From: Luteolibacter sp. Y139
GTDB taxonomy: Bacteria; Verrucomicrobiota; Verrucomicrobiia; Verrucomicrobiales; Akkermansiaceae
NCBI RefSeq assembly: GCF_038066715.1
Contig: NZ_JBBUKT010000016.1
Location: 62,001-126,000 of the forward strand
Length of the DNA: 64,000 nucleotides
Direction: 5' to 3'
Positions within the stretch are counted from its first letter, which is position 1; each line of letters opens with the position of its first letter. The translations under genes and the position numbers were made by a program. The notes beneath the pieces are model-generated. The model saw only the letters and a program-made list of their open reading frames with translations, was not told where the DNA came from and searched no databases. Positions 1-64,000 of the stretch are shown in pieces.

Positions 1-294
1 TGGGACCAAGTGCCATACTTGAACCGAGGAAATCCCGTGAAGGTAGAAGTAGTAGAATGCGAGGTCTTTGAACGGTCGCGAATATTGGAAGGCGTCCGCC
101 TTGAAGACATCGGTCCACTGCTGGAAGCCTGCCACGTGGCGGAGCGTGCTGTAGTCATCCTCCAGCGGCTCGGACCTCATGCCGGGCCACGCCACGACAC
201 AGACCACCATCAGCAGCATCACGAGGAATAGCACCTCGAGTAGGGGGCTGCGGCTACTTTGGCGGCCGGATATGGGTTTTCGAAGAAGCCCCAT
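1..294 (-). CDS. Membrane protein, N-terminal part (truncated by window edge)
   Basis: An open frame of 98 codons runs from an ATG at 292-294 leftwards to base 1 without a stop, so only the N-terminus is present. The protein starts MGLLRKPISG, then has one strongly hydrophobic segment at about residues 20-36 (LLEVLFLVMLLMVVCVVAW), then a soluble stretch rich in aromatic residues (QYSRPFKD, AFYYFYLHG). This looks like the first transmembrane helix and first outside loop of a polytopic membrane protein, such as an integral membrane glycosyltransferase or O-antigen-ligase-like protein, but no diagnostic motif lies in the visible part. It is divergent from the gene at 440 across about 145 bases that must hold both promoters. 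Family is unassigned. Confidence 0.6.
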   Translation of the reverse strand, partial: MGLLRKPISGRQSSRSPLLEVLFLVMLLMVVCVVAWPGMRSEPLEDDYSTLRHVAGFQQWTDVFKADAFQYSRPFKDLAFYYFYLHGISSVQVWHLVP

Positions 295-439
295 GGATTC
301 ACAGGCCGGCTGCCCGACGCTGCAAAAGGCTATCAGCGGCCAAGCGGGAGCCGGAAGAACTATTTCGGTGACATTAAGTTTCCAAAGCGGCGGCCCCTCG
401 CTTGCAGAGCGCGGCCCCCGCGGCTAAAAGCATGGCCGG

Positions 440-1330
440 ATGTCCGCGATGCTTGCCCGGTTTGCCCTCGTCTGCCTGACGATCCTGCCCATCGGTGCCG
501 AGGAAGCCGCGCCGCCCTTCGTGCGCCAGGAGCCGAAGGTCTCCCTCCACTTGCCCGCAGTGAGCGAAGCCAGTGGATTGGCGGTTTCCCCGAAGAATCC
601 CGACCGGCTGTGGATCGTCAATGACAGCGGCTGCTCGGCGGACCTCTACCGGGCGGGTACCGATGGCTCGGATCACGGAAAGGTCGCCGTGCAGGGCGCG
701 AAGAACGTCGACTGGGAGGATCTTTCCTCCTTCGTTCTCGACGGGAAGCCCTACCTGCTGATCGCTGATACCGGTGACAACAACTCCAACCGGCCACAGT
801 CGCAGCTCTACATCGTCCCCGAGCCTAAGAAGAAGGACCAGGAAGTCGCGGTCGCCTGGACCATTCGTTTCACCTTCGAGGACGGGCCGCGCGATTGCGA
901 GTCGGTGGCCGTCGATGAGAAGGCCGGGAAGATCCTGCTGATCAGCAAGCGCACCTCGCCACCCTTTCTCTACGAACTGCCGCTGAAGCCGGCGGGAAAT
1001 GAGCCTCTGGTGGCGCGCAAGATCGGTAAGATCACCGATCCGCTTTCTTCAGGCATGCCCCCGGTACCCTACGGCACCCAGCCGTGCGGGCTGGACCTGA
1101 GCCCGGACGGAAAGCTGGCCGCCGTGGTGACCTATTTCCGCGTGTTCCTTTTCCCCCGCTCCGAGGGTGAGAGCTGGGAGACGGCGTTTGCCCGGAAACC
1201 GGTGGCTCTTGAGCCCCATCGCCTGCGCCAGGCGGAATCCGTGTGCTTTTCGCGGGACGGCGCGTCGATTTTCGTGGACTCGGAGGGCGCGAAGTCGCCG
1301 CTGGTGTGCTGGCGCCGGGGGAAGGAATAG
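440..1330 (+). CDS. Exported beta-propeller-like protein (SdiA-regulated / phytase-like esterase type)
   Basis: The 296-residue product starts with a Sec signal peptide (hydrophobic LARFALVCLTILPIGA, cleavage near residue 20). The body has repeated strand-rich units such as EASGLAVSPKNPDRLWIVND, VDWEDL, IADTGDNNSNR and DCESVAVDEKAGKILLISKR. These resemble propeller blades of the SdiA-regulated and 'esterase-like activity of phytase' groups, where the WEDL and ADTGDN motifs recur. Function is inferred to be extracytoplasmic and is not established. A second ATG three codons in (449) is an equally possible start and neither has a strong Shine-Dalgarno. The gene ends 48 bases before the LolC/E-like gene on the same strand, so the two may be cotranscribed. 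Confidence 0.6.
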   Translation: MSAMLARFALVCLTILPIGAEEAAPPFVRQEPKVSLHLPAVSEASGLAVSPKNPDRLWIVNDSGCSADLYRAGTDGSDHGKVAVQGAKNVDWEDLSSFVLDGKPYLLIADTGDNNSNRPQSQLYIVPEPKKKDQEVAVAWTIRFTFEDGPRDCESVAVDEKAGKILLISKRTSPPFLYELPLKPAGNEPLVARKIGKITDPLSSGMPPVPYGTQPCGLDLSPDGKLAAVVTYFRVFLFPRSEGESWETAFARKPVALEPHRLRQAESVCFSRDGASIFVDSEGAKSPLVCWRRGKE

Positions 1331-1378
1331 CGGGCACGCCTGCCTTGCCGGGCGGAGATATCGCGGCTAGGCAAGCGC

Positions 1379-2995
1379 ATGGCCCGACGTTCCTTCAGCC
1401 TGATGCTTGCCTGGCGCTACCTCAATCCGCGCCGGGCGATGCTTTCCGCCGTCACGCTCATCTCGGTCACCGGTGTCCTGTTAGGCGTGCTGGTGCTGGT
1501 GGTGGTGATGTCGGTCATGGCAGGTTTGGAGAAGGAGGTGAAGGAGCGCTTCCTCGGCTACATGCCACACGTGCGGCTCGAGTTCGTGCCCTTCGGTGGC
1601 TTCCGCGAACCGCTGGAGCAATGGCGTGAAACGGCCGAGGCCGTGACCAAGGTGCCGGGCGTCAAGTCGGCTACCGCCTTCATGCAGGATTACGCCTTGC
1701 TCGATGTGGAGGGCAAGCAGCGGCCGGTATTCTTCCGCGGACTCGATACTCACGATCAGGCACAGATCGACGGCATCACCGCGATGCTCGATCAAAAGGA
1801 CCATCCCGGCAGCAGCGCCGACATGGGGCTCGATGACCGGATCGTGATCTCGTCGATCATTGCCAGCCAATTCAAGGTCGGAGTGGGAGGCAAGATGAGC
1901 CTCTACTCGGCGCGCAATCTCGAGAGCGTGAAGCAGGTCTATGACATCACGGCACATCCGCCGGTGCGCGAGGAATTCGGGCCGGTTTTGGAGAAAGCGA
2001 AGGAATTGATCGCCAAGCCGTGGACGAAGCGCGGCGAACGCTTGTATCTGTCCGATGCTGAGGCTGATGCGATCTACCTGCCGCTTTTCGACATTTTCAA
2101 GCAAGGGGTGCGCGATCCAGAGAAGGAAATCATCACCAAGGCTCTGAAGCCCATCGATGATGGGGAGCAGGTCGAAGGTGGCGGGCTACTCTTGGATGCT
2201 GAAACTCCCAAGAAGATGGCGGCTGCTCTCGCCGAACTCGACACGACGGATGTGGCGCAAATGGATGCCGCCATCTTGAAAGGCATCAAGGAACTCGTGC
2301 TGCCGAAGGAGGCCACGGTCATTGGTGTCTACAAGGCATCCCAGATGGCGCTCTCCCCGGATATCTTCATGCCGTTGCCTTTGGCTCAAGAGCTGGCGGG
2401 CATGAAGGGTGCAGTTCAAGGGATCTCGGTGCGCCTTCATGATCCCTATCAGGCGGATCAGGTCGCCGGTGCGCTGATCAAAGAGCTGCCGCAGGGCTGG
2501 CGCGCGATCACGTGGACGGAAGAACTCGGTGACTTCTCACGCCTGATCGCGCAGCAGCGGATGATGATGTACTTCGCGCTTTCGTTCATCATTCTCGTGT
2601 CCGCGTTCTCGATGATGGCGGTGATGTTCACGGTCACGATCCAGAAGCGCCGCGAGATTGGTGTGATGAAGGCGCTCGGTGCGGCACCCGGCCAGATCGT
2701 GCGCGTGTTCGTTTATCAGGGGATGATCCTTGGTTTTGTCGGTGCGATTCTGGGAACCGCCTTCGGCCTGCTGGTCATCCGCTTCCGCGAGAACTTGCAG
2801 GAGGTCTTGCGGCAATTCGGCTTCGATCCGTTCTCGAGCGCTTTCGTTGGTTTCGATACGCTTCCGGCACAGATCAAGGCGAACGAGATCGTGATCGTGG
2901 CCATCGCCGCCTTCCTGCTGTGTTCGGTCGCGGCGTTCGTGCCCGCCTTCTTCGCCGCCCGCAGCGATGCCGCGAAGTCCCTGCGGAATCTCTAA
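1379..2995 (+). CDS. LolC/LolE-type (FtsX/MacB) ABC transporter permease
   Basis: The 538-residue protein has the FtsX permease layout. TM1 lies at about 22-50, a large extracytoplasmic MacB-like domain spans about 50-395, and TM2-4 lie at about 396-418, 442-468 and 501-528. The signature QKRREIGVMKALGA follows TM2. In LolCDE this protein extracts lipoproteins from the inner membrane for outer-membrane delivery. It is about 140 residues longer than E. coli LolC (399). The extra length is a charged helical insert at about 180-320, within the outside domain. No LolD-type ATPase gene adjoins it; the nearest ABC ATPase (36196) is of a different class. The start ATG at 1379 gives the expected short cytoplasmic N-terminus. 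Assignment to the FtsX permease family is firm; the lipoprotein role is inferred. Confidence 0.85.
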   Translation: MARRSFSLMLAWRYLNPRRAMLSAVTLISVTGVLLGVLVLVVVMSVMAGLEKEVKERFLGYMPHVRLEFVPFGGFREPLEQWRETAEAVTKVPGVKSATAFMQDYALLDVEGKQRPVFFRGLDTHDQAQIDGITAMLDQKDHPGSSADMGLDDRIVISSIIASQFKVGVGGKMSLYSARNLESVKQVYDITAHPPVREEFGPVLEKAKELIAKPWTKRGERLYLSDAEADAIYLPLFDIFKQGVRDPEKEIITKALKPIDDGEQVEGGGLLLDAETPKKMAAALAELDTTDVAQMDAAILKGIKELVLPKEATVIGVYKASQMALSPDIFMPLPLAQELAGMKGAVQGISVRLHDPYQADQVAGALIKELPQGWRAITWTEELGDFSRLIAQQRMMMYFALSFIILVSAFSMMAVMFTVTIQKRREIGVMKALGAAPGQIVRVFVYQGMILGFVGAILGTAFGLLVIRFRENLQEVLRQFGFDPFSSAFVGFDTLPAQIKANEIVIVAIAAFLLCSVAAFVPAFFAARSDAAKSLRNL

Positions 2996-3063
2996 CTCGA
3001 TTGAAATCGCCAGCGCTTTTGTAGTCGCAGGAAAGCAGGGAATCCGCTGGAATCTGCACAACC

Positions 3064-3828
3064 GTGAAGGAGATTTGGGAACTGGCAATTAGCCCGGCGA
3101 TGCTGCCGCTGACGATTCTGTTGGTTCCGGTCGGCCTTTACTGGATATTGACCCTGGTAGGAATCGCAGGCCACGGGATTTCGCATGGCCACGGTCATGG
3201 TCATGTTTCCCACCACGGCGGAGGTCATCATGGTGGCGGCCATCACGGTCCCGTCCACGGTGCTCATGGCGCTGCCCATGGCCCGGGTCACGCTCACGGC
3301 CATGCCCACGCGCACAGCCATACCCACGGGCAGCATCATCATGGCCAGGGCGAGCACCACTTCTTCGCCGATCTGCTGCAAGGAGCGCTCCGCGTCGTCA
3401 ATGCCGAGGAGATGCCCGTCATGGGAGTCCTCTCGGTTCTGATCCTCTTCCTGTGGGGCGGCGCGATGCTTGGCAACTACTGGTTCAACCCGGGTTCGAG
3501 CGGTTCCATGGGTGCGCTGGTCATCCTCGGGGCCCTTGTCAGCGCGGTGATTTTTACCCGGCTGGTGCTTACCCCGCTGAAGCCGCTTTTCAAATTCTTG
3601 CAAAACGATCCGGAGCCGGAAGCTCCTCTCATCGGCCGGACCGGCTATGTCCGCACCGCCTTTGTCGATGAGAAATACGGCCAGGTCGTGGTCGATAACC
3701 GCGGCGCCCCGATCATCGTGGGAGCCCGTACGGCCCAGGACAGCGAACCCATCGAACGGAATGCCCACGTCTTGCTCGTGAGCCGCGACGAGGACTCCGG
3801 TCTCTACGTCGTCCGTTCTGCCCAGTGA
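3064..3828 (+). CDS. YqiJ/NfeD-like OB-fold membrane protein with His-rich loop
   Basis: The 254-residue protein has TM1 at about 8-34, a loop at about 34-100 containing about 26 histidines with Gly and Ala, TM2 at about 117-141, TM3 at about 148-172, and a soluble C-terminal strand-rich domain (about 185-254; IGRTGYVRTAFVDEKYGQVV). This domain matches the OB-fold of YqiJ/NfeD proteins, which partner flotillins. The flotillin gene follows 38 bases downstream, as in E. coli yqiJ-yqiK. The His tract is not part of the usual family and suggests metal binding (inference). The start shown is GTG; an AAGGAG sequence lies just inside the frame, so a slightly later start (for example ATG at 3100) is possible, but it would shorten TM1. 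Confidence 0.8.
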   Translation: MKEIWELAISPAMLPLTILLVPVGLYWILTLVGIAGHGISHGHGHGHVSHHGGGHHGGGHHGPVHGAHGAAHGPGHAHGHAHAHSHTHGQHHHGQGEHHFFADLLQGALRVVNAEEMPVMGVLSVLILFLWGGAMLGNYWFNPGSSGSMGALVILGALVSAVIFTRLVLTPLKPLFKFLQNDPEPEAPLIGRTGYVRTAFVDEKYGQVVVDNRGAPIIVGARTAQDSEPIERNAHVLLVSRDEDSGLYVVRSAQ

Positions 3829-3866
3829 TCCCGATCCATCCATTCTCCCCAACCAACGCTAATACC

Positions 3867-5933
3867 ATGTCTGCGATTCTAGCTGACTTCAATGTACCGT
3901 CCGTAGTCACAGCGCTTATTGTCGGCGGCGTCCTCGTCGCCGTGATCGGTAGCGCGGTCGTCATGTCCATGTTCTACCGCAAGGCCCAGCGCGGCCAGGC
4001 GCTGATCAAGTCCGGTGCCCGTGGCACCAAGGTCAGCTTCAACGGCATGACCGTGTTTCCCGTGGTCGAGCGCATGGAGAGCATGGACATCTCCCTGAAG
4101 CGCGTGGAAATCGACCGCGTCGGCAAGAACGGCCTGATCTGCAAGGACAACATCCGCGCGGACATCAAGGTGGCCTTCTTCGTCCGCGTGAACCAGACGG
4201 AGGAAGACGTGCTCCGCGTGGCCCAGTCGGTCGGTTGCGATCGCGCCTCCAGCGCTGATGAGATCCGCGATCTCTTCGACCCGAAATTCTCGGAAGCCCT
4301 CAAGACCGTGGGCAAGCGCTTCCTCTTCACCGAGCTTTATGAAGAGCGCGAGACCTTCCGCGACGAGATCATCAAGATCATCGGCACCAACTTGAACGGC
4401 TTCATTCTCGACGACGCCGCGATCGACTACCTGGAGCAGACTCCGCTGGAAATGCTCGACCCCGAGAACATCCTCGATGCCCAGGGTATAAAGAAGATCA
4501 CCGAGCTCACCGCGGTTGAAGCGAAGCTTTCTAACAACATCGTCCGCGACAAGGAGAAGGTCATCAAGCAGCAGGACGTGGAGACCCGCGAGGCGATCCT
4601 CGAACTCGAACGCCAGCTAGCTGAGACCGAGGCCAAGCAGAAGCGCGAGGTCGAGAGCGTTCGCGCCCGCGAACAGGCGGAAACCATGAAGGTGCAGGAA
4701 GAAGAGCGCCAGAAGGCCCAGCGCGCCAAGATCTCTGCCGACGAGGAAATCGAAGTCGCGACCCAGAACAAGGACCGCCAGGTCCTCGTCGCCCAGCGCA
4801 ACAAGGAGCGCACCGACGTGGTCGAGGTCGAACGCGTGAAGCGCGACCAGGAACTCGAAGCGATCGAGCGCGAGCGCGTGACCACGCTGAAGGGCATCGA
4901 GAAAGAGAAGGCCGTCGAAGTGGAGAAGAAGGCGATCCAGGACGTGATCAAGGACCGCGTCGCGGTCGAGAAGCTCGTCGTGATCGAGCAACAGCGCATC
5001 AAGGATACGGAAGCCTTTGCCGGTGCCGACCGCGAGAAGCAGGTCAAGGTGACCCTCGCCGAGGCGGTGGCCCAAGAGGAAATGATCCGCAAGGTCAAGG
5101 AAGCCCAGGGCTCGCAAGAAGCCGCGAAGCTGCGCGCCGATCAGGAGCTCTACGGAATTGTCAAAGCCGCGGAAGGCGAGAAGAAGGCTGCCGAGCTCAA
5201 GGCCGAGCAGGTCGTCATTTCCGCCGAAGCCGAGCAATCCGCGAGCGAGAAGCTTGCGGTCGCCAAGAAGCAACTCGCCGAAGCCACGGCGAAGGAAATT
5301 GCCGCCCCGGGCCTCGGCGAAGCCGAAGTCCTGCTGGCGAAGGCCGATGCCGTGCAGAAGCAGGGCACCGCGGAAGCCGAGGTCAGCCGCTTGAAATTCG
5401 AAGCGGAAGCCGAAGGCATCAACAAGAAGGCCGAAGCCATGAAGCTGCTCGAGTCCGCCGGCCAGGCCCACGAGGAGTTCAAGCTCAGGTTGGAGAAGGA
5501 GAAGGCGGTCGAACTCGCCGGTATCCATATCCAGAAGGACATCGCCGAGGCTCAGGCCATGGTCATGGGCGAGGCGATGAAGTCCGCCAAGATCGAGATC
5601 ATCGGTGGCGAGAGCAAGTTCTTCGACCAGATCGCCGGAGCCATCTCCCGCGGCAAGTCGGTGGATCGTATGGTCGCCCACAGCGAGGTGCTGCAGGACG
5701 TGAAGGAAACCTTCTTCAACGGTGACCCGGAATACTTCAAGTCCCAGCTCAAGGAATGGGCCGGCCAGTTCGGCATCTCCAGTGAGGACGTGAAGAACCT
5801 CACCGTGGGTGCCGCCATCGCCCAATTCCTCGGCAGCGCGACCGGTGACACCCGCAGCAAGCTGATCAGCCTGCTAGGTGCCGCCGACCGCTTCGGCCTG
5901 GCCGATCAGAATGCCGGCAAGGTGCTGAGCTGA
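3867..5933 (+). CDS. YqiK-type flotillin (SPFH domain protein)
   Basis: From the ATG at 3867 the protein is 688 residues. One N-terminal membrane helix lies at about 10-34, an SPFH/band-7 domain at about 40-220, a very long charged coiled coil at about 220-600 (heptads rich in Glu, Lys, Ala and Arg, with typical AEAEG-like repeats), and a conserved C-terminal region with NGDPEYF and SSEDVKN. Flotillins oligomerise on membrane microdomains and recruit partners. The open frame extends 14 codons upstream to a GTG overlapping the previous stop, but the ATG start puts the hydrophobic helix close to the N-terminus as in the family. It is slightly longer than E. coli YqiK (about 553). It sits between its YqiJ-like partner and a giant ATPase. 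Confidence 0.9.
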   Translation: MSAILADFNVPSVVTALIVGGVLVAVIGSAVVMSMFYRKAQRGQALIKSGARGTKVSFNGMTVFPVVERMESMDISLKRVEIDRVGKNGLICKDNIRADIKVAFFVRVNQTEEDVLRVAQSVGCDRASSADEIRDLFDPKFSEALKTVGKRFLFTELYEERETFRDEIIKIIGTNLNGFILDDAAIDYLEQTPLEMLDPENILDAQGIKKITELTAVEAKLSNNIVRDKEKVIKQQDVETREAILELERQLAETEAKQKREVESVRAREQAETMKVQEEERQKAQRAKISADEEIEVATQNKDRQVLVAQRNKERTDVVEVERVKRDQELEAIERERVTTLKGIEKEKAVEVEKKAIQDVIKDRVAVEKLVVIEQQRIKDTEAFAGADREKQVKVTLAEAVAQEEMIRKVKEAQGSQEAAKLRADQELYGIVKAAEGEKKAAELKAEQVVISAEAEQSASEKLAVAKKQLAEATAKEIAAPGLGEAEVLLAKADAVQKQGTAEAEVSRLKFEAEAEGINKKAEAMKLLESAGQAHEEFKLRLEKEKAVELAGIHIQKDIAEAQAMVMGEAMKSAKIEIIGGESKFFDQIAGAISRGKSVDRMVAHSEVLQDVKETFFNGDPEYFKSQLKEWAGQFGISSEDVKNLTVGAAIAQFLGSATGDTRSKLISLLGAADRFGLADQNAGKVLS

Positions 5934-5946
5934 ACGCTTGATTTCT

Positions 5947-5976
5947 GAGACACGCGGTCGAAAGGCCGCGTGTCTC
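5947..5976 (+). terminator. Perfect 11-bp hairpin after the flotillin gene
   Basis: Arms GAGACACGCGG (5947-5957) and CCGCGTGTCTC (5966-5976) pair perfectly around an 8-base loop. The hairpin begins 13 bases after the flotillin stop and ends 20 bases before the ATPase start. There is no clean T-run (TGGCTTCCATTTT follows), so it may be a partial terminator or an mRNA-processing/stability element that sets lower expression of the downstream ATPase. It overlaps the upstream GTG at 5970, which argues for the ATPase starting at the ATG at 5997. Confidence 0.55.
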
Positions 5977-5996
5977 TGGCTTCCATTTTCCATCGT

Positions 5997-8900
5997 ATGG
6001 CTGAGGAAACCCCCAAGCCCGACCAACTCGAAGGCGGCGCGTATGAAGTCATTCGCGCCCGGCTGGACAAGCACGCCGCGACTCTGCGAACCGGGCTCGA
6101 TGCGTTGAACGTCGAACGTCTCCAGGTGTTCGGCGGCATCGAGACCGCATTGCTCGCCACCGAGCGCGTGTCCACGGAGCACAATTGCGTGGCCCGTGAT
6201 CTGGTCGCGATCGGCAAGCACCGCTTCCTGTTCGGCTACAACATCCAGTTCGGCCTCAAGCAGACGACCGATATCAAGGACGTCTTCGCCGCCTACGATT
6301 TTAGCCCGGAGTCGCGCTCCTTCACCGCGCTGCCAGTGGAGGAAGTGCTCGCAGGCCCGCGCTTTGCCGAGGACTTCGCGTACCTCTTCAAGTACTACCG
6401 GGAGGCCGTCTTCCTGAAGTTCATGCTCATCGGCCCTCACCTTTACCTGGTGATGCGGGCCGGCAAGACCATCGACGACATCAAGGCCTTCAAGTGGCGG
6501 CTCGATGGCGATGGCACTCTCGAATACCTCGGCAACCGCTTCGATCACGAATGCGTTTTCCCGGCCCAGCAGGAGTTCCAGTGGCAGCGAGCCCACCGCG
6601 GCATGCATCGTGCCGGCGTCCACCCGCACATCTCGATTGAAGATCGCGTCTTCGTTGAAACCGTCGGCGGTGACCTGACCGTGAAGGTCGAGGATAACAC
6701 CGCCACCGGCCAGGGCATCTACTCCGAGCCTGTCAGTGAAAGTGACCAGACGCTTGATGACGCGGAGATTTTCTACGCCACCGTCGGCTCGCTAATCCTG
6801 CTGAAGATTCTCCCCTATCGCGAAACCCTTCACCGCTATCTGGTCTTCAATGAAAAGACCAAGACGGTGCATCGCATCGATGCCATCGGCGACTCGTGCG
6901 TGCTGTTGCCCGACGATCACGGCCTGATCTTCGCCAATGGCTACTTGTTGCAAACCGGCGAAGCGAAAACCTTCGACCACGGTCTGTTAGACATGCGCTT
7001 CGAGCGCAAGGTCGCGAGCTCGAACGGTGAGGACGTCCTCTACTCCTTCTACAACCGTGCGGCAGGTGACTACGTCCTGCTCTCCTACAACCGGATCCAG
7101 CAGTCGGTGGAGACGCCGATCGTCTGCTCCGGATATTCGCTGTTCGGCGATGGCGAGCTCGTGCTGTTCCGTGGCGATGGCCAGCCGCAGAAGCACCACG
7201 CCCTGCAAATCTGGCAGACGCCTTATCTGGACGACGAGACGAGCACGGCGGCTGCCACCAATAAGGACTCCTTCCTCTACAAGATCGGCAATCCCGAGTT
7301 GGTCCGCGGCATGGCGGAGTCGCGCGAGCTACTCACCTTGCTGAACAAGGACGACTCCTTTGCCGGCCTCTACCTCGACATCGTCAAGCAAGCGGGTGAC
7401 CTTCTCGATGCCTACTTCTGGCTGGATCGCAGCGAGTGCCAATCGCTCGCCGCGCCGGTTCGCGAGATCAAGCGGGCCGGTGAAGCGGCCATCGGCGAGT
7501 TCGAGAAGGTCCAGAAGCTCCGCGCCGTGGCTGCCGAACGCACGGCAGTGGTTCGCACGGCCGTCGAGAAGCTGGTCCGTGAAACGCAGACCTCTCCTCC
7601 GGATGCCTTGCAGGGCTTCGTTCATCAGCTCGCGGGGTTGCGGAAGCTTCGTGGCGAGATCATCGGCTTGCGGGATGTCCGCTACACGGACGCCGCGACT
7701 ATCGCCGCGTTCGAGAAAGAGGTGGTCGAGACCTCCGATGCCGTGTCGGCCCGGACTGTCGATTTCCTGTTAGGCGAGGATTCCCTGAAATCCTACGCCG
7801 CAGCCATCGATACCCAGGAAGCCGCGCTCGCGAAGATCGCGAAGGTCACCGAGGCTGACGAAGTCGCCACGGCTCTCGACCAGGCGGCGACCGAACTGGA
7901 GATGCTGATCGAGATCGTCGGCGGATTGAAGATTGCCGATGCCACCCAGACCACGGCGATCATCGAGCGGATTTCCGCGCTCTACGCGCGACTGAACGGG
8001 ACACGCGGCTCGCTGCGCAACAAGCGCAAGGAACTCGCGCGCGGCGAAGGCGAGGCGCAATTCGCGGCGCAGATGAAGCTGCTGTCGCAGGCGCTCGCGA
8101 ACTACCTCGACCTCTGCGACACCCCGGAAAAATGCGATGAATCGCTGACCCGCCTGATGGTGCAGGTCGAGGAGCTGGAAGGGAAATTCGCCGAGTTCGA
8201 CGAATACATCGAGCAGATCTCCACGCGTCGCGAGGAGATCTACGATGCTTTTGAAGGTCGTCGCACCCAGCTCGTCGAAGCTCGCGGCAAGCGGGCAGGT
8301 GCGTTCTTCAAGTCGGCCGAGCGAATCCTCGCCGGCATTCGCAATCGCGTCTCGTCCCTGGGCGAAGTGGAGGAAATCCATTCCTACTTCGCGGCTGATC
8401 CGATGATCGAAAAGGTCCGCGACTTGATCGGCCAGCTCCAGGAGATGGGCGACACGGTCAAGGCGGACGACCTCCAGACGCGCCTCAAGACGCTGCGCGA
8501 GGACGGCGTGCGGCAGCTGAAGGACAAGAAGGATCTCTACGTCGACGGCGAGAATGTGATCCGCTTCGGCAAGAATGCCTTCAACGTGAACACGCAGCCT
8601 TTGGAGATGGCCATCGTACCCCACGAGGATGCGATGGCGTTCCATCTCACGGGCACCAAGTTTTACGAGCCGATCACCGACGCGGAGTTCCTCGCTACGC
8701 GCGAGGCGTGGGATCTGGAAGTGCCAAGCGAGAGCCCGCGGGTGGCTCGAGTAGAGTATCTCGTGTGGCAGTTCCTTTATCGCGGAGCTGCATCGAATGA
8801 CCTTCTCGCGGGCGTGCAGGCCTTCATGCAGCCCCGCTATGCCGAGGGCTACACCAAGGGCATTCACGACGAGGATGCGGCGAAGATCCTCGCTCTGTTG

Positions 8901-11081
8901 CTGCCGATTCATGCGGAAGCCGGGTTGCTGCGCTTCGGGCCGCGTGACCGTGCGGCGGCGGTACTGTTTTGGGAATCGTGGGACGATCCGGCGAAGACAC
9001 GTCTCGCAGGACAGTTCGCGTCCTACGGGAAGCGTCGTAGTTTGTTCGCAGGAGGCGACGAGATTGAATCGTGGAAGAAGAGGCTCGCGGAATCGTTTGC
9101 GAAGTGGAGCGCCGACCACGGTCTGTTCACCGAAGTGCACGCGACCAAGGCGGCCGACTATCTTTCTGAGGAACTTGCAGCCGGAGGGGCCTTTCTTGTT
9201 TCTGCCGTCGCGGCCGAATTGAGCCGCCAATTTCAGCAAGCCCTGGTGGCGAAGCGGGCGGAGAGTATTTTCAAGGAGTTGCTCGGTGACCAGGACGCTC
9301 CCGCCTTCGTTCGCTACGAGATTGCCCGTGACTGGCTGGCGGGATTCGCGGTGAATCATCCGGAGGCTCTCACGGATACGCCTGCCGAGTTGCTGCCGGC
9401 AGTGATCGATGAAGCGGCGGTTCATTTCTCTCGCGGCGGCTTCGAGCAACGCGCGGTGAAAACGGTGCCTCTCTCGTTCCGTGTAGAGGGGCTGCGTTCC
9501 AGCCACACGCGGATCGTCGGTGGTGCGCTGGAGATTCACTATAGCGAATTCCTGGATCGCCTCGATCGGCATGAGCGCACCGATGCTACTGCCTTCCGTG
9601 CCTTGGCAGAGCGCAAGTCGCAGCTCACCGGTGCCAAGCGCCAGACCATGCGGCTGGATGAATTCAAGCCGAAGGTGATGAGCGCCTTCGTCCGAAACCG
9701 TCTCATCGACGAGGTCTATCTTCCATTGATCGGCGACAACCTTGCCAAGCAGCTCGGCACCGCCGGCGCGAACACGCGCACCGACCGCATGGGCCTGCTG
9801 CTGTTGATCTCGCCGCCCGGCTACGGCAAGACGACCATCATGGAGTACGTCGCCAATCGTCTCGGCCTCACGTTCGTGAAGATCAATGGTCCGGCTCTCG
9901 GTCATCGCGTGCTTTCGCTTGATCCCGCCGAGGCGCCGAATGCCTCCGCCCGCATGGAAGTCGAGCGCGCCAACCTCGCGCTGGAGATGGGCGACAATGT
10001 GATGCTATACCTCGACGACATCCAGCACACCGATCCCGAGTTCTTGCAGAAGTTCATCAGCCTCTGCGATGCCCAGCGGAAGATCGAGGGTGTGTGGAAG
10101 GGCCAGGCGCGGACCTATGACTTGCGTGGCCGGAAGGTCGCCGTCGTCATGGCGGGCAATCCTTACACCGAAAGCGGCGGCAAGTTCCAGATCCCGGACA
10201 TGCTCGCGAACCGCGCCGACACCTACAATCTCGGCGACATCCTCGGCGGCCACGAGGCTGCCTTCAAAGGAAGTTACATTGAGAACTCGCTCACTTCGAA
10301 CGCCACGCTCTCGAAGCTCGCCAGTCGCTCGCAGAAGGACGTGCTGATGCTCATCCGCGTCGCCGAAACGGGCACGCGCGATGGTGCCGACTTCGAGGGC
10401 AACTACACCCCCGCCGAAGTGGAAGAGATGCTCGCCGTGGTGAAGCACCTGCTCACCGTCCGCGACACCATTCTACGGGTGAACCTCCAATACATCGCCA
10501 GCGCCGCGCAGGAAGACGCCTATCGAAACGAGCCGCCCTTCAAGCTCCAGGGTTCGTATCGAAACATGAACCGCATCGCCGAGAAGGTGCTGCCGCTCAT
10601 GACTCCGGAAGAAGTGCGGCAGATCGTCATCGATCACTACCGCAGCGAATCGCAGAACCTCACCACCGCCGCCGAGGCGAACTTGCTGAAGTTCTACGAG
10701 ATGGAAGGCATGCTCGATGAGAAGCAGGCCACGCGCTGGGAGCAGATCAAGAAGGAGTTCGGCAAGCGCAGGCTGCTCGGCGCCGGCGGCGAGAACGATC
10801 CCATCGCCCGTGTCGTCGCGCAGCTCACCCAATTCAACGACGGCCTCGAAGCGATCAAGGACGGCATCTCACGAGCGGGCGAACGCTATGCCGCTCCCCA
10901 GTCACTCGCTGATCAAACCATCGGCCAGCTTCGCACCATCATCGAAGGCCTCCGTGCAGTTCCCGTGCAAGTGGACATCAAGGTCGTGCCCGTGCAGGAC
11001 GAGAAGAGAAGCATTGAAAGCGTCGACTCGTCCGACAAACCGCCTTTGGCCTTCGAGCCGGAAGTGAGGCAAACGGATTAA
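5997..11081 (+). CDS. Giant AAA+ ATPase, 'DNA repair ATPase' (DUF3686) family
   Basis: From the ATG at 5997 the protein is 1,694 residues. The N-terminal half (about 20-480) is strand-rich and matches what is known of DUF3686 proteins, annotated as ATPases involved in DNA repair. A long helical and coiled-coil region covers about 500-900. The AAA+ core is C-terminal: Walker A SPPGYGKTT at 1272-1280 (Lys1278), Walker B MLYLDDIQ with Asp1340-Asp1341, and a sensor-like MAGNPYTESGGKF segment followed by the Arg of ANRAD. The second Walker B acidic residue is Asp instead of Glu. The gene closes the YqiJ-flotillin module, and its partners suggest a membrane-microdomain-associated remodeller; a DNA repair role is by family name only. 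An alternative GTG start at 5970 lies inside a hairpin. Confidence 0.85.
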   Translation: MAEETPKPDQLEGGAYEVIRARLDKHAATLRTGLDALNVERLQVFGGIETALLATERVSTEHNCVARDLVAIGKHRFLFGYNIQFGLKQTTDIKDVFAAYDFSPESRSFTALPVEEVLAGPRFAEDFAYLFKYYREAVFLKFMLIGPHLYLVMRAGKTIDDIKAFKWRLDGDGTLEYLGNRFDHECVFPAQQEFQWQRAHRGMHRAGVHPHISIEDRVFVETVGGDLTVKVEDNTATGQGIYSEPVSESDQTLDDAEIFYATVGSLILLKILPYRETLHRYLVFNEKTKTVHRIDAIGDSCVLLPDDHGLIFANGYLLQTGEAKTFDHGLLDMRFERKVASSNGEDVLYSFYNRAAGDYVLLSYNRIQQSVETPIVCSGYSLFGDGELVLFRGDGQPQKHHALQIWQTPYLDDETSTAAATNKDSFLYKIGNPELVRGMAESRELLTLLNKDDSFAGLYLDIVKQAGDLLDAYFWLDRSECQSLAAPVREIKRAGEAAIGEFEKVQKLRAVAAERTAVVRTAVEKLVRETQTSPPDALQGFVHQLAGLRKLRGEIIGLRDVRYTDAATIAAFEKEVVETSDAVSARTVDFLLGEDSLKSYAAAIDTQEAALAKIAKVTEADEVATALDQAATELEMLIEIVGGLKIADATQTTAIIERISALYARLNGTRGSLRNKRKELARGEGEAQFAAQMKLLSQALANYLDLCDTPEKCDESLTRLMVQVEELEGKFAEFDEYIEQISTRREEIYDAFEGRRTQLVEARGKRAGAFFKSAERILAGIRNRVSSLGEVEEIHSYFAADPMIEKVRDLIGQLQEMGDTVKADDLQTRLKTLREDGVRQLKDKKDLYVDGENVIRFGKNAFNVNTQPLEMAIVPHEDAMAFHLTGTKFYEPITDAEFLATREAWDLEVPSESPRVARVEYLVWQFLYRGAASNDLLAGVQAFMQPRYAEGYTKGIHDEDAAKILALLLPIHAEAGLLRFGPRDRAAAVLFWESWDDPAKTRLAGQFASYGKRRSLFAGGDEIESWKKRLAESFAKWSADHGLFTEVHATKAADYLSEELAAGGAFLVSAVAAELSRQFQQALVAKRAESIFKELLGDQDAPAFVRYEIARDWLAGFAVNHPEALTDTPAELLPAVIDEAAVHFSRGGFEQRAVKTVPLSFRVEGLRSSHTRIVGGALEIHYSEFLDRLDRHERTDATAFRALAERKSQLTGAKRQTMRLDEFKPKVMSAFVRNRLIDEVYLPLIGDNLAKQLGTAGANTRTDRMGLLLLISPPGYGKTTIMEYVANRLGLTFVKINGPALGHRVLSLDPAEAPNASARMEVERANLALEMGDNVMLYLDDIQHTDPEFLQKFISLCDAQRKIEGVWKGQARTYDLRGRKVAVVMAGNPYTESGGKFQIPDMLANRADTYNLGDILGGHEAAFKGSYIENSLTSNATLSKLASRSQKDVLMLIRVAETGTRDGADFEGNYTPAEVEEMLAVVKHLLTVRDTILRVNLQYIASAAQEDAYRNEPPFKLQGSYRNMNRIAEKVLPLMTPEEVRQIVIDHYRSESQNLTTAAEANLLKFYEMEGMLDEKQATRWEQIKKEFGKRRLLGAGGENDPIARVVAQLTQFNDGLEAIKDGISRAGERYAAPQSLADQTIGQLRTIIEGLRAVPVQVDIKVVPVQDEKRSIESVDSSDKPPLAFEPEVRQTD

Positions 11082-11099
11082 AGGCGGGCGCTTGATGCA

Positions 11100-11528
11100 T
11101 CACGACTCCCGCGACCATCGGAACTTGCGCTCCGCTTCAGTGATGGGCTGGTCGTTGATGCTGGCATAGCGGCGGGCCATGTAGCCGTGTTCATCGAACT
11201 CCCAGTTTTCATTGCCATGGCTGCGCCACCACTGGCCGGTTTCGTCGTGCCATTCGTATTCGAAGCGCACGGCGATGCGGTTGCCGGTGAAGGCCCACAG
11301 GGTTTTCTTCAGGCGATAGTCGAGCTCGCGCTGCCACTTCTTTGTTAGAAACGCGACGACCTCCTCGCGGCCGTTGAGGAAGTCGGTGCGGTTCCGCCAT
11401 TCGGTGTCTTCGGTGTAGGCGAGGGAGACCCGTTGCGGATCGCGGGTGTTCCATGCGTCTTCGGCGGCCTGGACCTTTTGGAGGGCGGTTTCTTCGGTGA
11501 AGGGTGGGAGTGGCGGGCGTGGATTCAT
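11100..11528 (-). CDS. DUF1348 / NTF2-like (SnoaL-fold) small protein
   Basis: The 142-residue protein has the compact alpha+beta cone-fold pattern of the nuclear transport factor 2 superfamily. Motifs such as [33 protein letters not shown] and [13 protein letters not shown] match the DUF1348 family closely over its full length. Members are small cytoplasmic proteins of uncertain biochemical role. Its ATG overlaps the stop codon of the upstream PPOX gene (ATGA at 11525-11528), so the two are translationally coupled. It is the last gene of the minus-strand cluster and is convergent with the giant ATPase, with only 18 bases between them. Confidence 0.88.
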
Positions 11529-12127
11529 GGCGATGTCGGTGGATGGAGTTGGGATTCGAGTTCGGCGATGCGCGCCTTGAGAGGGGCGATCGCCTCAGTC
11601 ACTTCGGCGGCAGTGTAGCGCGGGGTGATGTACTTCGGGCAGTTCCAGTCGTAGGAGACGATCCGGATCCGGAAGATGCGCTCGGTCAGCTTCACCATAT
11701 CGGGCGCGGCGATTTGGGCGACCAATTCGGGATGCTCGCGGGCATCGAGCACCTCGGCGTGGCCGAGCAGTTTGAGCCGCACGCGCTGGGGATAGTCCAT
11801 GAGGAACAGGCATACCCGGTCGTTCACGGCGAGATTGCCGGTGCTGAGCATCTGGCGGTTGCCCTTGTAGTCGGCGAAGGCGATTTCATTCGGCGAGATG
11901 ACTTTCGCGAAGCCCGCCGGGCCGCCGCGGTGTTGGACATAAGGCCAGCCGGTCTCATTGACGCTGGACAGGTAGAAGCTGTCGCGTGATTCGATGAAAT
12001 CAATCTCATCCGGCCCCAACGGATCGTTTTGGATCGCCGGAGGGAGCGATTGGGAGCGGCCATAGTAGTGCTGCTGTGCGGCCCGCACCGCCGGGGTGAA
12101 GGCGACTTCGAGGAATTTGTGGGCCAT
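11525..12127 (-). CDS. Pyridoxamine 5'-phosphate oxidase-like flavin-binding protein
   Basis: The 200-residue product starts at the ATG at 12125-12127 ([14 protein letters not shown]). It contains the split-barrel FMN-binding signature: [64 protein letters not shown]. These are typical of PPOX-family proteins that bind flavin and reduce or sequester small molecules or reactive species. The C-terminal about 50 residues ([13 protein letters not shown] plus a helix) match the longer bacterial subgroup. The reading frame extends 17 codons further upstream, but without family similarity. It is coupled by an ATGA overlap to the DUF1348 gene, and the DsrE-like gene lies upstream on the same strand. 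Confidence 0.85.
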
Positions 12128-12207
12128 GGCGATGGGAATGGTTCGGACTGAATTGGATGGGGCTACCGGTGAGCACACTTGACGTGGCCGACCGGATTTT
12201 GGTGCGG

Positions 12208-12579
12208 TTAGAACACCAGCACCTGCCAGCCGTCAGCGAGGTAGCGCCTCAGGCTGAGCAGGCCGGTGGGACCCGCCGCAGTGTTGTCCTTCTTTTCCGG
12301 AACGCCGGAGGCTTCGAGGCCTTCGGTCGCACCGAAAACGGCCGCGCAGGCACAGGACGCGCCTACCACGAGGTCGCGCACTTCATTGTAGAGGGCATTG
12401 GCCGGATGAGTGATCTTCGAAAGCTGCTCGGGCCAGCGGGTGCCAGTGCCGATGAAGCTGACTTCTACCTCGTCTCCGGCCTGCTTGCCTTCGGCGGCCA
12501 CGGCGAGCGCATTGAATGCCCGGGCAAGGGCTTCTTCTCCGGCCTTGGGATCGCTGATGAGAATGACGGCTGTTTTCAT
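12208..12579 (-). CDS. DsrE/DsrF-like sulfur-relay family protein
   Basis: From the ATG at 12577-12579 the product is 123 residues: MKTAVILISDPKAGEEALAR, then AGDEVEVSFIGTGTRW, ending in LRRYLADGWQVLVF. This is the Rossmann-like alpha/beta order of DsrE-type proteins, with a central region NEVRDLVVGASCACAAVFGA holding two cysteines where DsrE proteins carry their active thiol. The upstream 42 codons of open frame are leader or promoter DNA containing the LysR-type palindrome and are unlikely to be translated. The gene heads the minus-strand cluster DsrE - PPOX - DUF1348 and is divergent from the LysR regulator, which probably controls it. Confidence 0.75.
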   Translation of the reverse strand: MKTAVILISDPKAGEEALARAFNALAVAAEGKQAGDEVEVSFIGTGTRWPEQLSKITHPANALYNEVRDLVVGASCACAAVFGATEGLEASGVPEKKDNTAAGPTGLLSLRRYLADGWQVLVF

Positions 12580-12689
12580 GGTGTCGCTTGATGTCTGTTG
12601 GTGGTGTGCTCGCGGGAATGGTTCCCGGTCGACGAGCACATCCTGCCGCGATCCGCGTACTTTGGATAATGCCGCTTCGCTGTTGCAGC

Positions 12690-12706
12690 TATGCCGGATC
12701 GGCATA
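12690..12706. promoter_or_regulatory. LysR-type T-N11-A palindromic operator
   Basis: The sequence TATGCCG-GAT-CGGCATA is a perfect 7-3-7 palindrome and contains the T-N11-A pattern recognised by LysR-family regulators. It lies 10 bases before the GTG of the LysR gene and about 110 bases before the DsrE-like start, where an autoregulatory and divergent-activation site is expected. Binding by the adjacent regulator is inferred from position. Confidence 0.7.
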
Positions 12707-12716
12707 ACATAGTGGC

Positions 12717-13601
12717 GTGATTGATCGCATCCGTTCGTTGCTGGCCGTCATCGAAGAGGGCAGCGTCAACCGCGCCGCAGTCCGGCTACGCATCACCCAG
12801 CCCGCCCTGAGCCGGCAGATGAAACTGCTGGAATCTGAAGTCGGCGGGCGCCTGCTGGAGCGTGGATCCAGCGGTGTGACACCCACCGGCCTCGGCCACG
12901 CGCTGGTCAAGGTCATGCGTCCCGTCGTCGATTCCTACGATGCAGCGCTGGCCGACGTGCGTCGCCAAGCGCGCGGCTTCCGCTCGGAATTGCGCGTGGG
13001 ATTCCTGATCTCCGCCGCGCAGCCCATCCTGACTCCTGCCCTCGAGCGGCTGCGCAACACGCATCCGGAGATCAAGCTCAAGCTCCACGACATGTCGCCC
13101 AAGGAACAGATCGACGCCTTGGAAGCCGGGGAGATCGATCTCGCCCTGATCGGCCAGGAAGGGGCGGTCGCCGCGCGTGATTTCCATAGCCTCAAGCTCG
13201 GCTCCCTCGGCGTGTGCGCCGCGCTTTCCTCCGGGGACCCGCTGGCAGCGCGGAAGCGGATCGCCATCAAGGATCTCGCCGGCCGCGATTTCATCGGCGC
13301 GGATGAAGATCATATGCCGGGAAGAAACCGCTGGATCGCTTCCCTCTGCCGGTCGGCTGGTTTCAAGCCGCGCTTCTTGTCGATCATCGACGGGATCACG
13401 CACATGCTGTCGATGGTGGCTTCCGAATCAGCGGTCACCTTGCTGCCGGATTACTTCAGGGCGGCCAGCCACCCGGGCGTCACCTTCGTGCCAGTCGCGG
13501 ATGCGAATGCACGCTGGGACCTAATCGTGCTGTGGCAACGCGGCAAAACCTCCGCGGCCACAACCGCCCTCGTCGCCGCGCTCAAGGCGACCGCATCGTA
13601 G
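12717..13601 (+). CDS. LysR-family transcriptional regulator
   Basis: The 294-residue protein has an N-terminal winged helix-turn-helix (about 1-60; VNRAAVRLRITQPALSRQMK, ESEVGGRLLERG) and a periplasmic-binding-protein-like effector domain (about 90-294; LRVGFLISAAQPILTPALER, GEIDLALIGQ). This is full length for LysR regulators. The start is GTG at 12717, because the first helix of the HTH begins immediately and the operator palindrome ends only 10 bases upstream. It is divergent from the DsrE/PPOX/DUF1348 cluster, so the usual model is small-molecule-dependent activation of that cluster plus autorepression. The effector is unknown. Confidence 0.95.
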   Translation: MIDRIRSLLAVIEEGSVNRAAVRLRITQPALSRQMKLLESEVGGRLLERGSSGVTPTGLGHALVKVMRPVVDSYDAALADVRRQARGFRSELRVGFLISAAQPILTPALERLRNTHPEIKLKLHDMSPKEQIDALEAGEIDLALIGQEGAVAARDFHSLKLGSLGVCAALSSGDPLAARKRIAIKDLAGRDFIGADEDHMPGRNRWIASLCRSAGFKPRFLSIIDGITHMLSMVASESAVTLLPDYFRAASHPGVTFVPVADANARWDLIVLWQRGKTSAATTALVAALKATAS

Positions 13602-13628
13602 CTAGAGGCTCCTAACAGTCCGAGCCCC

Positions 13629-16600
13629 TTATTGAGGTTCCATCACCCTCAGCCGCAGGTAACCCTTGCCCATCTCCGGCTTCGCCACCGTGGCAGTCAC
13701 CGGCACACCTCCCGAGCCGATCTCGCCTTGGTTGACGATTTCCCAACTCCACGAAAACTCCGAGAGATCGATGGAAAACTCGACCCGGAATTGAATGCCC
13801 GCGGCCACCGCCTGCACTGAAGGCGTGTAGGTGTAGCTGAGGACTTCGCCATCTCCATCGAAGGTGACCGGAAGCACGCCTGGCTTGCTGGGATCCATGC
13901 CCAGCGCGAACTTCACCAGGTTTGGAATATCATCGCCCTGCGGCGTCGCATCGTCTGCGCCGGGACCGTCGGTGCTGGTGCTGCCGGGGAAATAGGTCTG
14001 CCGCCAGCCTTCGAGGATCGTGGCCGTGGTGAAGAAATCGACTCCAGTGTAGACGGTCCCGATGCTGCTCGTGGCATAGGCCGCCACCGCATAGGTCGTA
14101 TTCGGCTGTAGCCCGGCAGCGGTGGTATTGAAGGCCCCCGTGGTGCCGCTGACCACGATGCGCGTCACGCCTTCCGCCCCGATCCGCGGATTTTCACTCA
14201 CGCTGAGGCTTGAGAAAACGATGCCGCGTTCCGTGACCAGAGCATCGCCTTGGGAAATCACGTCGCCACCGAGCACCGCGGTGTCATCCGTCACCTCGCC
14301 GATGGTCGGACCCGTGATCGTGGGCAGCGCAGGCGCGGGTCCTGTTAGAACGTGCACGTGCTCCAGCTTGCTCCCGATTCCCGTAACCAGCCGGCCGCTC
14401 AGCGCGCCGTTGCCCGTGATCTCCACGGGAGTGAGGCTCAGGACCGTGCTGCCATCGCCAAGGCCGGATGGGAGATAGCCCCACGCATACAGACGTCCAT
14501 CCGATGTCACCGCGAGGCTGTGCCGCAGGCCCGCGCGGATCTTCACCACCGTCTTGCCCGCCAGCGCGCCGCTCATGTCCACCATCACCGGAGAGCTGCT
14601 GGAGTTAGCCGTCGCATCACCGAGTTGGCCGCTTGTATTCGCGCCCCATGCATATACCTCGCCCTCGCTGGTGACTGCGAGCGCATGGCTGTAGCCGCAA
14701 CTGATCGCCGTGACCGTTTTCCCCGCGAGGACTCCCGTGACATCCACCCCCACCGGTGCGGCACGATCGGTAGTGGTGCCATCACCCAGCGCTCCTTGCC
14801 CGTTCGAGCCCCACGCATAGACCCTTCCTTCGCTGGTGAGGGCCAGACTCCTCTCGTTCCAGGCGCTGATCGCAGTGATCGTCTTCCCGGCAAGCGCGCC
14901 GCTCATGTCGACCGCCACCGGCGATGCTTCCGATGGCCCGGCCGCACCGGTGCCAAGCTGCCCGGCATTGTTCAGGCCCCACGCATAAAGTTCACCCCCG
15001 CTCGCCAGCGCCAGCGTGAATCCGTCGCCGACGCTCACCGCCGTCATCGTCTTGCCCGCCAGCACGCCGCTGTCATCCACCGGGTAAGGCGTATTCGCCG
15101 GGAAAAACCCTCCATGCCCGAGCTGGCCGTAGGCGCCATTGCCCCACATGAAGATCTTTCCATCGCCCGTCAGCGCGGCACTCGCCGCATTGCCCGCACT
15201 GATCGCGGTGACGGTGTGACCGAGTAGCGCGCGATGCATGTCCACCGGCACCGCCACATTGCTGAAGGTGCTCGTGCTATTGCCCAGCTCGCCATAAATG
15301 TTCGCCCCCCACGCAAACAGCTTCCCGTCCCCGGTCCGTACCAGCGTGTGTCCCCAGCCATCTTCCACCTCCGCGATCGTCTGGCCCCACAGCGCTCCGG
15401 ATTGATCGATCGCCACCGGCTCGGCGCGATCCGTCGTGGTGCCATCGCCGATGCGTCCCGACTCATTGACACCCCACCCGAGGAAGGCAGAGCCCGAGGG
15501 CGCTCCACCATTTCCCGTCAGGATGATCTCGAATGTGGTCTGATCCGGATCGTTGCTCGTGAGGTAGAGCGCCGCCGTCTTCGTCCCCTCGCTGTCAGGA
15601 GTGAAGGTGACTGTTAGACTCGTGCTGCCTCCCGCAGTCACCGATGTCGAAGGCGGGGTCGTGATCGCAAACAATCCCAGATCCAGCCCGGCTTTCGTCA
15701 CCGTGAGTCCAGCCATGGCACCCGTTCCTACATTGGAAATGTCGAAGGAGATCTCCTGGCTGCTGCCCACCGCTTGCGTTCCCCAACTGCAAACCGAACC
15801 GCTCACCAACGCCTTGCCCGGCGATTGCGACACCGCGATGTCCGCCTCCACCGGCAGCGCCCCATGCGCGAGCGCCACGAGGTGTTCTCCGCCGATGTCG
15901 ATGCGCGAGATCATCTTGCCATGAAGCTGGCCGCTCATGTCACCCGCCACCGGACTCAGCCGATTGAACATCAGCCCGCCCGACTGCCCTTCGGCAAGGG
16001 CACCCCAGCCAAAATACTCCGTCCCGGAAGCCGAGGTCGCCATCGTCACCCCCTGTCCGGCGGTAATGCTCCCGAGAAGCTTCCCCGCCAGCGCGCTGCT
16101 CACATCCACCGCCACCGGACTCGTCCGCTGGCTCTTGGTGCCATCGCCAAGCTGGCCGCTCTCGTTCGCACCCCACGCATACGCCTTCCCGGCAGCAAGG
16201 ACCGCGGTATATCCATAGCCGGCGGAAAGCTGCGACACGCGATTCCCCGATGACGGCTGTGGGATCGCTGACAGATCCACCAGCACCGGCGTGTTGCTGC
16301 TCGTCAGCGTCCCATCGCCAAAGGCTCCGGTGCTGTTGTCGCCCCACGCGTAGCACAAGTCATCCGTGGTCGTGACGATCGTGTGCTCGTCCCCCGCACT
16401 GATGAGGTCAATGAATTTGCCCGCCAGTGCTCCGGTGACTTCGGCAGGCGTGTTGTAAAACGCGCCGCCACCCGTCCCGAGCCTGCCATTGGAGTTGTAG
16501 CCCCACGCATAGAGCTTCCCATCGGAGGTCACCGCGAAGCTGTGATGCGTGCCAGCCTCGATCTTGATGACCGTCTTCCCATCGACCAATCCACCGGCAC

Positions 16601-18659
16601 CAACTGCCACCGGTTGCGTCTGGAACAAATACGATCCGATCCCGAGCTGCCCCTGGCCATTGTCACCCCACGCATACACCTTCCCCTCCGAAGTCAGTGC
16701 CAGGCAATGCTTCCCTCCCACGGAAACCGTAGTCACGAACTTCCCCGCCAGAGCCCCGCTCGTCAGCACCGCCACCGGCGAAGCGCTGTCGACCTGATTG
16801 CCACTGCCGAGCTGGCCCACGTCATTGACGCCCCACGCATACACGAGCCCGTCCTGGTCCACCGCCACTGTGTGGTAGCTCCCCGCGTCCAGATCGCGCA
16901 GGAAGCGTCCGGCCAGCACGCCCGTCTTGTCCACATGCACCGCGGAGGTGCGGGAAAGGGTGCTGCCATCACCGATCTGTCCGAAGGTATTGCCCATCCA
17001 CCCATAGCCATCCCAGTCCATCTCGGTCGCACCGGAGCCATCGACCGGAATCCGGAAGGGATTGGCAAAAGCGCCGCTGCTCGTGCTGGTCACACTCACC
17101 ATCGCATTCTTCGCACCGGAGGAGGTGGGACTGAAACGCACGTGAAACACCGCCGTCTCTCCCGCCCCCAGCGTCGTCGCGGTGAGTCCCAGCACCTCGA
17201 ACTGCTCCGCATCCGCACCCGAGGCCGTCACCGTCAGTCCCTCCAGCGGCAGTTGCCCGTCATTGCGGATCGTGAAAGGCCGGAGCTCCTGCGAATGCAG
17301 CGGCAGGTTGCTGAAATGAACCGTGCTTTGGTTGTCGGTCCGCTGCGATCCACCGGCTCCCACGCCATTGAAAACCTGGAGGTAAGGCGCGGGATCCTGT
17401 GCCGCGAGTAGATAGCCGCCGAAGGAGTTGATAGAGATCGCCGTCGCGATCTTCCGGTCCAGCGGCCCCGTCATGTTCACGGCCACCGGAGTGTGGCTGT
17501 CGGTCGTGCTGCCATCGCCGAGTTGACCGTGCTCATTTTGTCCACAGGCATAGACCTTGCCGTCCGACGTCAGCATCAGGTGGAAATCCAGACCCGCCAC
17601 GATGTCCGTCACCGTCTTGCCCGCGAGAGCTCCGCTCATGTCCACGGCGACCGGCTCGTAGCGGTCGGTGGTGGTGCCATCGCCGAGCTGGCCGTGATCA
17701 TTGCGCCCCCATGCATAGACCTTGCCGTCCGAGGTCAAGGCCATCGAGGTGAGCACTCCCGCTGAGACCTTGGCCACGGTCTTCCCTGCCAAGGCTCCAT
17801 CCATGGTGATCAGGACGGGAGAACTGGCGCTGGCGGTGCTTCCCGTGCCCAGAGTCCCCCAGCTACCGCTGCCCCATCCGTAAACTTTTCCCTCTGTCGT
17901 CACGGCCAGCGAATGCGACTGGCCGGCACTGATGTCCGTCACCGTCTTGCCGGACAGCTCCCCGTTCATGTTCACAGCCACGGGTTCGGCGCTGATGCCC
18001 TGGCTACCGGTTCCGAGCTCGTATCCGAAGTTGCGGCCCCACCCGTAGATTTTTCCCTCCGAGGTCAGAGCCAGGCTGAACGGACCGCCTGCGCTGATCT
18101 TCGTGACCGTCTTGCCGGCGAGCGCTCCGGTCGCGATGACCTCCACCGGGACCAGTTCGGGATCCGGGAAGGTTAAGGGGGAGTCTTGATACATTTCGCC
18201 ATTGCCTACGGCCCCGAAATAAGTGTCGCCCCAGGCATAGACCTTTCCTTCCGACGTCAGCACCAGCGAGTGATCGTTGCCGACTGACACATCCGTGATC
18301 GTCTTCCCGGCCAGCACCCCGCTCATGTCCACCGCTACCGGCTCGGGGCTTCCCATCACGGTACCATTCCCCAGCGCTCCGCCCGCTCCAGCGATTCCGC
18401 CCCATGCATAGAGTTTGCCATCGGACGCCAGCGCCAGCGCCGTGTGGTTCGAGCCCTGCATCAGCGTGATGGATTTCCCTGCCAGCGCGCCGCTGGTCAC
18501 CACCGGGCTCGGCGTCAGGCGTTGCTCGGAGGTGCCATCGCCGATCTGGCCGAAGTTATTCCAGCCCCAGCCATAGCAATCGGCAGCTCGCGCCGGTTGG
18601 AGAACTCCGGAGAGGGTGGCTAGCAGAAGACAACTCAGGGAAACAAAGGTCGCTTTCAT
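13629..18659 (-). CDS. Exported RCC1-repeat protein, three seven-bladed propellers
   Basis: From the ATG at 18657-18659 the protein is 1,676 residues with a Sec signal peptide (residues 1-26). I count 21 RCC1-type repeats of about 50 residues, each marked by a YAWG..N..GQLGDGT-like core and an LAGKTVT / [10 protein letters not shown] pair. They fall into three blocks of seven, at about 26-415, 545-950 and 1055-1465, consistent with three seven-bladed propellers. The blocks are separated by two strand-rich 'choice-of-anchor D'-like domains (about 425-545 and 955-1055). The C-terminus adds an FN3-like domain and a GW..Y module ([11 protein letters not shown]) common in verrucomicrobial exported proteins. 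Likely cell-surface or secreted; binding partner unknown. The upstream TTG at 18674 is not preferred as start. Confidence 0.88.
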
Positions 18660-18677
18660 GGGAGGGGTCGTCAAAAG

Positions 18678-18709
18678 CCGGTCAGGAACAGGGAAGTCCT
18701 GCTGACCGG
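18678..18709 (-). terminator. Stem-loop between GH43 gene and RCC1 gene, followed by CTTTT
   Basis: On the minus strand the arms CCGGTCAG and CTGACCGG pair perfectly, with an inner CAGG/CCTG stem, and CTTTTG follows. It lies about 215 bases after the GH43 stop and 19 bases before the RCC1-protein ATG. It may terminate GH43 transcripts or act as a leader hairpin controlling the RCC1 gene. The remaining DNA at 18710-18924 shows no gene. Confidence 0.5.
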
Positions 18710-18924
18710 GGTGAGATGGGCGAGCTACTACCTAAATCACCGCCACAGATCAACGTTGCCTTTACTATCGGGCATTATGAAACATGCCCGGTCCCTTACA
18801 AAAGTTGGACCTTGTAGTGTGGATTGGCCTAACACCGCCAAAAAGCTCAGCGCTTCCTGCGGCGGAACCGGATCATGAACCCGTTCGTCGGCGATCTTCT
18901 CCCATGTCCCCGCATGGCGGATAT

Positions 18925-20514
18925 TCAGGGACGTTCGTAGTGGAGCTCCACCAAATCGAAGTTTCCTGTGTCGCCGGGTTTGCCTGCAACAACGACGCCG
19001 ACTCGGGGCGCGCGGTCCCATGGCGGGATGAAGGCGCCGTCAATCTCTTGGTCGCCGATGGCTTTCCATTCCTTGCCGTCGGTGCTGGAAGAGAAGCGGA
19101 ACTTATGGCCTTCGCGAACGACCATGCGGAGTTGGAGCTTTTCACCCTCGGGGAGAGGGCTGGTAGCCAGTTGCTTTGGCTGGCCCTTCTCCACTTTCGA
19201 AAGCACCAGGCTTTTGTCTTCGATCCGAAGGACGAGCGCGCTCTTTGCTTCACCATAGATCGCGATACCCTCTTGCGCTGGACCACTAGGCTCGACGGTG
19301 GCGGTGAGTGTGTAGTCTCCTTGTTGCACACGAACGCCGAGGAAGGTTCCGGCCGGACTCGCCTCAGGCGCATCCGAGACGCCGAGATGAAGCGCGCCGT
19401 CCGCGATCTTGATAGTGGGTGAGTGACGAAGATCCCACTGCCATGCGAGTGCCGGTTTTGGATTGTCGAAAGAGTTCGCGAAATCCGCGGGGCTCGCCGC
19501 CTGCTGCTTGCCGAAGGGCGAGATTCCCGTCGCGCGAGGTGTTGGACCACCTGCGAAGACTGGCCAGCCATTGTCCTGCCAAGAGATTTCGCCGAGAAGA
19601 CCCTGCCGGCCGGTGTAGACATTCTCCTTCGCGTTGTACGCGTGATAGAGGAAGAAGTCCCGCTTGTCCGGAAGCGTGACGAGGGTGCCGTGACCCGGGC
19701 ACTTCCATTCGTCGCCGCCGGAAAGGATGGGATTCACGGGAGACGGTTCCCACGGGCCTTTCAGGCTCTTGGCACGAGAGACTTCGAGCTGATAGTCGCA
19801 GCCGCGGCCGCAGCAGCCCTTGGTGGAATAGAAGACGTAATACCAATCACCGCGACGGGTCATGACCTGGCCTTCGGCAGAGATTGGCTTGCCGCCTTCC
19901 TGCAAGAGTTCAAACGGCTCGCCCTTTAGCTTCAGGGCATCGTCCGTCATTTCGCTGGCGAGCAGGGAAACGGGGCGGTTCTTTTCCAGGCCATACGCTT
20001 TCCAGGAGAAGTAGAGCTTGCCGTCGTTATCCTTGAAAACGAAGCCGTCGATCGCCTCGGAGCCCCACTCCAGGATGATGCCTTTGTCGGTGAATCCTTT
20101 CGCCGGGTCGTCGCTCGTGGCCACGCCGATCACCGAGACGTTGTCGGATTTCCTACGGGCCGTGTAGTAGACGTAGAAGGTGCCGTTGTGGTGGTACAGC
20201 TCGGGTGCCCAGAAGCTGCCGGACGTCCATTCCGGCATCTTTTCAAAGACGTGGCCGATCTGCTGCCAATTGACGAGGTCCTTCGACGTGTAGATCGGGT
20301 AGTGAGGCGCCCATTCGGAAGAAGTACCCGCCGCATAGTAGGTGTCGCCGACGAGGATGATGCTCGGATCGCAGAAGTCTCCGCCGATCACCGGATTGCG
20401 GTAGGTGACGGCGGGTGCTTCCTGAGCCTGCGCCTTGAACGCTCCTCCGCAGAGAGCAAGGCCAGCAAAGGTCGAGATCAACGCGAAGGCGCCAACGTTG
20501 GAGCGGGGATTCAT
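18925..20514 (-). CDS. Exported GH43 family glycoside hydrolase
   Basis: The 529-residue protein has a signal peptide (about 1-30) and a GH43 five-bladed propeller (about 36-335). The three family catalytic acids are visible: Asp49 in DFCDPS (base), Asp156 in AIDGFVF (pKa modulator) and Glu214 in SAEGQ (acid). The C-terminal domain (about 350-529) is a concanavalin-like beta sandwich of the kind often attached to GH43 xylosidases and arabinofuranosidases (GTFLGVRVQQGDYTLTATVE). It should act on arabinose- or xylose-containing polysaccharides outside the cytoplasm. It has an unusual double-Cys motif, KGCCGRGC, near residue 235. It is a single gene; the next gene downstream is the RCC1 protein. 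Confidence 0.92.
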   Translation of the reverse strand: MNPRSNVGAFALISTFAGLALCGGAFKAQAQEAPAVTYRNPVIGGDFCDPSIILVGDTYYAAGTSSEWAPHYPIYTSKDLVNWQQIGHVFEKMPEWTSGSFWAPELYHHNGTFYVYYTARRKSDNVSVIGVATSDDPAKGFTDKGIILEWGSEAIDGFVFKDNDGKLYFSWKAYGLEKNRPVSLLASEMTDDALKLKGEPFELLQEGGKPISAEGQVMTRRGDWYYVFYSTKGCCGRGCDYQLEVSRAKSLKGPWEPSPVNPILSGGDEWKCPGHGTLVTLPDKRDFFLYHAYNAKENVYTGRQGLLGEISWQDNGWPVFAGGPTPRATGISPFGKQQAASPADFANSFDNPKPALAWQWDLRHSPTIKIADGALHLGVSDAPEASPAGTFLGVRVQQGDYTLTATVEPSGPAQEGIAIYGEAKSALVLRIEDKSLVLSKVEKGQPKQLATSPLPEGEKLQLRMVVREGHKFRFSSSTDGKEWKAIGDQEIDGAFIPPWDRAPRVGVVVAGKPGDTGNFDLVELHYERP

Positions 20515-20571
20515 GGACCCATGAGGCCCTCATCATGCCGGAAAAAGCAAGGAACCTGTGAATCTTCGCCA

Positions 20572-21117
20572 CTACCCCTGATTCAATATGATGTCGTCCG
20601 CGTTGAAGAGCTTGCCGTCCGGACCGGCGGAGCGCAGCCCGAGGACATCACGCGAGACCGGATGGAAGTAATAGGGCGTGCCCCAGCGATCCAACAGCCT
20701 GCCGGTGCTTGAGATAGCTGGGTGCTTCGCGGGCAGCACCGCGAAACCCTTGTCATTCCGGCCGGTGAGCTGACTGACGATCTCATCGTTTTCTCCCCCT
20801 GCGGGACTCGCCCCTTCGTTCGCCTTGCGGAAGATGGTCACCAATACATCCAGTATCTCCAAATCGTCCGCCGTAGTCGTGTCGGGCGCATTCAGCCGTC
20901 CCGCAATCTCGGCGGCTTCAGGAAGCAGCGTGATGGCAGGTTGGGATTTCCGCACCAATGTGGGAGGCCGTTTGACATCTCCATAGTCGCACAATGCGGG
21001 CGTCGCTACGGGAGCCCCACCAAGGGTGGAGGAAGACACCGCGGCCTTCCTCCACCCGATGGAGATTCCGATCATCGTCAGGGCGATTCCTGAAAGGAGG
21101 ATCGTTTGTTTTTTCAT
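20572..21117 (-). CDS. Exported protein with pseudopilin (GspG)-like C-terminus
   Basis: From the ATG at 21115-21117 the product is 181 residues: an N-terminal hydrophobic segment (ILLSGIALTMIGISIG) anchors or exports it, the middle is unremarkable, and the C-terminus reads DRWGTPYYFHPVSRD, LGLRSAGPDGKLFNADDI. That is the calcium-loop signature of type II secretion major pseudopilin GspG (D.WG.PY...S.G.DG...DDI). There is no prepilin peptidase site, so it is not a classical pilin. It starts 14 bases after the DUF1501 stop and is the third gene of the DUF1800-DUF1501 operon. Function is unknown. Confidence 0.7.
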   Translation of the reverse strand: MKKQTILLSGIALTMIGISIGWRKAAVSSSTLGGAPVATPALCDYGDVKRPPTLVRKSQPAITLLPEAAEIAGRLNAPDTTTADDLEILDVLVTIFRKANEGASPAGGENDEIVSQLTGRNDKGFAVLPAKHPAISSTGRLLDRWGTPYYFHPVSRDVLGLRSAGPDGKLFNADDIILNQG

Positions 21118-21131
21118 CGGCCCAATCCAGA

Positions 21132-22646
21132 TCAGAGGAACCCGAGATTCGCGCTGCTGCCGAAGGGATCTTCGAAGCGTGAGAGGTTCGGGAAGATGTC
21201 CGCAAGGTAGGTCGGCGAAACGCCGAGCCACTTGGCGGACACGGAGGCATACTGATCGACGGAGGTCGTGGGGATCCAGCGGCCGCGATTGCTGGACCCG
21301 GCATCGAGTCCCGCGCCGAGCACCAGCGAGGGGAACGAGCCATAGATCTGGCCGCCATTCACCGGCCCTCCGAGCACGATCTGGTGACCACCCCAGCCGT
21401 GGTCGGAGCCCGCGGTCGCGGCATCCTGTCCATTCGGCGTCAGCGTGCGGGTGAAGTCCGAGTGGGTGATGGTCACCACGTTGTCATTCACGCCGAGCGC
21501 CTTCAGCGTGTCGCTGAACGCCTTCAGGCTATTGCCCAGCTCTCCTAACAGATTGTTCTGGGCATCGAGCTGGTCCTGGTGGGTATCGAAGCCGCCGATG
21601 CTCGCGAAGAAGATCTGGCGGCTGTTCCCCAGCGCGGTGCGCCCCGCGATCAGCTTGGCAATTGCCTTGAGCTGGTCGCCGAGGTTCGACTGCGCATTCA
21701 GGAACAAGTTGTCGAAATCGACGCCCGTGGCGGCGGCGGCCGTGAGTGCCGCGCCGACGAGGCCTTCATTCGCGCGAGCCCGCTTCACGACCTTCGCATG
21801 ATCATCATCGAGCAAGTGCTGGTAGGTGTGGTTCGTGATGTCATCGAAGGCCTTGAGCCGTTTGCCGACGGTGGTCGTCTTGTAGCTGCCGTCGCCATTC
21901 AGGGCATTGCCATAGGGATTGCCACCGGCGGCGTAGCCCGCCAAGGGGATCGCTCCGTCCGAAGTCACCGCGTATTGGACCTCCTGGTCCGCCACTTGCA
22001 GGCTGTTGATTCCGGAGAGGCTCACCGAAAGAGACACTTGTCCCTGCGCATAGCCTTGCGAGGCGAGGAGATCCGCAATGCGACCACCCCAGCCGCGGCT
22101 GAACGGCTGGTCTGGCACCGAGCTCTGCCACTGGACCTGCTGGTCGGAGTGAGAGAAAAGCTGCGGCGGCAGCGGCACCGTGCCCGCGTTATAGTCGGCC
22201 CGTGTGGTCGGATACACCAGCGTTCCCACGTTCGCGACGAAGGCGAGCTCGCCGCTGTTGAAGAGCTGGGCGAGACCTCCGGCCGCGGGATGCACGCCGT
22301 AGTCCGCACCTGCTCCTGTCAGGGGAATCGAAGCGGGCTGACCTGCCACGTAGGCGGGATCATTCGCATCGAGGATCTTCAGCACGCCGCGCGCACTCTT
22401 GTATTGGCTATACGAGCCGTGGCCCTGGCGCGGGATGAGCAAGTTATTCGAGTCGTTTCCGCCGAAGAGGAAGAGCACGACCAGGGCCTTGTAGTCGCCC
22501 GTCGGAACTCCTTGCGCGAGGGCCGAGTTCACCAACCGCAAGTGAGCCAAGGTGTTAATCACTCCCGTCATGCCAAGCGAAGCGCAAGCAGACTGGCGGA
22601 GGAAAGAGCGGCGATTCTGCAGCGAGTCTTTGTCCTGTGATTTCAT
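21132..22646 (-). CDS. DUF1501 family protein
   Basis: The 504-residue protein begins with a Tat-like signal (NRRSFLRQSACASLG) and contains family landmarks LVVLFLFGGNDSNNLLIP, GGLAQLFNSGELAFVANVG, LFSHSDQQVQWQS and HSDFTRTLTPNG, ending in a conserved DHGWGGHQIVLGG region. DUF1501 proteins have a sulfatase/alkaline-phosphatase-like fold, are abundant in Planctomycetes and Verrucomicrobia, and are almost always encoded next to DUF1800 proteins. The biochemical activity is unproven. The gene lies 19 bases after the DUF1800 gene on the same strand and upstream of the small pseudopilin-like gene, forming a three-gene operon. Confidence 0.95.
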   Translation of the reverse strand: MKSQDKDSLQNRRSFLRQSACASLGMTGVINTLAHLRLVNSALAQGVPTGDYKALVVLFLFGGNDSNNLLIPRQGHGSYSQYKSARGVLKILDANDPAYVAGQPASIPLTGAGADYGVHPAAGGLAQLFNSGELAFVANVGTLVYPTTRADYNAGTVPLPPQLFSHSDQQVQWQSSVPDQPFSRGWGGRIADLLASQGYAQGQVSLSVSLSGINSLQVADQEVQYAVTSDGAIPLAGYAAGGNPYGNALNGDGSYKTTTVGKRLKAFDDITNHTYQHLLDDDHAKVVKRARANEGLVGAALTAAAATGVDFDNLFLNAQSNLGDQLKAIAKLIAGRTALGNSRQIFFASIGGFDTHQDQLDAQNNLLGELGNSLKAFSDTLKALGVNDNVVTITHSDFTRTLTPNGQDAATAGSDHGWGGHQIVLGGPVNGGQIYGSFPSLVLGAGLDAGSSNRGRWIPTTSVDQYASVSAKWLGVSPTYLADIFPNLSRFEDPFGSSANLGFL

Positions 22647-22665
22647 GGTGAGGAATGGTGTGGGA

Positions 22666-25600
22666 TTACTTCTGGTTCACGTATTCCGGTGAGGTGGCGA
22701 GCAGGTAGAGCAGCTCCTTCACCCGCACGGCGGTGGTGGTGGCAGCATCGAGTGATGCGGCCGATTGGATGATGATGCTGCGTGGATTTGGCGTGGCTGC
22801 GCTGGCGTAGCTCGCCTTGAAGTTCCCCGCAGTGAGCAGCAGATCGAGTTGGTCGAGCACCGCCGTGGACGCTTGAGTGACACTGTCGCCTGCGGTGATC
22901 CGCGCGTCGTAGAGCTGCTCGTAGACGGTGCGATCAAGCTTCACGTTTTCCTCCAGCGCATCGGTCGAGCCGACCAGCCGGTTCACGTTCTGGCCGTCAT
23001 TGTTCTGGATGATGGTGTTCGCGTAGTTGGTGGTGCGGATCACGCCGGTCTCCGTGCTCAGTTGGAGCTCGGGAGCGACCAAACCTGCCTCGGCCAGTGC
23101 GCCACCCGGATTGAAGCCAGGCAGGAACCAGTTGAAGACGGTCGGCGCATTCTGTGGCGTCTGAGCGAGTGCGTCGTCCGTGTTCGGATAGCGATACAGC
23201 GTGGTGCCGGTGGGGAAGTTGTTGAGTTGGGCCGCCGGGTAACCGTAGGCGCTCAACGTGGACAGGGGCAGCGATGACTTGCCGTCGAAGGCACGCAGCA
23301 ACTGGATGTAGCGGACGATTGGTTCCTTCTGCTTGCCGGAGCCGACTTGCTGCACGAGCGACAGGTCACGCGCTTCCGGATCGAGGAGGATGGCCCTGAA
23401 GACCGCCTTCAACGCTCCGCGGGTGCCGGAGCCGTTGTTCTCGAACTTCTGCGCGACGCGATAGACGTAGCCGCGGCTCGGGTTGGAAGTGACCAGCCGT
23501 TGGATCAGTTGCCGGCTGACAAATGGTCCGACATTCGGATGAGCGAAGATGATGTCCAACGCCGCATCCAGATCCGCCTGGCCTGCGAGACCGGCAGTGA
23601 TGTTGCTTCCCAGCACGGTCTTCGCGCCGGTGTCGTGATAGGCCGCGAAGTTCTTCAGCGGATTCGTCCACGATGCCTGGTAGTAGGCCGGGCCGTTTCC
23701 TTGGAAGAAATTCGTATTGTCCTGCACCGGGTAACCGGAGCCCGCCGCGCCGTTCTTCTTGCTGAAGCTCCAGCCGGTGAAGACACGGGCGAGGTTCGTG
23801 ATGTCGTCGTTGTCGTAGGTCGCGATCGGCAGGCCATCGCTTCCCAGCTTCAGCGTGCCATCCGGATGAAGCTCCACGAGACCGATGGAGAACAGCTGAA
23901 GGATCTCCCGCGCGAAGTTCTCGTCCGGGCTGATCAGCACGTTGCCATTGCCGTCCGTCACCTCCTTCTGGTTCTGAAGGTGGCTGAGGTATTTCCCCAT
24001 CACCGGGCTCTTGCTCACGTCCCCGAGCAGGGTGCGGAAATTTCCGTCCGCGCGGGTGCCGAGCTGGTCGTAGTAGTTCGCAAGGCCATAGTGCTTGTTG
24101 CGAAGCAGGGCGAGATCCTCCGAGACCACGAACAGCTCACTCAACGCGAAGGCAGCCCGCTGACGGAGCTGGTCCTGTGCCTTCGTCGAAATGAGCCACC
24201 AGCCGCGGCGACGATTGTGGTAGGACGGTTCGTCGTTGTTCGTGAAGTTCGAGGGCGAGGCACCGCGCAGGTTCCACTCGTGGGCATCCGCCGCTTCGGT
24301 GTAGTCTAATAGCTTGGTCTGATCGTAGGCGAACTGGGTATCGATCCACGCCGAGTAGGCCGCGATGCGGTCGCCGCCATACGTGGTCTGGATCGAGTTC
24401 ACCAGTGCATCGATCTCCGCCTTGGTCGGACCGAAGGTTGCCTGGGTCAGGAAGCGGGACACGTCACGCGTCAGCGCATCACCCGTCAGCACCGCTGGTG
24501 TGGGCGGCGCGGGTGGCGCCGTGAAGGTGCTGGAGCCGGTCTGCCGCGTGAAGGTGCCTGCAATCTCTCCGCCGGGATAGGTGCCGGTGCCGATGTTCAG
24601 GTAAACCCACTTGCCGCCACTCTGAAAGAGGCCATCGATGAGATCCTGCCCGGCCAGCGCGCCGACGGGATTGATGGTCCAGGTTTCATTCGACACCTGG
24701 CCGATCGGCAGGGTGGGCCGCAGTTCCGGTCCCACGCCCGAGGTCACGCCGTATCGCAGGTAGGCATTCACCTGATTCGATGTCAGGCCGCTGAAGCTGA
24801 GATTCACCCGTGCCGCGGTCTTCGATCCATTCAAAAACAGCGTCGCGACACCGGAGCCATAGCTCTGCGCCGTGCCCTGCCGGGTGAGATAGGCCACGAA
24901 CAGCTGCTCGTTCTGCGGTGCATCGGTCGCGTCCTTGATCTTCACCGTCGCCGCGTTCGGCGAACCGACGGAGTATCCCGAGCCGGTGGAAACCGTAAGC
25001 GAAACGCTCTCCGGATACTCCTCCAGCGCATCAAGCGTGGGAACGATGAACACCGTTCGAGTAGTCTCCCCGGCCGCGAAGGAAACGGAGCCGCTGAGGG
25101 TCGCACCGCGGTCGTCCTTCACCACATAATCGCCGGACGATGCCGTGCCACCCAAGGCGAAAGCCACGGTCGCCGGTGCCACACCGTTTCGGGTGATCAG
25201 GAATGCAGCACGTCCGCCCTCTTTCTCAAAGGCATCCGGTGCCAAGGTGGTGACGGTGATGCTGCCGCTGCCATTCGCGGCATTCGGATTGGTCCCGTAA
25301 GTCTGCTCGGCGAGGTTGTTGAGCCCGTCGCCATCGGGATCGAGCGTGGCGTCGGCGGCGTTGTTAGGATTCAGGCCGTTGGCGAGCTCCCATGCATCGG
25401 GCAGCCCGTCCTCATCCGTGTCCAACGCTCCGGCGATTGAGAGAAAGCCGGTTTTCTCCGCGGTGTGGGCCACGTTGACGTCCAGCGACGTTTCCTCCTG
25501 CAGGCGCAGGTCCGCGCCGATCGCGCTGAGATTGCGGAAGCGCAGGGTCACCGGATCGGTGTCGTTGCGCGTCTGCACGTCCGCGAAGAGGAGGGGATCA

Positions 25601-27114
25601 GCGACCTTCCGGGTGAAGGACTGCGACTTGAAGAACTCTGTCACGTCCGCCGCTGTCACGACCGTGTTCACCGAAAGGAAAGGCGGCGTGATGAGACGGC
25701 CATTGCCCTGCTGCACCGCCAGGTAGTGCACCGCCTCGTTGACGTGCGTCTGATCCTGCGCGGCTTCTTCTTCGAGCCTAACAGAGAAGCCCGTGGCCGT
25801 GACTCCGCTGATTCGCGACTTCACCGCACTGGTGCCATTGCGTGTCGTCGTCTGCGTGAGCACCACCGGAGCCGCGGCAAATGCTTCCGAGAAAGTCAGT
25901 GCCGTGGCTGCCTGATTCACAGCGCTCGCACGTCCAAACTGCCAAAGCAGGCCACCGATGATGTAGCTGCCCTCCTCCGCCACCAGGTAGTGCACCTGCT
26001 CCTGCGCATGCGCGCCGTCCTGATAGTCCCATTCGTCGAGCTGCCACTCGAAGCCCGTCGAGGTCACATTGCGGACGCGGATCCCCACCGGCTCAGCATC
26101 GTTCTGCGTCGATGGTCCGAAGATGACGACCGGGTTCGCGTAGCTCGTGGAAAAGTTCACGGTCTGCCAAGTGCTCGCAGTCGCTTGGGCTTGCACTAGC
26201 TCGCCAAGCTCCAGCTTCGAACGCACCTCGCCTTCGGTTTCGCCAAGCACCAGGAAGCCGACATCCTCGGCATTGCCATGCAAGGTTTCTGTCCCCGCCG
26301 ATTGCTCCTCTTGCAGGAAGATCTCCACTCCCGTGCTGCTGAGGTTCCGGCGCCGGATCACGAAAGGATCCACACCATTGTTCGTCTGCGACTGCGCGAA
26401 GATCAGTGGCTGCCGCACCGTGCTGCCGAAGGTGATCGCCTTCCACGCATCGGTGACGTTCGCGCCGGTCTTGGCCGCCTGGAAGACCGCACCATCCAAG
26501 GTGCCGGTGGAAGGCGCGATCGCGATCCAGCCGACCGACTCATTCGAAAGCGTCGCCGTATCCGACTCCTGCGTGATCGTCTTGAGCTGGAAATTTGTGG
26601 TGGTCACCGCCTGCACGCGGCTCGTCACCGCCTTGGCATTCGCGGTCGACTCTACCTGGGCCAGCACCACCGGAGCCGCGCTGAAGCCGCTGCCCAACGT
26701 CACCGTCTGCAAGGTGCGGGTCACGCTGGTGGTTCGACCCGCCTGCCAGGTCTTTCCATCGATCGTGTGCGTCCCCGGCTCGATCGCGAGGTAGTTCAGG
26801 GTCTCCTGACCGTGGACCCCATCAAGGTAGTCCCACTCATCGATCTGGTATTCGAAGCCGGTCGCCGTGACATTGCGGACGCGCGCCGCGAAGCCTGCGG
26901 CATCCGCATTCGTGGCTGTGCCGAGCACCACCACCGGAGTCGACGGAAAGGCCGTGGTGAAGGTCACCGCTTTCCACGTGCCGGCGTTCGGCTGGGAAAG
27001 AATCAGCGATCCGGATTCATACTTCGGGGCGGCTATCACGCTGGTGGCGAGACCAGCAGACAACAAGGAGCTAAGGACGGCGCTACGGCGCCATCCGGGT
27101 AAAGGATAGTTCAT
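22666..27114 (-). CDS. DUF1800 protein fused to H-type-lectin-like repeats, Calx-beta and CHRD
   Basis: From the ATG at 27112-27114 it is 1,482 residues. After a signal peptide (1-29) come six repeats of about 90 residues (about 30-570), each with a WxxVxF..xxPVV..x....D..x.RVRNVTxTGFE pattern like H-type lectin domains. Repeats 1 and 4 share a DEWDY..G.H..E motif and the six run as A-B-C-A-B-C. Then follow a TSP3-type calcium stretch (DTDEDGLPDAWE, DPDGDGLNNLAE), a Calx-beta domain (about 630-735), a CHRD-like domain (about 745-870; TGTYPGGEIAGTF) and the DUF1800 domain (about 905-1482; LTRDVSRFLTQATFGPT, DENFAREILQLFSIGL). It is the first gene of the operon with DUF1501. Probably a large exported surface protein; function is unknown. 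Confidence 0.9.
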   Translation of the reverse strand: MNYPLPGWRRSAVLSSLLSAGLATSVIAAPKYESGSLILSQPNAGTWKAVTFTTAFPSTPVVVLGTATNADAAGFAARVRNVTATGFEYQIDEWDYLDGVHGQETLNYLAIEPGTHTIDGKTWQAGRTTSVTRTLQTVTLGSGFSAAPVVLAQVESTANAKAVTSRVQAVTTTNFQLKTITQESDTATLSNESVGWIAIAPSTGTLDGAVFQAAKTGANVTDAWKAITFGSTVRQPLIFAQSQTNNGVDPFVIRRRNLSSTGVEIFLQEEQSAGTETLHGNAEDVGFLVLGETEGEVRSKLELGELVQAQATASTWQTVNFSTSYANPVVIFGPSTQNDAEPVGIRVRNVTSTGFEWQLDEWDYQDGAHAQEQVHYLVAEEGSYIIGGLLWQFGRASAVNQAATALTFSEAFAAAPVVLTQTTTRNGTSAVKSRISGVTATGFSVRLEEEAAQDQTHVNEAVHYLAVQQGNGRLITPPFLSVNTVVTAADVTEFFKSQSFTRKVADPLLFADVQTRNDTDPVTLRFRNLSAIGADLRLQEETSLDVNVAHTAEKTGFLSIAGALDTDEDGLPDAWELANGLNPNNAADATLDPDGDGLNNLAEQTYGTNPNAANGSGSITVTTLAPDAFEKEGGRAAFLITRNGVAPATVAFALGGTASSGDYVVKDDRGATLSGSVSFAAGETTRTVFIVPTLDALEEYPESVSLTVSTGSGYSVGSPNAATVKIKDATDAPQNEQLFVAYLTRQGTAQSYGSGVATLFLNGSKTAARVNLSFSGLTSNQVNAYLRYGVTSGVGPELRPTLPIGQVSNETWTINPVGALAGQDLIDGLFQSGGKWVYLNIGTGTYPGGEIAGTFTRQTGSSTFTAPPAPPTPAVLTGDALTRDVSRFLTQATFGPTKAEIDALVNSIQTTYGGDRIAAYSAWIDTQFAYDQTKLLDYTEAADAHEWNLRGASPSNFTNNDEPSYHNRRRGWWLISTKAQDQLRQRAAFALSELFVVSEDLALLRNKHYGLANYYDQLGTRADGNFRTLLGDVSKSPVMGKYLSHLQNQKEVTDGNGNVLISPDENFAREILQLFSIGLVELHPDGTLKLGSDGLPIATYDNDDITNLARVFTGWSFSKKNGAAGSGYPVQDNTNFFQGNGPAYYQASWTNPLKNFAAYHDTGAKTVLGSNITAGLAGQADLDAALDIIFAHPNVGPFVSRQLIQRLVTSNPSRGYVYRVAQKFENNGSGTRGALKAVFRAILLDPEARDLSLVQQVGSGKQKEPIVRYIQLLRAFDGKSSLPLSTLSAYGYPAAQLNNFPTGTTLYRYPNTDDALAQTPQNAPTVFNWFLPGFNPGGALAEAGLVAPELQLSTETGVIRTTNYANTIIQNNDGQNVNRLVGSTDALEENVKLDRTVYEQLYDARITAGDSVTQASTAVLDQLDLLLTAGNFKASYASAATPNPRSIIIQSAASLDAATTTAVRVKELLYLLATSPEYVNQK

Positions 27115-27403
27115 GTTAGAAACGTAAGGATTTCCAACGCCAGGAGCCACGTGGCCTGGGGCGAGGATTGGATTTCTCGGTTGCTTGGTCGCCCGGAGCC
27201 TTCCGGGCTGGAACCGCCGCCGTGGGGAAAACACGGTGGGCGAAATCGACGATCCTCTTCAGAGGTCTCAGTCGGCACTCAGGGACGCGGATTCACCGCG
27301 CAACCTTGAGCTGATCGAATCCTTACTAACTTGAGCGCTTTAGGCAATGAATAATTTCAAATCGGGATTCGACCCGAATGAAATCTCGCTAAGTCGCTCT
27401 CCC
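27115..27403 (-). other. Intergenic leader of the DUF1800 operon
   Basis: These 289 bases separate the ArsR stop from the DUF1800 start on the minus strand. No gene is visible. A weak hairpin (TCGGG around 27362-27377 pairing with CCCGA, followed on the minus strand by TTTGAAATTATT) may end the ArsR transcript. The remainder, about 250 bases, should hold the DUF1800 promoter and a long 5' leader, but no convincing -35/-10 pair stands out. Confidence 0.35.
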
Positions 27404-27745
27404 TCAATCCTCCTCCACATGCTTGCGCAGCCGCACCAGTGCGCGGTCCCAGCCAGCGGAGATGCCACCGAGAAATTCGCGGGCCTGGCGAAGCGGGCTC
27501 TCCTCCAGCGTGTAGAGGCGCTCGCGACCTTCCTTGCGCGCGGAAACCACGCCCGCTTCTTCCAAGACTAACAGATGCTTCGTCACCCCCTGCCGCGTTA
27601 CGGGCAGCCCTTCGCCTAGCTCGCTCACGGAAAGGGGTGAGCGCTCGACGAGGCGATGCACCAGATGAAGCCGCGTGGCATCTCCCAGCGCGGAGAAGAC
27701 ACGCGACATCGCCGGATCGTTGGGACGTGACGGAGGCTTGGGCAT
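27404..27745 (-). CDS. ArsR-family winged-helix regulator
   Basis: The 113-residue protein is a complete ArsR-type winged helix: SRVFSALGDATRLHLVHRLV, SVSELGEGLPVTRQGVTKHL, then LEEAGVVSARKEGRERLYTL. No metal-binding Cys pair is present, so it belongs to the non-metal subgroup that usually pairs with a SRPBCC/Aha1-type protein. It follows that gene with a one-base TGATG overlap at 27743-27747, so the two are coupled. The ligand is unknown; autorepression of the pair is the usual arrangement. Confidence 0.93.
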   Translation of the reverse strand: MPKPPSRPNDPAMSRVFSALGDATRLHLVHRLVERSPLSVSELGEGLPVTRQGVTKHLLVLEEAGVVSARKEGRERLYTLEESPLRQAREFLGGISAGWDRALVRLRKHVEED

Positions 27746-28272
27746 CAGGACGCGCTCTCTTTATCAAGATACTTGGCGATGTTCTCCAGTTGCGATTCCC
27801 AGCCGCCGGTATTCATCAGGAAGGCACGCTTGCGCCGTGCGGGTGGCACGTTGTCGAAGCCGGACTCCACCACCTTCAAGAGCGTGCCATCGCCTTCGTC
27901 GGTGAGGTGGAACTCGACAAGTGTCTTCGGCTCGGTCTCCGGATCGATGCCGGCGTCGATCCCGAAGGGAATCCAGCGAAACGCGAATCGATGCTCGGGT
28001 TCGATGGCCTCCACCACGCAGAAGACTTCCGGAAGAACCTTCGCGATCGGTGATGGCGGTAGGCCGAGTTCCTTCAACCATTCATCGATCATCTCCTGCG
28101 AGAACTCACCCTTGAAGCGGCCCTTGATGGGCTTGCCCGCTACCCAAGGTCCATCGAGCTCGACGCCGAACCACGCACCGAATTCGCGGCTGTCGGTGAT
28201 GGCTCGCCACACGCGCGCGCGGGGCGAACGGAGAACGATCTGTTTTTCAATGCGATCGGTAACGTCATTCAT
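27745..28272 (-). CDS. SRPBCC / AHSA1 (START-like) domain protein
   Basis: From the ATG at 28270-28272 the product is 175 residues. The START/Bet v1-like helix-grip fold is shown by IEKQIVLRSPRARVWRAITD, FGAWFGVELDGPWVAGKPIKG, a central strand run VEAIEPEHRFAFRWIPFG, and the C-terminal helix NTGGWESQLENIAKYL. Such proteins bind small hydrophobic ligands and are often encoded with an ArsR regulator, as here. A TTG two codons upstream is a possible but weaker start. It is the first gene of the pair. Confidence 0.92.
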   Translation of the reverse strand: MNDVTDRIEKQIVLRSPRARVWRAITDSREFGAWFGVELDGPWVAGKPIKGRFKGEFSQEMIDEWLKELGLPPSPIAKVLPEVFCVVEAIEPEHRFAFRWIPFGIDAGIDPETEPKTLVEFHLTDEGDGTLLKVVESGFDNVPPARRKRAFLMNTGGWESQLENIAKYLDKESAS

Positions 28273-28399
28273 GGGCAACTAATAGGTTGCCAAAACGATG
28301 CGCCCTCTCCTCCAGAAGCGCAACCGAAAAGTTGCTTTTCCTTTAGGCCCGCCTCAGGCGCGCTTCATGGAGGAGATGCAGTAGCCTGACGGGCAAGGC

Positions 28400-31300
28400 T
28401 CATGGGATCGCGATCCGGACCCGCGCGAATTTCTTCGACGCGCCGCTCGCAGGAATCACCACGGTGATGTCATCGGGATCAGTACCATTTTCCACGACGG
28501 TCAGCGCCGGACTGGTGATGGCGCTGGTGGGAACGGTCACCGATGTCCACGGGGTTACGAGATTCGTGGAACTCTCCACGGTGACGGCGTAGGCCTTCGC
28601 GGCATCCACGCGCTTGAACTGAAGTACGATGTTTCCCGTAGCATCCAGGCTGCGCGAAATGATGGACGAACTGGCGGCGCTCGCCGGAGAGGTGCCGGTC
28701 ATGAACTCGATGCCATTCGGCATGCCATCGTGATCAGGATCCGCATCGGGCGAACGGTCCGGCCCGGTGATGCTCGGATAAGTGGCGAGCCACCCATCAT
28801 AGCCTGCCGGATTCGGAGTGACGGACACTTGGCTCGAGATCGGGGTTTCTTCCCCGCCATTCACCGCGGTCACCACGTAGTAGTAGGGTGTGCCATTGGT
28901 CAGGCCGGTATTCACGAAGTTCGTGGACGAGACGTTTCCGACAGTGGTGTAGGAGCTGCCGCTGATGGTCGATCGCTTCACGTTGTAGGAGGCGGCACCG
29001 GGAGTCGCCGTCCAGGCCAAGCTCGCCTGTGCATCTCCGGGCGTCGCCACCAGATTCGTCGGCGCGGACATCGTCGGCGCTCCATAGACCGCGAGCTGTG
29101 CGTAGCCCACCCAGCCGTTCTCTGAAGTCGGCGTGGTGAAGTCGAACTTCACCGCCGCCACGTTCGTGGCCAGCACGCCGCTGGATGCCGTCAAGGTGGA
29201 CCGCGTCGTGGACTGCACGCCCGAGGGATTGGTCGGGTTGTAATTGACCGCGCGCAGCGTGATGAAGGTATTCGGCGTGGCGACCTTCGAGTAGGAGACC
29301 GTGTAGGCCTGCTGGTCGCGACCGGCATCCGCCCAACCGCCGTGGACCATGATCTTGGTCAACGTATGGCCGTTGGCGTTGGCCGGCAGCGTGTAGATGA
29401 CCGAGGTTCCGGCGCCATTGCCATTGCCGCAGCTCAGGTAGTTGAAGCTGTTTTCTCCGCCCGTGGTCGGGCTGATCGAAAGGCTGCGAATCGTGGTGAG
29501 CGCGGCTGAGTTCTTGCCATTCGAATTGATGCTGAAGTTGCCCGCGGCAGTCGAGGGCGACATGCCACTGATGAGACTGTCATCTGCGGCCAGCTTCCAA
29601 CTCGGAGTGAAGGTGGTGTTTCCGCCCAGCCCGGTCTGTGCCGCCATCGCGGCGATCACGTTGTTCACGGGAGCAGGTGCAGCAGTGACCGTTAGAGTGG
29701 ACGCGTTGCTGGTGGCCGTTCCACTCGAATTGGTAGCCTTCAGACGGTAGCTTGCCGTGTCGCTGGTCTGCAGGTTGCTCAGGGTCAGCGTCGGCGTGTT
29801 CGCTCCGGCGATGTCGCTGGGGACGCCGCTCACCACCTTCTGCCATTGGTAGGTCAATGGGGTGGCGCCCGTGATCGAAGCGCTGAAGGTCACCTGGCCA
29901 CCCACAACATCCGCCGCCGTTGCAGGGGAGGTCTGGAGGGTGATGGCGGGCTCCAGCGGCGTGCCATACACGGCGATTTCAGTGTAGCCGACCCAGCCAT
30001 TTTCAGGCGCAGGCGTAGTGAAATCGAACTTGAGCGCGGCGACGCTGCTGGCGAGCGGGGCCGCGGTGGAGGAAGTCAAGGTGGAGCGGGTCGCGCATTG
30101 GACGGCCGCGGGGTTCGCCGGGTTGTTGTTGACCACTGCGAGCGAGATGAAGGTCGTAGGATCAGCGACGGTGGAATACGAGACCGTGTAGGCCTGTTGA
30201 TCGCGACCGGCATCCGGCCAGCTGCCATGGACCACGATCTTCGAGAGACTGTAGCCAGCCGGCGCGGTGCCGAGATTGTAGGTCACTGATTGGCCCGCGC
30301 CTCCACCGGCGCTCACCTGTGTTGCGGTCGCGCCGCCGGAGTTATAGGCCGAGCGGCCCACGCTGCCATCGGTGAGAACGTTGGTGCTATTGGTGAAGTT
30401 GCCAGTGCCGATTTCTGACGGTGACTTGGAGGCGATCAGGCTGCCTGGTGCGACTTCCCAGGTCGATGTAAACTGCGGGCTCGCACTGCCGAGACCTGTC
30501 TGTGCCGCATGGCTGGTGATCACATCGTTCACCGGCGCTGGCACGCTGGTGACCGTGAGCGTGCTGGTTCCACTCACGGAAACGCCCGCCGTATTGGTGG
30601 CCCGGAGGCGGTAGGATCCCGCATCGCCCAGCTGGAGATTGGAAAGCGTCAGTGTCGGCGTGGTTGCACCAGCGATATCGATCGATTGCCCGTCCACGAG
30701 CTTCTGCCATTGATAGGTGGTCGGAAGGCCGGTGCTGAAGGCCGCGACGAAACTCACCTCGCTGCCAACCACATCCGTCGCGGTGGCAGGCGAGGTATTG
30801 GCGACGAGCGCGGGACCGGGATTGGCCGCGAGCGGCGGGTTGAAGCTGATGCTGTCGATGAAGATCGTGTTGTCGCCACCGTTCAGGTTCGTCCCCGCGA
30901 AGGTTAGCGTGTGATACGGCGCCGTGGCGGTGAAGGTCGCCGTGCGGGCCGCGAAGCTGGAAGTCCCGCCCGAGTAAGATTGGACCACTGAGTCATCGAT
31001 CTTCACATCCCAGGTCTGCTGATTGCCCGAACGCTGCGCGGCCATGTAGGAGATGGTGTAGCTGGTTCCCGGGGTGAAGCCGGTGAAGGTCTGTGACGTG
31101 GTGCCGGTGAATTGAACGAAGCCTACCTGTGTGCCTTCCGGAGCAGTGGGACTGCCGAAGGCGCTGCCATTCGACGCAATGCCGGTCGCCGAGAATTTCC
31201 ACGAGGCACCCGAAGGTGTGTACTGGTACTGGCCACCGCCGAGCGCCGGGGTCTCGAAGCCGAGATTCAGGCTGCTATTGGAAACCGCGAATTCCAATGG

Positions 31301-34300
31301 CACCGAATCGGCAAAGCTACCGTTGTTAAACAGCACGCGCGCATACGCCGTCTGGAGACCCGCTTTCACATCTCCCCAGGCGCAAGTATATGGCGCATTG
31401 GAATCCTGCCCGATCAGCGTCTTCCCGACGAAGAACTGCACCGCATTAATGGCATTGCCATTCGCCGTCACGGATGCCGTGAAGCTGACCGGCGCATTGT
31501 TGCCAAAGGCGGCATGATTCGCGGGGCTGGTCAGGGCGACAACGGGAGTCACCGGCAGAAGCGCATCGCTCCGGCTAATGGAGACATTGTCGATGAAGAC
31601 GGTGCGGTCACCGCCGGAAAGATTGGTGCCGACGAAGGACAGCGTCTGTGTCGCTGCCGATGCCACGAAGTTGGCGGAGTAGCAGGTAAAGCTGTTGCTG
31701 CCTGCGGCGTTCGATTGGATCACCGTGTTGCCGATCTTCACGTTCCACGTTTGTCCGCCGAAGCTGCCCGGCCGTTGTGCGGCGAGGTAGCTCAAGGTGT
31801 AGGTCTTGCCGGAAGTGAATCCCGAAAGTGTCTGTGTGATCGTTCCGAGATTCTGGACGAAGGCGATCTGGCTGCCATGTGGCGCATTGGGATTGGAGAA
31901 GCCACTGCCATTCGCTGCAATGCCGGAGCCATTGCCGGGAGTGCCGCTGAAGGTCCATGATCCTCCCGTAGGATTGTAGCTATAGGCTCCGCCGCCCAAG
32001 CCGGGAGTTTCAAAGCTGAAGTTGGGGACCGCCGGACTCGCGACGAGGATCTGCACGTTGTCGATGAAGATCGTATTATCGCCCCCGGCCGTATTCGTGC
32101 CAACGAAGGACAAGGTATGGAACGAAGCCGTGGCGGTGAAGGTGTTGGTGCGGATGCCAAAACTTGAGCCACCACCCGAGTTGGACTGGAGGATCGTGTT
32201 GTCGAGCTTCACGTCCCAGGTCTGCTGGTTGCCGGGACGCTGCGCTGCCAGATAGGAGATGGTGTAGGTCGTGCCCGGTGTGAAACCCGAGAAGGTCTGC
32301 GAGATTGCCCCGGTCGACTGGATGAATGCCGCCTGGTTGCCTTCCGGAACGGTAGGATTGTTGAAGGCGCTGCCGTTCGTGACGAGGCCGGAGCCATTGC
32401 CCGCGACGCCGCCGAAGGTCCATCCACCCGTGCTGCCAGTAGGAGTGTATTGATGAGTGCCAGGGCTCAAAATCGGTGACTCGAAGCCACCCGCCACTGA
32501 CAGCGCGAGGGCGCTGACTTGGGCGGAGGGGTTGCTCTCACCATTCGCGTTCACCGCGGTGACCACGTAGTAGTAGGTCACGCCGTGCGTGAGGTTACCG
32601 TCGGAATAATTGCTGGCAGTGACCGTTCCCAAGCTCGTGTAAGGCCCGCCCGGAGTGGTGGAGCGCTTCACATTGTAGCCGGTCGCCCCGTAGCTCGATC
32701 CCCAGTCCAGCTCGATCCGCAAGCTGCTGTTGAGCACCGCGGTCAAGCCAGTTGGCACCGGCGCATAGAGTTGATTGACGGCGATGACGACGCGGCGGTT
32801 CGTCTCGGTGAGCGTCGCATTGTTCACGTTCGTGATGGTCACGAAGAGCTCGAACTGCGCGGCATAGAGCGCCGGGTTATTGGCCAGCGCCCAGTAGTCC
32901 AGCTGCGCGTTGTTCGCCACGGTGACGACGCCGGTGTTGCTGATAGAGAAAGTGCCGCCGGTATTGCCCGAGGTGATCGTATAGACCAGCGGGCTGCTGT
33001 TGGGATTGGTGGCGGGCACGTTGCCGACCACTGTGCTGTTAGGCGCGCGCTCGTTCACGCTCAGACGCGTTGGCTGCCGTGCTCCGGCGACAGTGCCGGA
33101 GATGGCGTAGTAGCCAAGGCTCGCGTAGTTGGTGAAGCCATTGGTCAGCGGATCGTTCTTGCCGGTGCCGGTGACGCGGAAGGTGTAGGTGCCAGCTGCC
33201 AGGGTCGTCGTGATCGTGGACGAGACGTCGTCCTGCGCATTGGCAGTGGCGAGAATCGTTCCCGAGGCATCGGCGAGCGTGGCCATGGTGGCAAGGTCAC
33301 CCCAATCGCCGGGAGCCACCGGATCCACCTTCAGGTTGATCGCGCCGCCGGTGGTGGTGAATTGAAAGGCGTCCGTGTCGCCGGTGCGCTCGATCACGCC
33401 TTCCGCGGATGCCGTGTTGTTCGCCTGGATCTCCAGGTATCGCGACGTGGCCAAGCTGTCGCCCGTGTCGTCGTTCCGGTAGCCGACGTTGTTGTTCGTC
33501 GTGGTAATCGTGCTGAGCTCGTCCTGCGGTTGGTTGGCATTCGCATACTCGCCCTTCGCCCAAGTGGTGACCGCTTGGTAATAACCCACTCCCATGATCG
33601 GCGCCCATCCGGTCTCACCGCCGCCGTGGCCCCCATAGTATTCCACGCCACCGGTCTGGCCTTGGTGAGCGAGCCCGAGCGTGTGACCCACTTCGTGCGA
33701 ACCAACTTCCGCCGCTGCCTTGCCCACGTAGTAAACCGACCAACACACGGTGTCGTTGCCCCAGTTCCATGAGCCGAAGTAGGCCACACCCGCTGCCGTG
33801 ACCGGCGTGGTGGTGAAGCAGCAGCGCTGGCGGCTGGCTGCTGGAGCCGCGAGGAAGACCTTGATGTCGGTCGTCACGTTGATGTTGAAGGGCATGTAGT
33901 CCTCCGCCACGCGCTTCCAGATGTCCTTGATCGTGTCGTTGCCGATGTTGGGACGAGCATAGGTGATACCGCCCCAGCTGTTCGTGTAGCCACCGGCGAA
34001 GTCTAACAGCATCACCGCCGGTGAACCGGGAAGGGTCTGCAGGGAGATGATCTCGTCATTGTGCTCCGGCACATAGTCCGGCGCCAGATCGGGGCGCAGC
34101 GGGGCGATCTGCTCGGCAAGCCACTCCGGATCGGCCTCCTCCATGTTCAAGCAGACCACTTCGTCCTGGCGACGCTTCCACAGCTCGGGCTCGCCATTGG
34201 TGCCGGTCGGCTCCACTCGATAGGCGACCTTGCTCGCCGGAAACTCGACCACGCCGACCGCCTTGCCGGCCTTCCCGCCCTCCGGCGGCGTGATGAAGAA

Positions 34301-34828
34301 GAACTTCCCTTTCTCCGGTGCCGTCAGTTCGCCGGACACGTAGGAGACGACCGCTCCATTGAACTGGACGATCTTGACGACGCCTTGGGCGATGGCTCCG
34401 TCTGTTAGCTCGAAGCGAACCGGGTCGCCTTCCTTCGCCTGCTGGAAGCTCTCGATGTAGCGGACATCCCAAGCCCGCTTCGAAGTGCCGGGTCCGTGCA
34501 AACTCGCCGCGTAGGGATTGAGTGCGACATTCATTTCGCGGGACGCGGGAGCTGTCGAAGCGGCAGCAGGGGAAGAAACCCCGGCCTCAGCGAGCACAGG
34601 AGCAGCCGCTTCCACCGCGGCCGTCATCGTGCCTTCGGCGGCTGGCGCGGACTCCCGCACATTTCTGGCCGTCGTCGGCGATGGGGCAGGGGAATGCTGC
34701 TTCCACAGTACGGTTCCAATGCAGAGCGCGAGGAGAAGTGCGGGCCACAGGAGCCGGCGAAAGCCAGGAGATGAGGAAGACACGGGATTTACGGGCGTTG
34801 GGTTGGGTGCCTTGGGTCGGCGGCACAT
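28400..34828 (-). CDS. Giant multidomain zinc metalloprotease, exported or membrane-anchored
   Basis: From the ATG at 34826-34828 it is 2,142 residues. A hydrophobic signal or anchor lies at about 24-42. The catalytic domain (about 230-440) carries HEVGHTLGLAHQG (His378, Glu379, His382, third His at 388), the metzincin-like HExxHxxGxxH zinc motif. Downstream are a PPC-like domain (about 480-590), a cadherin-like segment, an FN3 domain, and three about 160-residue repeats (each with FETP/FESP, GFTPGTTYTISYLAAQR and NTIFIDN landmarks, like carbohydrate-binding jelly rolls). Two Ig-like modules with DVVG..V.F, two discoidin-like modules, another FN3 and the C-terminal GW..Y module with DADPDHDGMPNG complete it. 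A GTG at 34861 is an alternative start. Probably secreted; substrate unknown. Confidence 0.88.
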   Translation of the reverse strand: MCRRPKAPNPTPVNPVSSSSPGFRRLLWPALLLALCIGTVLWKQHSPAPSPTTARNVRESAPAAEGTMTAAVEAAAPVLAEAGVSSPAAASTAPASREMNVALNPYAASLHGPGTSKRAWDVRYIESFQQAKEGDPVRFELTDGAIAQGVVKIVQFNGAVVSYVSGELTAPEKGKFFFITPPEGGKAGKAVGVVEFPASKVAYRVEPTGTNGEPELWKRRQDEVVCLNMEEADPEWLAEQIAPLRPDLAPDYVPEHNDEIISLQTLPGSPAVMLLDFAGGYTNSWGGITYARPNIGNDTIKDIWKRVAEDYMPFNINVTTDIKVFLAAPAASRQRCCFTTTPVTAAGVAYFGSWNWGNDTVCWSVYYVGKAAAEVGSHEVGHTLGLAHQGQTGGVEYYGGHGGGETGWAPIMGVGYYQAVTTWAKGEYANANQPQDELSTITTTNNNVGYRNDDTGDSLATSRYLEIQANNTASAEGVIERTGDTDAFQFTTTGGAINLKVDPVAPGDWGDLATMATLADASGTILATANAQDDVSSTITTTLAAGTYTFRVTGTGKNDPLTNGFTNYASLGYYAISGTVAGARQPTRLSVNERAPNSTVVGNVPATNPNSSPLVYTITSGNTGGTFSISNTGVVTVANNAQLDYWALANNPALYAAQFELFVTITNVNNATLTETNRRVVIAVNQLYAPVPTGLTAVLNSSLRIELDWGSSYGATGYNVKRSTTPGGPYTSLGTVTASNYSDGNLTHGVTYYYVVTAVNANGESNPSAQVSALALSVAGGFESPILSPGTHQYTPTGSTGGWTFGGVAGNGSGLVTNGSAFNNPTVPEGNQAAFIQSTGAISQTFSGFTPGTTYTISYLAAQRPGNQQTWDVKLDNTILQSNSGGGSSFGIRTNTFTATASFHTLSFVGTNTAGGDNTIFIDNVQILVASPAVPNFSFETPGLGGGAYSYNPTGGSWTFSGTPGNGSGIAANGSGFSNPNAPHGSQIAFVQNLGTITQTLSGFTSGKTYTLSYLAAQRPGSFGGQTWNVKIGNTVIQSNAAGSNSFTCYSANFVASAATQTLSFVGTNLSGGDRTVFIDNVSISRSDALLPVTPVVALTSPANHAAFGNNAPVSFTASVTANGNAINAVQFFVGKTLIGQDSNAPYTCAWGDVKAGLQTAYARVLFNNGSFADSVPLEFAVSNSSLNLGFETPALGGGQYQYTPSGASWKFSATGIASNGSAFGSPTAPEGTQVGFVQFTGTTSQTFTGFTPGTSYTISYMAAQRSGNQQTWDVKIDDSVVQSYSGGTSSFAARTATFTATAPYHTLTFAGTNLNGGDNTIFIDSISFNPPLAANPGPALVANTSPATATDVVGSEVSFVAAFSTGLPTTYQWQKLVDGQSIDIAGATTPTLTLSNLQLGDAGSYRLRATNTAGVSVSGTSTLTVTSVPAPVNDVITSHAAQTGLGSASPQFTSTWEVAPGSLIASKSPSEIGTGNFTNSTNVLTDGSVGRSAYNSGGATATQVSAGGGAGQSVTYNLGTAPAGYSLSKIVVHGSWPDAGRDQQAYTVSYSTVADPTTFISLAVVNNNPANPAAVQCATRSTLTSSTAAPLASSVAALKFDFTTPAPENGWVGYTEIAVYGTPLEPAITLQTSPATAADVVGGQVTFSASITGATPLTYQWQKVVSGVPSDIAGANTPTLTLSNLQTSDTASYRLKATNSSGTATSNASTLTVTAAPAPVNNVIAAMAAQTGLGGNTTFTPSWKLAADDSLISGMSPSTAAGNFSINSNGKNSAALTTIRSLSISPTTGGENSFNYLSCGNGNGAGTSVIYTLPANANGHTLTKIMVHGGWADAGRDQQAYTVSYSKVATPNTFITLRAVNYNPTNPSGVQSTTRSTLTASSGVLATNVAAVKFDFTTPTSENGWVGYAQLAVYGAPTMSAPTNLVATPGDAQASLAWTATPGAASYNVKRSTISGSSYTTVGNVSSTNFVNTGLTNGTPYYYVVTAVNGGEETPISSQVSVTPNPAGYDGWLATYPSITGPDRSPDADPDHDGMPNGIEFMTGTSPASAASSSIISRSLDATGNIVLQFKRVDAAKAYAVTVESSTNLVTPWTSVTVPTSAITSPALTVVENGTDPDDITVVIPASGASKKFARVRIAIP

Positions 34829-35070
34829 GGGCAGACTCGCCCAATCGTCAGCCGTGCCCACACGGACGTGAGCAGTCGGAACGGCCTCGGAATTGGGTTT
34901 GGAAGTGTCGTCCCGACCCCGGCTGAGACACCGGTCGCGAGAACGAGCAATGATCTCAGTATCAGAAGAAGCGTGGTCCCGCCTACCTACGGGTTTCTAG
35001 AGGGTGGATCGCCCTAGGGGGGCAAATTGCCGTTTCCTTCTCTCCCCGGCGCTCGTAGGAATCCCATGCG

Positions 35071-36120
35071 ATGAAATGGATGCCGAAGTTCCTGTTCCTA
35101 GCCGCCGCCCTTTTGGCGGGGGAGGTCCGTGCCGAAGATGAAGCGAAGGACGGCACCTGGGCGCTCGCCTATTTCCGGCAGCGCTATCCGACACGGGTCG
35201 AGGTCGATGCGAATGGAAAAGTCCACGATGTCCCCCTGCCGGACCCCATGAGCGTGGAGCAGTTGCATTTCGCGCTGAGCACGGATGGCCGGCACTGGAC
35301 GCCGCTGGCGGGGAATGAGCCGGTATGGACTCAACAGCTTCGCGATCCCTTCATCCACCGCGCTCCCGACGGCGTGTGGCACCTGATGGGAACCGGTCGC
35401 GCTGCCGGTGACCAACGAAGGGGCCACGGGCCGGTGTGTCTCCACGCGACCTCGCGCGATCTGATCACCTGGGACACCGTCGAATCGCTGCCATTGATGG
35501 ACGGCGTCAGTGACAAGGATGGAAGGCGGCCCCGCAATATCTGGGCGCCCGAGTGGTTCTTCGACGCAAAGGCCGGCGAGTTCTTCGTCTTCTGGTCCTC
35601 CAGCTTCGAGGACGCGGGCTGGAAGGACAGTCGGCTTTGGTTCTCCCGGACCAAGGACTGGAAAACTTTCACGCCCGCGAAGGTGCTGTTCGATCCCGAC
35701 TACTCGGTCATTGATGGCACGCTCCGCGAGGTCGATGGGACCTACTACCTCTTCCACAAGGAAGAGGAATTCGGCGAACGCACCGGTGAGCGCCGCGCCA
35801 TCCGGCTCGCCACCTCGAAGAACATCGAGGGACCGTATGAGATCCTGCAAGGCCCGCTCAACAAGGGCCAGATCGTTCCGACGATCACCGAAGGCTGCTC
35901 GATCATGCCCGACCCGAGCGGCTCCGGCTGGCTCCTGCTCTACGACTACTGCATGACGAATCGGTTCGGCGCCTCTTCCTCGCTCGACCTGAAGGATTGG
36001 AAGGTGGTGGATGACGTGAAGTTCCCGCCCGATGCCCGGCACGGCAGCGCTTTCCAGCTGAAGCCTGAAGAGGCAGAGCGGCTAAAGAAACAATTCCCAT
36101 CGCCTGCGGAAGGGAAGTGA
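35071..36120 (+). CDS. Exported GH43-like glycoside hydrolase
   Basis: The 349-residue protein has a Sec signal (about 1-21) and a GH43/GH32-clan-like five-bladed propeller. Acidic residues stand in the expected blades: Asp92 in LRDPFIHR, Asp215 in YSVIDGT and Glu274 in TITEGCS. It lacks the C-terminal sandwich of the GH43 enzyme at 18925 and is much shorter. Similarity is to the family of arabinosidase-like proteins found in polysaccharide-degrading bacteria; its substrate cannot be read from sequence. It is preceded by 242 bases without a visible gene and followed by the ABC exporter genes on the same strand after 75 bases. Confidence 0.85.
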   Translation: MKWMPKFLFLAAALLAGEVRAEDEAKDGTWALAYFRQRYPTRVEVDANGKVHDVPLPDPMSVEQLHFALSTDGRHWTPLAGNEPVWTQQLRDPFIHRAPDGVWHLMGTGRAAGDQRRGHGPVCLHATSRDLITWDTVESLPLMDGVSDKDGRRPRNIWAPEWFFDAKAGEFFVFWSSSFEDAGWKDSRLWFSRTKDWKTFTPAKVLFDPDYSVIDGTLREVDGTYYLFHKEEEFGERTGERRAIRLATSKNIEGPYEILQGPLNKGQIVPTITEGCSIMPDPSGSGWLLLYDYCMTNRFGASSSLDLKDWKVVDDVKFPPDARHGSAFQLKPEEAERLKKQFPSPAEGK

Positions 36121-36195
36121 CCGGGTGCTGCCGCGTTTTTCCTTTGCCGGATCAGCATATCTGCGGAGTTTGCCAGCGCTCCGCCGATCTTCTCC

Positions 36196-37116
36196 ATGAA
36201 CGATTCCCCGATTATCCAAGCCCGTGGTGTGGCGAAGCGCTTCGGGGACTTCGAGGCGCTTGCGGCGCTGGATCTCGAGGTGAGGAAAGGCCAATGCGTC
36301 GGTCTGCTAGGCCCGAATGGAGCGGGCAAGTCCACGTTTATCGGTTGCCTCTATGGTGTGGTCGCGCGAACCGGCGGATCGCTGGAAGTCTTCGGCCTCG
36401 ATCCCGCGAAGCAGGCGCGCGATATCAAGCGCCGCATCGGCGTGGTGCCACAGGAGAATGCCTTGGATGAAGGCCTGACCGTGTTGGAAAACATGCGGAT
36501 CTACGCAGGCTTCAGTGAAGTCCCCCGCAAGACCGCCGATCCCCGGATCGCCGAGCTGCTCTCCTACATGATGCTGGACGCCAAGCGCGACGCGACGATC
36601 AAAACGCTCTCCGGGGGCATGAAGCGCCGCCTCACCTTCGTTCGCGCGCTGCTCGCCGATCCCGAGCTGCTGATCCTCGATGAACCGACCACCGGTCTCG
36701 ATCCCTCGGTGCGGCACCTGCTCTGGGAAAAGGTCATCGAGCTGCGTGACAAGGGAAAGACCATCCTCGTCACCACCCACTACATGCACGAGGCCGAAGT
36801 GCTCTGCGACCAGATCGTGATCCTCGATCGCGGCAAGGTGGTAGGCACCGGGGCGCCGAAAGAATTGATCGAACGCGAAGCTCCCGGCTTCGTCGGCATC
36901 TTCCCGCCCCACACGGACGAGGCGATCAAGCCACACCTCGATCCCTCTTGGGTGCTCTTCCATCAGGGCCGGCAATGCTGCGTGAGGGCCCCACGGTTCG
37001 ACGATCTGTTAGAACTGCAGCGCGCCTCCGGCCAGACCGCCTTGCAAATGCGTCCCGCCAATCTCGAGGACGTGTATCTCAAACTCACCGGCAGCGAACT
37101 CAGCGACGATGAATGA
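36196..37116 (+). CDS. NodI-like ABC transporter ATP-binding protein
   Basis: The 306-residue ATPase contains Walker A GPNGAGKST, Q-loop VVPQENALDEGLTV, signature LSGGMKRRL, Walker B LLILDEPTTGLDP and the switch His in VTTHYMHEA. Together with a C-terminal regulatory extension it resembles the NodI/DrrA class that pairs with ABC-2 permeases to export drugs, polysaccharide or lipid-linked molecules. It overlaps the permease gene by eight bases. Nod-factor export itself is not implied; the class is widespread. Confidence 0.95.
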   Translation: MNDSPIIQARGVAKRFGDFEALAALDLEVRKGQCVGLLGPNGAGKSTFIGCLYGVVARTGGSLEVFGLDPAKQARDIKRRIGVVPQENALDEGLTVLENMRIYAGFSEVPRKTADPRIAELLSYMMLDAKRDATIKTLSGGMKRRLTFVRALLADPELLILDEPTTGLDPSVRHLLWEKVIELRDKGKTILVTTHYMHEAEVLCDQIVILDRGKVVGTGAPKELIEREAPGFVGIFPPHTDEAIKPHLDPSWVLFHQGRQCCVRAPRFDDLLELQRASGQTALQMRPANLEDVYLKLTGSELSDDE

Positions 37117-37885
37117 CCGTCTCCCAAGCCTCCGCCTGAGCTGGCAAGTGGTCATCCGGAACTGGATGGTCTACCGGAAGGATTTCCTCGCGAACATCTC
37201 ACCGACGCTGGCGGACCCGGCGCTGATCCTGGGCTCGCTGGGCATGGGGCTGTCTGGCTACGTCGGGAGGATCGATGACATGAGCTACGCGCAATTCCTC
37301 GCGCCTGGCATGATCGCGACCACGGCCCTGTTCACCGCGTTCTTCGAGAGCAGCTACGGCTTCTATGTGCGCATGACCTTCGAGTCGGTATTCAAGGCGA
37401 TGCTCACCACGCCCATCGGCGTGAACGAAGTGGTCACGGGCGAGTTCATGTGGGTCTTCGTCCGGGCCGCCCTGATGGGTCTCGGGGTGGCGTTGGTGCT
37501 GCTGGCGTTCGGCCTGCTGCCGAATCCCCTGGCGATCATGATTTGTCCGCTGATCGGAGGGGTCTTGGCGTTGCCGTGCGCCGCCATCGGGCTGCTGGCC
37601 TCGGCGTGGGTTCGGAACATCAATCAATTCCAGACCGTCTACTCCTTCCTCATCGCGCCGATCTTTTACCTGTCCGGAGTGTTCTTCCCCGTTCCTTCGA
37701 ATTCATTCCTCGGCCACCTCGTGCAGTGGTCGCCCTTTTATCACGGGGTGAAGCTGATCCAGTTCACGGTCTGGGGAAAGGCGGACTGGAGTGCGGTTCT
37801 TTGGCACGCGGGCTTGCTCGGCTTCTTCGCCATCCTGCTCTGTGGCCTGTCGTTCCGGTTCATCGGCCGCAAGCTCACCACGTGA
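37109..37885 (+). CDS. NodJ-like ABC-2 transporter permease
   Basis: The 258-residue protein has six predicted membrane helices and the ABC-2 landmarks WMVYRKDFLANISPTLADP near the N-terminus, YAQFLAPGMIATTALF, and the C-terminal FLIAPIFYLSGVFFPV with a following HLVQWSPFYHGVKL. This matches the DrrB/NodJ group. Its start overlaps the end of the ATPase gene, so the two form one exporter. It is convergent with the GYF/PH gene; only 31 bases lie between them. Confidence 0.93.
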   Translation: MNDRLPSLRLSWQVVIRNWMVYRKDFLANISPTLADPALILGSLGMGLSGYVGRIDDMSYAQFLAPGMIATTALFTAFFESSYGFYVRMTFESVFKAMLTTPIGVNEVVTGEFMWVFVRAALMGLGVALVLLAFGLLPNPLAIMICPLIGGVLALPCAAIGLLASAWVRNINQFQTVYSFLIAPIFYLSGVFFPVPSNSFLGHLVQWSPFYHGVKLIQFTVWGKADWSAVLWHAGLLGFFAILLCGLSFRFIGRKLTT

Positions 37886-37916
37886 CCCGGGCCTACCAGC
37901 ACGGCGTTGGTGCTCG

Positions 37917-40556
37917 TCACTCCGAGCGCTCGCGGATGATCCGGTAGAGTTCGAGGTAGGCAGGCGAGTCGATGATCTTGAACTCCGGCTTGCTGCTGCC
38001 GGCGGTCATGATGGTGACGTTGCCGTTCTTGAACATTTTGTTCACCGGGCCCTGGCTTTGCTGGATGCTATCGACGCGATCGAGGATGATGCTCGATTCG
38101 CGGCGATACAGGACTCCCCAGCTGCTGACGATGCGGGTGGCCTCGATCCGATAGCGCCAGCGCTTTGTCTGAACGATCGTGAAGGGAAGAGTGATCGGCA
38201 GCAGCACGATGAACGGAACCAGAAGGATGCTCAGCAGGACGAGCTTCAGGACGGCATTGGCGACCGAGCGCGGTGCTTCTAACAAAACCTCCAGCGGCTC
38301 GGCGGGGGTTGCTTCTGGAACGGGATCGACCCGGCCGCAGAGAATGTCATCAAGCAGCAGTGCGGTCTCCCGGACATTCGCAAGGTAGGACGTGGAGAAG
38401 GAACAGGGACGCATGACCTTCTGCGCCTTTTTGTACCTCTCGGGGACGGATTGCTGATACTCTTCTTCACCCGCCACGAAGATCTGGAAAGTGCCTTGTT
38501 CACCGCCGGGATAGCGGGTGGTCACGGTACGCTTGAGGTTGCTGTAGCGCGCCATGTAGAAGCGCTTGGCGATGATCCCGGTCTCGGCTTCCACGTGATG
38601 GTCGTGGAAGCGGAGTCGTTGGCGGGATGCGGCCAGTTTCGAATAGATGCCGGCGCCCGCAAAGAGGAGCACGGGCAGCGCGAAGAGGTAGTAGAGCACA
38701 GGATCGATCTCCATCGCCACGAAGACGATGATCGCGGAGATCACCAGCAGGAGGGGGATGAACTTGATCTGGGCACGCAGCCACGTGAAGAGGCCGAAGG
38801 ATGCGAGCACTTCGCAGGGCTCGGCCGACGGGGTGGGAATGCCGGCCTGCCGCAACAAGGCCGTCACATCGAGCTGGCTGGCGCTCACGTGGGCAAATTC
38901 GATGGGCAGCCCCGAACCAATCGACCAGAACTTGATCGTCAAGGTGCCGAACATGCGGTCCCACAGGTTCTGTTTGACCACCACGCCGGTGATCTTGTCA
39001 TAGGCAAACTCGCGGTCGGTCAGGGTGAGGAAGCGATAAGCGTGGCGCACCGAGCCCGGACGCACCGAGTACTGCGTGGACATCAGCTTGATGCCGGTTT
39101 GAATCATCGCCGCGAGCCAGAGCGGAACGAGCGGGATCAGGAGCAAGAGCGGAACCAGCGCCCTGCCCGCGTGCATCCCGAGCTCTGCCACCATCGCTTC
39201 GCCGGCTGGCACCGCTTCGGGCTCGCTGCGCCGCGGCCGGGCGTGTGAGGCGAGGGCCTGCTTTGCCGCGGGCTTTTTCTTCTCGCGAGCGAGAACTACC
39301 AACTGATCGATTGCCGCCGAGAGCGCTGCGCCCTGCCGGAGGCGGCGGAACTTGATATCCTTGCTGCTGCCCTGGCAGCTCACCTGGACGTCGTAGAGAC
39401 CGAAGAGCCGGTCGATGAAGGTGCAATTGGTGGTCGCGTCCGCGATGTTCTCGTAAGGGATGAAGGCGTTGTGACGCGTGAGAAAGCCTTCGTCGTAGAC
39501 GACCATGTCATTGAAGACGCGGTAGGTCCGCCTCCGGAAATCGAGGAAGCGGACGATGACAAATGCCAGCAGACCGAGGACCACGAAACCGAGAAGTCCC
39601 AGGGCGATGGCGTCAAATTCAGGGGACTTGGCCGCTTGACTCGCGCCTGAGATCATGAGGCCCACGTAGACGAGCCCCAAGATCGTTCCGAAGAACATGC
39701 CCAGGCATTCGACGATGACGCCGATGATCGCAGGTTTGTCTTCGAAGAAGAGCTGCTGCTGGGTGAGATCGTAGCCATTCCGTTTCATCCGTTCCCGCAC
39801 GCCGGCATAGATGGCTTCAGGCTCGGCGATGGCGCGCATGACCACGGGGTGGGAATTGCCGGCCGTCTCCACGATGACATTGCCCACGCCGTAGAACTTG
39901 TAGCGCAGCCACGGCAGCTTGAGCTTCACGTGGGTGATATTGCGGATCTCCAGCTCGGTTGTCTGGTCGCTCGCCAGGCCACCGCGATGGCAGATCACCC
40001 GGGAATCATGCAGTTCGTAGCGCTCCTTCCGGTAAGCCGCGAGACTGGCGATCACGCTGACGATGCATCCCACGATGAACACCGCCAGCCCGGGCCACGG
40101 AGGATTCTCCGAGCCGATCAGGATCACCACGGTCACCACCGCGAGAAGGAGCGAAATCATCGTCCCAACCATGATCCGGGGAGCGACGAACGAACCCTTC
40201 CGCGGCTTCAGCTCCAAGGCGGGCATGGACGAGGGAGCCGGTTCATCAAAGGCCACGCTCTCCCGCACGGGCTCCACGGCATTTGTTAGAGTCGCCGCAG
40301 AAGCAGCCTCGGCCAATGGCGCAGCGACAGGAACGGGAGGCGGAGCCACTACAGGCGCGGCCGCCCGCGCCGCCATCAGCTGATCCGCGATCTGCTCCGC
40401 GGGGACCCAATCCGGATATCCATGGCTCCAGACCAAGGTCTGCGGTCCCACTTCGCCCCGGCTGGCCAAGGCGCTGAGATCCTCAATGGTCACCGGCCCC
40501 ACCCGTTCCCCATTCTTCGAGCCGTAGAACCAAGCCTGTTGCTCTCGCGCGGACAT
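37917..40556 (-). CDS. Membrane protein with GYF_2 domain and five bacterial PH (bPH_2) domains
   Basis: The 879-residue protein starts with a GYF_2 domain (about 8-62; WFYGSKNGERVGPVTIEDL, VWSHGYPDWVPA), then a Pro/Ala linker, then alternating paired membrane helices and PH-like modules. I count five bPH_2/YdbT-like units, recognised by Y.-.....V....G......E.....I..V pattern: RYELHDSRVICHRGG, RTYRVFNDMVVYDEGF, QYSVRPGSVRHAYRF, LRFHDHHVEAETGI and WRYRIEATRIVSSWG. The bPH_2 family is usually seen as one to three units in YdbS/YdbT. GYF_2 domains are thought to bind proline-rich ligands or act in signalling. It has its own promoter region (AT-rich, 40557-40590). Function is unknown. Confidence 0.85.
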   Translation of the reverse strand: MSAREQQAWFYGSKNGERVGPVTIEDLSALASRGEVGPQTLVWSHGYPDWVPAEQIADQLMAARAAAPVVAPPPVPVAAPLAEAASAATLTNAVEPVRESVAFDEPAPSSMPALELKPRKGSFVAPRIMVGTMISLLLAVVTVVILIGSENPPWPGLAVFIVGCIVSVIASLAAYRKERYELHDSRVICHRGGLASDQTTELEIRNITHVKLKLPWLRYKFYGVGNVIVETAGNSHPVVMRAIAEPEAIYAGVRERMKRNGYDLTQQQLFFEDKPAIIGVIVECLGMFFGTILGLVYVGLMISGASQAAKSPEFDAIALGLLGFVVLGLLAFVIVRFLDFRRRTYRVFNDMVVYDEGFLTRHNAFIPYENIADATTNCTFIDRLFGLYDVQVSCQGSSKDIKFRRLRQGAALSAAIDQLVVLAREKKKPAAKQALASHARPRRSEPEAVPAGEAMVAELGMHAGRALVPLLLLIPLVPLWLAAMIQTGIKLMSTQYSVRPGSVRHAYRFLTLTDREFAYDKITGVVVKQNLWDRMFGTLTIKFWSIGSGLPIEFAHVSASQLDVTALLRQAGIPTPSAEPCEVLASFGLFTWLRAQIKFIPLLLVISAIIVFVAMEIDPVLYYLFALPVLLFAGAGIYSKLAASRQRLRFHDHHVEAETGIIAKRFYMARYSNLKRTVTTRYPGGEQGTFQIFVAGEEEYQQSVPERYKKAQKVMRPCSFSTSYLANVRETALLLDDILCGRVDPVPEATPAEPLEVLLEAPRSVANAVLKLVLLSILLVPFIVLLPITLPFTIVQTKRWRYRIEATRIVSSWGVLYRRESSIILDRVDSIQQSQGPVNKMFKNGNVTIMTAGSSKPEFKIIDSPAYLELYRIIRERSE

Positions 40557-40718
40557 AATTAATACAACTTAAATATATCGCCCGTATCAGGGAGGCACGG
40601 AAAATCGTCCGCCCGGTGAGTGGCAGCCTCGTTAGATTGGGACGCCCGGCATTGCAATTTACCCAGACCATTCAGATTGATTGACTTCTGACGATCGGTC
40701 GCTCATTGAAGGCCTCCG

Positions 40719-41297
40719 ATGAGCACCCTTCGTCCCTCCCGACTTTCGAAGACCCTTGCCCTGGTTCCGCCCGCGATGGCCCTCGTGGCTCAGCATGCGA
40801 GCGGCGCCTTCGATGCCTTCATCAAGCTCGGCGACACGATCGCCGGCGAGTCGACCGCTCAGAATCACATCGACTGGATCGAGCTGAAGGATGTGAGCTG
40901 GCAGGTCAGCCGCACCATCACGGGGACCGGCGCTTCGCGCACTGCGTCCACGCCGGCTGTTTCGGAGCTGACCATCACGAAAACCCTGGATCGTGCATCC
41001 ACTGGAATCTTTCTCAATGCGGTGGGTCCGGTCAACGGCGCGATTCCCACGGTGACGATGGAATTGGTGGACTCCCACGCCACTGGCAACAATGGCATCT
41101 TCTATCGCCTCACGCTGTCGAACGTGATGGTGTCCAGCCAGAAGAACTCCTCACCACAAGGAGCCGACCATCCGACTGAAACGGTCACGCTGAACTTCAC
41201 GAAGATCAAAGTCGAATACTGGTACAAGGATCTGGACGGTGTGCTGCATCAGGGGACGACGGTGCAGTTTGACATGGCAAAGGGGACCGCTTCCTGA
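40719..41297 (+). CDS. Sec-exported Hcp-fold protein (type VI tube-like)
   Basis: The 192-residue product has a signal peptide (about 1-29) followed by an Hcp-like beta barrel: FDAFIKLGDTIAGES, HIDWIELKDVSWQV, SELTITKTLDRAS, HPTETVTLNFTKIKVEYW. These features match the Hcp/type VI tube protein family. Genuine T6SS Hcp has no signal peptide and there is no other T6SS gene in the window, so this belongs to the exported Hcp-like group common in Verrucomicrobia and Planctomycetes. A GAAGG ribosome-binding site lies 7 bases before the ATG. A paralogue starts eight bases after its stop. Confidence 0.8.
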   Translation: MSTLRPSRLSKTLALVPPAMALVAQHASGAFDAFIKLGDTIAGESTAQNHIDWIELKDVSWQVSRTITGTGASRTASTPAVSELTITKTLDRASTGIFLNAVGPVNGAIPTVTMELVDSHATGNNGIFYRLTLSNVMVSSQKNSSPQGADHPTETVTLNFTKIKVEYWYKDLDGVLHQGTTVQFDMAKGTAS

Positions 41298-41304
41298 TCT
41301 TGCC

Positions 41305-42228
41305 ATGCGCTGCCATCGGGCATCATTTGTTACGGCGTTGGCCCTGCCCGGCACCCTCATCGGGCTGAGCCTGGCCCGGGCTTCCGCAGCCCCGGCGGCG
41401 TGGCTGGATTTTGCAGGGACCGTTCCCGGTGAATCGACCGATCCGCGCCACACGGGGTGGATCGATATCGATGGCTTTGGTGTGGATACCAACCGGACCA
41501 TTTCGGGCGGCTCGGCGACACCACCGCAAGTCAGCGAGATCGTCCTGACCAAGAGCCTCGACCGGGCATCGACTCCGCTGTTCCTCGCGGCGGTGGGTGG
41601 CACCGCAGCCTATCCGCTGGTGACGCTGGATTTGAACTACGGCGTCAACAGGCCGGTGGCCCGGCTGGAATTCGCAAACGTGCTTATCAGGACCCAATCC
41701 TTTCAAGCGCCGGAAGGTGCGGACCGAGCGGTGGAAACGATCGCGCTGAATTTCACCAAGATCACCTACTACTACGTGCTGCCGGACACAACGACCGCCT
41801 TCACGTCCTATGACATGGTCAAGGGCAAGGTGACTTCCGGCATCGAAGGCACGACGAATCCCGACAGTGACAACGACGGCATGCCCGATGCCTGGGAGAC
41901 CACCTATGGCCTGAACGTGGGCGTGAATGACGCCGCGGGTGATGCCGATGGCGATGGCCTGAGCAATCTCGATGAATACCAGCTCGGCACGAATCCCAAA
42001 GCCGGGACGTCCTTCTTCAAGGCGACGCTTTCCGCCGTGCCGGCCACGCCCGGGAGCTATCAGCTGACGTGGAATAGCGTGGTCGGGAAAGCATACGTCA
42101 TCGAGTGGTCGCCGAATCTCACCACGGCTTTCACGGCCGTTCGCACGGTCACGGCAAGCTCGACCACCAGCACGGAAACGCTGACAAATGCAGGCCCCAT
42201 CGGCTTCTACCGGGTGCGTCCCCAATAG
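41305..42228 (+). CDS. Second exported Hcp-fold protein with TSP3-type C-terminal module
   Basis: From the ATG at 41305 the product is 307 residues with a signal peptide (about 1-27). The Hcp-like domain repeats the neighbour's motifs: WLDFAGTVPGEST, GWIDIDGFGVDTNRT, SEIVLTKSLDRAST, AVETIALNFTKITYYY. It is fused to a calcium-binding TSP3 stretch (PDSDNDGMPDAWETTYGLN, DADGDGLSNLDEYQLGTNP) and a C-terminal strand domain (YVIEWSPNLTTAFTAVRTV) widely used by exported verrucomicrobial proteins, probably for surface retention. The pair arose by duplication. The longer open frame from 41239 overlaps the upstream gene and lacks a signal at its start. Confidence 0.82.
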   Translation: MRCHRASFVTALALPGTLIGLSLARASAAPAAWLDFAGTVPGESTDPRHTGWIDIDGFGVDTNRTISGGSATPPQVSEIVLTKSLDRASTPLFLAAVGGTAAYPLVTLDLNYGVNRPVARLEFANVLIRTQSFQAPEGADRAVETIALNFTKITYYYVLPDTTTAFTSYDMVKGKVTSGIEGTTNPDSDNDGMPDAWETTYGLNVGVNDAAGDADGDGLSNLDEYQLGTNPKAGTSFFKATLSAVPATPGSYQLTWNSVVGKAYVIEWSPNLTTAFTAVRTVTASSTTSTETLTNAGPIGFYRVRPQ

Positions 42229-42246
42229 CGTAATGTATTGAAGGAA

Positions 42247-43752
42247 ATGAGTTCGGTGAACCTGTTTCCCCATTTGGACTCTTGGGATCCCGCGCCCTTG
42301 CGTGTGCAGCTTGCCAAGGGCGGCTTCCATCGCGCGGCACTCCAGGAACTTGGTCTCCCGGAGCATTGGCTTCGTTCGCCCATGCGGCGCGCCGCCTTGC
42401 TCGGCCGCGCTCCCGCTGGTTCGACCATCCATACACTGATCCGGCTGTTCACCTTGGGAGACTCGGTTGAGCCGGCGGAGGCTATGATTGCGCTGGGCGA
42501 GGCGGCATCGGGTCTGTTAGAGATCGGCTTCTTGAAAGCCAGCGACGGGAAAGTCCGCTCGCTCTATCAGATTTCTCCGGTCGGTGACACTTGGGTCGCC
42601 TGTGATTTCAATCACCGGCAGGGCGAGGATGCGGACGAATTCGTGATGGGCGTGGGTCCTTCCAGCCTGCTGCTCGCCTCGCTGACGCCGCTGGTAAAGG
42701 GCCGCGTGCTCGAGCTTGCCTGTGGGATCGGCTGGCTGGCAGGTGCACTGGCTCGGAAGGGCTGCGAAGTCACGGGCACCGACCTGAATCCCCGCGCCCT
42801 TGAGTTCGCGCGCTTCTCCGCGCGGCTGGCCGGAGCGGAGGCCATCGACTTCCGCCATGGCGATGGCTTCTCGCCCGTGGCCGGTGAAACCTTCGATCTC
42901 ATCGTGTCGAATCCGCCTTACGTTCAGTCACCCGGTGGCGGGATGATCTTCAAGGAAGCGCCGGCCGGCGATTCCGTCTGCGCACGGCTGCTTCGGGCGC
43001 TCCCGCAGCATCTCTCACCCGGTGGCATCGCCGTGGTGCTGATCAACTGGACGCACGCCAACGATGACGATTGGACAGAGGCTCCGCTCTCATGGGTGCC
43101 CGCCGAAGGAATGCGTCGCTGGCTTTTCCAATCCGACTGCTCCTCTCCCGCCGACTACGCCTGGAAATGGATCTCCGGTGATCTCCACTTCCAGGACGAG
43201 CAGGCAGCAGAGCAGGAAATCCAGCGCTGGCTCAGGCACTATCAGGAAATCGGCGCGCGTCGCGTCAGCGGCGGCTTCATGGTCCTCCAAAAATGCGAGC
43301 CCGGCGAGGAATGGACCCGCACCGAAAGCCGCGCCGCGGAAAGTATCGGGAGCAACGCTGGCAATGACGTGCTGCGCGTGCTCGCCAGCGAGAACTGGCT
43401 TCAAGCCGGCCATGATGTGCTCCACTCCCGCTACGAAGTGCCGGCCGGCATTGTCGCCGAAGCGCGGATGAGCCTCGGCGATGCGGGCTGGGTGCGTGAC
43501 ACCATCCGCCTCACCAGCCCGGCCCGGTTGTCCTACGACGGCCAGATCGACGAGAATATCCTGCGCCTCCTCGCCGTGGTCCACGCTGGCGGCACCCCCG
43601 CCGACATGGTGGCAGAAATCCGCACCCGCCCGCAATTCGCCGCCGTCCCTGATCTGCCGGAGCGTATCGCTGAACTTGTTCGGGAACTGGTATCCCACGG
43701 GATGCTAGTGCCAGTTACCGGGAGCGCGGAATTCATTCCGCCTGGACAGTAG
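42247..43752 (+). CDS. Class I SAM-dependent methyltransferase (HemK/N-methyltransferase type)
   Basis: From the ATG at 42247 the protein is 501 residues. An N-terminal domain (about 1-145) is followed by a Rossmann methyltransferase core: motif I VLELACGIGW (about 154-163), the acidic loop GTDLNP and the NPPY motif at about 222-225. NPPY marks enzymes that methylate a nitrogen of glutamine or adenine. A C-terminal extension of about 240 residues has no recognised domain. Candidate starts are TTG 42238, ATG 42247 and GTG 42256; AAGGA at 42241 spaces best with the GTG. Similarity to PrmC/HemK is in the core only. It follows the Hcp pair after about 20 bases and no restriction enzyme is adjacent. 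Confidence 0.82.
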   Translation: MSSVNLFPHLDSWDPAPLRVQLAKGGFHRAALQELGLPEHWLRSPMRRAALLGRAPAGSTIHTLIRLFTLGDSVEPAEAMIALGEAASGLLEIGFLKASDGKVRSLYQISPVGDTWVACDFNHRQGEDADEFVMGVGPSSLLLASLTPLVKGRVLELACGIGWLAGALARKGCEVTGTDLNPRALEFARFSARLAGAEAIDFRHGDGFSPVAGETFDLIVSNPPYVQSPGGGMIFKEAPAGDSVCARLLRALPQHLSPGGIAVVLINWTHANDDDWTEAPLSWVPAEGMRRWLFQSDCSSPADYAWKWISGDLHFQDEQAAEQEIQRWLRHYQEIGARRVSGGFMVLQKCEPGEEWTRTESRAAESIGSNAGNDVLRVLASENWLQAGHDVLHSRYEVPAGIVAEARMSLGDAGWVRDTIRLTSPARLSYDGQIDENILRLLAVVHAGGTPADMVAEIRTRPQFAAVPDLPERIAELVRELVSHGMLVPVTGSAEFIPPGQ

Positions 43753-43803
43753 GTTCGCTGGAAAGGTTCGCCCTGCGCCACACGTCCTGATGGAGTGATC
43801 CCC

Positions 43804-44655
43804 ATGCGCTCGATTCTCGCGTCCCTCGTCGCCCTGTTTTCCGTCGCCGCTGCTGCCGAACCTCAGGTCTTCCCCCTGTGGCCGGATCAAGCACCGATCG
43901 GTGACGGCACCTTCGAGAAAACGGACGCGAAACTGACCCTGCACCGCCCGGAGAAACCGAATGGCACCGCACTCGTGATCTGCCCCGGCGGCGGCTACGG
44001 CACGCTGGTGAAGGACCCCGAAGGCCACGGCATCGCGAAGTGGCTGAATGCGCAGGGCATCACCGGCGTCGTGCTTGAGTATCGCCTGCCCAATGGCCGC
44101 TCAAAGGTCCCGCTGCTCGATGCCCAGCGCGCGCTCCGCACCGTGCGGGCGAATGCGAAGGACTGGGGCTGCGACCCCCGGAAAGTCGGCATCATCGGCT
44201 TCTCCGCTGGCGGCCACCTGGCTGCGACCGCGGTAACGCGCTTCGACGAAGGCGATCGCACCGCGAAAGACGCCATCGACCGCCAAAGCTGCCGGCCGGA
44301 TTTTGCGGTGCTGGTTTATCCCGTGATCACCATGGGCGAGACCACGCACGGCGGTTCACGCAACAATTTGCTCGGCGCTTCGCCGACCGAGGAAGCCATC
44401 ACGTATTACTCCGCGGAGAAGCAGGTCACTGCCAAGACCTCGCCGACCTTCCTCGCCCATGCCGTGGATGACCAGCTTGTGCCCGTTTCCCACAGCAAGT
44501 CGTTCTATGCCGCCCTGAAGGAAAAGCGCGTGGAGTGCGAGCTTCTGGAGCTTCCTTCCGGCGGGCACGGCCTGAATGGCTACCAGGGGCCGATGTGGGA
44601 CAAGTGGCAGGCCGAGTCGCTGAAGTGGATGAAGGCGCAGAAGTTCGTGCGGTGA
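43804..44655 (+). CDS. Exported alpha/beta hydrolase (acetyl-xylan-esterase-like)
   Basis: From the ATG at 43804 it is 283 residues with a signal peptide (about 1-18). The alpha/beta hydrolase fold is clear: oxyanion region VICPGGGYGTL, nucleophile GFSAGGH (Ser134), acid in AVDDQLVP (Asp222/223) and His255 in PSGGHGLN. This resembles BD-FAE/acetylxylan esterase-type enzymes that deacetylate hemicellulose, which would suit the two GH43 enzymes elsewhere in the window. Substrate is inferred. A GTG at 43795 gives a three-codon longer protein. Confidence 0.9.
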   Translation: MRSILASLVALFSVAAAAEPQVFPLWPDQAPIGDGTFEKTDAKLTLHRPEKPNGTALVICPGGGYGTLVKDPEGHGIAKWLNAQGITGVVLEYRLPNGRSKVPLLDAQRALRTVRANAKDWGCDPRKVGIIGFSAGGHLAATAVTRFDEGDRTAKDAIDRQSCRPDFAVLVYPVITMGETTHGGSRNNLLGASPTEEAITYYSAEKQVTAKTSPTFLAHAVDDQLVPVSHSKSFYAALKEKRVECELLELPSGGHGLNGYQGPMWDKWQAESLKWMKAQKFVR

Positions 44656-44703
44656 ATTTGCGCATTGCGGGGCGCTGGGAACTCGCCAATCTGTGATGTT
44701 GCT

Positions 44704-45054
44704 ATGAAAATCCTCACCACCATCCTCATGTCGGCAGCCGTTGCCGCATTCGCTTCCGGCGGATTTGCTGCGGAAGAAAAAGAAACCAAGGACCAGGCCA
44801 AGACCGTGACCCTGGAAGGCACCGCCACCTGCGCGAAATGCGATCTGGGAACCGCAGACACCTGCACCACCGTTCTCCAAGTGAAGGAGGGCGACAAGAC
44901 CGTGGACTACTACATCACGGGTGAGCCCGACAAAGAGTTCCACAAGAAGATCTGCAAGAAATCCAAGGAGGCGAAGGCGACCGGAACCGTCAGCGAAAAG
45001 GACGGCAAGAAGACGCTCGAAGTCACCTCGATCGAAGAAAAGGCGAAGAAGTGA
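44704..45054 (+). CDS. Small exported DUF6370-like protein
   Basis: From the ATG at 44704 it is 116 residues: a signal peptide (about 1-22), then a lysine-rich domain with TLEGTATCAKCDLGTADTC, VDYYITGE, FHKKICKKSKEAKATGTV. The CxKC pair followed by further cysteines and a strand-rich ending match small verrucomicrobial proteins of the DUF6370 type. Cysteine spacing suggests disulfide or metal binding (inference). The 167 bases that follow hold a REP-like element. Confidence 0.7.
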   Translation: MKILTTILMSAAVAAFASGGFAAEEKETKDQAKTVTLEGTATCAKCDLGTADTCTTVLQVKEGDKTVDYYITGEPDKEFHKKICKKSKEAKATGTVSEKDGKKTLEVTSIEEKAKK

Positions 45055-45076
45055 CCGGGGGCTGCCCTAGTTCTCT

Positions 45077-45148
45077 GTGGGCGCGGTGGTCACGCCGCGG
45101 AAGCCACGGGTAAAGCGGACCTCAGCCATCGCATTGCGGTGGCCTGAG
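45077..45148. repeat. REP-like intergenic element, copy 1 (diverged)
   Basis: This copy has GCGCGGTGGTCACGCCGCGG followed by AAGCCACGGGTAAAGCGG and later TTGCGGTGGC. The internal stem CGCGGTG...CGCCGCG has one mismatch relative to the other copies. GCCAC and GTGGC at the ends form an outer inverted repeat. It lies between the DUF6370-like gene and the sigma-factor gene. Copies 2 and 3 are at 48359 and 50104. Confidence 0.65.
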
Positions 45149-45221
45149 CGGTGCGCCCACATCGCTGCAAGATTTTCTGTCACAATTTCCGATCGGCGAC
45201 GGATGATGAGCGGACCAATTC

Positions 45222-47120
45222 ATGGACGACCGCTCACTGCTCGATCGATACCTTGCCACTCGCGACGAAAGCGCGTTTCGCGAGCTGGTGAGCCGTCATC
45301 TTGACTTGGTTCACACCGTGGCCCGGCGGGTGACCGGGAATGACGAGCTCGCCCGCGATGCCGCGCAAGCCACCTTCGTGAAGCTCGCCCGCGACGCTGC
45401 GAAGGTGCCACCTACGATTTCCCTCGTCGCATGGCTTCACCGCACCTCCCGCTGTGCCGCCGTCGACCTCGTCCGCAGCGAGGATCGCCGTCGAAAGCGC
45501 GAGCAACTCGCCCACCAGCACATGCCCATGAATGCGACTCCCGAGCCCGAATGGGAGCGGCTCGCTCCCGTGATCGATGAAGCCGTCGACTCGCTGCCCG
45601 CCGCAGACCGCGAGCTGGTGCTGGCGAAGTACTATGGAAATGAAACTTTCGCCGGCATCGCCACCCGCTTCGGCTGGACCGAGGCGAATGCCCGCAAGCG
45701 CGCATCCCGTTCGCTGGAAAAACTGCGCCATCTGTTAGGAAAACGCGACCTCACCACCACCGCCGTGGCACTGGCCACCGCCCTGCCGCTGCATTCCGTC
45801 TCACCAGCACCCTCGTCTCTAACAGGCGCGGTGCTTGCCGCCGCGTCGAAGACCGCCCCGGCCCAGACCCTTGGCTTTAATATCGCCATGACCACCGCAC
45901 AGAAATCCGCCGCCGCTGCGGCAGTAGTGGCTCTTCTCGCCTCCGGCTGGACCGGGCACGCGCTGGGAAGCGCCAGTGGGCGGGAACAACAGCTTTCCTT
46001 GTCCACCGGCCGGCCGGGATCGGCGGCATCGCTCGTGACCGCAGCCGTCGATCGCCGTCCGGTGGAGGTTGATCCCGCGACCGCCTTCGAGTGCTTGCTC
46101 GCGGGTGAAGATCGCCGCACCTGGGCGGTGGTATCGAGGCTGGATGCGAAGACGATGCCGGTGTGGATGGAGAAATTGCACAAGCTCCAGGCTTCCACCC
46201 CGCGCGCATCAGCGGAGTGGGAGCGGCTGACGGAGATCGAGTCGGCCTTGTATTTCCACTGGGCGGATGCCGACCCCCAGGCCGCATGGAAGGAGGTGGC
46301 AGCGATCCCGGACTCGAACGATCACAGCGTGAGCGGGCACACGAAAGCCCTGGTGGAAAGCGTGCTCGCCGCGTGGATGCGCCGGTCTCCCGATGAAGCC
46401 TATAACGCCGCGAAGGATCACCCCGATCATGGCTATACCGCTCGTGACATGCTGATCCTGACGTGGACGCCCGAGACACTGGAGGAAAACCTGGCGAAAC
46501 ATGAGGACAAGCGCGACGACTTGCTTGGCTGGTTCTGCGGGTCGATTGTAGGCGACCAGGCCAAGCGCGAGGCAGTGATCAAGTATCTCCTGCAGGATCC
46601 TCCCCCGAAGGAAGCAGCCTGGGGGCGCAAGCTGTTCTTCCGGTCCTGGGGTTACGAGGACTTCCTCGCTGCAATGGCGCGCGCGGAAGAACTGAAGTTG
46701 CCCGACATGCAGAGGCTTCTTTTCCAGGACAATCTCCCTAACAACCCGATCACGGTCATGCCGTGGGCAATCTCAAAGGGCATGGCTCCCGGCGGACCGC
46801 AGTGGGAACAAGGCTATCAGCAATGGCTTCAGGTGGAGCCCGCAGAGGCGCGGGCGTGGTTCGAAACGCAGGCCCCGGCATGGGAACGCGACGGGCATGA
46901 CTCGGCTGTCGCCGGATTCTTCGCCTCCGAACTGGCGATTGCCAGCCTGTCCGCAAAGTCCGGCAAGCCTGACCCGGCGGCGGAGCAGGCGGCGGCGAAG
47001 CGGCTCTCCGAATTCCTCAGCCGCTGGAGTGCGAAGGACTCCGCTGCGGAATTGAAGTGGCGCAATGCCGCTTCAAAGGAAACGCGGGATCGTCTCGCTG
47101 AAACGGAGGCATCCCGATGA
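45222..47120 (+). CDS. ECF sigma factor fused to a membrane-tethered C-terminal domain
   Basis: The 632-residue protein begins with a complete ECF sigma factor: region 2 at about 8-85 (FRELVSRHLDLVHTVARRV, DAAQATFVKLAR) and region 4 at about 110-172 (LPAADRELVLAKYYGNETFA, WTEANARKRASRSLEKLR). A variable linker then leads to a membrane helix at about 230-248 (AAAAAVVALLASGW), which puts the remaining about 380 residues outside the cytoplasm. That part is helical and repeat-like (WxxADPQAAWKEV, RRSPDEAYNAA). Such fusions are known from Verrucomicrobia and Planctomycetes and are thought to couple outside sensing to transcription. Its stop overlaps the start of the next gene. Confidence 0.85.
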   Translation: MDDRSLLDRYLATRDESAFRELVSRHLDLVHTVARRVTGNDELARDAAQATFVKLARDAAKVPPTISLVAWLHRTSRCAAVDLVRSEDRRRKREQLAHQHMPMNATPEPEWERLAPVIDEAVDSLPAADRELVLAKYYGNETFAGIATRFGWTEANARKRASRSLEKLRHLLGKRDLTTTAVALATALPLHSVSPAPSSLTGAVLAAASKTAPAQTLGFNIAMTTAQKSAAAAAVVALLASGWTGHALGSASGREQQLSLSTGRPGSAASLVTAAVDRRPVEVDPATAFECLLAGEDRRTWAVVSRLDAKTMPVWMEKLHKLQASTPRASAEWERLTEIESALYFHWADADPQAAWKEVAAIPDSNDHSVSGHTKALVESVLAAWMRRSPDEAYNAAKDHPDHGYTARDMLILTWTPETLEENLAKHEDKRDDLLGWFCGSIVGDQAKREAVIKYLLQDPPPKEAAWGRKLFFRSWGYEDFLAAMARAEELKLPDMQRLLFQDNLPNNPITVMPWAISKGMAPGGPQWEQGYQQWLQVEPAEARAWFETQAPAWERDGHDSAVAGFFASELAIASLSAKSGKPDPAAEQAAAKRLSEFLSRWSAKDSAAELKWRNAASKETRDRLAETEASR

Positions 47121-48352
47121 AACGATACGCTTTCTTTATCGTGCTCGGCGTCGCTTGCTTTGCCGTCGGGTTCTCCAGCTATCGATTCGGTCGTGACCGG
47201 GCGATCGCGTCCGCATTTCCTGAGGATGCCGCGGAGAAGCCAGTGCAGGCCGTGGGCACCGCTGTGGAGGCGGTTTCATCACGGCCGGCCGCGGAGTTGA
47301 TTTCGCTGAAGGAAAAACTGAAGCACAGCTACACGACATGCCCGTCCGCCCAGCACGATTGGATCCTGCGTGGCCAGACCGCGGCGGTGCTGGCGACGAT
47401 GACGACCGCCGAGCTGAAGTCTCTGTTAGAGGAGCTCTTGTCTTGCTGTCCCCAGGCGCACTATAGGCACGTGACCGAGCCGAATCTCGTCCTGATCACA
47501 GACCTCTTGCGCGAGTGGGGTCGGAAAGACCCGGTGGCGGCGTGCAGGGCGATGGCTGATGCGGCAAGTACTGCCGATGGCCGGATGGCGGCGTTCCAGG
47601 ACTGGCTGCTGCGCGATCCCTCGGCGGTGACGCGCTGGATGGCTTCCAGCGATGAGGTGCCCTCGGATTTGCGAAGGGCATGGCTCTCCGAACGGGTGAA
47701 AACCGATCCGCGCGATGCGATCCATCAGCTGGCGGGCCTCCCGCCGGAGTCGCGCGCGTCCTCGTTGATCGAGTGGAGCAGCTCCTGCGCGCTCTTGCCC
47801 GCCGAGCGGAAGGTGTTGCTGGAAGCGGTTCAGGACGATCCCGCCTTGCTGCTGAAGTGCGCGGGCCGGATCGCGGGAGCCCTGGTCGATCAGTCCGTGC
47901 AGGAAGCTTACGGATTCGTGGATAGCCTCGATCTCGACGAGGAGATGGCGACTTCACTGGACGATGGCATCTTCGCGAAATGGTCGGTCCGCGATCCTCA
48001 GGTCGCCTTTGCCGAGTGGGCGAAGCAGAAGGAAACACGGGTGCCAGACTCCTTCCTGAACGCGCTCGACACATGGAGCCTGAACTCGCCGGGTGCCGAG
48101 CAAGCGATCGAGTGGCTGGACACGGTCGAGGCCGGCCCTGCGAAGGAGAAAATCCAGGTTCACTTCATAGAGGAGCTGACCGACGGCGAGCGCTTCGAGC
48201 AAGCGGTGCGTATGGGCATGTCGATGGACAATCGCGAGGAAGGCAAGCGCCAGGTGCTGCGCACGGTGACGACGTGGAAGGAGAAATTTCCCGACCATGC
48301 CCGCGAGCGGCTAGCGGCAATGACTCGCGAAGACGGCGTGGAGGTGAAGTGA
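47117..48352 (+). CDS. Membrane-anchored helical-repeat protein paired with the sigma factor
   Basis: The 411-residue protein has an N-terminal membrane helix (about 5-22; FFIVLGVACFAVGFSSY) and an outside helical domain. Short repeats such as WGRKDPVAACRAM, RDPSAVTRWMAS, TDPRDAIHQLAGL and RDPQVAFAEWAKQ match the pattern in the C-terminal half of the sigma fusion (ADADPQAAWKEVA). The ATGA overlap with that gene means coupled translation. Inference: the two outside domains are homologous and may interact, one regulating the sigma factor. No zinc anti-sigma motif is present. Confidence 0.75.
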   Translation: MKRYAFFIVLGVACFAVGFSSYRFGRDRAIASAFPEDAAEKPVQAVGTAVEAVSSRPAAELISLKEKLKHSYTTCPSAQHDWILRGQTAAVLATMTTAELKSLLEELLSCCPQAHYRHVTEPNLVLITDLLREWGRKDPVAACRAMADAASTADGRMAAFQDWLLRDPSAVTRWMASSDEVPSDLRRAWLSERVKTDPRDAIHQLAGLPPESRASSLIEWSSSCALLPAERKVLLEAVQDDPALLLKCAGRIAGALVDQSVQEAYGFVDSLDLDEEMATSLDDGIFAKWSVRDPQVAFAEWAKQKETRVPDSFLNALDTWSLNSPGAEQAIEWLDTVEAGPAKEKIQVHFIEELTDGERFEQAVRMGMSMDNREEGKRQVLRTVTTWKEKFPDHARERLAAMTREDGVEVK

Positions 48353-48358
48353 CTTTAC

Positions 48359-48446
48359 GTAGGCGCGGTGGTGACACCGCGGAAGCCACCGGTAAAGCGG
48401 TCTTCACTCTTGCTTCCGCATTCTCACGAATGTGCCTGCGGTGGCT
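48359..48446. repeat. REP-like intergenic element, copy 2
   Basis: It starts with 25 bases identical to copy 3, including the perfect stem CGCGGTG-GTGA-CACCGCG. GCCACCG (48385-48391) and CGGTGGC (48439-48445) form an outer inverted repeat, and CCGCATTCTCAC near its 3' end is shared with copy 3. It lies between the membrane protein and the amidohydrolase genes. Confidence 0.8.
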
Positions 48447-48523
48447 ATTACGGTCCGCCCCAACACACTCGCCGCTCGACGCGCGGGGCCCCGTGACCTT
48501 GCATGGGCGGAGCATTCTTCCTC

Positions 48524-49501
48524 ATGCGCATCGACTGCCACGTTCACATTGTCGGCACCGGTACCGGTGACACCGGCTGCTGGTATCGGCCGAAGGGCCT
48601 CACCCGGGTCGGCGAGCCGTTCCTGGTGAAAGCCGTTGGCTTGACGGTGCGCGAGCTGCACGGGCCGGAGTTCGATCAACTCTACATCAGGAAGCTGTTA
48701 GATTTCATCCGCGGCTCATCGGTGGACCGCGCCGTCCTGCTCGCCCACGAGCTGCCGCACACGGAAGACGGCACAGCTTTGCCCGAGCGCTCGTCGCTCT
48801 ACGTGCCGAATGAGTGCGTACTGAAGCTCTCCCAAGATCATCCCGAATTCCTCGCCGGTGTCTCCATTCACCCCGCGCGGAAGGATGCGATGGAGGAGCT
48901 GGAGAAATGCCTCGCCGGTGGTGCCGCCGCCCTCAAGTGCCTGCCGAACGTCCAAGGCATCGATTGGAATAACCCTCGCTACACCGCCTTCCTTGAGCGC
49001 ATGGCAGAAGCCGGTCTGCCACTGCTCGCGCACACAGGCAGCGAGCGGACCATGCCCGTCATGGATCACGCTCTCGCTTCCCCACGGGTCCTCACCCGTG
49101 CTCTGGAAATTGGCGTGAAATGCATCGCCGCCCACTGCGGCACGGGCATGATGGTGCTGGATCCGGATTACTTCGACGTCTTCGCCGAGATGCTCGCGAA
49201 GCATCCGAACCTCTACGGTGACAATAGCGCCCTCGCGGGCCTGAGCTTCCGCCTGCGCCCCTCGGCGCTGCGCACCATGATCTCCGCATCCATGGACGGA
49301 CGCATCCTTCATGGCAGCGACCTGCCGGTGCCACCCAGCGGCCTGCTGCCGTGGGCCTTCGGCATGATCGAGTGGGAAGATTTCATGGATAGCCGAGGCA
49401 TCGCGAATCCCCTGGAACGCGACGCCCACCTGAAACGCATGATGGGCTTCAGCGAGACCTCGTTCACCCGGGCTGCAAGCGTCCTGCGCGGGGTGAAATG
49501 A
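48524..49501 (+). CDS. Amidohydrolase (metal-dependent TIM-barrel) family protein
   Basis: From the ATG at 48524 the product is 325 residues beginning MRIDCHVHIVG, with the HxH metal motif of the amidohydrolase superfamily. Further landmarks are GVSIHPAR, AALKCLPNVQGIDWNNP, LLAHTGSERTMP, CIAAHCGTG and the late HGSDLP Asp. This matches the amidohydrolase_2 group that includes decarboxylases and lactonases. A seven-codon longer start at 48503 is less likely because the HxH normally sits at the very N-terminus. Substrate is unknown. Confidence 0.9.
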   Translation: MRIDCHVHIVGTGTGDTGCWYRPKGLTRVGEPFLVKAVGLTVRELHGPEFDQLYIRKLLDFIRGSSVDRAVLLAHELPHTEDGTALPERSSLYVPNECVLKLSQDHPEFLAGVSIHPARKDAMEELEKCLAGGAAALKCLPNVQGIDWNNPRYTAFLERMAEAGLPLLAHTGSERTMPVMDHALASPRVLTRALEIGVKCIAAHCGTGMMVLDPDYFDVFAEMLAKHPNLYGDNSALAGLSFRLRPSALRTMISASMDGRILHGSDLPVPPSGLLPWAFGMIEWEDFMDSRGIANPLERDAHLKRMMGFSETSFTRAASVLRGVK

Positions 49502-49584
49502 CGGTTGGGTCGCCCTCCGCGATCACGTGATGTTGCAAAGTGAGATCCGTGGTAATTTCCACGCATCCCCCAAACCTCCCTCTG

Positions 49585-50034
49585 ATGAAAACCGCATCCC
49601 CCCAGCGGTCTTCGGCAAAGAGCGGCATGACCCTACTGGAACTCACCGTGGTCATCGCCGTCCTCCTCGCCCTGACCTGTATCCTGTTCCTCGGTGCCCG
49701 CGCATGGAAATCCGGTGCCGATCGCACCGCGTGCATCATGAACATCCGCAACGTGCAGACCGCTGTCCGCTCGTATCAGAATCTCTACGGCTACAATGCC
49801 GGCAGCATGCCCTATGCTGAGGGTGGCACCCAGGACATTGGCGTCCACATGCTCGCGAAGGGCTACATCTCGGAGACCCAGCTTTCCCGCATTCAGGGCG
49901 GCGAAACCTGCCAAGGTGGCGGCACCTACGACTGCGATCACAAGGACACCTTCCCGCCCGTCGGCCAGCTCTACATCACTTGCTCGCTCTCTTCGACCAA
50001 GAAGCACGAGATGAGCCCGGACGTGGAGTGGTGA
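49585..50034 (+). CDS. Type IV pilin-like / type II secretion pseudopilin
   Basis: From the ATG at 49585 the protein is 149 residues. Its leader is basic and ends in KSG before MTLLELTVVIAVLLALTC, a standard prepilin peptidase site with Glu at position 5 and a hydrophobic helix. The rest resembles the short pseudopilins of Verrucomicrobia (NIRNVQTAVRSYQNLYGYNAG, GQLYITCS), with cysteines that could pair. No secretion or pilus genes are adjacent, so it is likely a stand-alone minor pilin. Confidence 0.88.
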   Translation: MKTASPQRSSAKSGMTLLELTVVIAVLLALTCILFLGARAWKSGADRTACIMNIRNVQTAVRSYQNLYGYNAGSMPYAEGGTQDIGVHMLAKGYISETQLSRIQGGETCQGGGTYDCDHKDTFPPVGQLYITCSLSSTKKHEMSPDVEW

Positions 50035-50058
50035 GAATGGTGTGTTGCCAGAAGGCAG

Positions 50059-50081
50059 GGACGCTTTTTCGAAAAGCGTCC
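50059..50081 (+). terminator. Hairpin downstream of the pseudopilin gene
   Basis: GGACGCTTTT (50059-50068) pairs perfectly with AAAAGCGTCC (50072-50081) around a three-base loop, with flanking AGAAG/CTTCT extending the symmetry. It lies 25 bases after the stop. The T-run lies inside the arm, so termination is likely but not certain. Confidence 0.6.
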
Positions 50082-50103
50082 GGCTTCTAGCGCCCCACAT
50101 CCC

Positions 50104-50219
50104 GTAGGCGCGGTGGTGACACCGCGGAGCGGTCCCTTGCTGCAGTTGGCGGCAATGAATCGCGGGAGTCATGGTGAAGCTGTCACCACCCTGCCTCCCG
50201 CATTCTCACAAACACGCCA
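50104..50219. repeat. REP-like intergenic element, copy 3
   Basis: It shares the first 25 bases exactly with copy 2, including CGCGGTG-GTGA-CACCGCG. GGTGGTGACA (50111-50120) and TGTCACCACC (50181-50190) form a long-range inverted repeat, and CCGCATTCTCAC near the 3' end is shared with copy 2. It fills the gap between the pseudopilin and rmuC genes, which are convergent. Confidence 0.8.
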
Positions 50220-50220
50220 C

Positions 50221-51714
50221 TCACTCCCCCAGCGCCGACCTCAAATCCGACGCTGCCGAAATCGCCTTCTCCTTCGGATCCGGCGCCAGCGCGAAATCAT
50301 CCTGCGGCTCTAACAAACCCGCACCGCCCTGGTTCGGAGTATCGGTCACCGGCAGCCGCGGCGCCCGCTCGATCGGTACCAGCTCCTGCAGCGTCGTATT
50401 CTCCGGAGCCGCCTGCAGGTCCTCAAACTTCCGCGCCGTCGCCAGCACGCGGGTCTCATACGACCCCACCGCCGCGTTGTAGTGCCCCACCGCATTCTCC
50501 AGCGACTTCCCGAGCTTGCCGAAGTGCCCGGCCAATGTGGAAAGCCGCTCGTGCATCGTCCGCCCCAGCACGAAGATCTCCCGCGCATTCTCCGCCAGCG
50601 CCTCCTGCCGCCAGCCATACGCCACCGCCCGCAGCAGCGCGATCAGCGTCGTCGGCGTCGCCAGGATCACCCCGTGATCCACCCCGCGCTCGATCAGCCC
50701 CGGGTCCATCTGCAGCGCCGCGGAAAAGAACGACTCACTCGGCAGGAATAGCACCGTGAATTCCGGCGCATGATCAAACTGCGCCGCATAGTTCTTCGAG
50801 GATAGCTGCGAAATGTGTGTCCGCACCTGCCGCGCATGGCGATGCAGGCATTCCTCCCGCACGCTGTCCTCCGTCGCTTCCAGCGCATCCAGATACGCAT
50901 CCATCGGCGTCTTCGAGTCCACCACGATCGTCTTCCCGCCCGGCAGCCGCACCACCAGGTCCGGCCGCAGCCGCTTGCCCTCGTCCGTCGTGGTCGTCGT
51001 CTGCGTTTCGAAATCGCAATGCTCCTGCATCCCGGCCATCTCCACCACGCGTCGCAGCTGGATTTCCCCCCACTGGCCGCGGCCGGTCGGCTGCCGTAGT
51101 GCCTTCACCAGCTGGGAGGTCTCGCGCTGCAGGCCGAGCTGGCCCTCGGAGAGCGTCTTCACCTGCGTTCTCAGCTCCGCGTAGGCACCCTCGCGCGCCT
51201 TCTCGATGTCCCCGATCCGGGTCTCGAATTTCCCCAGCGACTCCGCCACCGGCTTCACCAGGCTCTCGATCGCCATCTTGCGCTTCTCCAGATCGCCCTT
51301 CGCCTCCTCGGTGTGGGCGCTCAGCGAGGTCTTCGCCAGATGTAGGAATTGCTCCGAGGACGACCGCAGCACATCCGCCGAGAGCGCCTTGAAAGTATCG
51401 GAAAGCCGCTGCTCCGCCGTCTCCAGCAGCGCCTGCTTCTCCGCGGCGGACTTGGTCTCCTCCTCCAGCCGCGTCCGGGTCTCGGTGAGCTGGGTTTGGT
51501 AAATCCGGCTGGATTTCTCATGCTCCGCGCCCTCGGCGGCGGCGGCCACCAGCCGGGCCTCCAGCTCGGCACTGCGCCGCTCCTCGCCCTTGATCTGCTC
51601 CTCGAACCGAGCCTTCCGCCCGGACAAGGCCAGCAGGGTGATCAGCCAGCCGAAAAATCCCCCGGCGAGGGCACTGAGGATCCACGGCAGGGCGGCTTCG
51701 AGTTCGGGCGGCAT
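50221..51714 (-). CDS. rmuC: DNA recombination protein RmuC
   Basis: The 497-residue protein has one N-terminal membrane helix (about 8-31; [20 protein letters not shown]), a long coiled coil (about 35-200) and the RmuC nuclease-like domain (about 210-440; [54 protein letters not shown]). RmuC limits inversions at short inverted repeats; its domain is related to PD-(D/E)xK nucleases. Length and architecture are normal. It is divergent from sodA; the two starts are 144 bases apart. Confidence 0.95.
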
Positions 51715-51858
51715 GGCGCAGGCGGAAAAAGGGAGGTGGCGGCGATGTTCGGATTGTTCCTTGCGGATGGCAAAGTGCGCGGCATCGTTCCGTCCGTCGC
51801 GCGCCCACCGGGGTACCGGTCAGGCTCCGCGAACGCAAATTCAAACCGACTCACCATC

Positions 51859-52482
51859 ATGGCCCACACTCTTCCGCCCCTCGGATACGCTTTCGACGCG
51901 CTCGAACCCCACATCGACGCCAAGACCATGGAGATCCACCACGACAAGCATCACAATGCCTACGTGACCAATCTCAACGCCGCCATCGCCGGTAAGGCCG
52001 ACCTCGAGGCCAAGAGCGTCGAGGCCCTCATCGCCGACCTCGCCTCCGTTCCGGACGACATCCGCGGCCCGGTCCGCAACAACGGCGGGGGCCACGTCAA
52101 TCACACCTTCTTCTGGAAGGTCATCGCCCCCGGCGGTGCCAAGGCCCCGACCGCCGAAGTCGCCGCCGCCATCGACAAGGCCTTCGGCTCCTTCGATGCC
52201 TTCAAGGAAGCCTTCGCCAAGGCCGGCGCCACCCGCTTCGGCTCCGGCTGGGCCTGGCTCCTCAAGGCCGCCGATGGCTCCCTCTCGATCGGCTCCACCC
52301 CGAACCAGGACACCCCGCTCATGGGCAAGGCCGTCGCCGGCATCGAAGGCACCCCGATCCTCGCCCTCGACGTCTGGGAACACGCCTACTACCTCAACTA
52401 CCAAAACCGCCGCCCCGACTACATCACCGCCTTCTGGAACGTGGTGAACTGGGACGTCGTCGCCGCGAATTTCGCGGCTTGA
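51859..52482 (+). CDS. sodA: Manganese superoxide dismutase
   Basis: From the ATG at 51859 the product is 207 residues, the normal family length. Metal ligands are visible as His27 (EIHHDKHH), His82 (HVNHTFFW), Asp171 and His175 (DVWEHAYY). Gly78 and Gln150 (TPNQDTP) in the usual diagnostic positions point to the manganese form. It removes superoxide in the cytoplasm. The open frame extends 170 codons upstream, opposite rmuC, and is not coding there. A strong terminator follows. Confidence 0.96.
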
Positions 52483-52534
52483 GGTTTCCCGGGTTCGCTC
52501 TGAATGGGCAGCCCTACTAACAAATCATCCAACG

Positions 52535-52568
52535 ACGGCCGCCGGGATTCCGGCGGCCGTTTTTGTTT
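52535..52568 (+). terminator. Rho-independent terminator of sodA
   Basis: ACGGCCGCCGG (52535-52545) and CCGGCGGCCGT (52550-52560) form a perfect 11-bp stem with a four-base loop, followed by TTTTTGTTTGG. The same arms recur in the terminator at 62185. It lies 52 bases after the sodA stop. Confidence 0.92.
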
Positions 52569-52819
52569 GGGCTGCAATTGATTAGGCAGCGCATTGGGAA
52601 CACGGACGTGAGGTCTCGATGCTATCCGGAGCACTGGTTGGGAGCGGATCATCCCAGTGACCGCAGCTGGTTTTCCGGTTAGATCACCGCCTTTTGCCGA
52701 CGTTTCGTGCGGTCAGTAAGCCCGTGCGGATTGCAGTGCCTTTTCCACTCCTGAAAGGCGAAACGGTAAGCGGAATGATCTTGCAAAACGGCGGTGTTTA
52801 AAATGGTCTAACGGATGCC
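52569..52819 (+). other. Intergenic region upstream of the secreted protein at 52820
   Basis: About 250 bases without a gene between the sodA terminator and the next start; with the sodA 3' end the gap is 337 bases. It presumably carries the promoter of the next gene; TTTAAAAT near 52797 is a possible -10 but no convincing -35 is in place. No repeat or RNA structure was recognised. Confidence 0.4.
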
Positions 52820-53296
52820 ATGAAAAAGTCCAAACTGTCCATATTGTCCGCCGCCGCGGTGCTTGTGTTACAACCCGTCGTCTCCCAAGGAGCGCCTGAT
52901 CCCACGCTGCCCAAGAAGAAGGTGCTGGTCACCCAGGTCATCACCTACAATCTGGCGGCCGGGGCAACGAGTCCGGCTTACACGCTGCCGGCGAACAAGT
53001 CGGTGACCGTCACGGGCAACTGCTTGACCCTTGGTACTCGAGGAGTGGGCAGCGCCACGATCTTGCAAGTAACGGAGCCGAGCGGCACTCCTTCCTTTCT
53101 CGAATGGGTCGGTCTTGAATCCTCCTCTGGTTCCTCGATCACCGAAGGGGTCTCCTCGAGTCTTGGCACCCACATCCTGTATATCGACTTCGGCCATGTG
53201 GTTGATATCGAGGTACAGTCTGCGAACAGCTTCAGAATTCACAATGGCTCGGGCGGAGTCCGCACGGGCGAAGTGACGTTGACCTACTACAAGTAA
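52820..53296 (+). CDS. Exported protein of unknown function
   Basis: The 158-residue product has a clear Sec signal (MKKSKLSILSAAAVLVL, cleavage near 25) and a strand-rich mature part with Ser/Thr/Gly/Val bias (SVTVTGNCLTLGTRGVG, SSSGSSITEGVSSSLG, GEVTLTYYK). Only one Cys is present. No family was recognised. Spacing to a strong terminator downstream shows it is a monocistronic unit. Confidence 0.65.
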   Translation: MKKSKLSILSAAAVLVLQPVVSQGAPDPTLPKKKVLVTQVITYNLAAGATSPAYTLPANKSVTVTGNCLTLGTRGVGSATILQVTEPSGTPSFLEWVGLESSSGSSITEGVSSSLGTHILYIDFGHVVDIEVQSANSFRIHNGSGGVRTGEVTLTYYK

Positions 53297-53331
53297 GTCG
53301 GACGACTCGGTTTCCGAGGTTAGGTTTCTTC

Positions 53332-53375
53332 GATCCGGTTCGGCAGAAAGTTGCCGGACCGGATCTGCTTTTTTT
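53332..53375 (+). terminator. Rho-independent terminator
   Basis: GATCCGGTTCGGCA (53332-53345) pairs with TGCCGGACCGGATC (53352-53365) with one G-T pair, followed by TGCTTTTTTT. It ends the transcript of the secreted protein at 52820. Confidence 0.92.
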
Positions 53376-53489
53376 AGGGGGCGCTGGCATGGTGCTTCGT
53401 GGACGGGACCACTCCTTGAAGATTGAGCCCATTCGGCAAATGGCTTCTCGAATGGGCATCCTGAAGTGATTCCGCTTTTCCGCCCTCCT

Positions 53490-53590
53490 AGGCATACCGG
53501 AATATCGGAATCCGGCGGGATCCAGAGCCGCGGCACCTAGGCCATTCCCTTAATTCCCGTATAGATGCATTCGGGAATACGGGAATTCCG
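53490..53590. repeat. Two related palindromic units in an intergenic region
   Basis: Unit 1 has CCGGA (53497-53501) and TCCGG (53511-53515) around a nine-base loop. Unit 2 has a perfect 11-bp inverted repeat, AATTCCCGTAT (53552-53562) and ATACGGGAATT (53577-53587). Parts of both units also align as imperfect direct repeats (CGGAATATCGGAATCCGG against CGGGAATACGGGAATTCC). They lie in the 418-base gap before the HtrA-like gene, in which no gene is visible. They may be a second REP-like family or a regulatory site. Confidence 0.5.
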
Positions 53591-53714
53591 CCGACCCACG
53601 AAAACGGGCCGGGCCGTGGGCCATCATGAGCGGGAAAGTGCGGATTAACTTGAACAAGCGGACTTTCCCCGGACGCTACAAGGCGACTCTCCCAATCAGA
53701 TCACCCGTTCCCTC

Positions 53715-55772
53715 ATGACCGCCACGACCTGCCGTTCCGCCTTGCTGGTGCTCGCTCTCGCGACTTGCCAGACTTTGCCCGTCTTTTCCCAGGACGCTGC
53801 CGCGCCCGCGGTGCCGGTGCCAGCGCCCGAGGTGTCCGACGCGATCAACAAGGTCTATCCCGCGCTGGTCCGCATTTATGTGGTCATGGAAGAGGGGGCC
53901 GATGGGACGATGAAGAAGATGCAGGGTAGCGGCTCCGGCACGATCATTTCGCCCGAGGGCCACGTGCTGACGAATCACCACGTCGCCGGCCGCGGCACCC
54001 GCTTCGTCTGCACGCTTTCCAATCACGATGAGGTCGACGCCACGCTGGTGGGCACCGACGCGCTCGCCGACCTCGCCATCCTGAAGCTCGACCTGAGCAC
54101 CCGCCGTTTCAAGGACCAGCCGCTGGCTGTGGCGGGCTTCGGCGATTCGGATAAGCTCAAGACCGGCGACCTCGTCTTCGCCATGGGCAGTCCGGGCGGG
54201 CTTTCGCAATCGGTCACCCGCGGCATCGTGGCGAATACCGAGATGATCGTGCCACGCCACCAGATCGGCCTGACGCTCGATGGCGAAAAGGTCGGCGAGC
54301 TGGTCCGTTGGATCGGCCACGATGCGATCATCTATCCCGGCAACAGCGGCGGTCCCTTGGTCAATCCGGCCGGCGAAATCGTCGGCGTGAATGAAGTGGG
54401 CATCGCCAGCCTCGGCGGCGCGATTCCCTCGAACCTCGCGAAGAAGGTCGCGGCCGAGCTGATCGATCGGGGCCACGTCACGCGCAGCTGGATCGGCCTG
54501 GAACCGCAAGCGCTCCTCCGCAGCATGGCGAACCAGAAGGGAGCACTGGTGGCATCCATCTGGAAAGGCAGCCCGGCCGATCAGGCCGGCATCAAGCCGG
54601 GTGACTTCATCACCGCCTATCAGGACACGCCGCTGCCGGATTGCCACGCCGCGGAAGACCTGCCGATTTTCAATGCGATGGTCCTCAACACCAAGCCGGG
54701 CACCGAGGTCACCCTCGCCGGCATGCACGATGGCCAGCCACATACCTGGAAGCTCACCACCGTGCTCCGCGAACCGACCCTCGACAAGGAAGCCGAGCTG
54801 CGCGAGTGGGGCCTGACCACCCGCGACTTCACGCTGGTCTCCGCGCTTGAGAAATCGCGCGACAACAAGGACGGCGTGCTCGTCGATACCACCCGCGCCG
54901 GTGGTCCTTCGGCGGAAGCGAAGCCACCCCTGCGCGGCGGCGATGTGATCACGAAGGTAGGCGGCAAGCCGGTGAAGAGCCGCGCCGAGCTGATCGCCTT
55001 CACCACCGATTTCGTCAAGGACATCACCGAACCGAAGCCGCTGCTGGTCGAGTTCGAGCGGGATCGCCAGCACTACGCCACCGTGGTGAAGGTCGGCCCG
55101 CCGAAGGAGCCGGTGAAGCCGCGCCTGGCCGAGAAGGCATGGATGGGTCTCGCCACCCAGGTCATCACCGATGAGCTCGCAACCGCGATGGGCATCGCTG
55201 GCAAGAAGGGCGTGCGCATCACCTCGCTTGCGCCGGATTCCCCGGCGAAGCGCGCGGGTTTGTTGGAGGGCGACCTATTGCTGAAGCTCGATGGCAAGGT
55301 GATCAACGCTCGCCGTCCGGAAGACTCCGAGGTCTTTCCCGAGCTCATCCTGGCCTATCCTGTGGACGCCACCGTGGAGCTCACCGGCATGCGCGATGGC
55401 CAGCCGCAGACGTGGAATGTCTCGCTCGCCGCCCGACCGATCGACGATAGCGAGCTGCGCGAGTACAAGGACGAACTCTTCGAGTTCACCGCCCGCCAGC
55501 TTTCCACCGCGCAGAAGGACAAGATGAAGGAGGACCTGGAGCAGGAGCCGGCCGGCATGTCGGTGCTGAAGGTGGAGCCCAGCGGTTGGGCCGCCCTCGG
55601 CGGACTCGCTCCGGATGATGTGATCCTCACCATCGACGGTGCACCGATGAATGAAATCGATGCCCTCAAGGCGAAACTGCTCTCGCTCCGGGATAGCAAA
55701 CCGCGCAGTGTCGTCTTCGGCATCCGCCGCGGCCCGCGCACGTGGTTCCTCGAAATCGAACCCCGCTGGTAA
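53715..55772 (+). CDS. HtrA/DegP-type serine protease with four PDZ domains
   Basis: The 685-residue protein has a signal peptide (about 1-26) and a trypsin-like domain (about 40-250) with His89 in LTNHHV, Asp119 in LADLAIL and Ser211 in GNSGGP. Four PDZ-like domains follow at about 257-350, 375-460, 476-575 and 590-685, each with an xxxAGLxxGDxIxxxxG-type ligand-binding core (DQAGIKPGD, AKRAGLLEGD, LGGLAPDD). DegP has two PDZ domains and DegS one, so four is unusual. Role: quality control of envelope proteins. It lies 42 bases before a second, degenerate protease-fold gene on the same strand. Confidence 0.92.
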   Translation: MTATTCRSALLVLALATCQTLPVFSQDAAAPAVPVPAPEVSDAINKVYPALVRIYVVMEEGADGTMKKMQGSGSGTIISPEGHVLTNHHVAGRGTRFVCTLSNHDEVDATLVGTDALADLAILKLDLSTRRFKDQPLAVAGFGDSDKLKTGDLVFAMGSPGGLSQSVTRGIVANTEMIVPRHQIGLTLDGEKVGELVRWIGHDAIIYPGNSGGPLVNPAGEIVGVNEVGIASLGGAIPSNLAKKVAAELIDRGHVTRSWIGLEPQALLRSMANQKGALVASIWKGSPADQAGIKPGDFITAYQDTPLPDCHAAEDLPIFNAMVLNTKPGTEVTLAGMHDGQPHTWKLTTVLREPTLDKEAELREWGLTTRDFTLVSALEKSRDNKDGVLVDTTRAGGPSAEAKPPLRGGDVITKVGGKPVKSRAELIAFTTDFVKDITEPKPLLVEFERDRQHYATVVKVGPPKEPVKPRLAEKAWMGLATQVITDELATAMGIAGKKGVRITSLAPDSPAKRAGLLEGDLLLKLDGKVINARRPEDSEVFPELILAYPVDATVELTGMRDGQPQTWNVSLAARPIDDSELREYKDELFEFTARQLSTAQKDKMKEDLEQEPAGMSVLKVEPSGWAALGGLAPDDVILTIDGAPMNEIDALKAKLLSLRDSKPRSVVFGIRRGPRTWFLEIEPRW

Positions 55773-55814
55773 TCTCACCTCCCATCGATCATCCACTATC
55801 TTCCATCTCTGACC

Positions 55815-56714
55815 ATGTTCCGCACCATCGCCCTCGCCCTTGCAGCGACCACCGCTCTCGCCTCCGCTTCCACCGCTGACCTTCGCGACATCGGCAAGAA
55901 GCTCTCCGCCGAGCATAAGGACGCCATCGTCTGGCTCTCCGTTCTCGCCAAGACCAGCATGACCACCGAGGGCGAGGTGCCCGCCCAGATCAAGGCCGCG
56001 CTCGCCGCCCAGGAAAAGGAAGAGAAGAGCGAGGTCACCGGCACCGTCATCGACGCCAAGAGCGGCATGATCGTCACCGCGCTCGGCGGCCTCGACAAAT
56101 CATCCGTGATGGACGGCCAGACCGTCAATACGCCGATGGGTGTCATCAAGCTGAGGTCGAACTCCGAGATCAAGGAAGTGAAGGTCATCACCTCCGACGG
56201 CTCGGAGATCCCGGCCGATCTCGTGCTGAAGGATGCCGACCTCGGCCTGGCCTTCATCAAGATCCGCATGGACAGCGAGGAGGCCAAGGGCGTCGAACTG
56301 CAGTCCATCAGTCTCGCCGACTCCGCCAAGGGCGAGGTGCTGGACGAGTGCATCGCGCTCGGCCGCCTCGATGAATCGCTCAACCGCGAAGCCAGCCTGA
56401 TCACCACCGAGATCTCCGGCGTCACAACCCGTCCGCGCACTTTCTATCGCGTCAACACGGACACCATCGGCTGCCCGGTGTATCTCGCCAACGGCAAGCT
56501 GCTCGGCGTCTCCGTGCTGCGGAATCCGAAGGGCAACTCCTCCCGCAGCGGCCAGATCCAGGTCTCGCCCGTCATCCTTCCCGCCGCCGACATCGCCAAG
56601 GTCGCCGAACAGGCGAAGGACGCGAAGCCGGTCGAAGCTCCAAAGGCGGAAGAGAAGCCAGCCGAGGAGAAGCCCGCTGAAGCCAAGCCTGCCGACAAGA
56701 AGGAAGGCGAGTGA
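55815..56714 (+). CDS. Exported degenerate trypsin-fold protein (pseudo-protease)
   Basis: The 299-residue product has a signal peptide (about 1-21), a trypsin-like pattern (about 30-260) and a Lys/Glu/Pro/Ala-rich tail (KPAEEKPAEAKPADKK). Aligned by eye with the neighbour, the Asp is kept (KDADLGLAFIKI), but the catalytic His position is replaced (VTALGGLD) and the GNSGGP serine motif reads DTIGCPV, with no Ser. It is therefore probably inactive as a protease. It likely acts with the upstream HtrA-like enzyme as regulator or scaffold (inference). Confidence 0.72.
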   Translation: MFRTIALALAATTALASASTADLRDIGKKLSAEHKDAIVWLSVLAKTSMTTEGEVPAQIKAALAAQEKEEKSEVTGTVIDAKSGMIVTALGGLDKSSVMDGQTVNTPMGVIKLRSNSEIKEVKVITSDGSEIPADLVLKDADLGLAFIKIRMDSEEAKGVELQSISLADSAKGEVLDECIALGRLDESLNREASLITTEISGVTTRPRTFYRVNTDTIGCPVYLANGKLLGVSVLRNPKGNSSRSGQIQVSPVILPAADIAKVAEQAKDAKPVEAPKAEEKPAEEKPAEAKPADKKEGE

Positions 56715-56760
56715 GTGAAGCGAACTGTCTAACAGCTACCACGTTTCGATCTAAAGAACA

Positions 56761-56798
56761 AAGCCGCCCGCGGAAAACCCGGGCGGCTTTTGTTTTGT
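56761..56798 (+). terminator. Rho-independent terminator of the HtrA operon
   Basis: AAGCCGCCCG (56761-56770) and CGGGCGGCTT (56780-56789) form a perfect 10-bp stem with a nine-base loop, followed by TTGTTTTGTT. It closes the operon of the two protease-fold genes. Confidence 0.9.
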
Positions 56799-56901
56799 TC
56801 CTTCGTCACAGGCCTTCCAGAGAGTCGGTCTTCAGACCAGCATTAGGGATGTAAGAGCCCCGACCGACGAAAACGAGGAGGTTCCTGCCACGCTCAGGGC
56901 G

Positions 56902-57435
56902 CTACTTGATCGAGCCCACCAGATGAAACCTCACGGCCAGCTTCGGGTTCACCGTCATCACGGCCATCGTCCGGATGATCGGCAGGCCGAAGTCTTCGTA
57001 GTCCAGCGTGGCGGTGCCATCGATGGTGACCCAGTCGCCATCCTTCTGCGTGGTGTAGGGAAATGAGATCGCTTTCGTGATGCCGTGGATCTTGAGATTG
57101 CCCATCGCGTAATTCTTGCCCTTGTCAGTCCACGTTTTGGTGAAGGTGAAGCTGCCTTCCGGTGCGCCGCCACCGAGCCACTTGATCATTTCCTGGTCGC
57201 GTTTCTCTTCGCTGGTTTTCAGGTCGGCGAATTTCCACGTGAGATCGACACCGGTCGGCTTGAGCGTGGTGTCATCACCGGTGATCTTTGCCGAGAAGTC
57301 GGAAAGGGTGCCGGTGAATTCGTGTCCGGTGGCCTTGGCATCGACCTGGATACGGCTCTTTGCCTTGTCCACCTTCAGCGTTCCGGCGGTGGCCAGGAGG
57401 GGGAATGACATGAGGGAGCAGAGGAGTAGCTTCAT
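56902..57435 (-). CDS. YceI family lipid-binding protein
   Basis: From the ATG at 57433-57435 the product is 177 residues: a signal peptide (about 1-18), then the lipocalin-like YceI domain (LKVDKAKSRIQVDAKATGHE, FTGTLSDFSAKI, GNLKIHGITKAISFPY, FGLPIIRTMAVMTVNPKLAV). YceI proteins bind isoprenoid-like lipids in the periplasm. Length is typical. It is followed on the minus strand by only the terminator region, and its neighbour upstream, the MBL-fold gene, lies 83 bases away on the same strand. Confidence 0.93.
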   Translation of the reverse strand: MKLLLCSLMSFPLLATAGTLKVDKAKSRIQVDAKATGHEFTGTLSDFSAKITGDDTTLKPTGVDLTWKFADLKTSEEKRDQEMIKWLGGGAPEGSFTFTKTWTDKGKNYAMGNLKIHGITKAISFPYTTQKDGDWVTIDGTATLDYEDFGLPIIRTMAVMTVNPKLAVRFHLVGSIK

Positions 57436-57518
57436 GGCGTTGCGGGGATTTGCTTGCACTACCTTCTACTCGATCCCGGCGTTCGTCCCGGACAAACTTC
57501 AACCCAAAGTGGACGCCG

Positions 57519-58451
57519 CTACTCAACCGACCACGATTCACCGACCCGGCCAATCATAAAGCGGTCGGCCTCAATGCCCCTTCGTTCCAACTCCGCGGCG
57601 AGTCGCAAAGGTGGCTCGCCAAGCGGTTCATCGGTGAGGCGGAAGGTGCCCCAGTGCATCGCCACGGCACGCTTGCAGCGTGTTTCTTCAAAAACCTGCA
57701 CCGCTTCTTCCGGGTTCATGTGCATCGGCCTCATGAACCACCGCGGCGAATAGGCGCCGATGGGAATCATGCCGAAGTCGATCGGTCCCAGCTTCTCAAC
57801 GATCTCGCGGAAAGCCGGGCACCAGCCGCTGTCGCCGGTGTGCCAGAGCTTCACTCCACCGCTTTCTAACAGCCATCCACACCAGTGGGCTCTGTTGCGA
57901 TCGAAGGGCGTGCGCGCCGTGAAGTGCTGTCCCGGCGTGGCGGTGACGCGGATGCCGGGGACGACCTCAGCGGAAGCAAACCACGGCAGTTCCGTGACGT
58001 CAGGGAATCCCTTCCTCTTCAACCATGGGGAATGACCTTCTGGCACCATGAGTGGAGTCCGCGATCCGATGCTCCGCAAGCTTGGCAGATCGAGATGATC
58101 GTAGTGCGAGTGAGTGAGCAGCACGGCATCGATTCCGGGAAGTTGATCGATCCAGCACGGCGGCGGAACCAAGCGCTTGAGCGACGGCAAAGGCAGCGGT
58201 GCGCAATAGTCCGAGAAGACCGGATCCACCAGCAGGTTCTTTCCCGCGGTCTGCAGGAGAAAGGATGCATGGCCGAGCCAGGTGACCCGCCAGCCACGTA
58301 CAGGAGCATCTTCCAATATCATCCGGACCGTGGCCGCCGGTTCATCGGGAGCACCCGAGGGCGGATCCTTCGGCGCGATCCCAAGCTTCCAGCGCAGCAC
58401 GTCGCCGAAGCCGTGTTCTTCTTGGATCCAGGGATTGGTGAAGGTGCCCAT
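57519..58451 (-). CDS. MBL-fold metallo-hydrolase (NAPE-PLD/UlaG-like)
   Basis: From the ATG at 58449-58451 the product is 310 residues. The metallo-beta-lactamase fold is shown by VTWLGHASFLLQTAGKNLLVDPVFSD, the metal motif THSHYDHLD, later PGQHF and LWHTGDSGWCP, and a C-terminal MHWGTF His. The architecture matches the NAPE-phospholipase-D-like and UlaG-like group, often involved in lipid or phosphodiester hydrolysis. The substrate is unknown. An alternative start at 58499 adds 16 codons. Confidence 0.92.
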   Translation of the reverse strand: MGTFTNPWIQEEHGFGDVLRWKLGIAPKDPPSGAPDEPAATVRMILEDAPVRGWRVTWLGHASFLLQTAGKNLLVDPVFSDYCAPLPLPSLKRLVPPPCWIDQLPGIDAVLLTHSHYDHLDLPSLRSIGSRTPLMVPEGHSPWLKRKGFPDVTELPWFASAEVVPGIRVTATPGQHFTARTPFDRNRAHWCGWLLESGGVKLWHTGDSGWCPAFREIVEKLGPIDFGMIPIGAYSPRWFMRPMHMNPEEAVQVFEETRCKRAVAMHWGTFRLTDEPLGEPPLRLAAELERRGIEADRFMIGRVGESWSVE

Positions 58452-58596
58452 GGCGGCAAGCGGGAGACCACACCGAAGCCGCAATTCCGGTGGGCGCAAG
58501 TGCAGTTCGCAATGAGTCGGTTAGATTGCCAGATTTCGCGACGGCAATAGAATGCGATCCTTGCCCCGAGATCCTTTTTCGGTGATATCCCAGCCC

Positions 58597-59292
58597 ATGA
58601 AGACGCCTCTTTCTCTTTTTCCCGCTGCGGCTTTGGCAGTGCTTCTCTCCACACCTGCTTTCGCCCGTGGAGGAGATGACGGCCCGGCGAACGATACCGC
58701 CAAGTTTGAAACGGCGGATGCCGATGACAGTGGCGCACTTACGCTGGCTGAATTCCGCACCACCTTTTCCGGCGGCACCCGCGAGGCGAAGATCCTCGAA
58801 AAGTTCAACAAGGCCGACACCAGCAACGATGATCTCGTGACGCTCGCAGAGTGGCTCGTCTACAAGGACGACACGCTGCCGGAAAACGAGAACGATGATA
58901 CCGCGAAGTTCAATGCGGCGGATGCTGACTCAAGCGGCTTCCTCACGCTTGAGGAATTCGCCACCACGCTCGCGGGCAAGAAGCCGTTGATCGAAATTCG
59001 CGCCCGCTTCCTGAAGGCGGACACCGATGACGATGATCTCGTCTCGCTTGCCGAGTGGAATGTCTACAAGAACGACAACCTGCCGGATGATTCGAATGGC
59101 CGCCCGAGGAAGTTCGACCTCGCCGATCTGGATGGCAGCGACGATCTCACGCCAGACGAATTCGCCGGCGTCTATCCGCCCTCCACGAAATTTGCGGTGG
59201 TGATGAAGAAGTTCGACAAGTACGACCGCAACGACGACGGCGTGCTCACCCGTGACGAGTGGAATCCGGGTAAGCGCGGCTCCAATCCTTGA
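58597..59292 (+). CDS. Exported protein with six EF-hand loops
   Basis: From the ATG at 58597 it is 231 residues with a signal peptide (about 1-23). Six EF-hand-type calcium loops are seen: ADADDSGALTLAEF, ADTSNDDLVTLAEW, ADADSSGFLTLEEF, ADTDDDDLVSLAEW, ADLDGSDDLTPDEF and YDRNDDGVLTRDEW. They alternate between an F-ending and a W-ending type, indicating duplication of a two-loop unit. Likely an extracytoplasmic calcium-binding protein. It is convergent with the AlkA-like gene, six bases away. Confidence 0.85.
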   Translation: MKTPLSLFPAAALAVLLSTPAFARGGDDGPANDTAKFETADADDSGALTLAEFRTTFSGGTREAKILEKFNKADTSNDDLVTLAEWLVYKDDTLPENENDDTAKFNAADADSSGFLTLEEFATTLAGKKPLIEIRARFLKADTDDDDLVSLAEWNVYKNDNLPDDSNGRPRKFDLADLDGSDDLTPDEFAGVYPPSTKFAVVMKKFDKYDRNDDGVLTRDEWNPGKRGSNP

Positions 59293-59298
59293 AATACC

Positions 59299-59931
59299 TC
59301 AAGCTTCCGGCGACCGGTTCATATCCGTGGCACGCCACAGATACCACGCGGCAATCGACCGGTGCGGTCGAAACCGCTCGCCGAGTTCCAACAGCTCCTT
59401 CGGCTTCGGCATCTCGTCGAGGTCGTAGGCGATCTTGTAGCCGGCGCGCACGCCGAAGTCATCCACCGGCCACACGTCCGGACGGCCGAGCGTGAAGATC
59501 AGCAGCATCTCCACCGTCCAGCGTCCCACGCCGCGCACTTGGGTGAGCCGCTCGATGATCTCTTCATCCGGAAGCGCCGCGATGGCCTTCGAGCCCGGCA
59601 CCACTCCGGACAAGGTCTTCTCGGCGATATCGCGGATGGCAGCAGCCTTTGCCCGTGAAAAGCCCACGGCACGCAGCTGCTCATCCGTCACCTTGTCGAG
59701 TGCCTGTGGTCCGGGAAAGCGGCCGCCGAAGAGCCCGCGGAAGCGCCCTAGGATCGTCTGTGCCGCCTTGCCGTGGAGCTGCTGGTGCGCCACCGCATTG
59801 ACCAGGGATTGGAAGGGCGTGCGACTGCTCTCGATCTCCAGCAGGCAAGGTCCCACGCGACGGACCAGAGCCTTCATGGAGGGGCAGCTTCGTTGCAAGC
59901 GCGCCACGGCCTTCGAGTGATCCACGTTCAT
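59299..59931 (-). CDS. DNA-3-methyladenine glycosylase II (AlkA-like, HhH-GPD)
   Basis: The 210-residue protein shows the HhH-GPD signature: NAVAHQQLHGKAAQTIL, the helix-hairpin-helix QVRGVGRWTVEMLL (about 131-144), and the catalytic Asp in DVWPVDDFGVR (Asp157/158). It lacks the AlkA N-terminal AdaA-like domain, as do many shorter bacterial enzymes. It excises alkylated purines in base excision repair. It stands alone between two plus-strand genes. Confidence 0.94.
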   Translation of the reverse strand: MNVDHSKAVARLQRSCPSMKALVRRVGPCLLEIESSRTPFQSLVNAVAHQQLHGKAAQTILGRFRGLFGGRFPGPQALDKVTDEQLRAVGFSRAKAAAIRDIAEKTLSGVVPGSKAIAALPDEEIIERLTQVRGVGRWTVEMLLIFTLGRPDVWPVDDFGVRAGYKIAYDLDEMPKPKELLELGERFRPHRSIAAWYLWRATDMNRSPEA

Positions 59932-60021
59932 CGTGCCCTATCCCTGCGCAGCCAGCGCCCGGCGTCAATCGTCGCGAATCTTCTTCTCACCGTTCCCCTC
60001 GGAAAGTTATCTCTACGGCAA

Positions 60022-60888
60022 ATGAAGATCCGCGCCTCGCTCGTCCTTCTCGCCGCCATCCTTGCCTGCCCCGTTTCGCTCGCCGCGGACGCCTTCGTGC
60101 TCGCCCGGAAGGACCATACCAATAGCCCGTCGTTGACAGGCAAATCGGTCACCCAGGCCACGGTCCGTGAAATGAATGAAGCGGGCCTTACCCTGGAGAT
60201 GGGCGAAAAGAAGATCCCGGGCAAGGTATCGAACAAGGAGGTCGCGAACGAGGTCTTTGAGATCATTTCCCCGGTGAAAGTCCGCCGCACTCTCACCAGC
60301 AAGACGAGCGAGAGCCGGATGGTGGTCATGGAGAATGAGCAGCCTGGGCCCGAGAAGACGGACCCACTGCAGGGGCTGCCCGTGATCATCGAAGAGAAGG
60401 ATGGCAAGTGCACCGTGACGCTGGAAAAAGGAGAGGCGACCCCGGAACAAAAAGCCGCATTGGACGAGCTGGAGAAGGATGGCAACGACAGGGAGGCACT
60501 TGCCATCTATGGCGATGCCCCGCGCAAGCCGGGTGACAAATGGGACGTGGACTTGGCGAAGTTGCCGAGCTTTGGCGGAGCGAAGGACCTGAAGGGCAGC
60601 TTCGTCGTCGAGTTCGTCGAGGTGAAGGAACTCCAAGGCACCTCCTGCGCGGTGCTGAAGTCCACCTTGGATCTCTCCGGCACCACCGTGAAAGAGGGAG
60701 ACGAGCCGACCCTGAGCATCAAGATGAAGGGAGAGGTCGTCGTTCACCGCTCGCTTGAGGATCTCGTGGACCTTGACTCCAAGATGTCCGCCACCCTTGA
60801 CATGGATGGCCAGGCTGGTCCGGGAATGAAGATGAAGATCACCGGTCCGGTGACCATGAGCCGCACGGCGACGATCGCTAAGCCTTGA
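60022..60888 (+). CDS. Exported protein of unknown function
   Basis: From the ATG at 60022 the product is 288 residues with a signal peptide (about 1-22) and a strand-rich mature domain with regular Lys/Glu content (KIPGKVSNKEVANEVFEI, GDEPTLSIKMKGEVVVHRSL, KMKITGPVTMSRTATI). No catalytic or metal motif was recognised. The frame is open upstream into the AlkA-like gene's antisense, but a signal peptide begins only here. It is followed 11 bases later by a small membrane-protein gene on the same strand. Confidence 0.7.
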   Translation: MKIRASLVLLAAILACPVSLAADAFVLARKDHTNSPSLTGKSVTQATVREMNEAGLTLEMGEKKIPGKVSNKEVANEVFEIISPVKVRRTLTSKTSESRMVVMENEQPGPEKTDPLQGLPVIIEEKDGKCTVTLEKGEATPEQKAALDELEKDGNDREALAIYGDAPRKPGDKWDVDLAKLPSFGGAKDLKGSFVVEFVEVKELQGTSCAVLKSTLDLSGTTVKEGDEPTLSIKMKGEVVVHRSLEDLVDLDSKMSATLDMDGQAGPGMKMKITGPVTMSRTATIAKP

Positions 60889-60899
60889 GACTTGGTATC

Positions 60900-61202
60900 A
60901 TGACCCCTACCGCCCTCAGCACCATCCTCCTTCGCTTCATCGCGCTGGGAGTGGCCGTCTATGGCATCGTCCTGATTGCCAAAGGTGTGTTCATTCACGT
61001 GGAAGGAGACCAAATGACCTCGAATATGGCTGCGCTCTTTGACGTCCCGCCTAGCGAGAACCAGAAGCTAGGCCTTCTTGCCACACCGTTCGCGAAGTTG
61101 GCGGCGACTCTCTACGTCGTCGGCGGAGGCACCATTTTGCTTGGAGCCTTCCTCTATGCGGGAAGCAATCGACTCGGTTGGCTGATTGCCCGGGATGTCT
61201 GA
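60900..61202 (+). CDS. Small membrane protein of unknown function
   Basis: From the ATG at 60900 the product is 100 residues with two hydrophobic segments (about 8-27, STILLRFIALGVAVYGIVLI, and about 66-85, AATLYVVGGGTILLGAFLY). It is probably cotranscribed with the exported protein 11 bases upstream. No family was recognised. It is convergent with the RRM-protein gene, six bases away. Confidence 0.65.
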   Translation: MTPTALSTILLRFIALGVAVYGIVLIAKGVFIHVEGDQMTSNMAALFDVPPSENQKLGLLATPFAKLAATLYVVGGGTILLGAFLYAGSNRLGWLIARDV

Positions 61203-61208
61203 AGCCCG

Positions 61209-61586
61209 TCAGCCCTCCCGCCGCGGCGCGCGCTTTCCGGTGAATTTCCGGGGAGCCTTCTTCGCGGTTTTCTTCGCCGCCTTCTTCGCGAAATAGCTCT
61301 TCTTCTCCGCGGTTTTTGGCCGTGGTTCACTCGTCCCGAGCAGGGAGGAGGCGGCGGCGCGCTTCACGCGCAGCTTCTCACCGCCGAGCTGCGTGCCATT
61401 CAGTCCCTTGATCATCGCTTCCGCCTGATCGATCGACGGCATGTCGGCGAAGCCGAAGCCCTTCGACTTGCCGGTGGCCTTGTCCATCACCAGGTCGAAG
61501 GTCCGCACCTTGCCGTACTGGTCGAGCATCCGGCGGACGTGTTCTTCGGTGATGTTGCGGTCGATATTGCGGATGAGGACGATCAT
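61209..61586 (-). CDS. RRM-type RNA-binding protein
   Basis: The 125-residue protein has an RNA-recognition motif at about 1-77: RNP2 IVLIRNI and RNP1 KSKGFGFADM, with VLIRNIDRNITEEHVRRML and GLNGTQLGGEKLRVKRA. The C-terminal tail is Lys/Ala/Arg-rich (KKAAKKTAKKAPRKFTGK), likely an extra nucleic-acid contact. Single-RRM proteins of this size are known from cyanobacteria and other bacteria, often linked to stress. No partner gene adjoins it. Confidence 0.92.
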   Translation of the reverse strand: MIVLIRNIDRNITEEHVRRMLDQYGKVRTFDLVMDKATGKSKGFGFADMPSIDQAEAMIKGLNGTQLGGEKLRVKRAAASSLLGTSEPRPKTAEKKSYFAKKAAKKTAKKAPRKFTGKRAPRREG

Positions 61587-61704
61587 GCCGGGAGAAGGGT
61601 AAGGCGGGTGACGGGCCGGACACGAGGCATTTCCCTCGGATGGCGGATCAGCCCGTTGAAATGGATTGACCGGGGAGCCCGGTTTCCGGTCATCTTACAC
61701 CGCC

Positions 61705-62136
61705 ATGAAATGCGTATCCGGTCTGCTTTGCTTCGCTGCCGCCCTTTCGTTCAGCAGCTGCGCCACCACGAGTAAGAGTTCCACACCGAGCGCGGAGGCA
61801 TCCTTCAAGAGCGCCGATCTGGACGGCAATGGCAAGGTCTCCCGCCCGGAGTATGACTCCCACATGATCGGCGAGATGTTCGCCCGCTACGACACGAACA
61901 AGGACTCGGTGATCTCCGAGAAGGAGTTCCTGGCCAATGGCGGCACCAAGGAAGGCTTCCACAAGATCAACACCAGCGGCTCCGGCAAGATCACCCTGCA
62001 GGAGGCTCGCTCCAGCGCCGGCGTGAAGAAGACCCTGACAGCGCCCTTCAAGGAGGCCGACAAGAACGGCGATGGCTCGGTGACCTTGGTGGAATTCCAA
62101 GCCGCCCGCGCCAAGGCGCTCGACTACGTCCGCTGA
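61705..62136 (+). CDS. EF-hand lipoprotein
   Basis: From the ATG at 61705 the product is 143 residues. It begins with a signal ending in LSFSSC, a near-lipobox, so lipidation at Cys is probable. Four EF-hand-type loops follow: ADLDGNGKVSRPEY, YDTNKDSVISEKEF, INTSGSGKITLQEA and ADKNGDGSVTLVEF. It is likely an envelope calcium-binding protein, shorter than the six-loop protein at 58597. A strong terminator follows 48 bases after the stop. Confidence 0.82.
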   Translation: MKCVSGLLCFAAALSFSSCATTSKSSTPSAEASFKSADLDGNGKVSRPEYDSHMIGEMFARYDTNKDSVISEKEFLANGGTKEGFHKINTSGSGKITLQEARSSAGVKKTLTAPFKEADKNGDGSVTLVEFQAARAKALDYVR

Positions 62137-62184
62137 GGGCAGCGGGCATCGGCGATCGGTGCTTTTTGACCATCCCATGATTTT

Positions 62185-62220
62185 AACGGCCGCCGGATTT
62201 CCGGCGGCCGTTTCTTGTTT
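62185..62220 (+). terminator. Rho-independent terminator, same stem arms as at 52535
   Basis: AACGGCCGCCGG (62185-62196) pairs perfectly with CCGGCGGCCGTT (62201-62212) with a four-base loop, followed by TCTTGTTT. Eleven bases of each arm are identical to the sodA terminator. Confidence 0.92.
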
Positions 62221-62453
62221 GAGCGGGGATGGGAGCAGGGGAGTGGATCTCTGACGGCTCGCGCCAGAAGCCCGCAGCCAATTTCAAAAATCCCATCCAT
62301 CCCCAGCTTCGTTTCCACGTTCCCTTGCCGTTTTTGTGACGACAATTGGATTGGCTTGGAGAGTCCGGTCACGCCTTCGGCTTGGGCGCTAGGATCAGCC
62401 GGGAAGTCCTACGGGATCAGCTTGTTAGGAAAACTTAACCATCAATCTAACCA
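62221..62453 (+). other. Intergenic leader region upstream of the FG-GAP gene
   Basis: This stretch shows no gene. With the promoter and 5' end the gap is 399 bases. It becomes AT-rich near 62430-62490, which fits a promoter. A GC-rich patch at about 62365-62415 was compared with known riboswitch cores and did not match. Confidence 0.4.
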
Positions 62454-62484
62454 TTGACGGAATTCTTGAAATTCCTTTTAGATT
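62454..62484 (+). promoter_or_regulatory. Candidate promoter with internal palindromic operator
   Basis: TTGACG (62454-62459) is a near-perfect -35. Candidate -10 elements are TTTAGA at 62477-62482 (17-base spacer) or TAGATT at 62479-62484 (19-base spacer). Within the spacer lies the palindrome GGAATT-CTTGA-AATTCC (62459-62475), a likely repressor-binding site. The FG-GAP gene starts about 52 bases further on. Confidence 0.5.
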
Positions 62485-62535
62485 AAGGGTCTCATTCACC
62501 CTGAGACACTGTCTAACACCCACAGTCCCACACAC

Positions 62536-64000
62536 ATGAAACTGCTGTTCCCTACACCCCTGCGAACCATGATTGCCGTGGCTGGAGCCACGGCCATGGC
62601 ATCTCCCGTCTTTGGGGCCTCCCTGCTCTACACCGTCCCCGCGGCCGCTGAAAACGGCCGGCTCGGTGCAGCGCTGGCAGCCTTGGGCGACATGGATGCC
62701 GATGGCATTCCTGACCTCGCAATCGGTGATCCCGGCTACACCCAGGCCGGCCTTGCTGGCTCCGGCCAAGTCCAAATCGTGAGCGGTGCCACCGGCTCCG
62801 TGCTCCACACTCTGCTCGGCACCCCGGCCGCTGGCCAAGCCTTCGGCACCGCGCTAGCCACGCTGGATGCCAATGGCGACGGCACCGCTGACCTCGCGGT
62901 CGGCGCCACCGGCGGCATCGGCTCGGTCTCGATCTACTCCGGCATCGATGGCTCGCTGCTCCGCACGATCACCGCGGCGTCCCCGGAAGCGGGCTCGCTC
63001 TACGGGGCGGCGCTCGCGAATGCCGGCGACCAGAATGCCGATGGCAAGGATGACCTCTTCATCGGCGCTCCCGGCTCGTCCACGTCCGATGGCGCGGTCG
63101 CCATCGCTTCCGGTGGCGATGGCGCGGAAATCCTCTTCCTCACGGCGGATATCCCCGACACCCAGTTCGGTACCTCGATCGCCCCGGTGGCGGACGTGAA
63201 TGCCGATGGCCTGCTCGATCTCGCGGTCGGTGGCCCTGCTGCTGACGGTGGCAAAGGCCGCGTGCAACTTCTCATCAGCGCCGATGGCGGCGAGTTCACC
63301 TCGATCTTCGGCACCGTGGCCGGTGCCAAGCTGGGCGCGAAGCTCGGCGGCGTGGATGACCGCAATGCCGACGGCGTGGCCGACCTCATCGTCGGCTCCG
63401 GTTCGGGCGGCAGCGCCTTCCTCGTCTCGGGCACGGACCTCACCACCGTCACCAATCTCAGCCTCGCGGGTGCGGCAGCGAACCTGCCAGTGGTTCCCGG
63501 TGGCGTCTTCGATCTCGATGGCAATGGCACCACGGAAATGCTCGTCGGCTATCCCGGCGCGACCCCGCTGCCGAAGGTGGACGTGATCCCGGATCCCACG
63601 GCTCCCGAGCCGGTCAGCTACGACGCTGCGTCCGCGGTCGGCGGCCTCGGCTCGGCCATCACCGTGCTTCCCGGCTTCGGCTTCGCCTTTGGCGAACCGC
63701 TGGCGGAAGGCGGTGCCGTCCACGTCTACGGCGAAGGCGTCCCCGTCGTGGATACCGATGGCGATGGCGTGCCCGATGCGGAAGACCACTGCCCGAACTC
63801 GATCCTCGATCCCACGGTGGTCTTCGGTGACGTCGACACCGGCGTGGAAAACGTCGTCGACGAAGAGGGCTGCTCGCTCGCCGACCTGTTCGCCGCGCTC
63901 GAGCCCGGACGCGGCTGGAAGAACCACGGCGAGTTCGTTTCCAATACCGGCAAGCTGATCAAGCGCCTGCTGCGCGAAGGCACCATCGACTCGAGCGAGG
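62536..64000 (+). CDS. Exported FG-GAP / TSP3 repeat protein (runs off the right edge)
   Basis: The frame is open from the ATG at 62536 to base 64000 (488 codons), so the C-terminus is missing. After a signal peptide (about 1-30) come about seven FG-GAP-like repeats recognised by GDMDADGIPDLAIGDPG, DANGDGTADLAVGATGG, DQNADGKDDLFIGAPGS, DVNADGLLDLAVGGPAA and DRNADGVADLIVGSGSG, with calcium-type loops and a seven-bladed propeller as expected. Then follows a TSP3 motif, DTDGDGVPDAEDHCPN. It is probably a surface or secreted adhesion-like protein; the function cannot be read further. Confidence 0.85.
   Translation, partial: MKLLFPTPLRTMIAVAGATAMASPVFGASLLYTVPAAAENGRLGAALAALGDMDADGIPDLAIGDPGYTQAGLAGSGQVQIVSGATGSVLHTLLGTPAAGQAFGTALATLDANGDGTADLAVGATGGIGSVSIYSGIDGSLLRTITAASPEAGSLYGAALANAGDQNADGKDDLFIGAPGSSTSDGAVAIASGGDGAEILFLTADIPDTQFGTSIAPVADVNADGLLDLAVGGPAADGGKGRVQLLISADGGEFTSIFGTVAGAKLGAKLGGVDDRNADGVADLIVGSGSGGSAFLVSGTDLTTVTNLSLAGAAANLPVVPGGVFDLDGNGTTEMLVGYPGATPLPKVDVIPDPTAPEPVSYDAASAVGGLGSAITVLPGFGFAFGEPLAEGGAVHVYGEGVPVVDTDGDGVPDAEDHCPNSILDPTVVFGDVDTGVENVVDEEGCSLADLFAALEPGRGWKNHGEFVSNTGKLIKRLLREGTIDSSE

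Follow-up and report, generated by a model that had tools for sequence, protein, structure and literature searches.

The purpose of flotillin microdomains has been called unclear (PMC11222466). In "the window", the whole 64,000-nucleotide stretch of Luteolibacter sp. Y139 DNA that was analysed, an initial annotation had recognised three neighbouring plus-strand genes, for a YqiJ-like membrane protein, a flotillin and a very large ATPase. All three are present, and they raise the question of whether they belong together and what they might do. If a dedicated AAA+ motor is conserved beside flotillins in several phyla, the purpose of the microdomains would become a question of one enzyme's clients and phenotype. 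The features of the locus are as follows.

3064..3828, plus strand: YqiJ/YuaF-like (NfeD2-type) membrane protein, 254 aa, GTG start, three hydrophobic segments, His-rich loop
3163..3414, plus strand: His-rich loop of the YqiJ-like protein, residues 34-117, ends set by alignment columns
3867..5933, plus strand: YqiK-type flotillin, 688 aa, with an N-terminal hydrophobic segment, Band_7 and a long charged (coiled-coil-like) region
5947..5976, plus strand: 13-pair hairpin with a GAAA loop, beginning 13 nt past the flotillin stop codon
5997..11081, plus strand: ATPase, 1,694 aa, with DUF3686 (predicted beta-propeller plus helices), DUF7902 and a C-terminal AAA+ domain modelled as MoxR-like
6084..7418, plus strand: DUF3686 (PF12458) match in the ATPase, residues 30-474, of which about 47-409 are modelled as a beta-propeller
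7779..8033, plus strand: DUF7902 (PF25472) match in the ATPase, residues 595-679
9651..10712, plus strand: AAA+ domain of the ATPase, residues 1219-1572 (about 40-393 of the model), with Walker A SPPGYGKTT, Walker B LDDIQH, AGNP and GSYR motifs

The GTG start of the YqiJ-like gene at 3064 aligns with the MKEIW start of its congeners. The other two starts are partly a matter of judgement: ATG 3867 was preferred to GTG 3825 for the flotillin, and ATG 5997 to GTG 5970, which lies inside the hairpin, for the ATPase.

The trio is inherited as a single module, and several phyla share the same-strand gene order YqiJ, flotillin, ATPase. A search of genomes for co-occurrence of the three families, proposed in the initial annotation, found them linked, and the ATPase gene is usually close to a flotillin gene. 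The link between the ATPase and the flotillin pair has strong support. DUF3686 was found in 27 of 288 genomes, and YqiJ and flotillin genes lie upstream of it on the same strand in 22 of these 27 own-phylum genomes; the count is 22, not the scripted 21, because in L029 YqiJ directly precedes the flotillin despite a 3.6-kb insertion. The pair is on another contig in three further own-phylum genomes (G015, G129, G284), and four own-phylum loci with at least 2.5 kb upstream (L030, L031, L033, L034) have no adjacent pair. Among named loci from several phyla, a flotillin lies within 4 kb on the same strand in 61 of 64, and a flotillin plus YqiJ in 57 of 64. Two named loci (L074, L081) have no flotillin within 10 kb upstream, and L118, L119 and L089 have a flotillin and no YqiJ match. 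In the genus, DUF3686 occurs in 14 of 18 genomes and YqiJ in 15 of 18, and all 14 genomes that carry both have them on the same contig, 2.3-3.0 kb apart.

The named loci are the best 80 of 538 confirmed matches, retrieved with the seeds PPGYGKTT and DML[AS]NRAD; they lean towards close relatives, and the invariance of the seed motifs among them is a product of selection. The 64 informative loci (of 79) are those with at least 2.5 kb upstream; 15 of the 79, and 1 of the 27 in the own phylum, had less and were left out. L077, an apparent duplicate of G186, was omitted from the linkage, spacer, neighbour-cluster and divergence counts and kept in the 72-sequence ATPase alignment. Genes in the loci were called mechanically, and the ATPase of L084 was placed by hand.

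Co-occurrence gave the same picture. A YqiJ profile, built only from partners of the ATPase, matched 25 of the 288 genomes at E<1e-20, and all 25 carry DUF3686 (Fisher test, 5e-34). Accidental adjacency of the trio is rejected by the linkage and co-occurrence counts. Protein distances over 77 loci are correlated (r=0.85 for ATPase and flotillin, r=0.75 for ATPase and YqiJ), though this is not controlled for the species tree, and common descent by itself could explain such correlated divergence. The pair does not need the ATPase, because YqiJ-flotillin pairs exist alone, in L177 and in E. coli (PMC2636767).

The third protein was described from its sequence as a giant DUF3686-type ATPase with visible Walker motifs, and this is what we find: 1,694 residues with SPPGYGKTT and LDDIQH, and Pfam matches to DUF3686 (E=8.5e-184; 611.7 bits, cut-off 25), DUF7902 (E=3.5e-27), AAA (E=2.3e-6) and, just over its cut-off of 22, AAA_5 (22.1 bits). 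The Walker B motif has Asp-Asp instead of Asp-Glu, and hydrolysis may therefore be slow; all 72 aligned ATPases share both Asp residues, the Gln and the His. The protein has no hydrophobic membrane segment, and neither a protease family nor a nuclease domain is among its Pfam matches. The DUF3686 part has no sequence match to solved structures at E<=1, and the folds nearest to the N-terminal model (pLDDT 91) are WD40 propellers, over residues 47-409 or so. The C-terminal AAA+ model, of middling quality (pLDDT 78), appears closest to MoxR types among the chains listed, with CbbQ2 (Z 17.5, 3.6 A, 253 aligned) and NorQ (Z 17.2, 3.5 A, 240 aligned) ahead of midasin (Z 14.1) and ClpB/ClpA (Z 13.3). 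The matched MoxR chains have about 230-270 residues, whereas here the AAA+ domain is the C-terminal part of a protein of 1,694 residues that also has a predicted beta-propeller. MoxR types have a von Willebrand factor A partner, and there is none among the locus neighbours that were annotated.

The identification of the second protein as a YqiK-type flotillin is upheld by Band_7, a long C-terminal coiled region and the adjoining NfeD2-type gene. Band_7 was matched by the first 230 residues (E=4.9e-9), and the full-length protein had no Pfam match among those listed; the coiled coil was read off the sequence as a long charged region, and the SPFH2 subgroup label rests on the YqiJ-type partner gene. 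The first protein had been called a membrane OB-fold protein. Its three hydrophobic stretches bear out the membrane part, but the OB fold is inferred only from the family, because the window's protein matches no Pfam model (neither YqiJ_N nor NfeD) and only some relatives do: at E<=0.01, 7 of 22 aligned YqiJ-like proteins match YqiJ_N and 2 of 22 match NfeD.

This kind of trio has been known in outline since 2024, when Ravi et al. (PMC11237479) described operons of a band-7/flotillin protein, YqiJ/YuaF and an AAA+ ATPase with a coiled coil and beta-propeller, some of which include PspA and some of which do not. The same three components are found here, a likeness that rests on the paper's description. 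In the window, a protein with a transmembrane segment, band-7 domain and coiled coil adjoins a 3TM YqiJ/YuaF-like protein, and beside them is an AAA+ ATPase with a coiled coil and, judging from models, an N-terminal beta-propeller. The full form of Ravi et al. includes a CesT/Tir-PspA dyad, and PspA and CesT/Tir do occur in some relatives here; the window's trio is an abbreviated form, because there is no PspA beside it and the genome has a single, weak PspA match (34.4 bits), located on another contig. The main text of PMC11237479 does not use the name DUF3686, and our literature search returned no paper that names DUF3686 or PF12458 and none that joins "DNA repair ATPase" with flotillin. We add to the published outline the counts, the MoxR-like fold, the modelled beta-propeller, the Asp/His-rich loop and the spacer hairpins. 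In the SPFH2/NfeD2 systems YqiJ-YqiK of E. coli and YuaF-YuaG of B. subtilis, an NfeD2-type membrane partner likewise shares one operon with a reggie-like flotillin (PMC2636767), whereas none of 14 control genomes, among them E. coli and B. subtilis, has DUF3686.

The initial annotation's phrase, a membrane-microdomain machine with no defined task, describes the trio reasonably and comes near to the account in PMC11237479. The explanation we favour, plausible if still tentative, is that the trio is a scaffold-docked, ATP-driven remodeller inherited as one module. YqiJ and the flotillin would form a membrane scaffold (a microdomain or cage) at the inner face of the cytoplasmic membrane, and the propeller, the helical part or both would dock the ATPase onto this scaffold or its clients. 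The AAA+ domains might then assemble as a ring that spends ATP on pulling apart or rearranging the client complexes held there, perhaps in membrane-protein assembly or after stress damage. PspA and a CesT/Tir-like chaperone may join the machine in some lineages. The analogy would be HflKC-FtsH, which also combines an SPFH scaffold with an AAA+ motor (PMC12048511, PMC13220708). The trio would be an analogue and not a member of that system and would lack a recognised protease domain. FtsH is a protease bound to the membrane, whereas the window's ATPase has neither a membrane segment nor a listed protease family. A published finding that speaks for this explanation is that the S. aureus flotillin, together with NfeD, is reported to stabilise unfolded proteins independently of ATP (PMC11222466). 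A narrower proposal, which we consider rather doubtful, is a second, protease-free SPFH-AAA+ family in which a MoxR-like ring, using its beta-propeller as a receptor, sits on a flotillin/YqiJ cage and remodels microdomains at the expense of ATP, perhaps regulated by divalent metal bound to the acidic or His-rich YqiJ loop.

PspA could have a more central role than the favoured remodeller gives it. The ATPase might be a Vps4-like motor that disassembles PspA (bacterial ESCRT-III-like) filaments, with the flotillin pair merely an anchor. PspA lies within the locus in 7 of the 27 own-phylum cases and 16 of the 79 named loci (from the best 80 of 538). A neighbour cluster from 12 loci, in most cases one position further upstream, is CesT_Tir_1 in the single member tested. 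PspA exceeds the cut-off in 15 of 27 DUF3686 genomes and 15 of 261 others (3e-10 in a Fisher test uncorrected for genome size). However, 8 of the 27 lack any PspA match at E<=0.001, the window's genome has only the weak match noted above, and the AAA+ model is nearer to MoxR types than to other AAA+ chains listed, a list that excludes nothing. We regard this explanation as unlikely.

The YqiJ loop suggests another role, in which YqiJ would sense or buffer metal through it and the module would chiefly guard against metal stress. The protein was called His-rich, and its loop, which separates hydrophobic segments 1 and 2, bears this out with 26 His and 1 Asp in 84 residues. The same loop is Asp-rich in 78 of 80 mapped YqiJ proteins, the exceptions being the window's own and the mis-mapped L087, and is His-rich in 3 of 15 from the genus (the window and two congeners). 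Metal-efflux scaffolds are described in mycobacteria (PMC9374683), but those platforms form without flotillin (same source), a low-complexity loop could be a mere spacer, and no metal transporter is among the recurrent neighbour clusters that were annotated. No paper about the loop was evident by title among those listed in our literature search. A chiefly metal-related function seems improbable.

Two further explanations are very improbable. A DNA-repair enzyme with incidental membrane neighbours is suggested by the PF12458 description, "ATPase involved in DNA repair", and by RuvB, which appears in weak sequence matches (RuvB_N, 23.5 bits, and RuvB chains) and in fold matches, but RuvB_N is below its cut-off of 27, the RuvB sequence matches span about 45-70 residues round the P-loop, p97-type ATPases match just as well, no Pfam nuclease domain is listed and the linkage to membrane genes is conserved, which suggests that the Pfam wording is misleading for the DUF3686 family. 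A phage-defence or other conflict system would fit the patchy presence (27 of 288 genomes), the PDDEXK_3 genes near several loci and a PADLOC match to LmuB (3.1e-5), but the module is in most genomes of the genus and the PADLOC matches are partial and weak, the best (21.4 bits) in the coiled-coil region and the rest at the P-loop, so we give this possibility hardly any weight.

The spacer between the flotillin and ATPase genes had been said to hold a perfect hairpin that suggests different dosage. The hairpin is there, but it is not quite perfect, since one of its 13 pairs is U-G. The stretch is more stable than shuffled sequence (z=-4.1; 0 of 200 shuffles equally stable). A normal intrinsic terminator is unsupported, as no T-run follows directly, and a repeated element is rejected, the genome holding a single copy when up to 3 mismatches are allowed. 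Nor is a hairpin at this place a conserved feature of the genus, only 2 of 14 genomes having a stem of at least 9 pairs there. A weaker control, by mononucleotide shuffling, gave stems of at least 9 pairs in 25 of 60 spacers against 0.75 expected. Across phyla, hairpins are over-represented behind the flotillin gene: such stems occur in 22 of 57 flotillin-ATPase spacers, more often than in other same-strand spacers (39 of 268) or in the module's remaining spacers (13 of 141), a comparison that ignores relatedness. The 57 spacers end at the mechanically called ATPase start, and the window's own hairpin is cut in this count because it extends beyond that start. The claim that the hairpin sets a different dosage for the ATPase is only weakly supported; the enrichment in spacers is consistent with it, and the rarity of the hairpin within the genus argues against it.

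The window carries three consecutive plus-strand genes, encoding a YqiJ-like membrane protein, a flotillin and a giant DUF3686 ATPase in that order, in a host genome of 7.1 Mb:

1379-2995, FtsX and MacB domain gene, upstream of the trio
3064-3828, plus strand, YqiJ-like membrane protein gene
3867-5933, plus strand, flotillin gene
5997-11081, plus strand, ATPase gene, 1,694 residues
Downstream of the trio, minus strand, DUF1348 gene

The Pfam domains of the ATPase are DUF3686 (8.5e-184), DUF7902 and AAA. A Pfam scan of the full-length flotillin lists nothing, and its N-terminal 230 residues, scanned separately, match Band_7 (4.9e-9). No Pfam model matched the window's YqiJ-like protein; among 22 aligned proteins, seven match YqiJ_N and two NfeD. 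A survey of hydrophobic stretches found three in the YqiJ-like protein, one, N-terminal, in the flotillin and none in the ATPase. Further downstream, a minus-strand protein of 1,681 residues (13629-18674) is apparently rich in RCC1-like repeats, as read from its translation.

The initial annotation had grouped the ATPase with the flotillin pair, allowing that the grouping could be accidental if the ATPase usually lay far from flotillins in related genomes. DUF3686 is present in 27 of 288 sampled Verrucomicrobiota genomes and in none of 14 control genomes. In 22 of the 27, it is preceded on the same strand by the flotillin and YqiJ genes, with a 3.6-kb insertion in one of these loci; the pair is on a separate contig in three others (G015, G129 and G284), and the YqiJ profile search finds no match in the last two (G086 and G191). 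All 25 of the 288 genomes with YqiJ matches at E<1e-20 carry DUF3686, a result from a profile that is tuned to the ATPase-partner kind because it was built from ATPase partners only. Weaker YqiJ matches occur without DUF3686 in 24 further genomes. Two such loci were inspected: one (L177) holds a PspA-YqiJ-flotillin cluster lacking the ATPase, and the other (L178) a YqiJ-like protein with no flotillin match.

Within Luteolibacter, DUF3686 occurs in 14 of 18 genomes and YqiJ in 15; both are missing from three, and one genome, 61% complete, carries only YqiJ. In all 14 with both, the two share a contig, spaced 2.3-3.0 kb apart. For named species we used the best 80 loci of 538 confirmed matches, whose titles include Verrucomicrobiota, Kiritimatiellota, Planctomycetes, Bacteroidota, Desulfobacterales, Myxococcus, Clostridia and others; those nearest to the window's ATPase come from Roseibacillus, Rubritalea and further Verrucomicrobiales. 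Dropping one duplicate left 79 loci, 64 of them with at least 2.5 kb upstream. Among these 64, a flotillin gene lies on the same strand in 61 and YqiJ as well in 57; the pair is divergently oriented in L124, and none was found in L074 and L081. Over 77 loci, the three proteins have correlated pairwise distances (r 0.85, 0.75 and 0.72; 0 of 1000 permutations as high), computed without a species-tree control, so that shared ancestry alone might produce the correlation. Linkage in the phylum, the genus and named species, together with this correlation, thus indicates that the ATPase belongs with the flotillin pair and is not usually distant from it.

The module is genuine and widespread, and its kind is already in print. 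Ravi et al. 2024 (PMC11237479) describe operons of the same kind, including an abbreviated PspA-less form, and propose that they act in membrane dynamics and chaperone-like assembly; their main text does not use the name DUF3686. The YqiJ-YqiK pairing is older knowledge (PMC2636767).

An AlphaFold2 model of ATPase residues 1-600 (68 aligned sequences) has a mean pLDDT of 91. In the model, residues ~47-409 form a largely beta region whose matches are WD40-type propellers (DCAF1, Z 9.9, 6.0 A, 214 aligned), a likeness of arrangement and not a close relationship, because Z is under 10, the rmsd large and TM-scores low. The C-terminal model (61 sequences, pLDDT 78) most resembles, among the matches listed, CbbQ2 (Z 17.5, 3.6 A, 253 aligned) and NorQ (17.2, 3.5 A, 240), followed by midasin (14.1) and ClpB/ClpA (13.3). 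Against solved structures, the best sequence stretches lie around the P-loop (among 60 of 129 matches). All 72 sequences share the two D residues, the Q and the H of the Walker B motif DDIQH, and the GSYR and AGNP motifs show the same invariance. DnaA probably has a similar Asp-Asp Walker B. The ATPase is read as two ORFs in locus L108:9920-15235, and DUF3686 is matched in two pieces on contig 83 of genome G300, each reflecting decay or sequencing error.

Fold, linkage and analogy suggest, at somewhat under an even chance, that the ATPase might be an ATP-driven remodeller working on a flotillin scaffold. Our literature search found no experiment on the YqiJ-flotillin-DUF3686 ATPase module; S. 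aureus flotillin is reported to stabilise unfolded proteins without ATP (PMC11222466).

In 78 of 80 mapped YqiJ proteins, the loop that joins hydrophobic segments 1 and 2 contains at least four Asp, often as DxDxDxD; the other two are those of the window and of L087, the latter mis-mapped. The window's loop has 26 His and 1 Asp in 84 residues. In the genus it is His-rich in 3 of 15 (the window, L186 and L188), and several others have an Asp/His mixture. An Asp-rich loop does not single out loci with the ATPase: L178 has such a loop and no ATPase. Since divalent metals are bound by Asp as well as by His, we guess at a metal-linked role.

PspA is a frequent but not a necessary partner, because 8 of the 27 DUF3686 genomes have no match at E<=0.001. 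Of the loci, 7 of 27 own-phylum and 16 of 79 named ones (best 80 of 538 minus the duplicate) include its gene, and PspA exceeds the cut-off in 15 of 27 DUF3686 genomes versus 15 of 261 others. In the window's genome, PspA is matched once, weakly and on a different contig, and Band_7 eight times. Other neighbour clusters, each with one member tested, are CesT_Tir_1 (12 loci, position -4 in nine), an HTH_3 regulator (15 loci, upstream, mostly on the opposite strand) and a PLD-like family (five loci, scattered positions). A PDDEXK_3 (GxxExxY-type) gene lies near or between flotillin and ATPase in several relatives, e.g. L041:11269-11643 and L042:9232-9606; its cluster spans eight loci, six immediately before the ATPase (family seen in two members tested), and it may be a mobile insertion. 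A CII-like (PF06892) helix-turn-helix gene, possibly a regulator, adjoins the module in five own-phylum loci, e.g. L043:5647-6162 and L052:14289-14771 (two members tested). In two loci of one genus in which the ATPase stands apart from a flotillin, a gene lies immediately before it (L033:11026-11865 and L034:10831-11670), with a Kdo/WaaP-kinase match in L034, the one tested.

A folding test confirmed the hairpin between flotillin and ATPase, a single copy in the genome, which the initial annotation had read as setting different dosage. That reading is weakly supported. Stems of at least 9 pairs are enriched, in 22 of 57 flotillin-ATPase spacers versus 39 of 268 other same-strand spacers (Fisher 1e-4), with 13 of 141 in other spacers at the module; by length, the counts are 2/20 versus 1/73 (20-60 nt), 8/18 versus 7/73 (60-120 nt) and 12/19 versus 31/122 (120-340 nt). 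For 20 of these 22, no more than 32 nt separate the flotillin stop from the start of the stem. However, just 2 of 14 genomes of the genus have the hairpin. Among those 14 the window has the shortest spacer, 37 nt up to the start called by the ORF script. The hairpin may serve as a 3' end or attenuator that leaves more flotillin than ATPase. Elsewhere in the window, two near-identical, GC-rich, terminator-like hairpins (52534-52561 and 62185-62212) are each followed by T-rich sequence.
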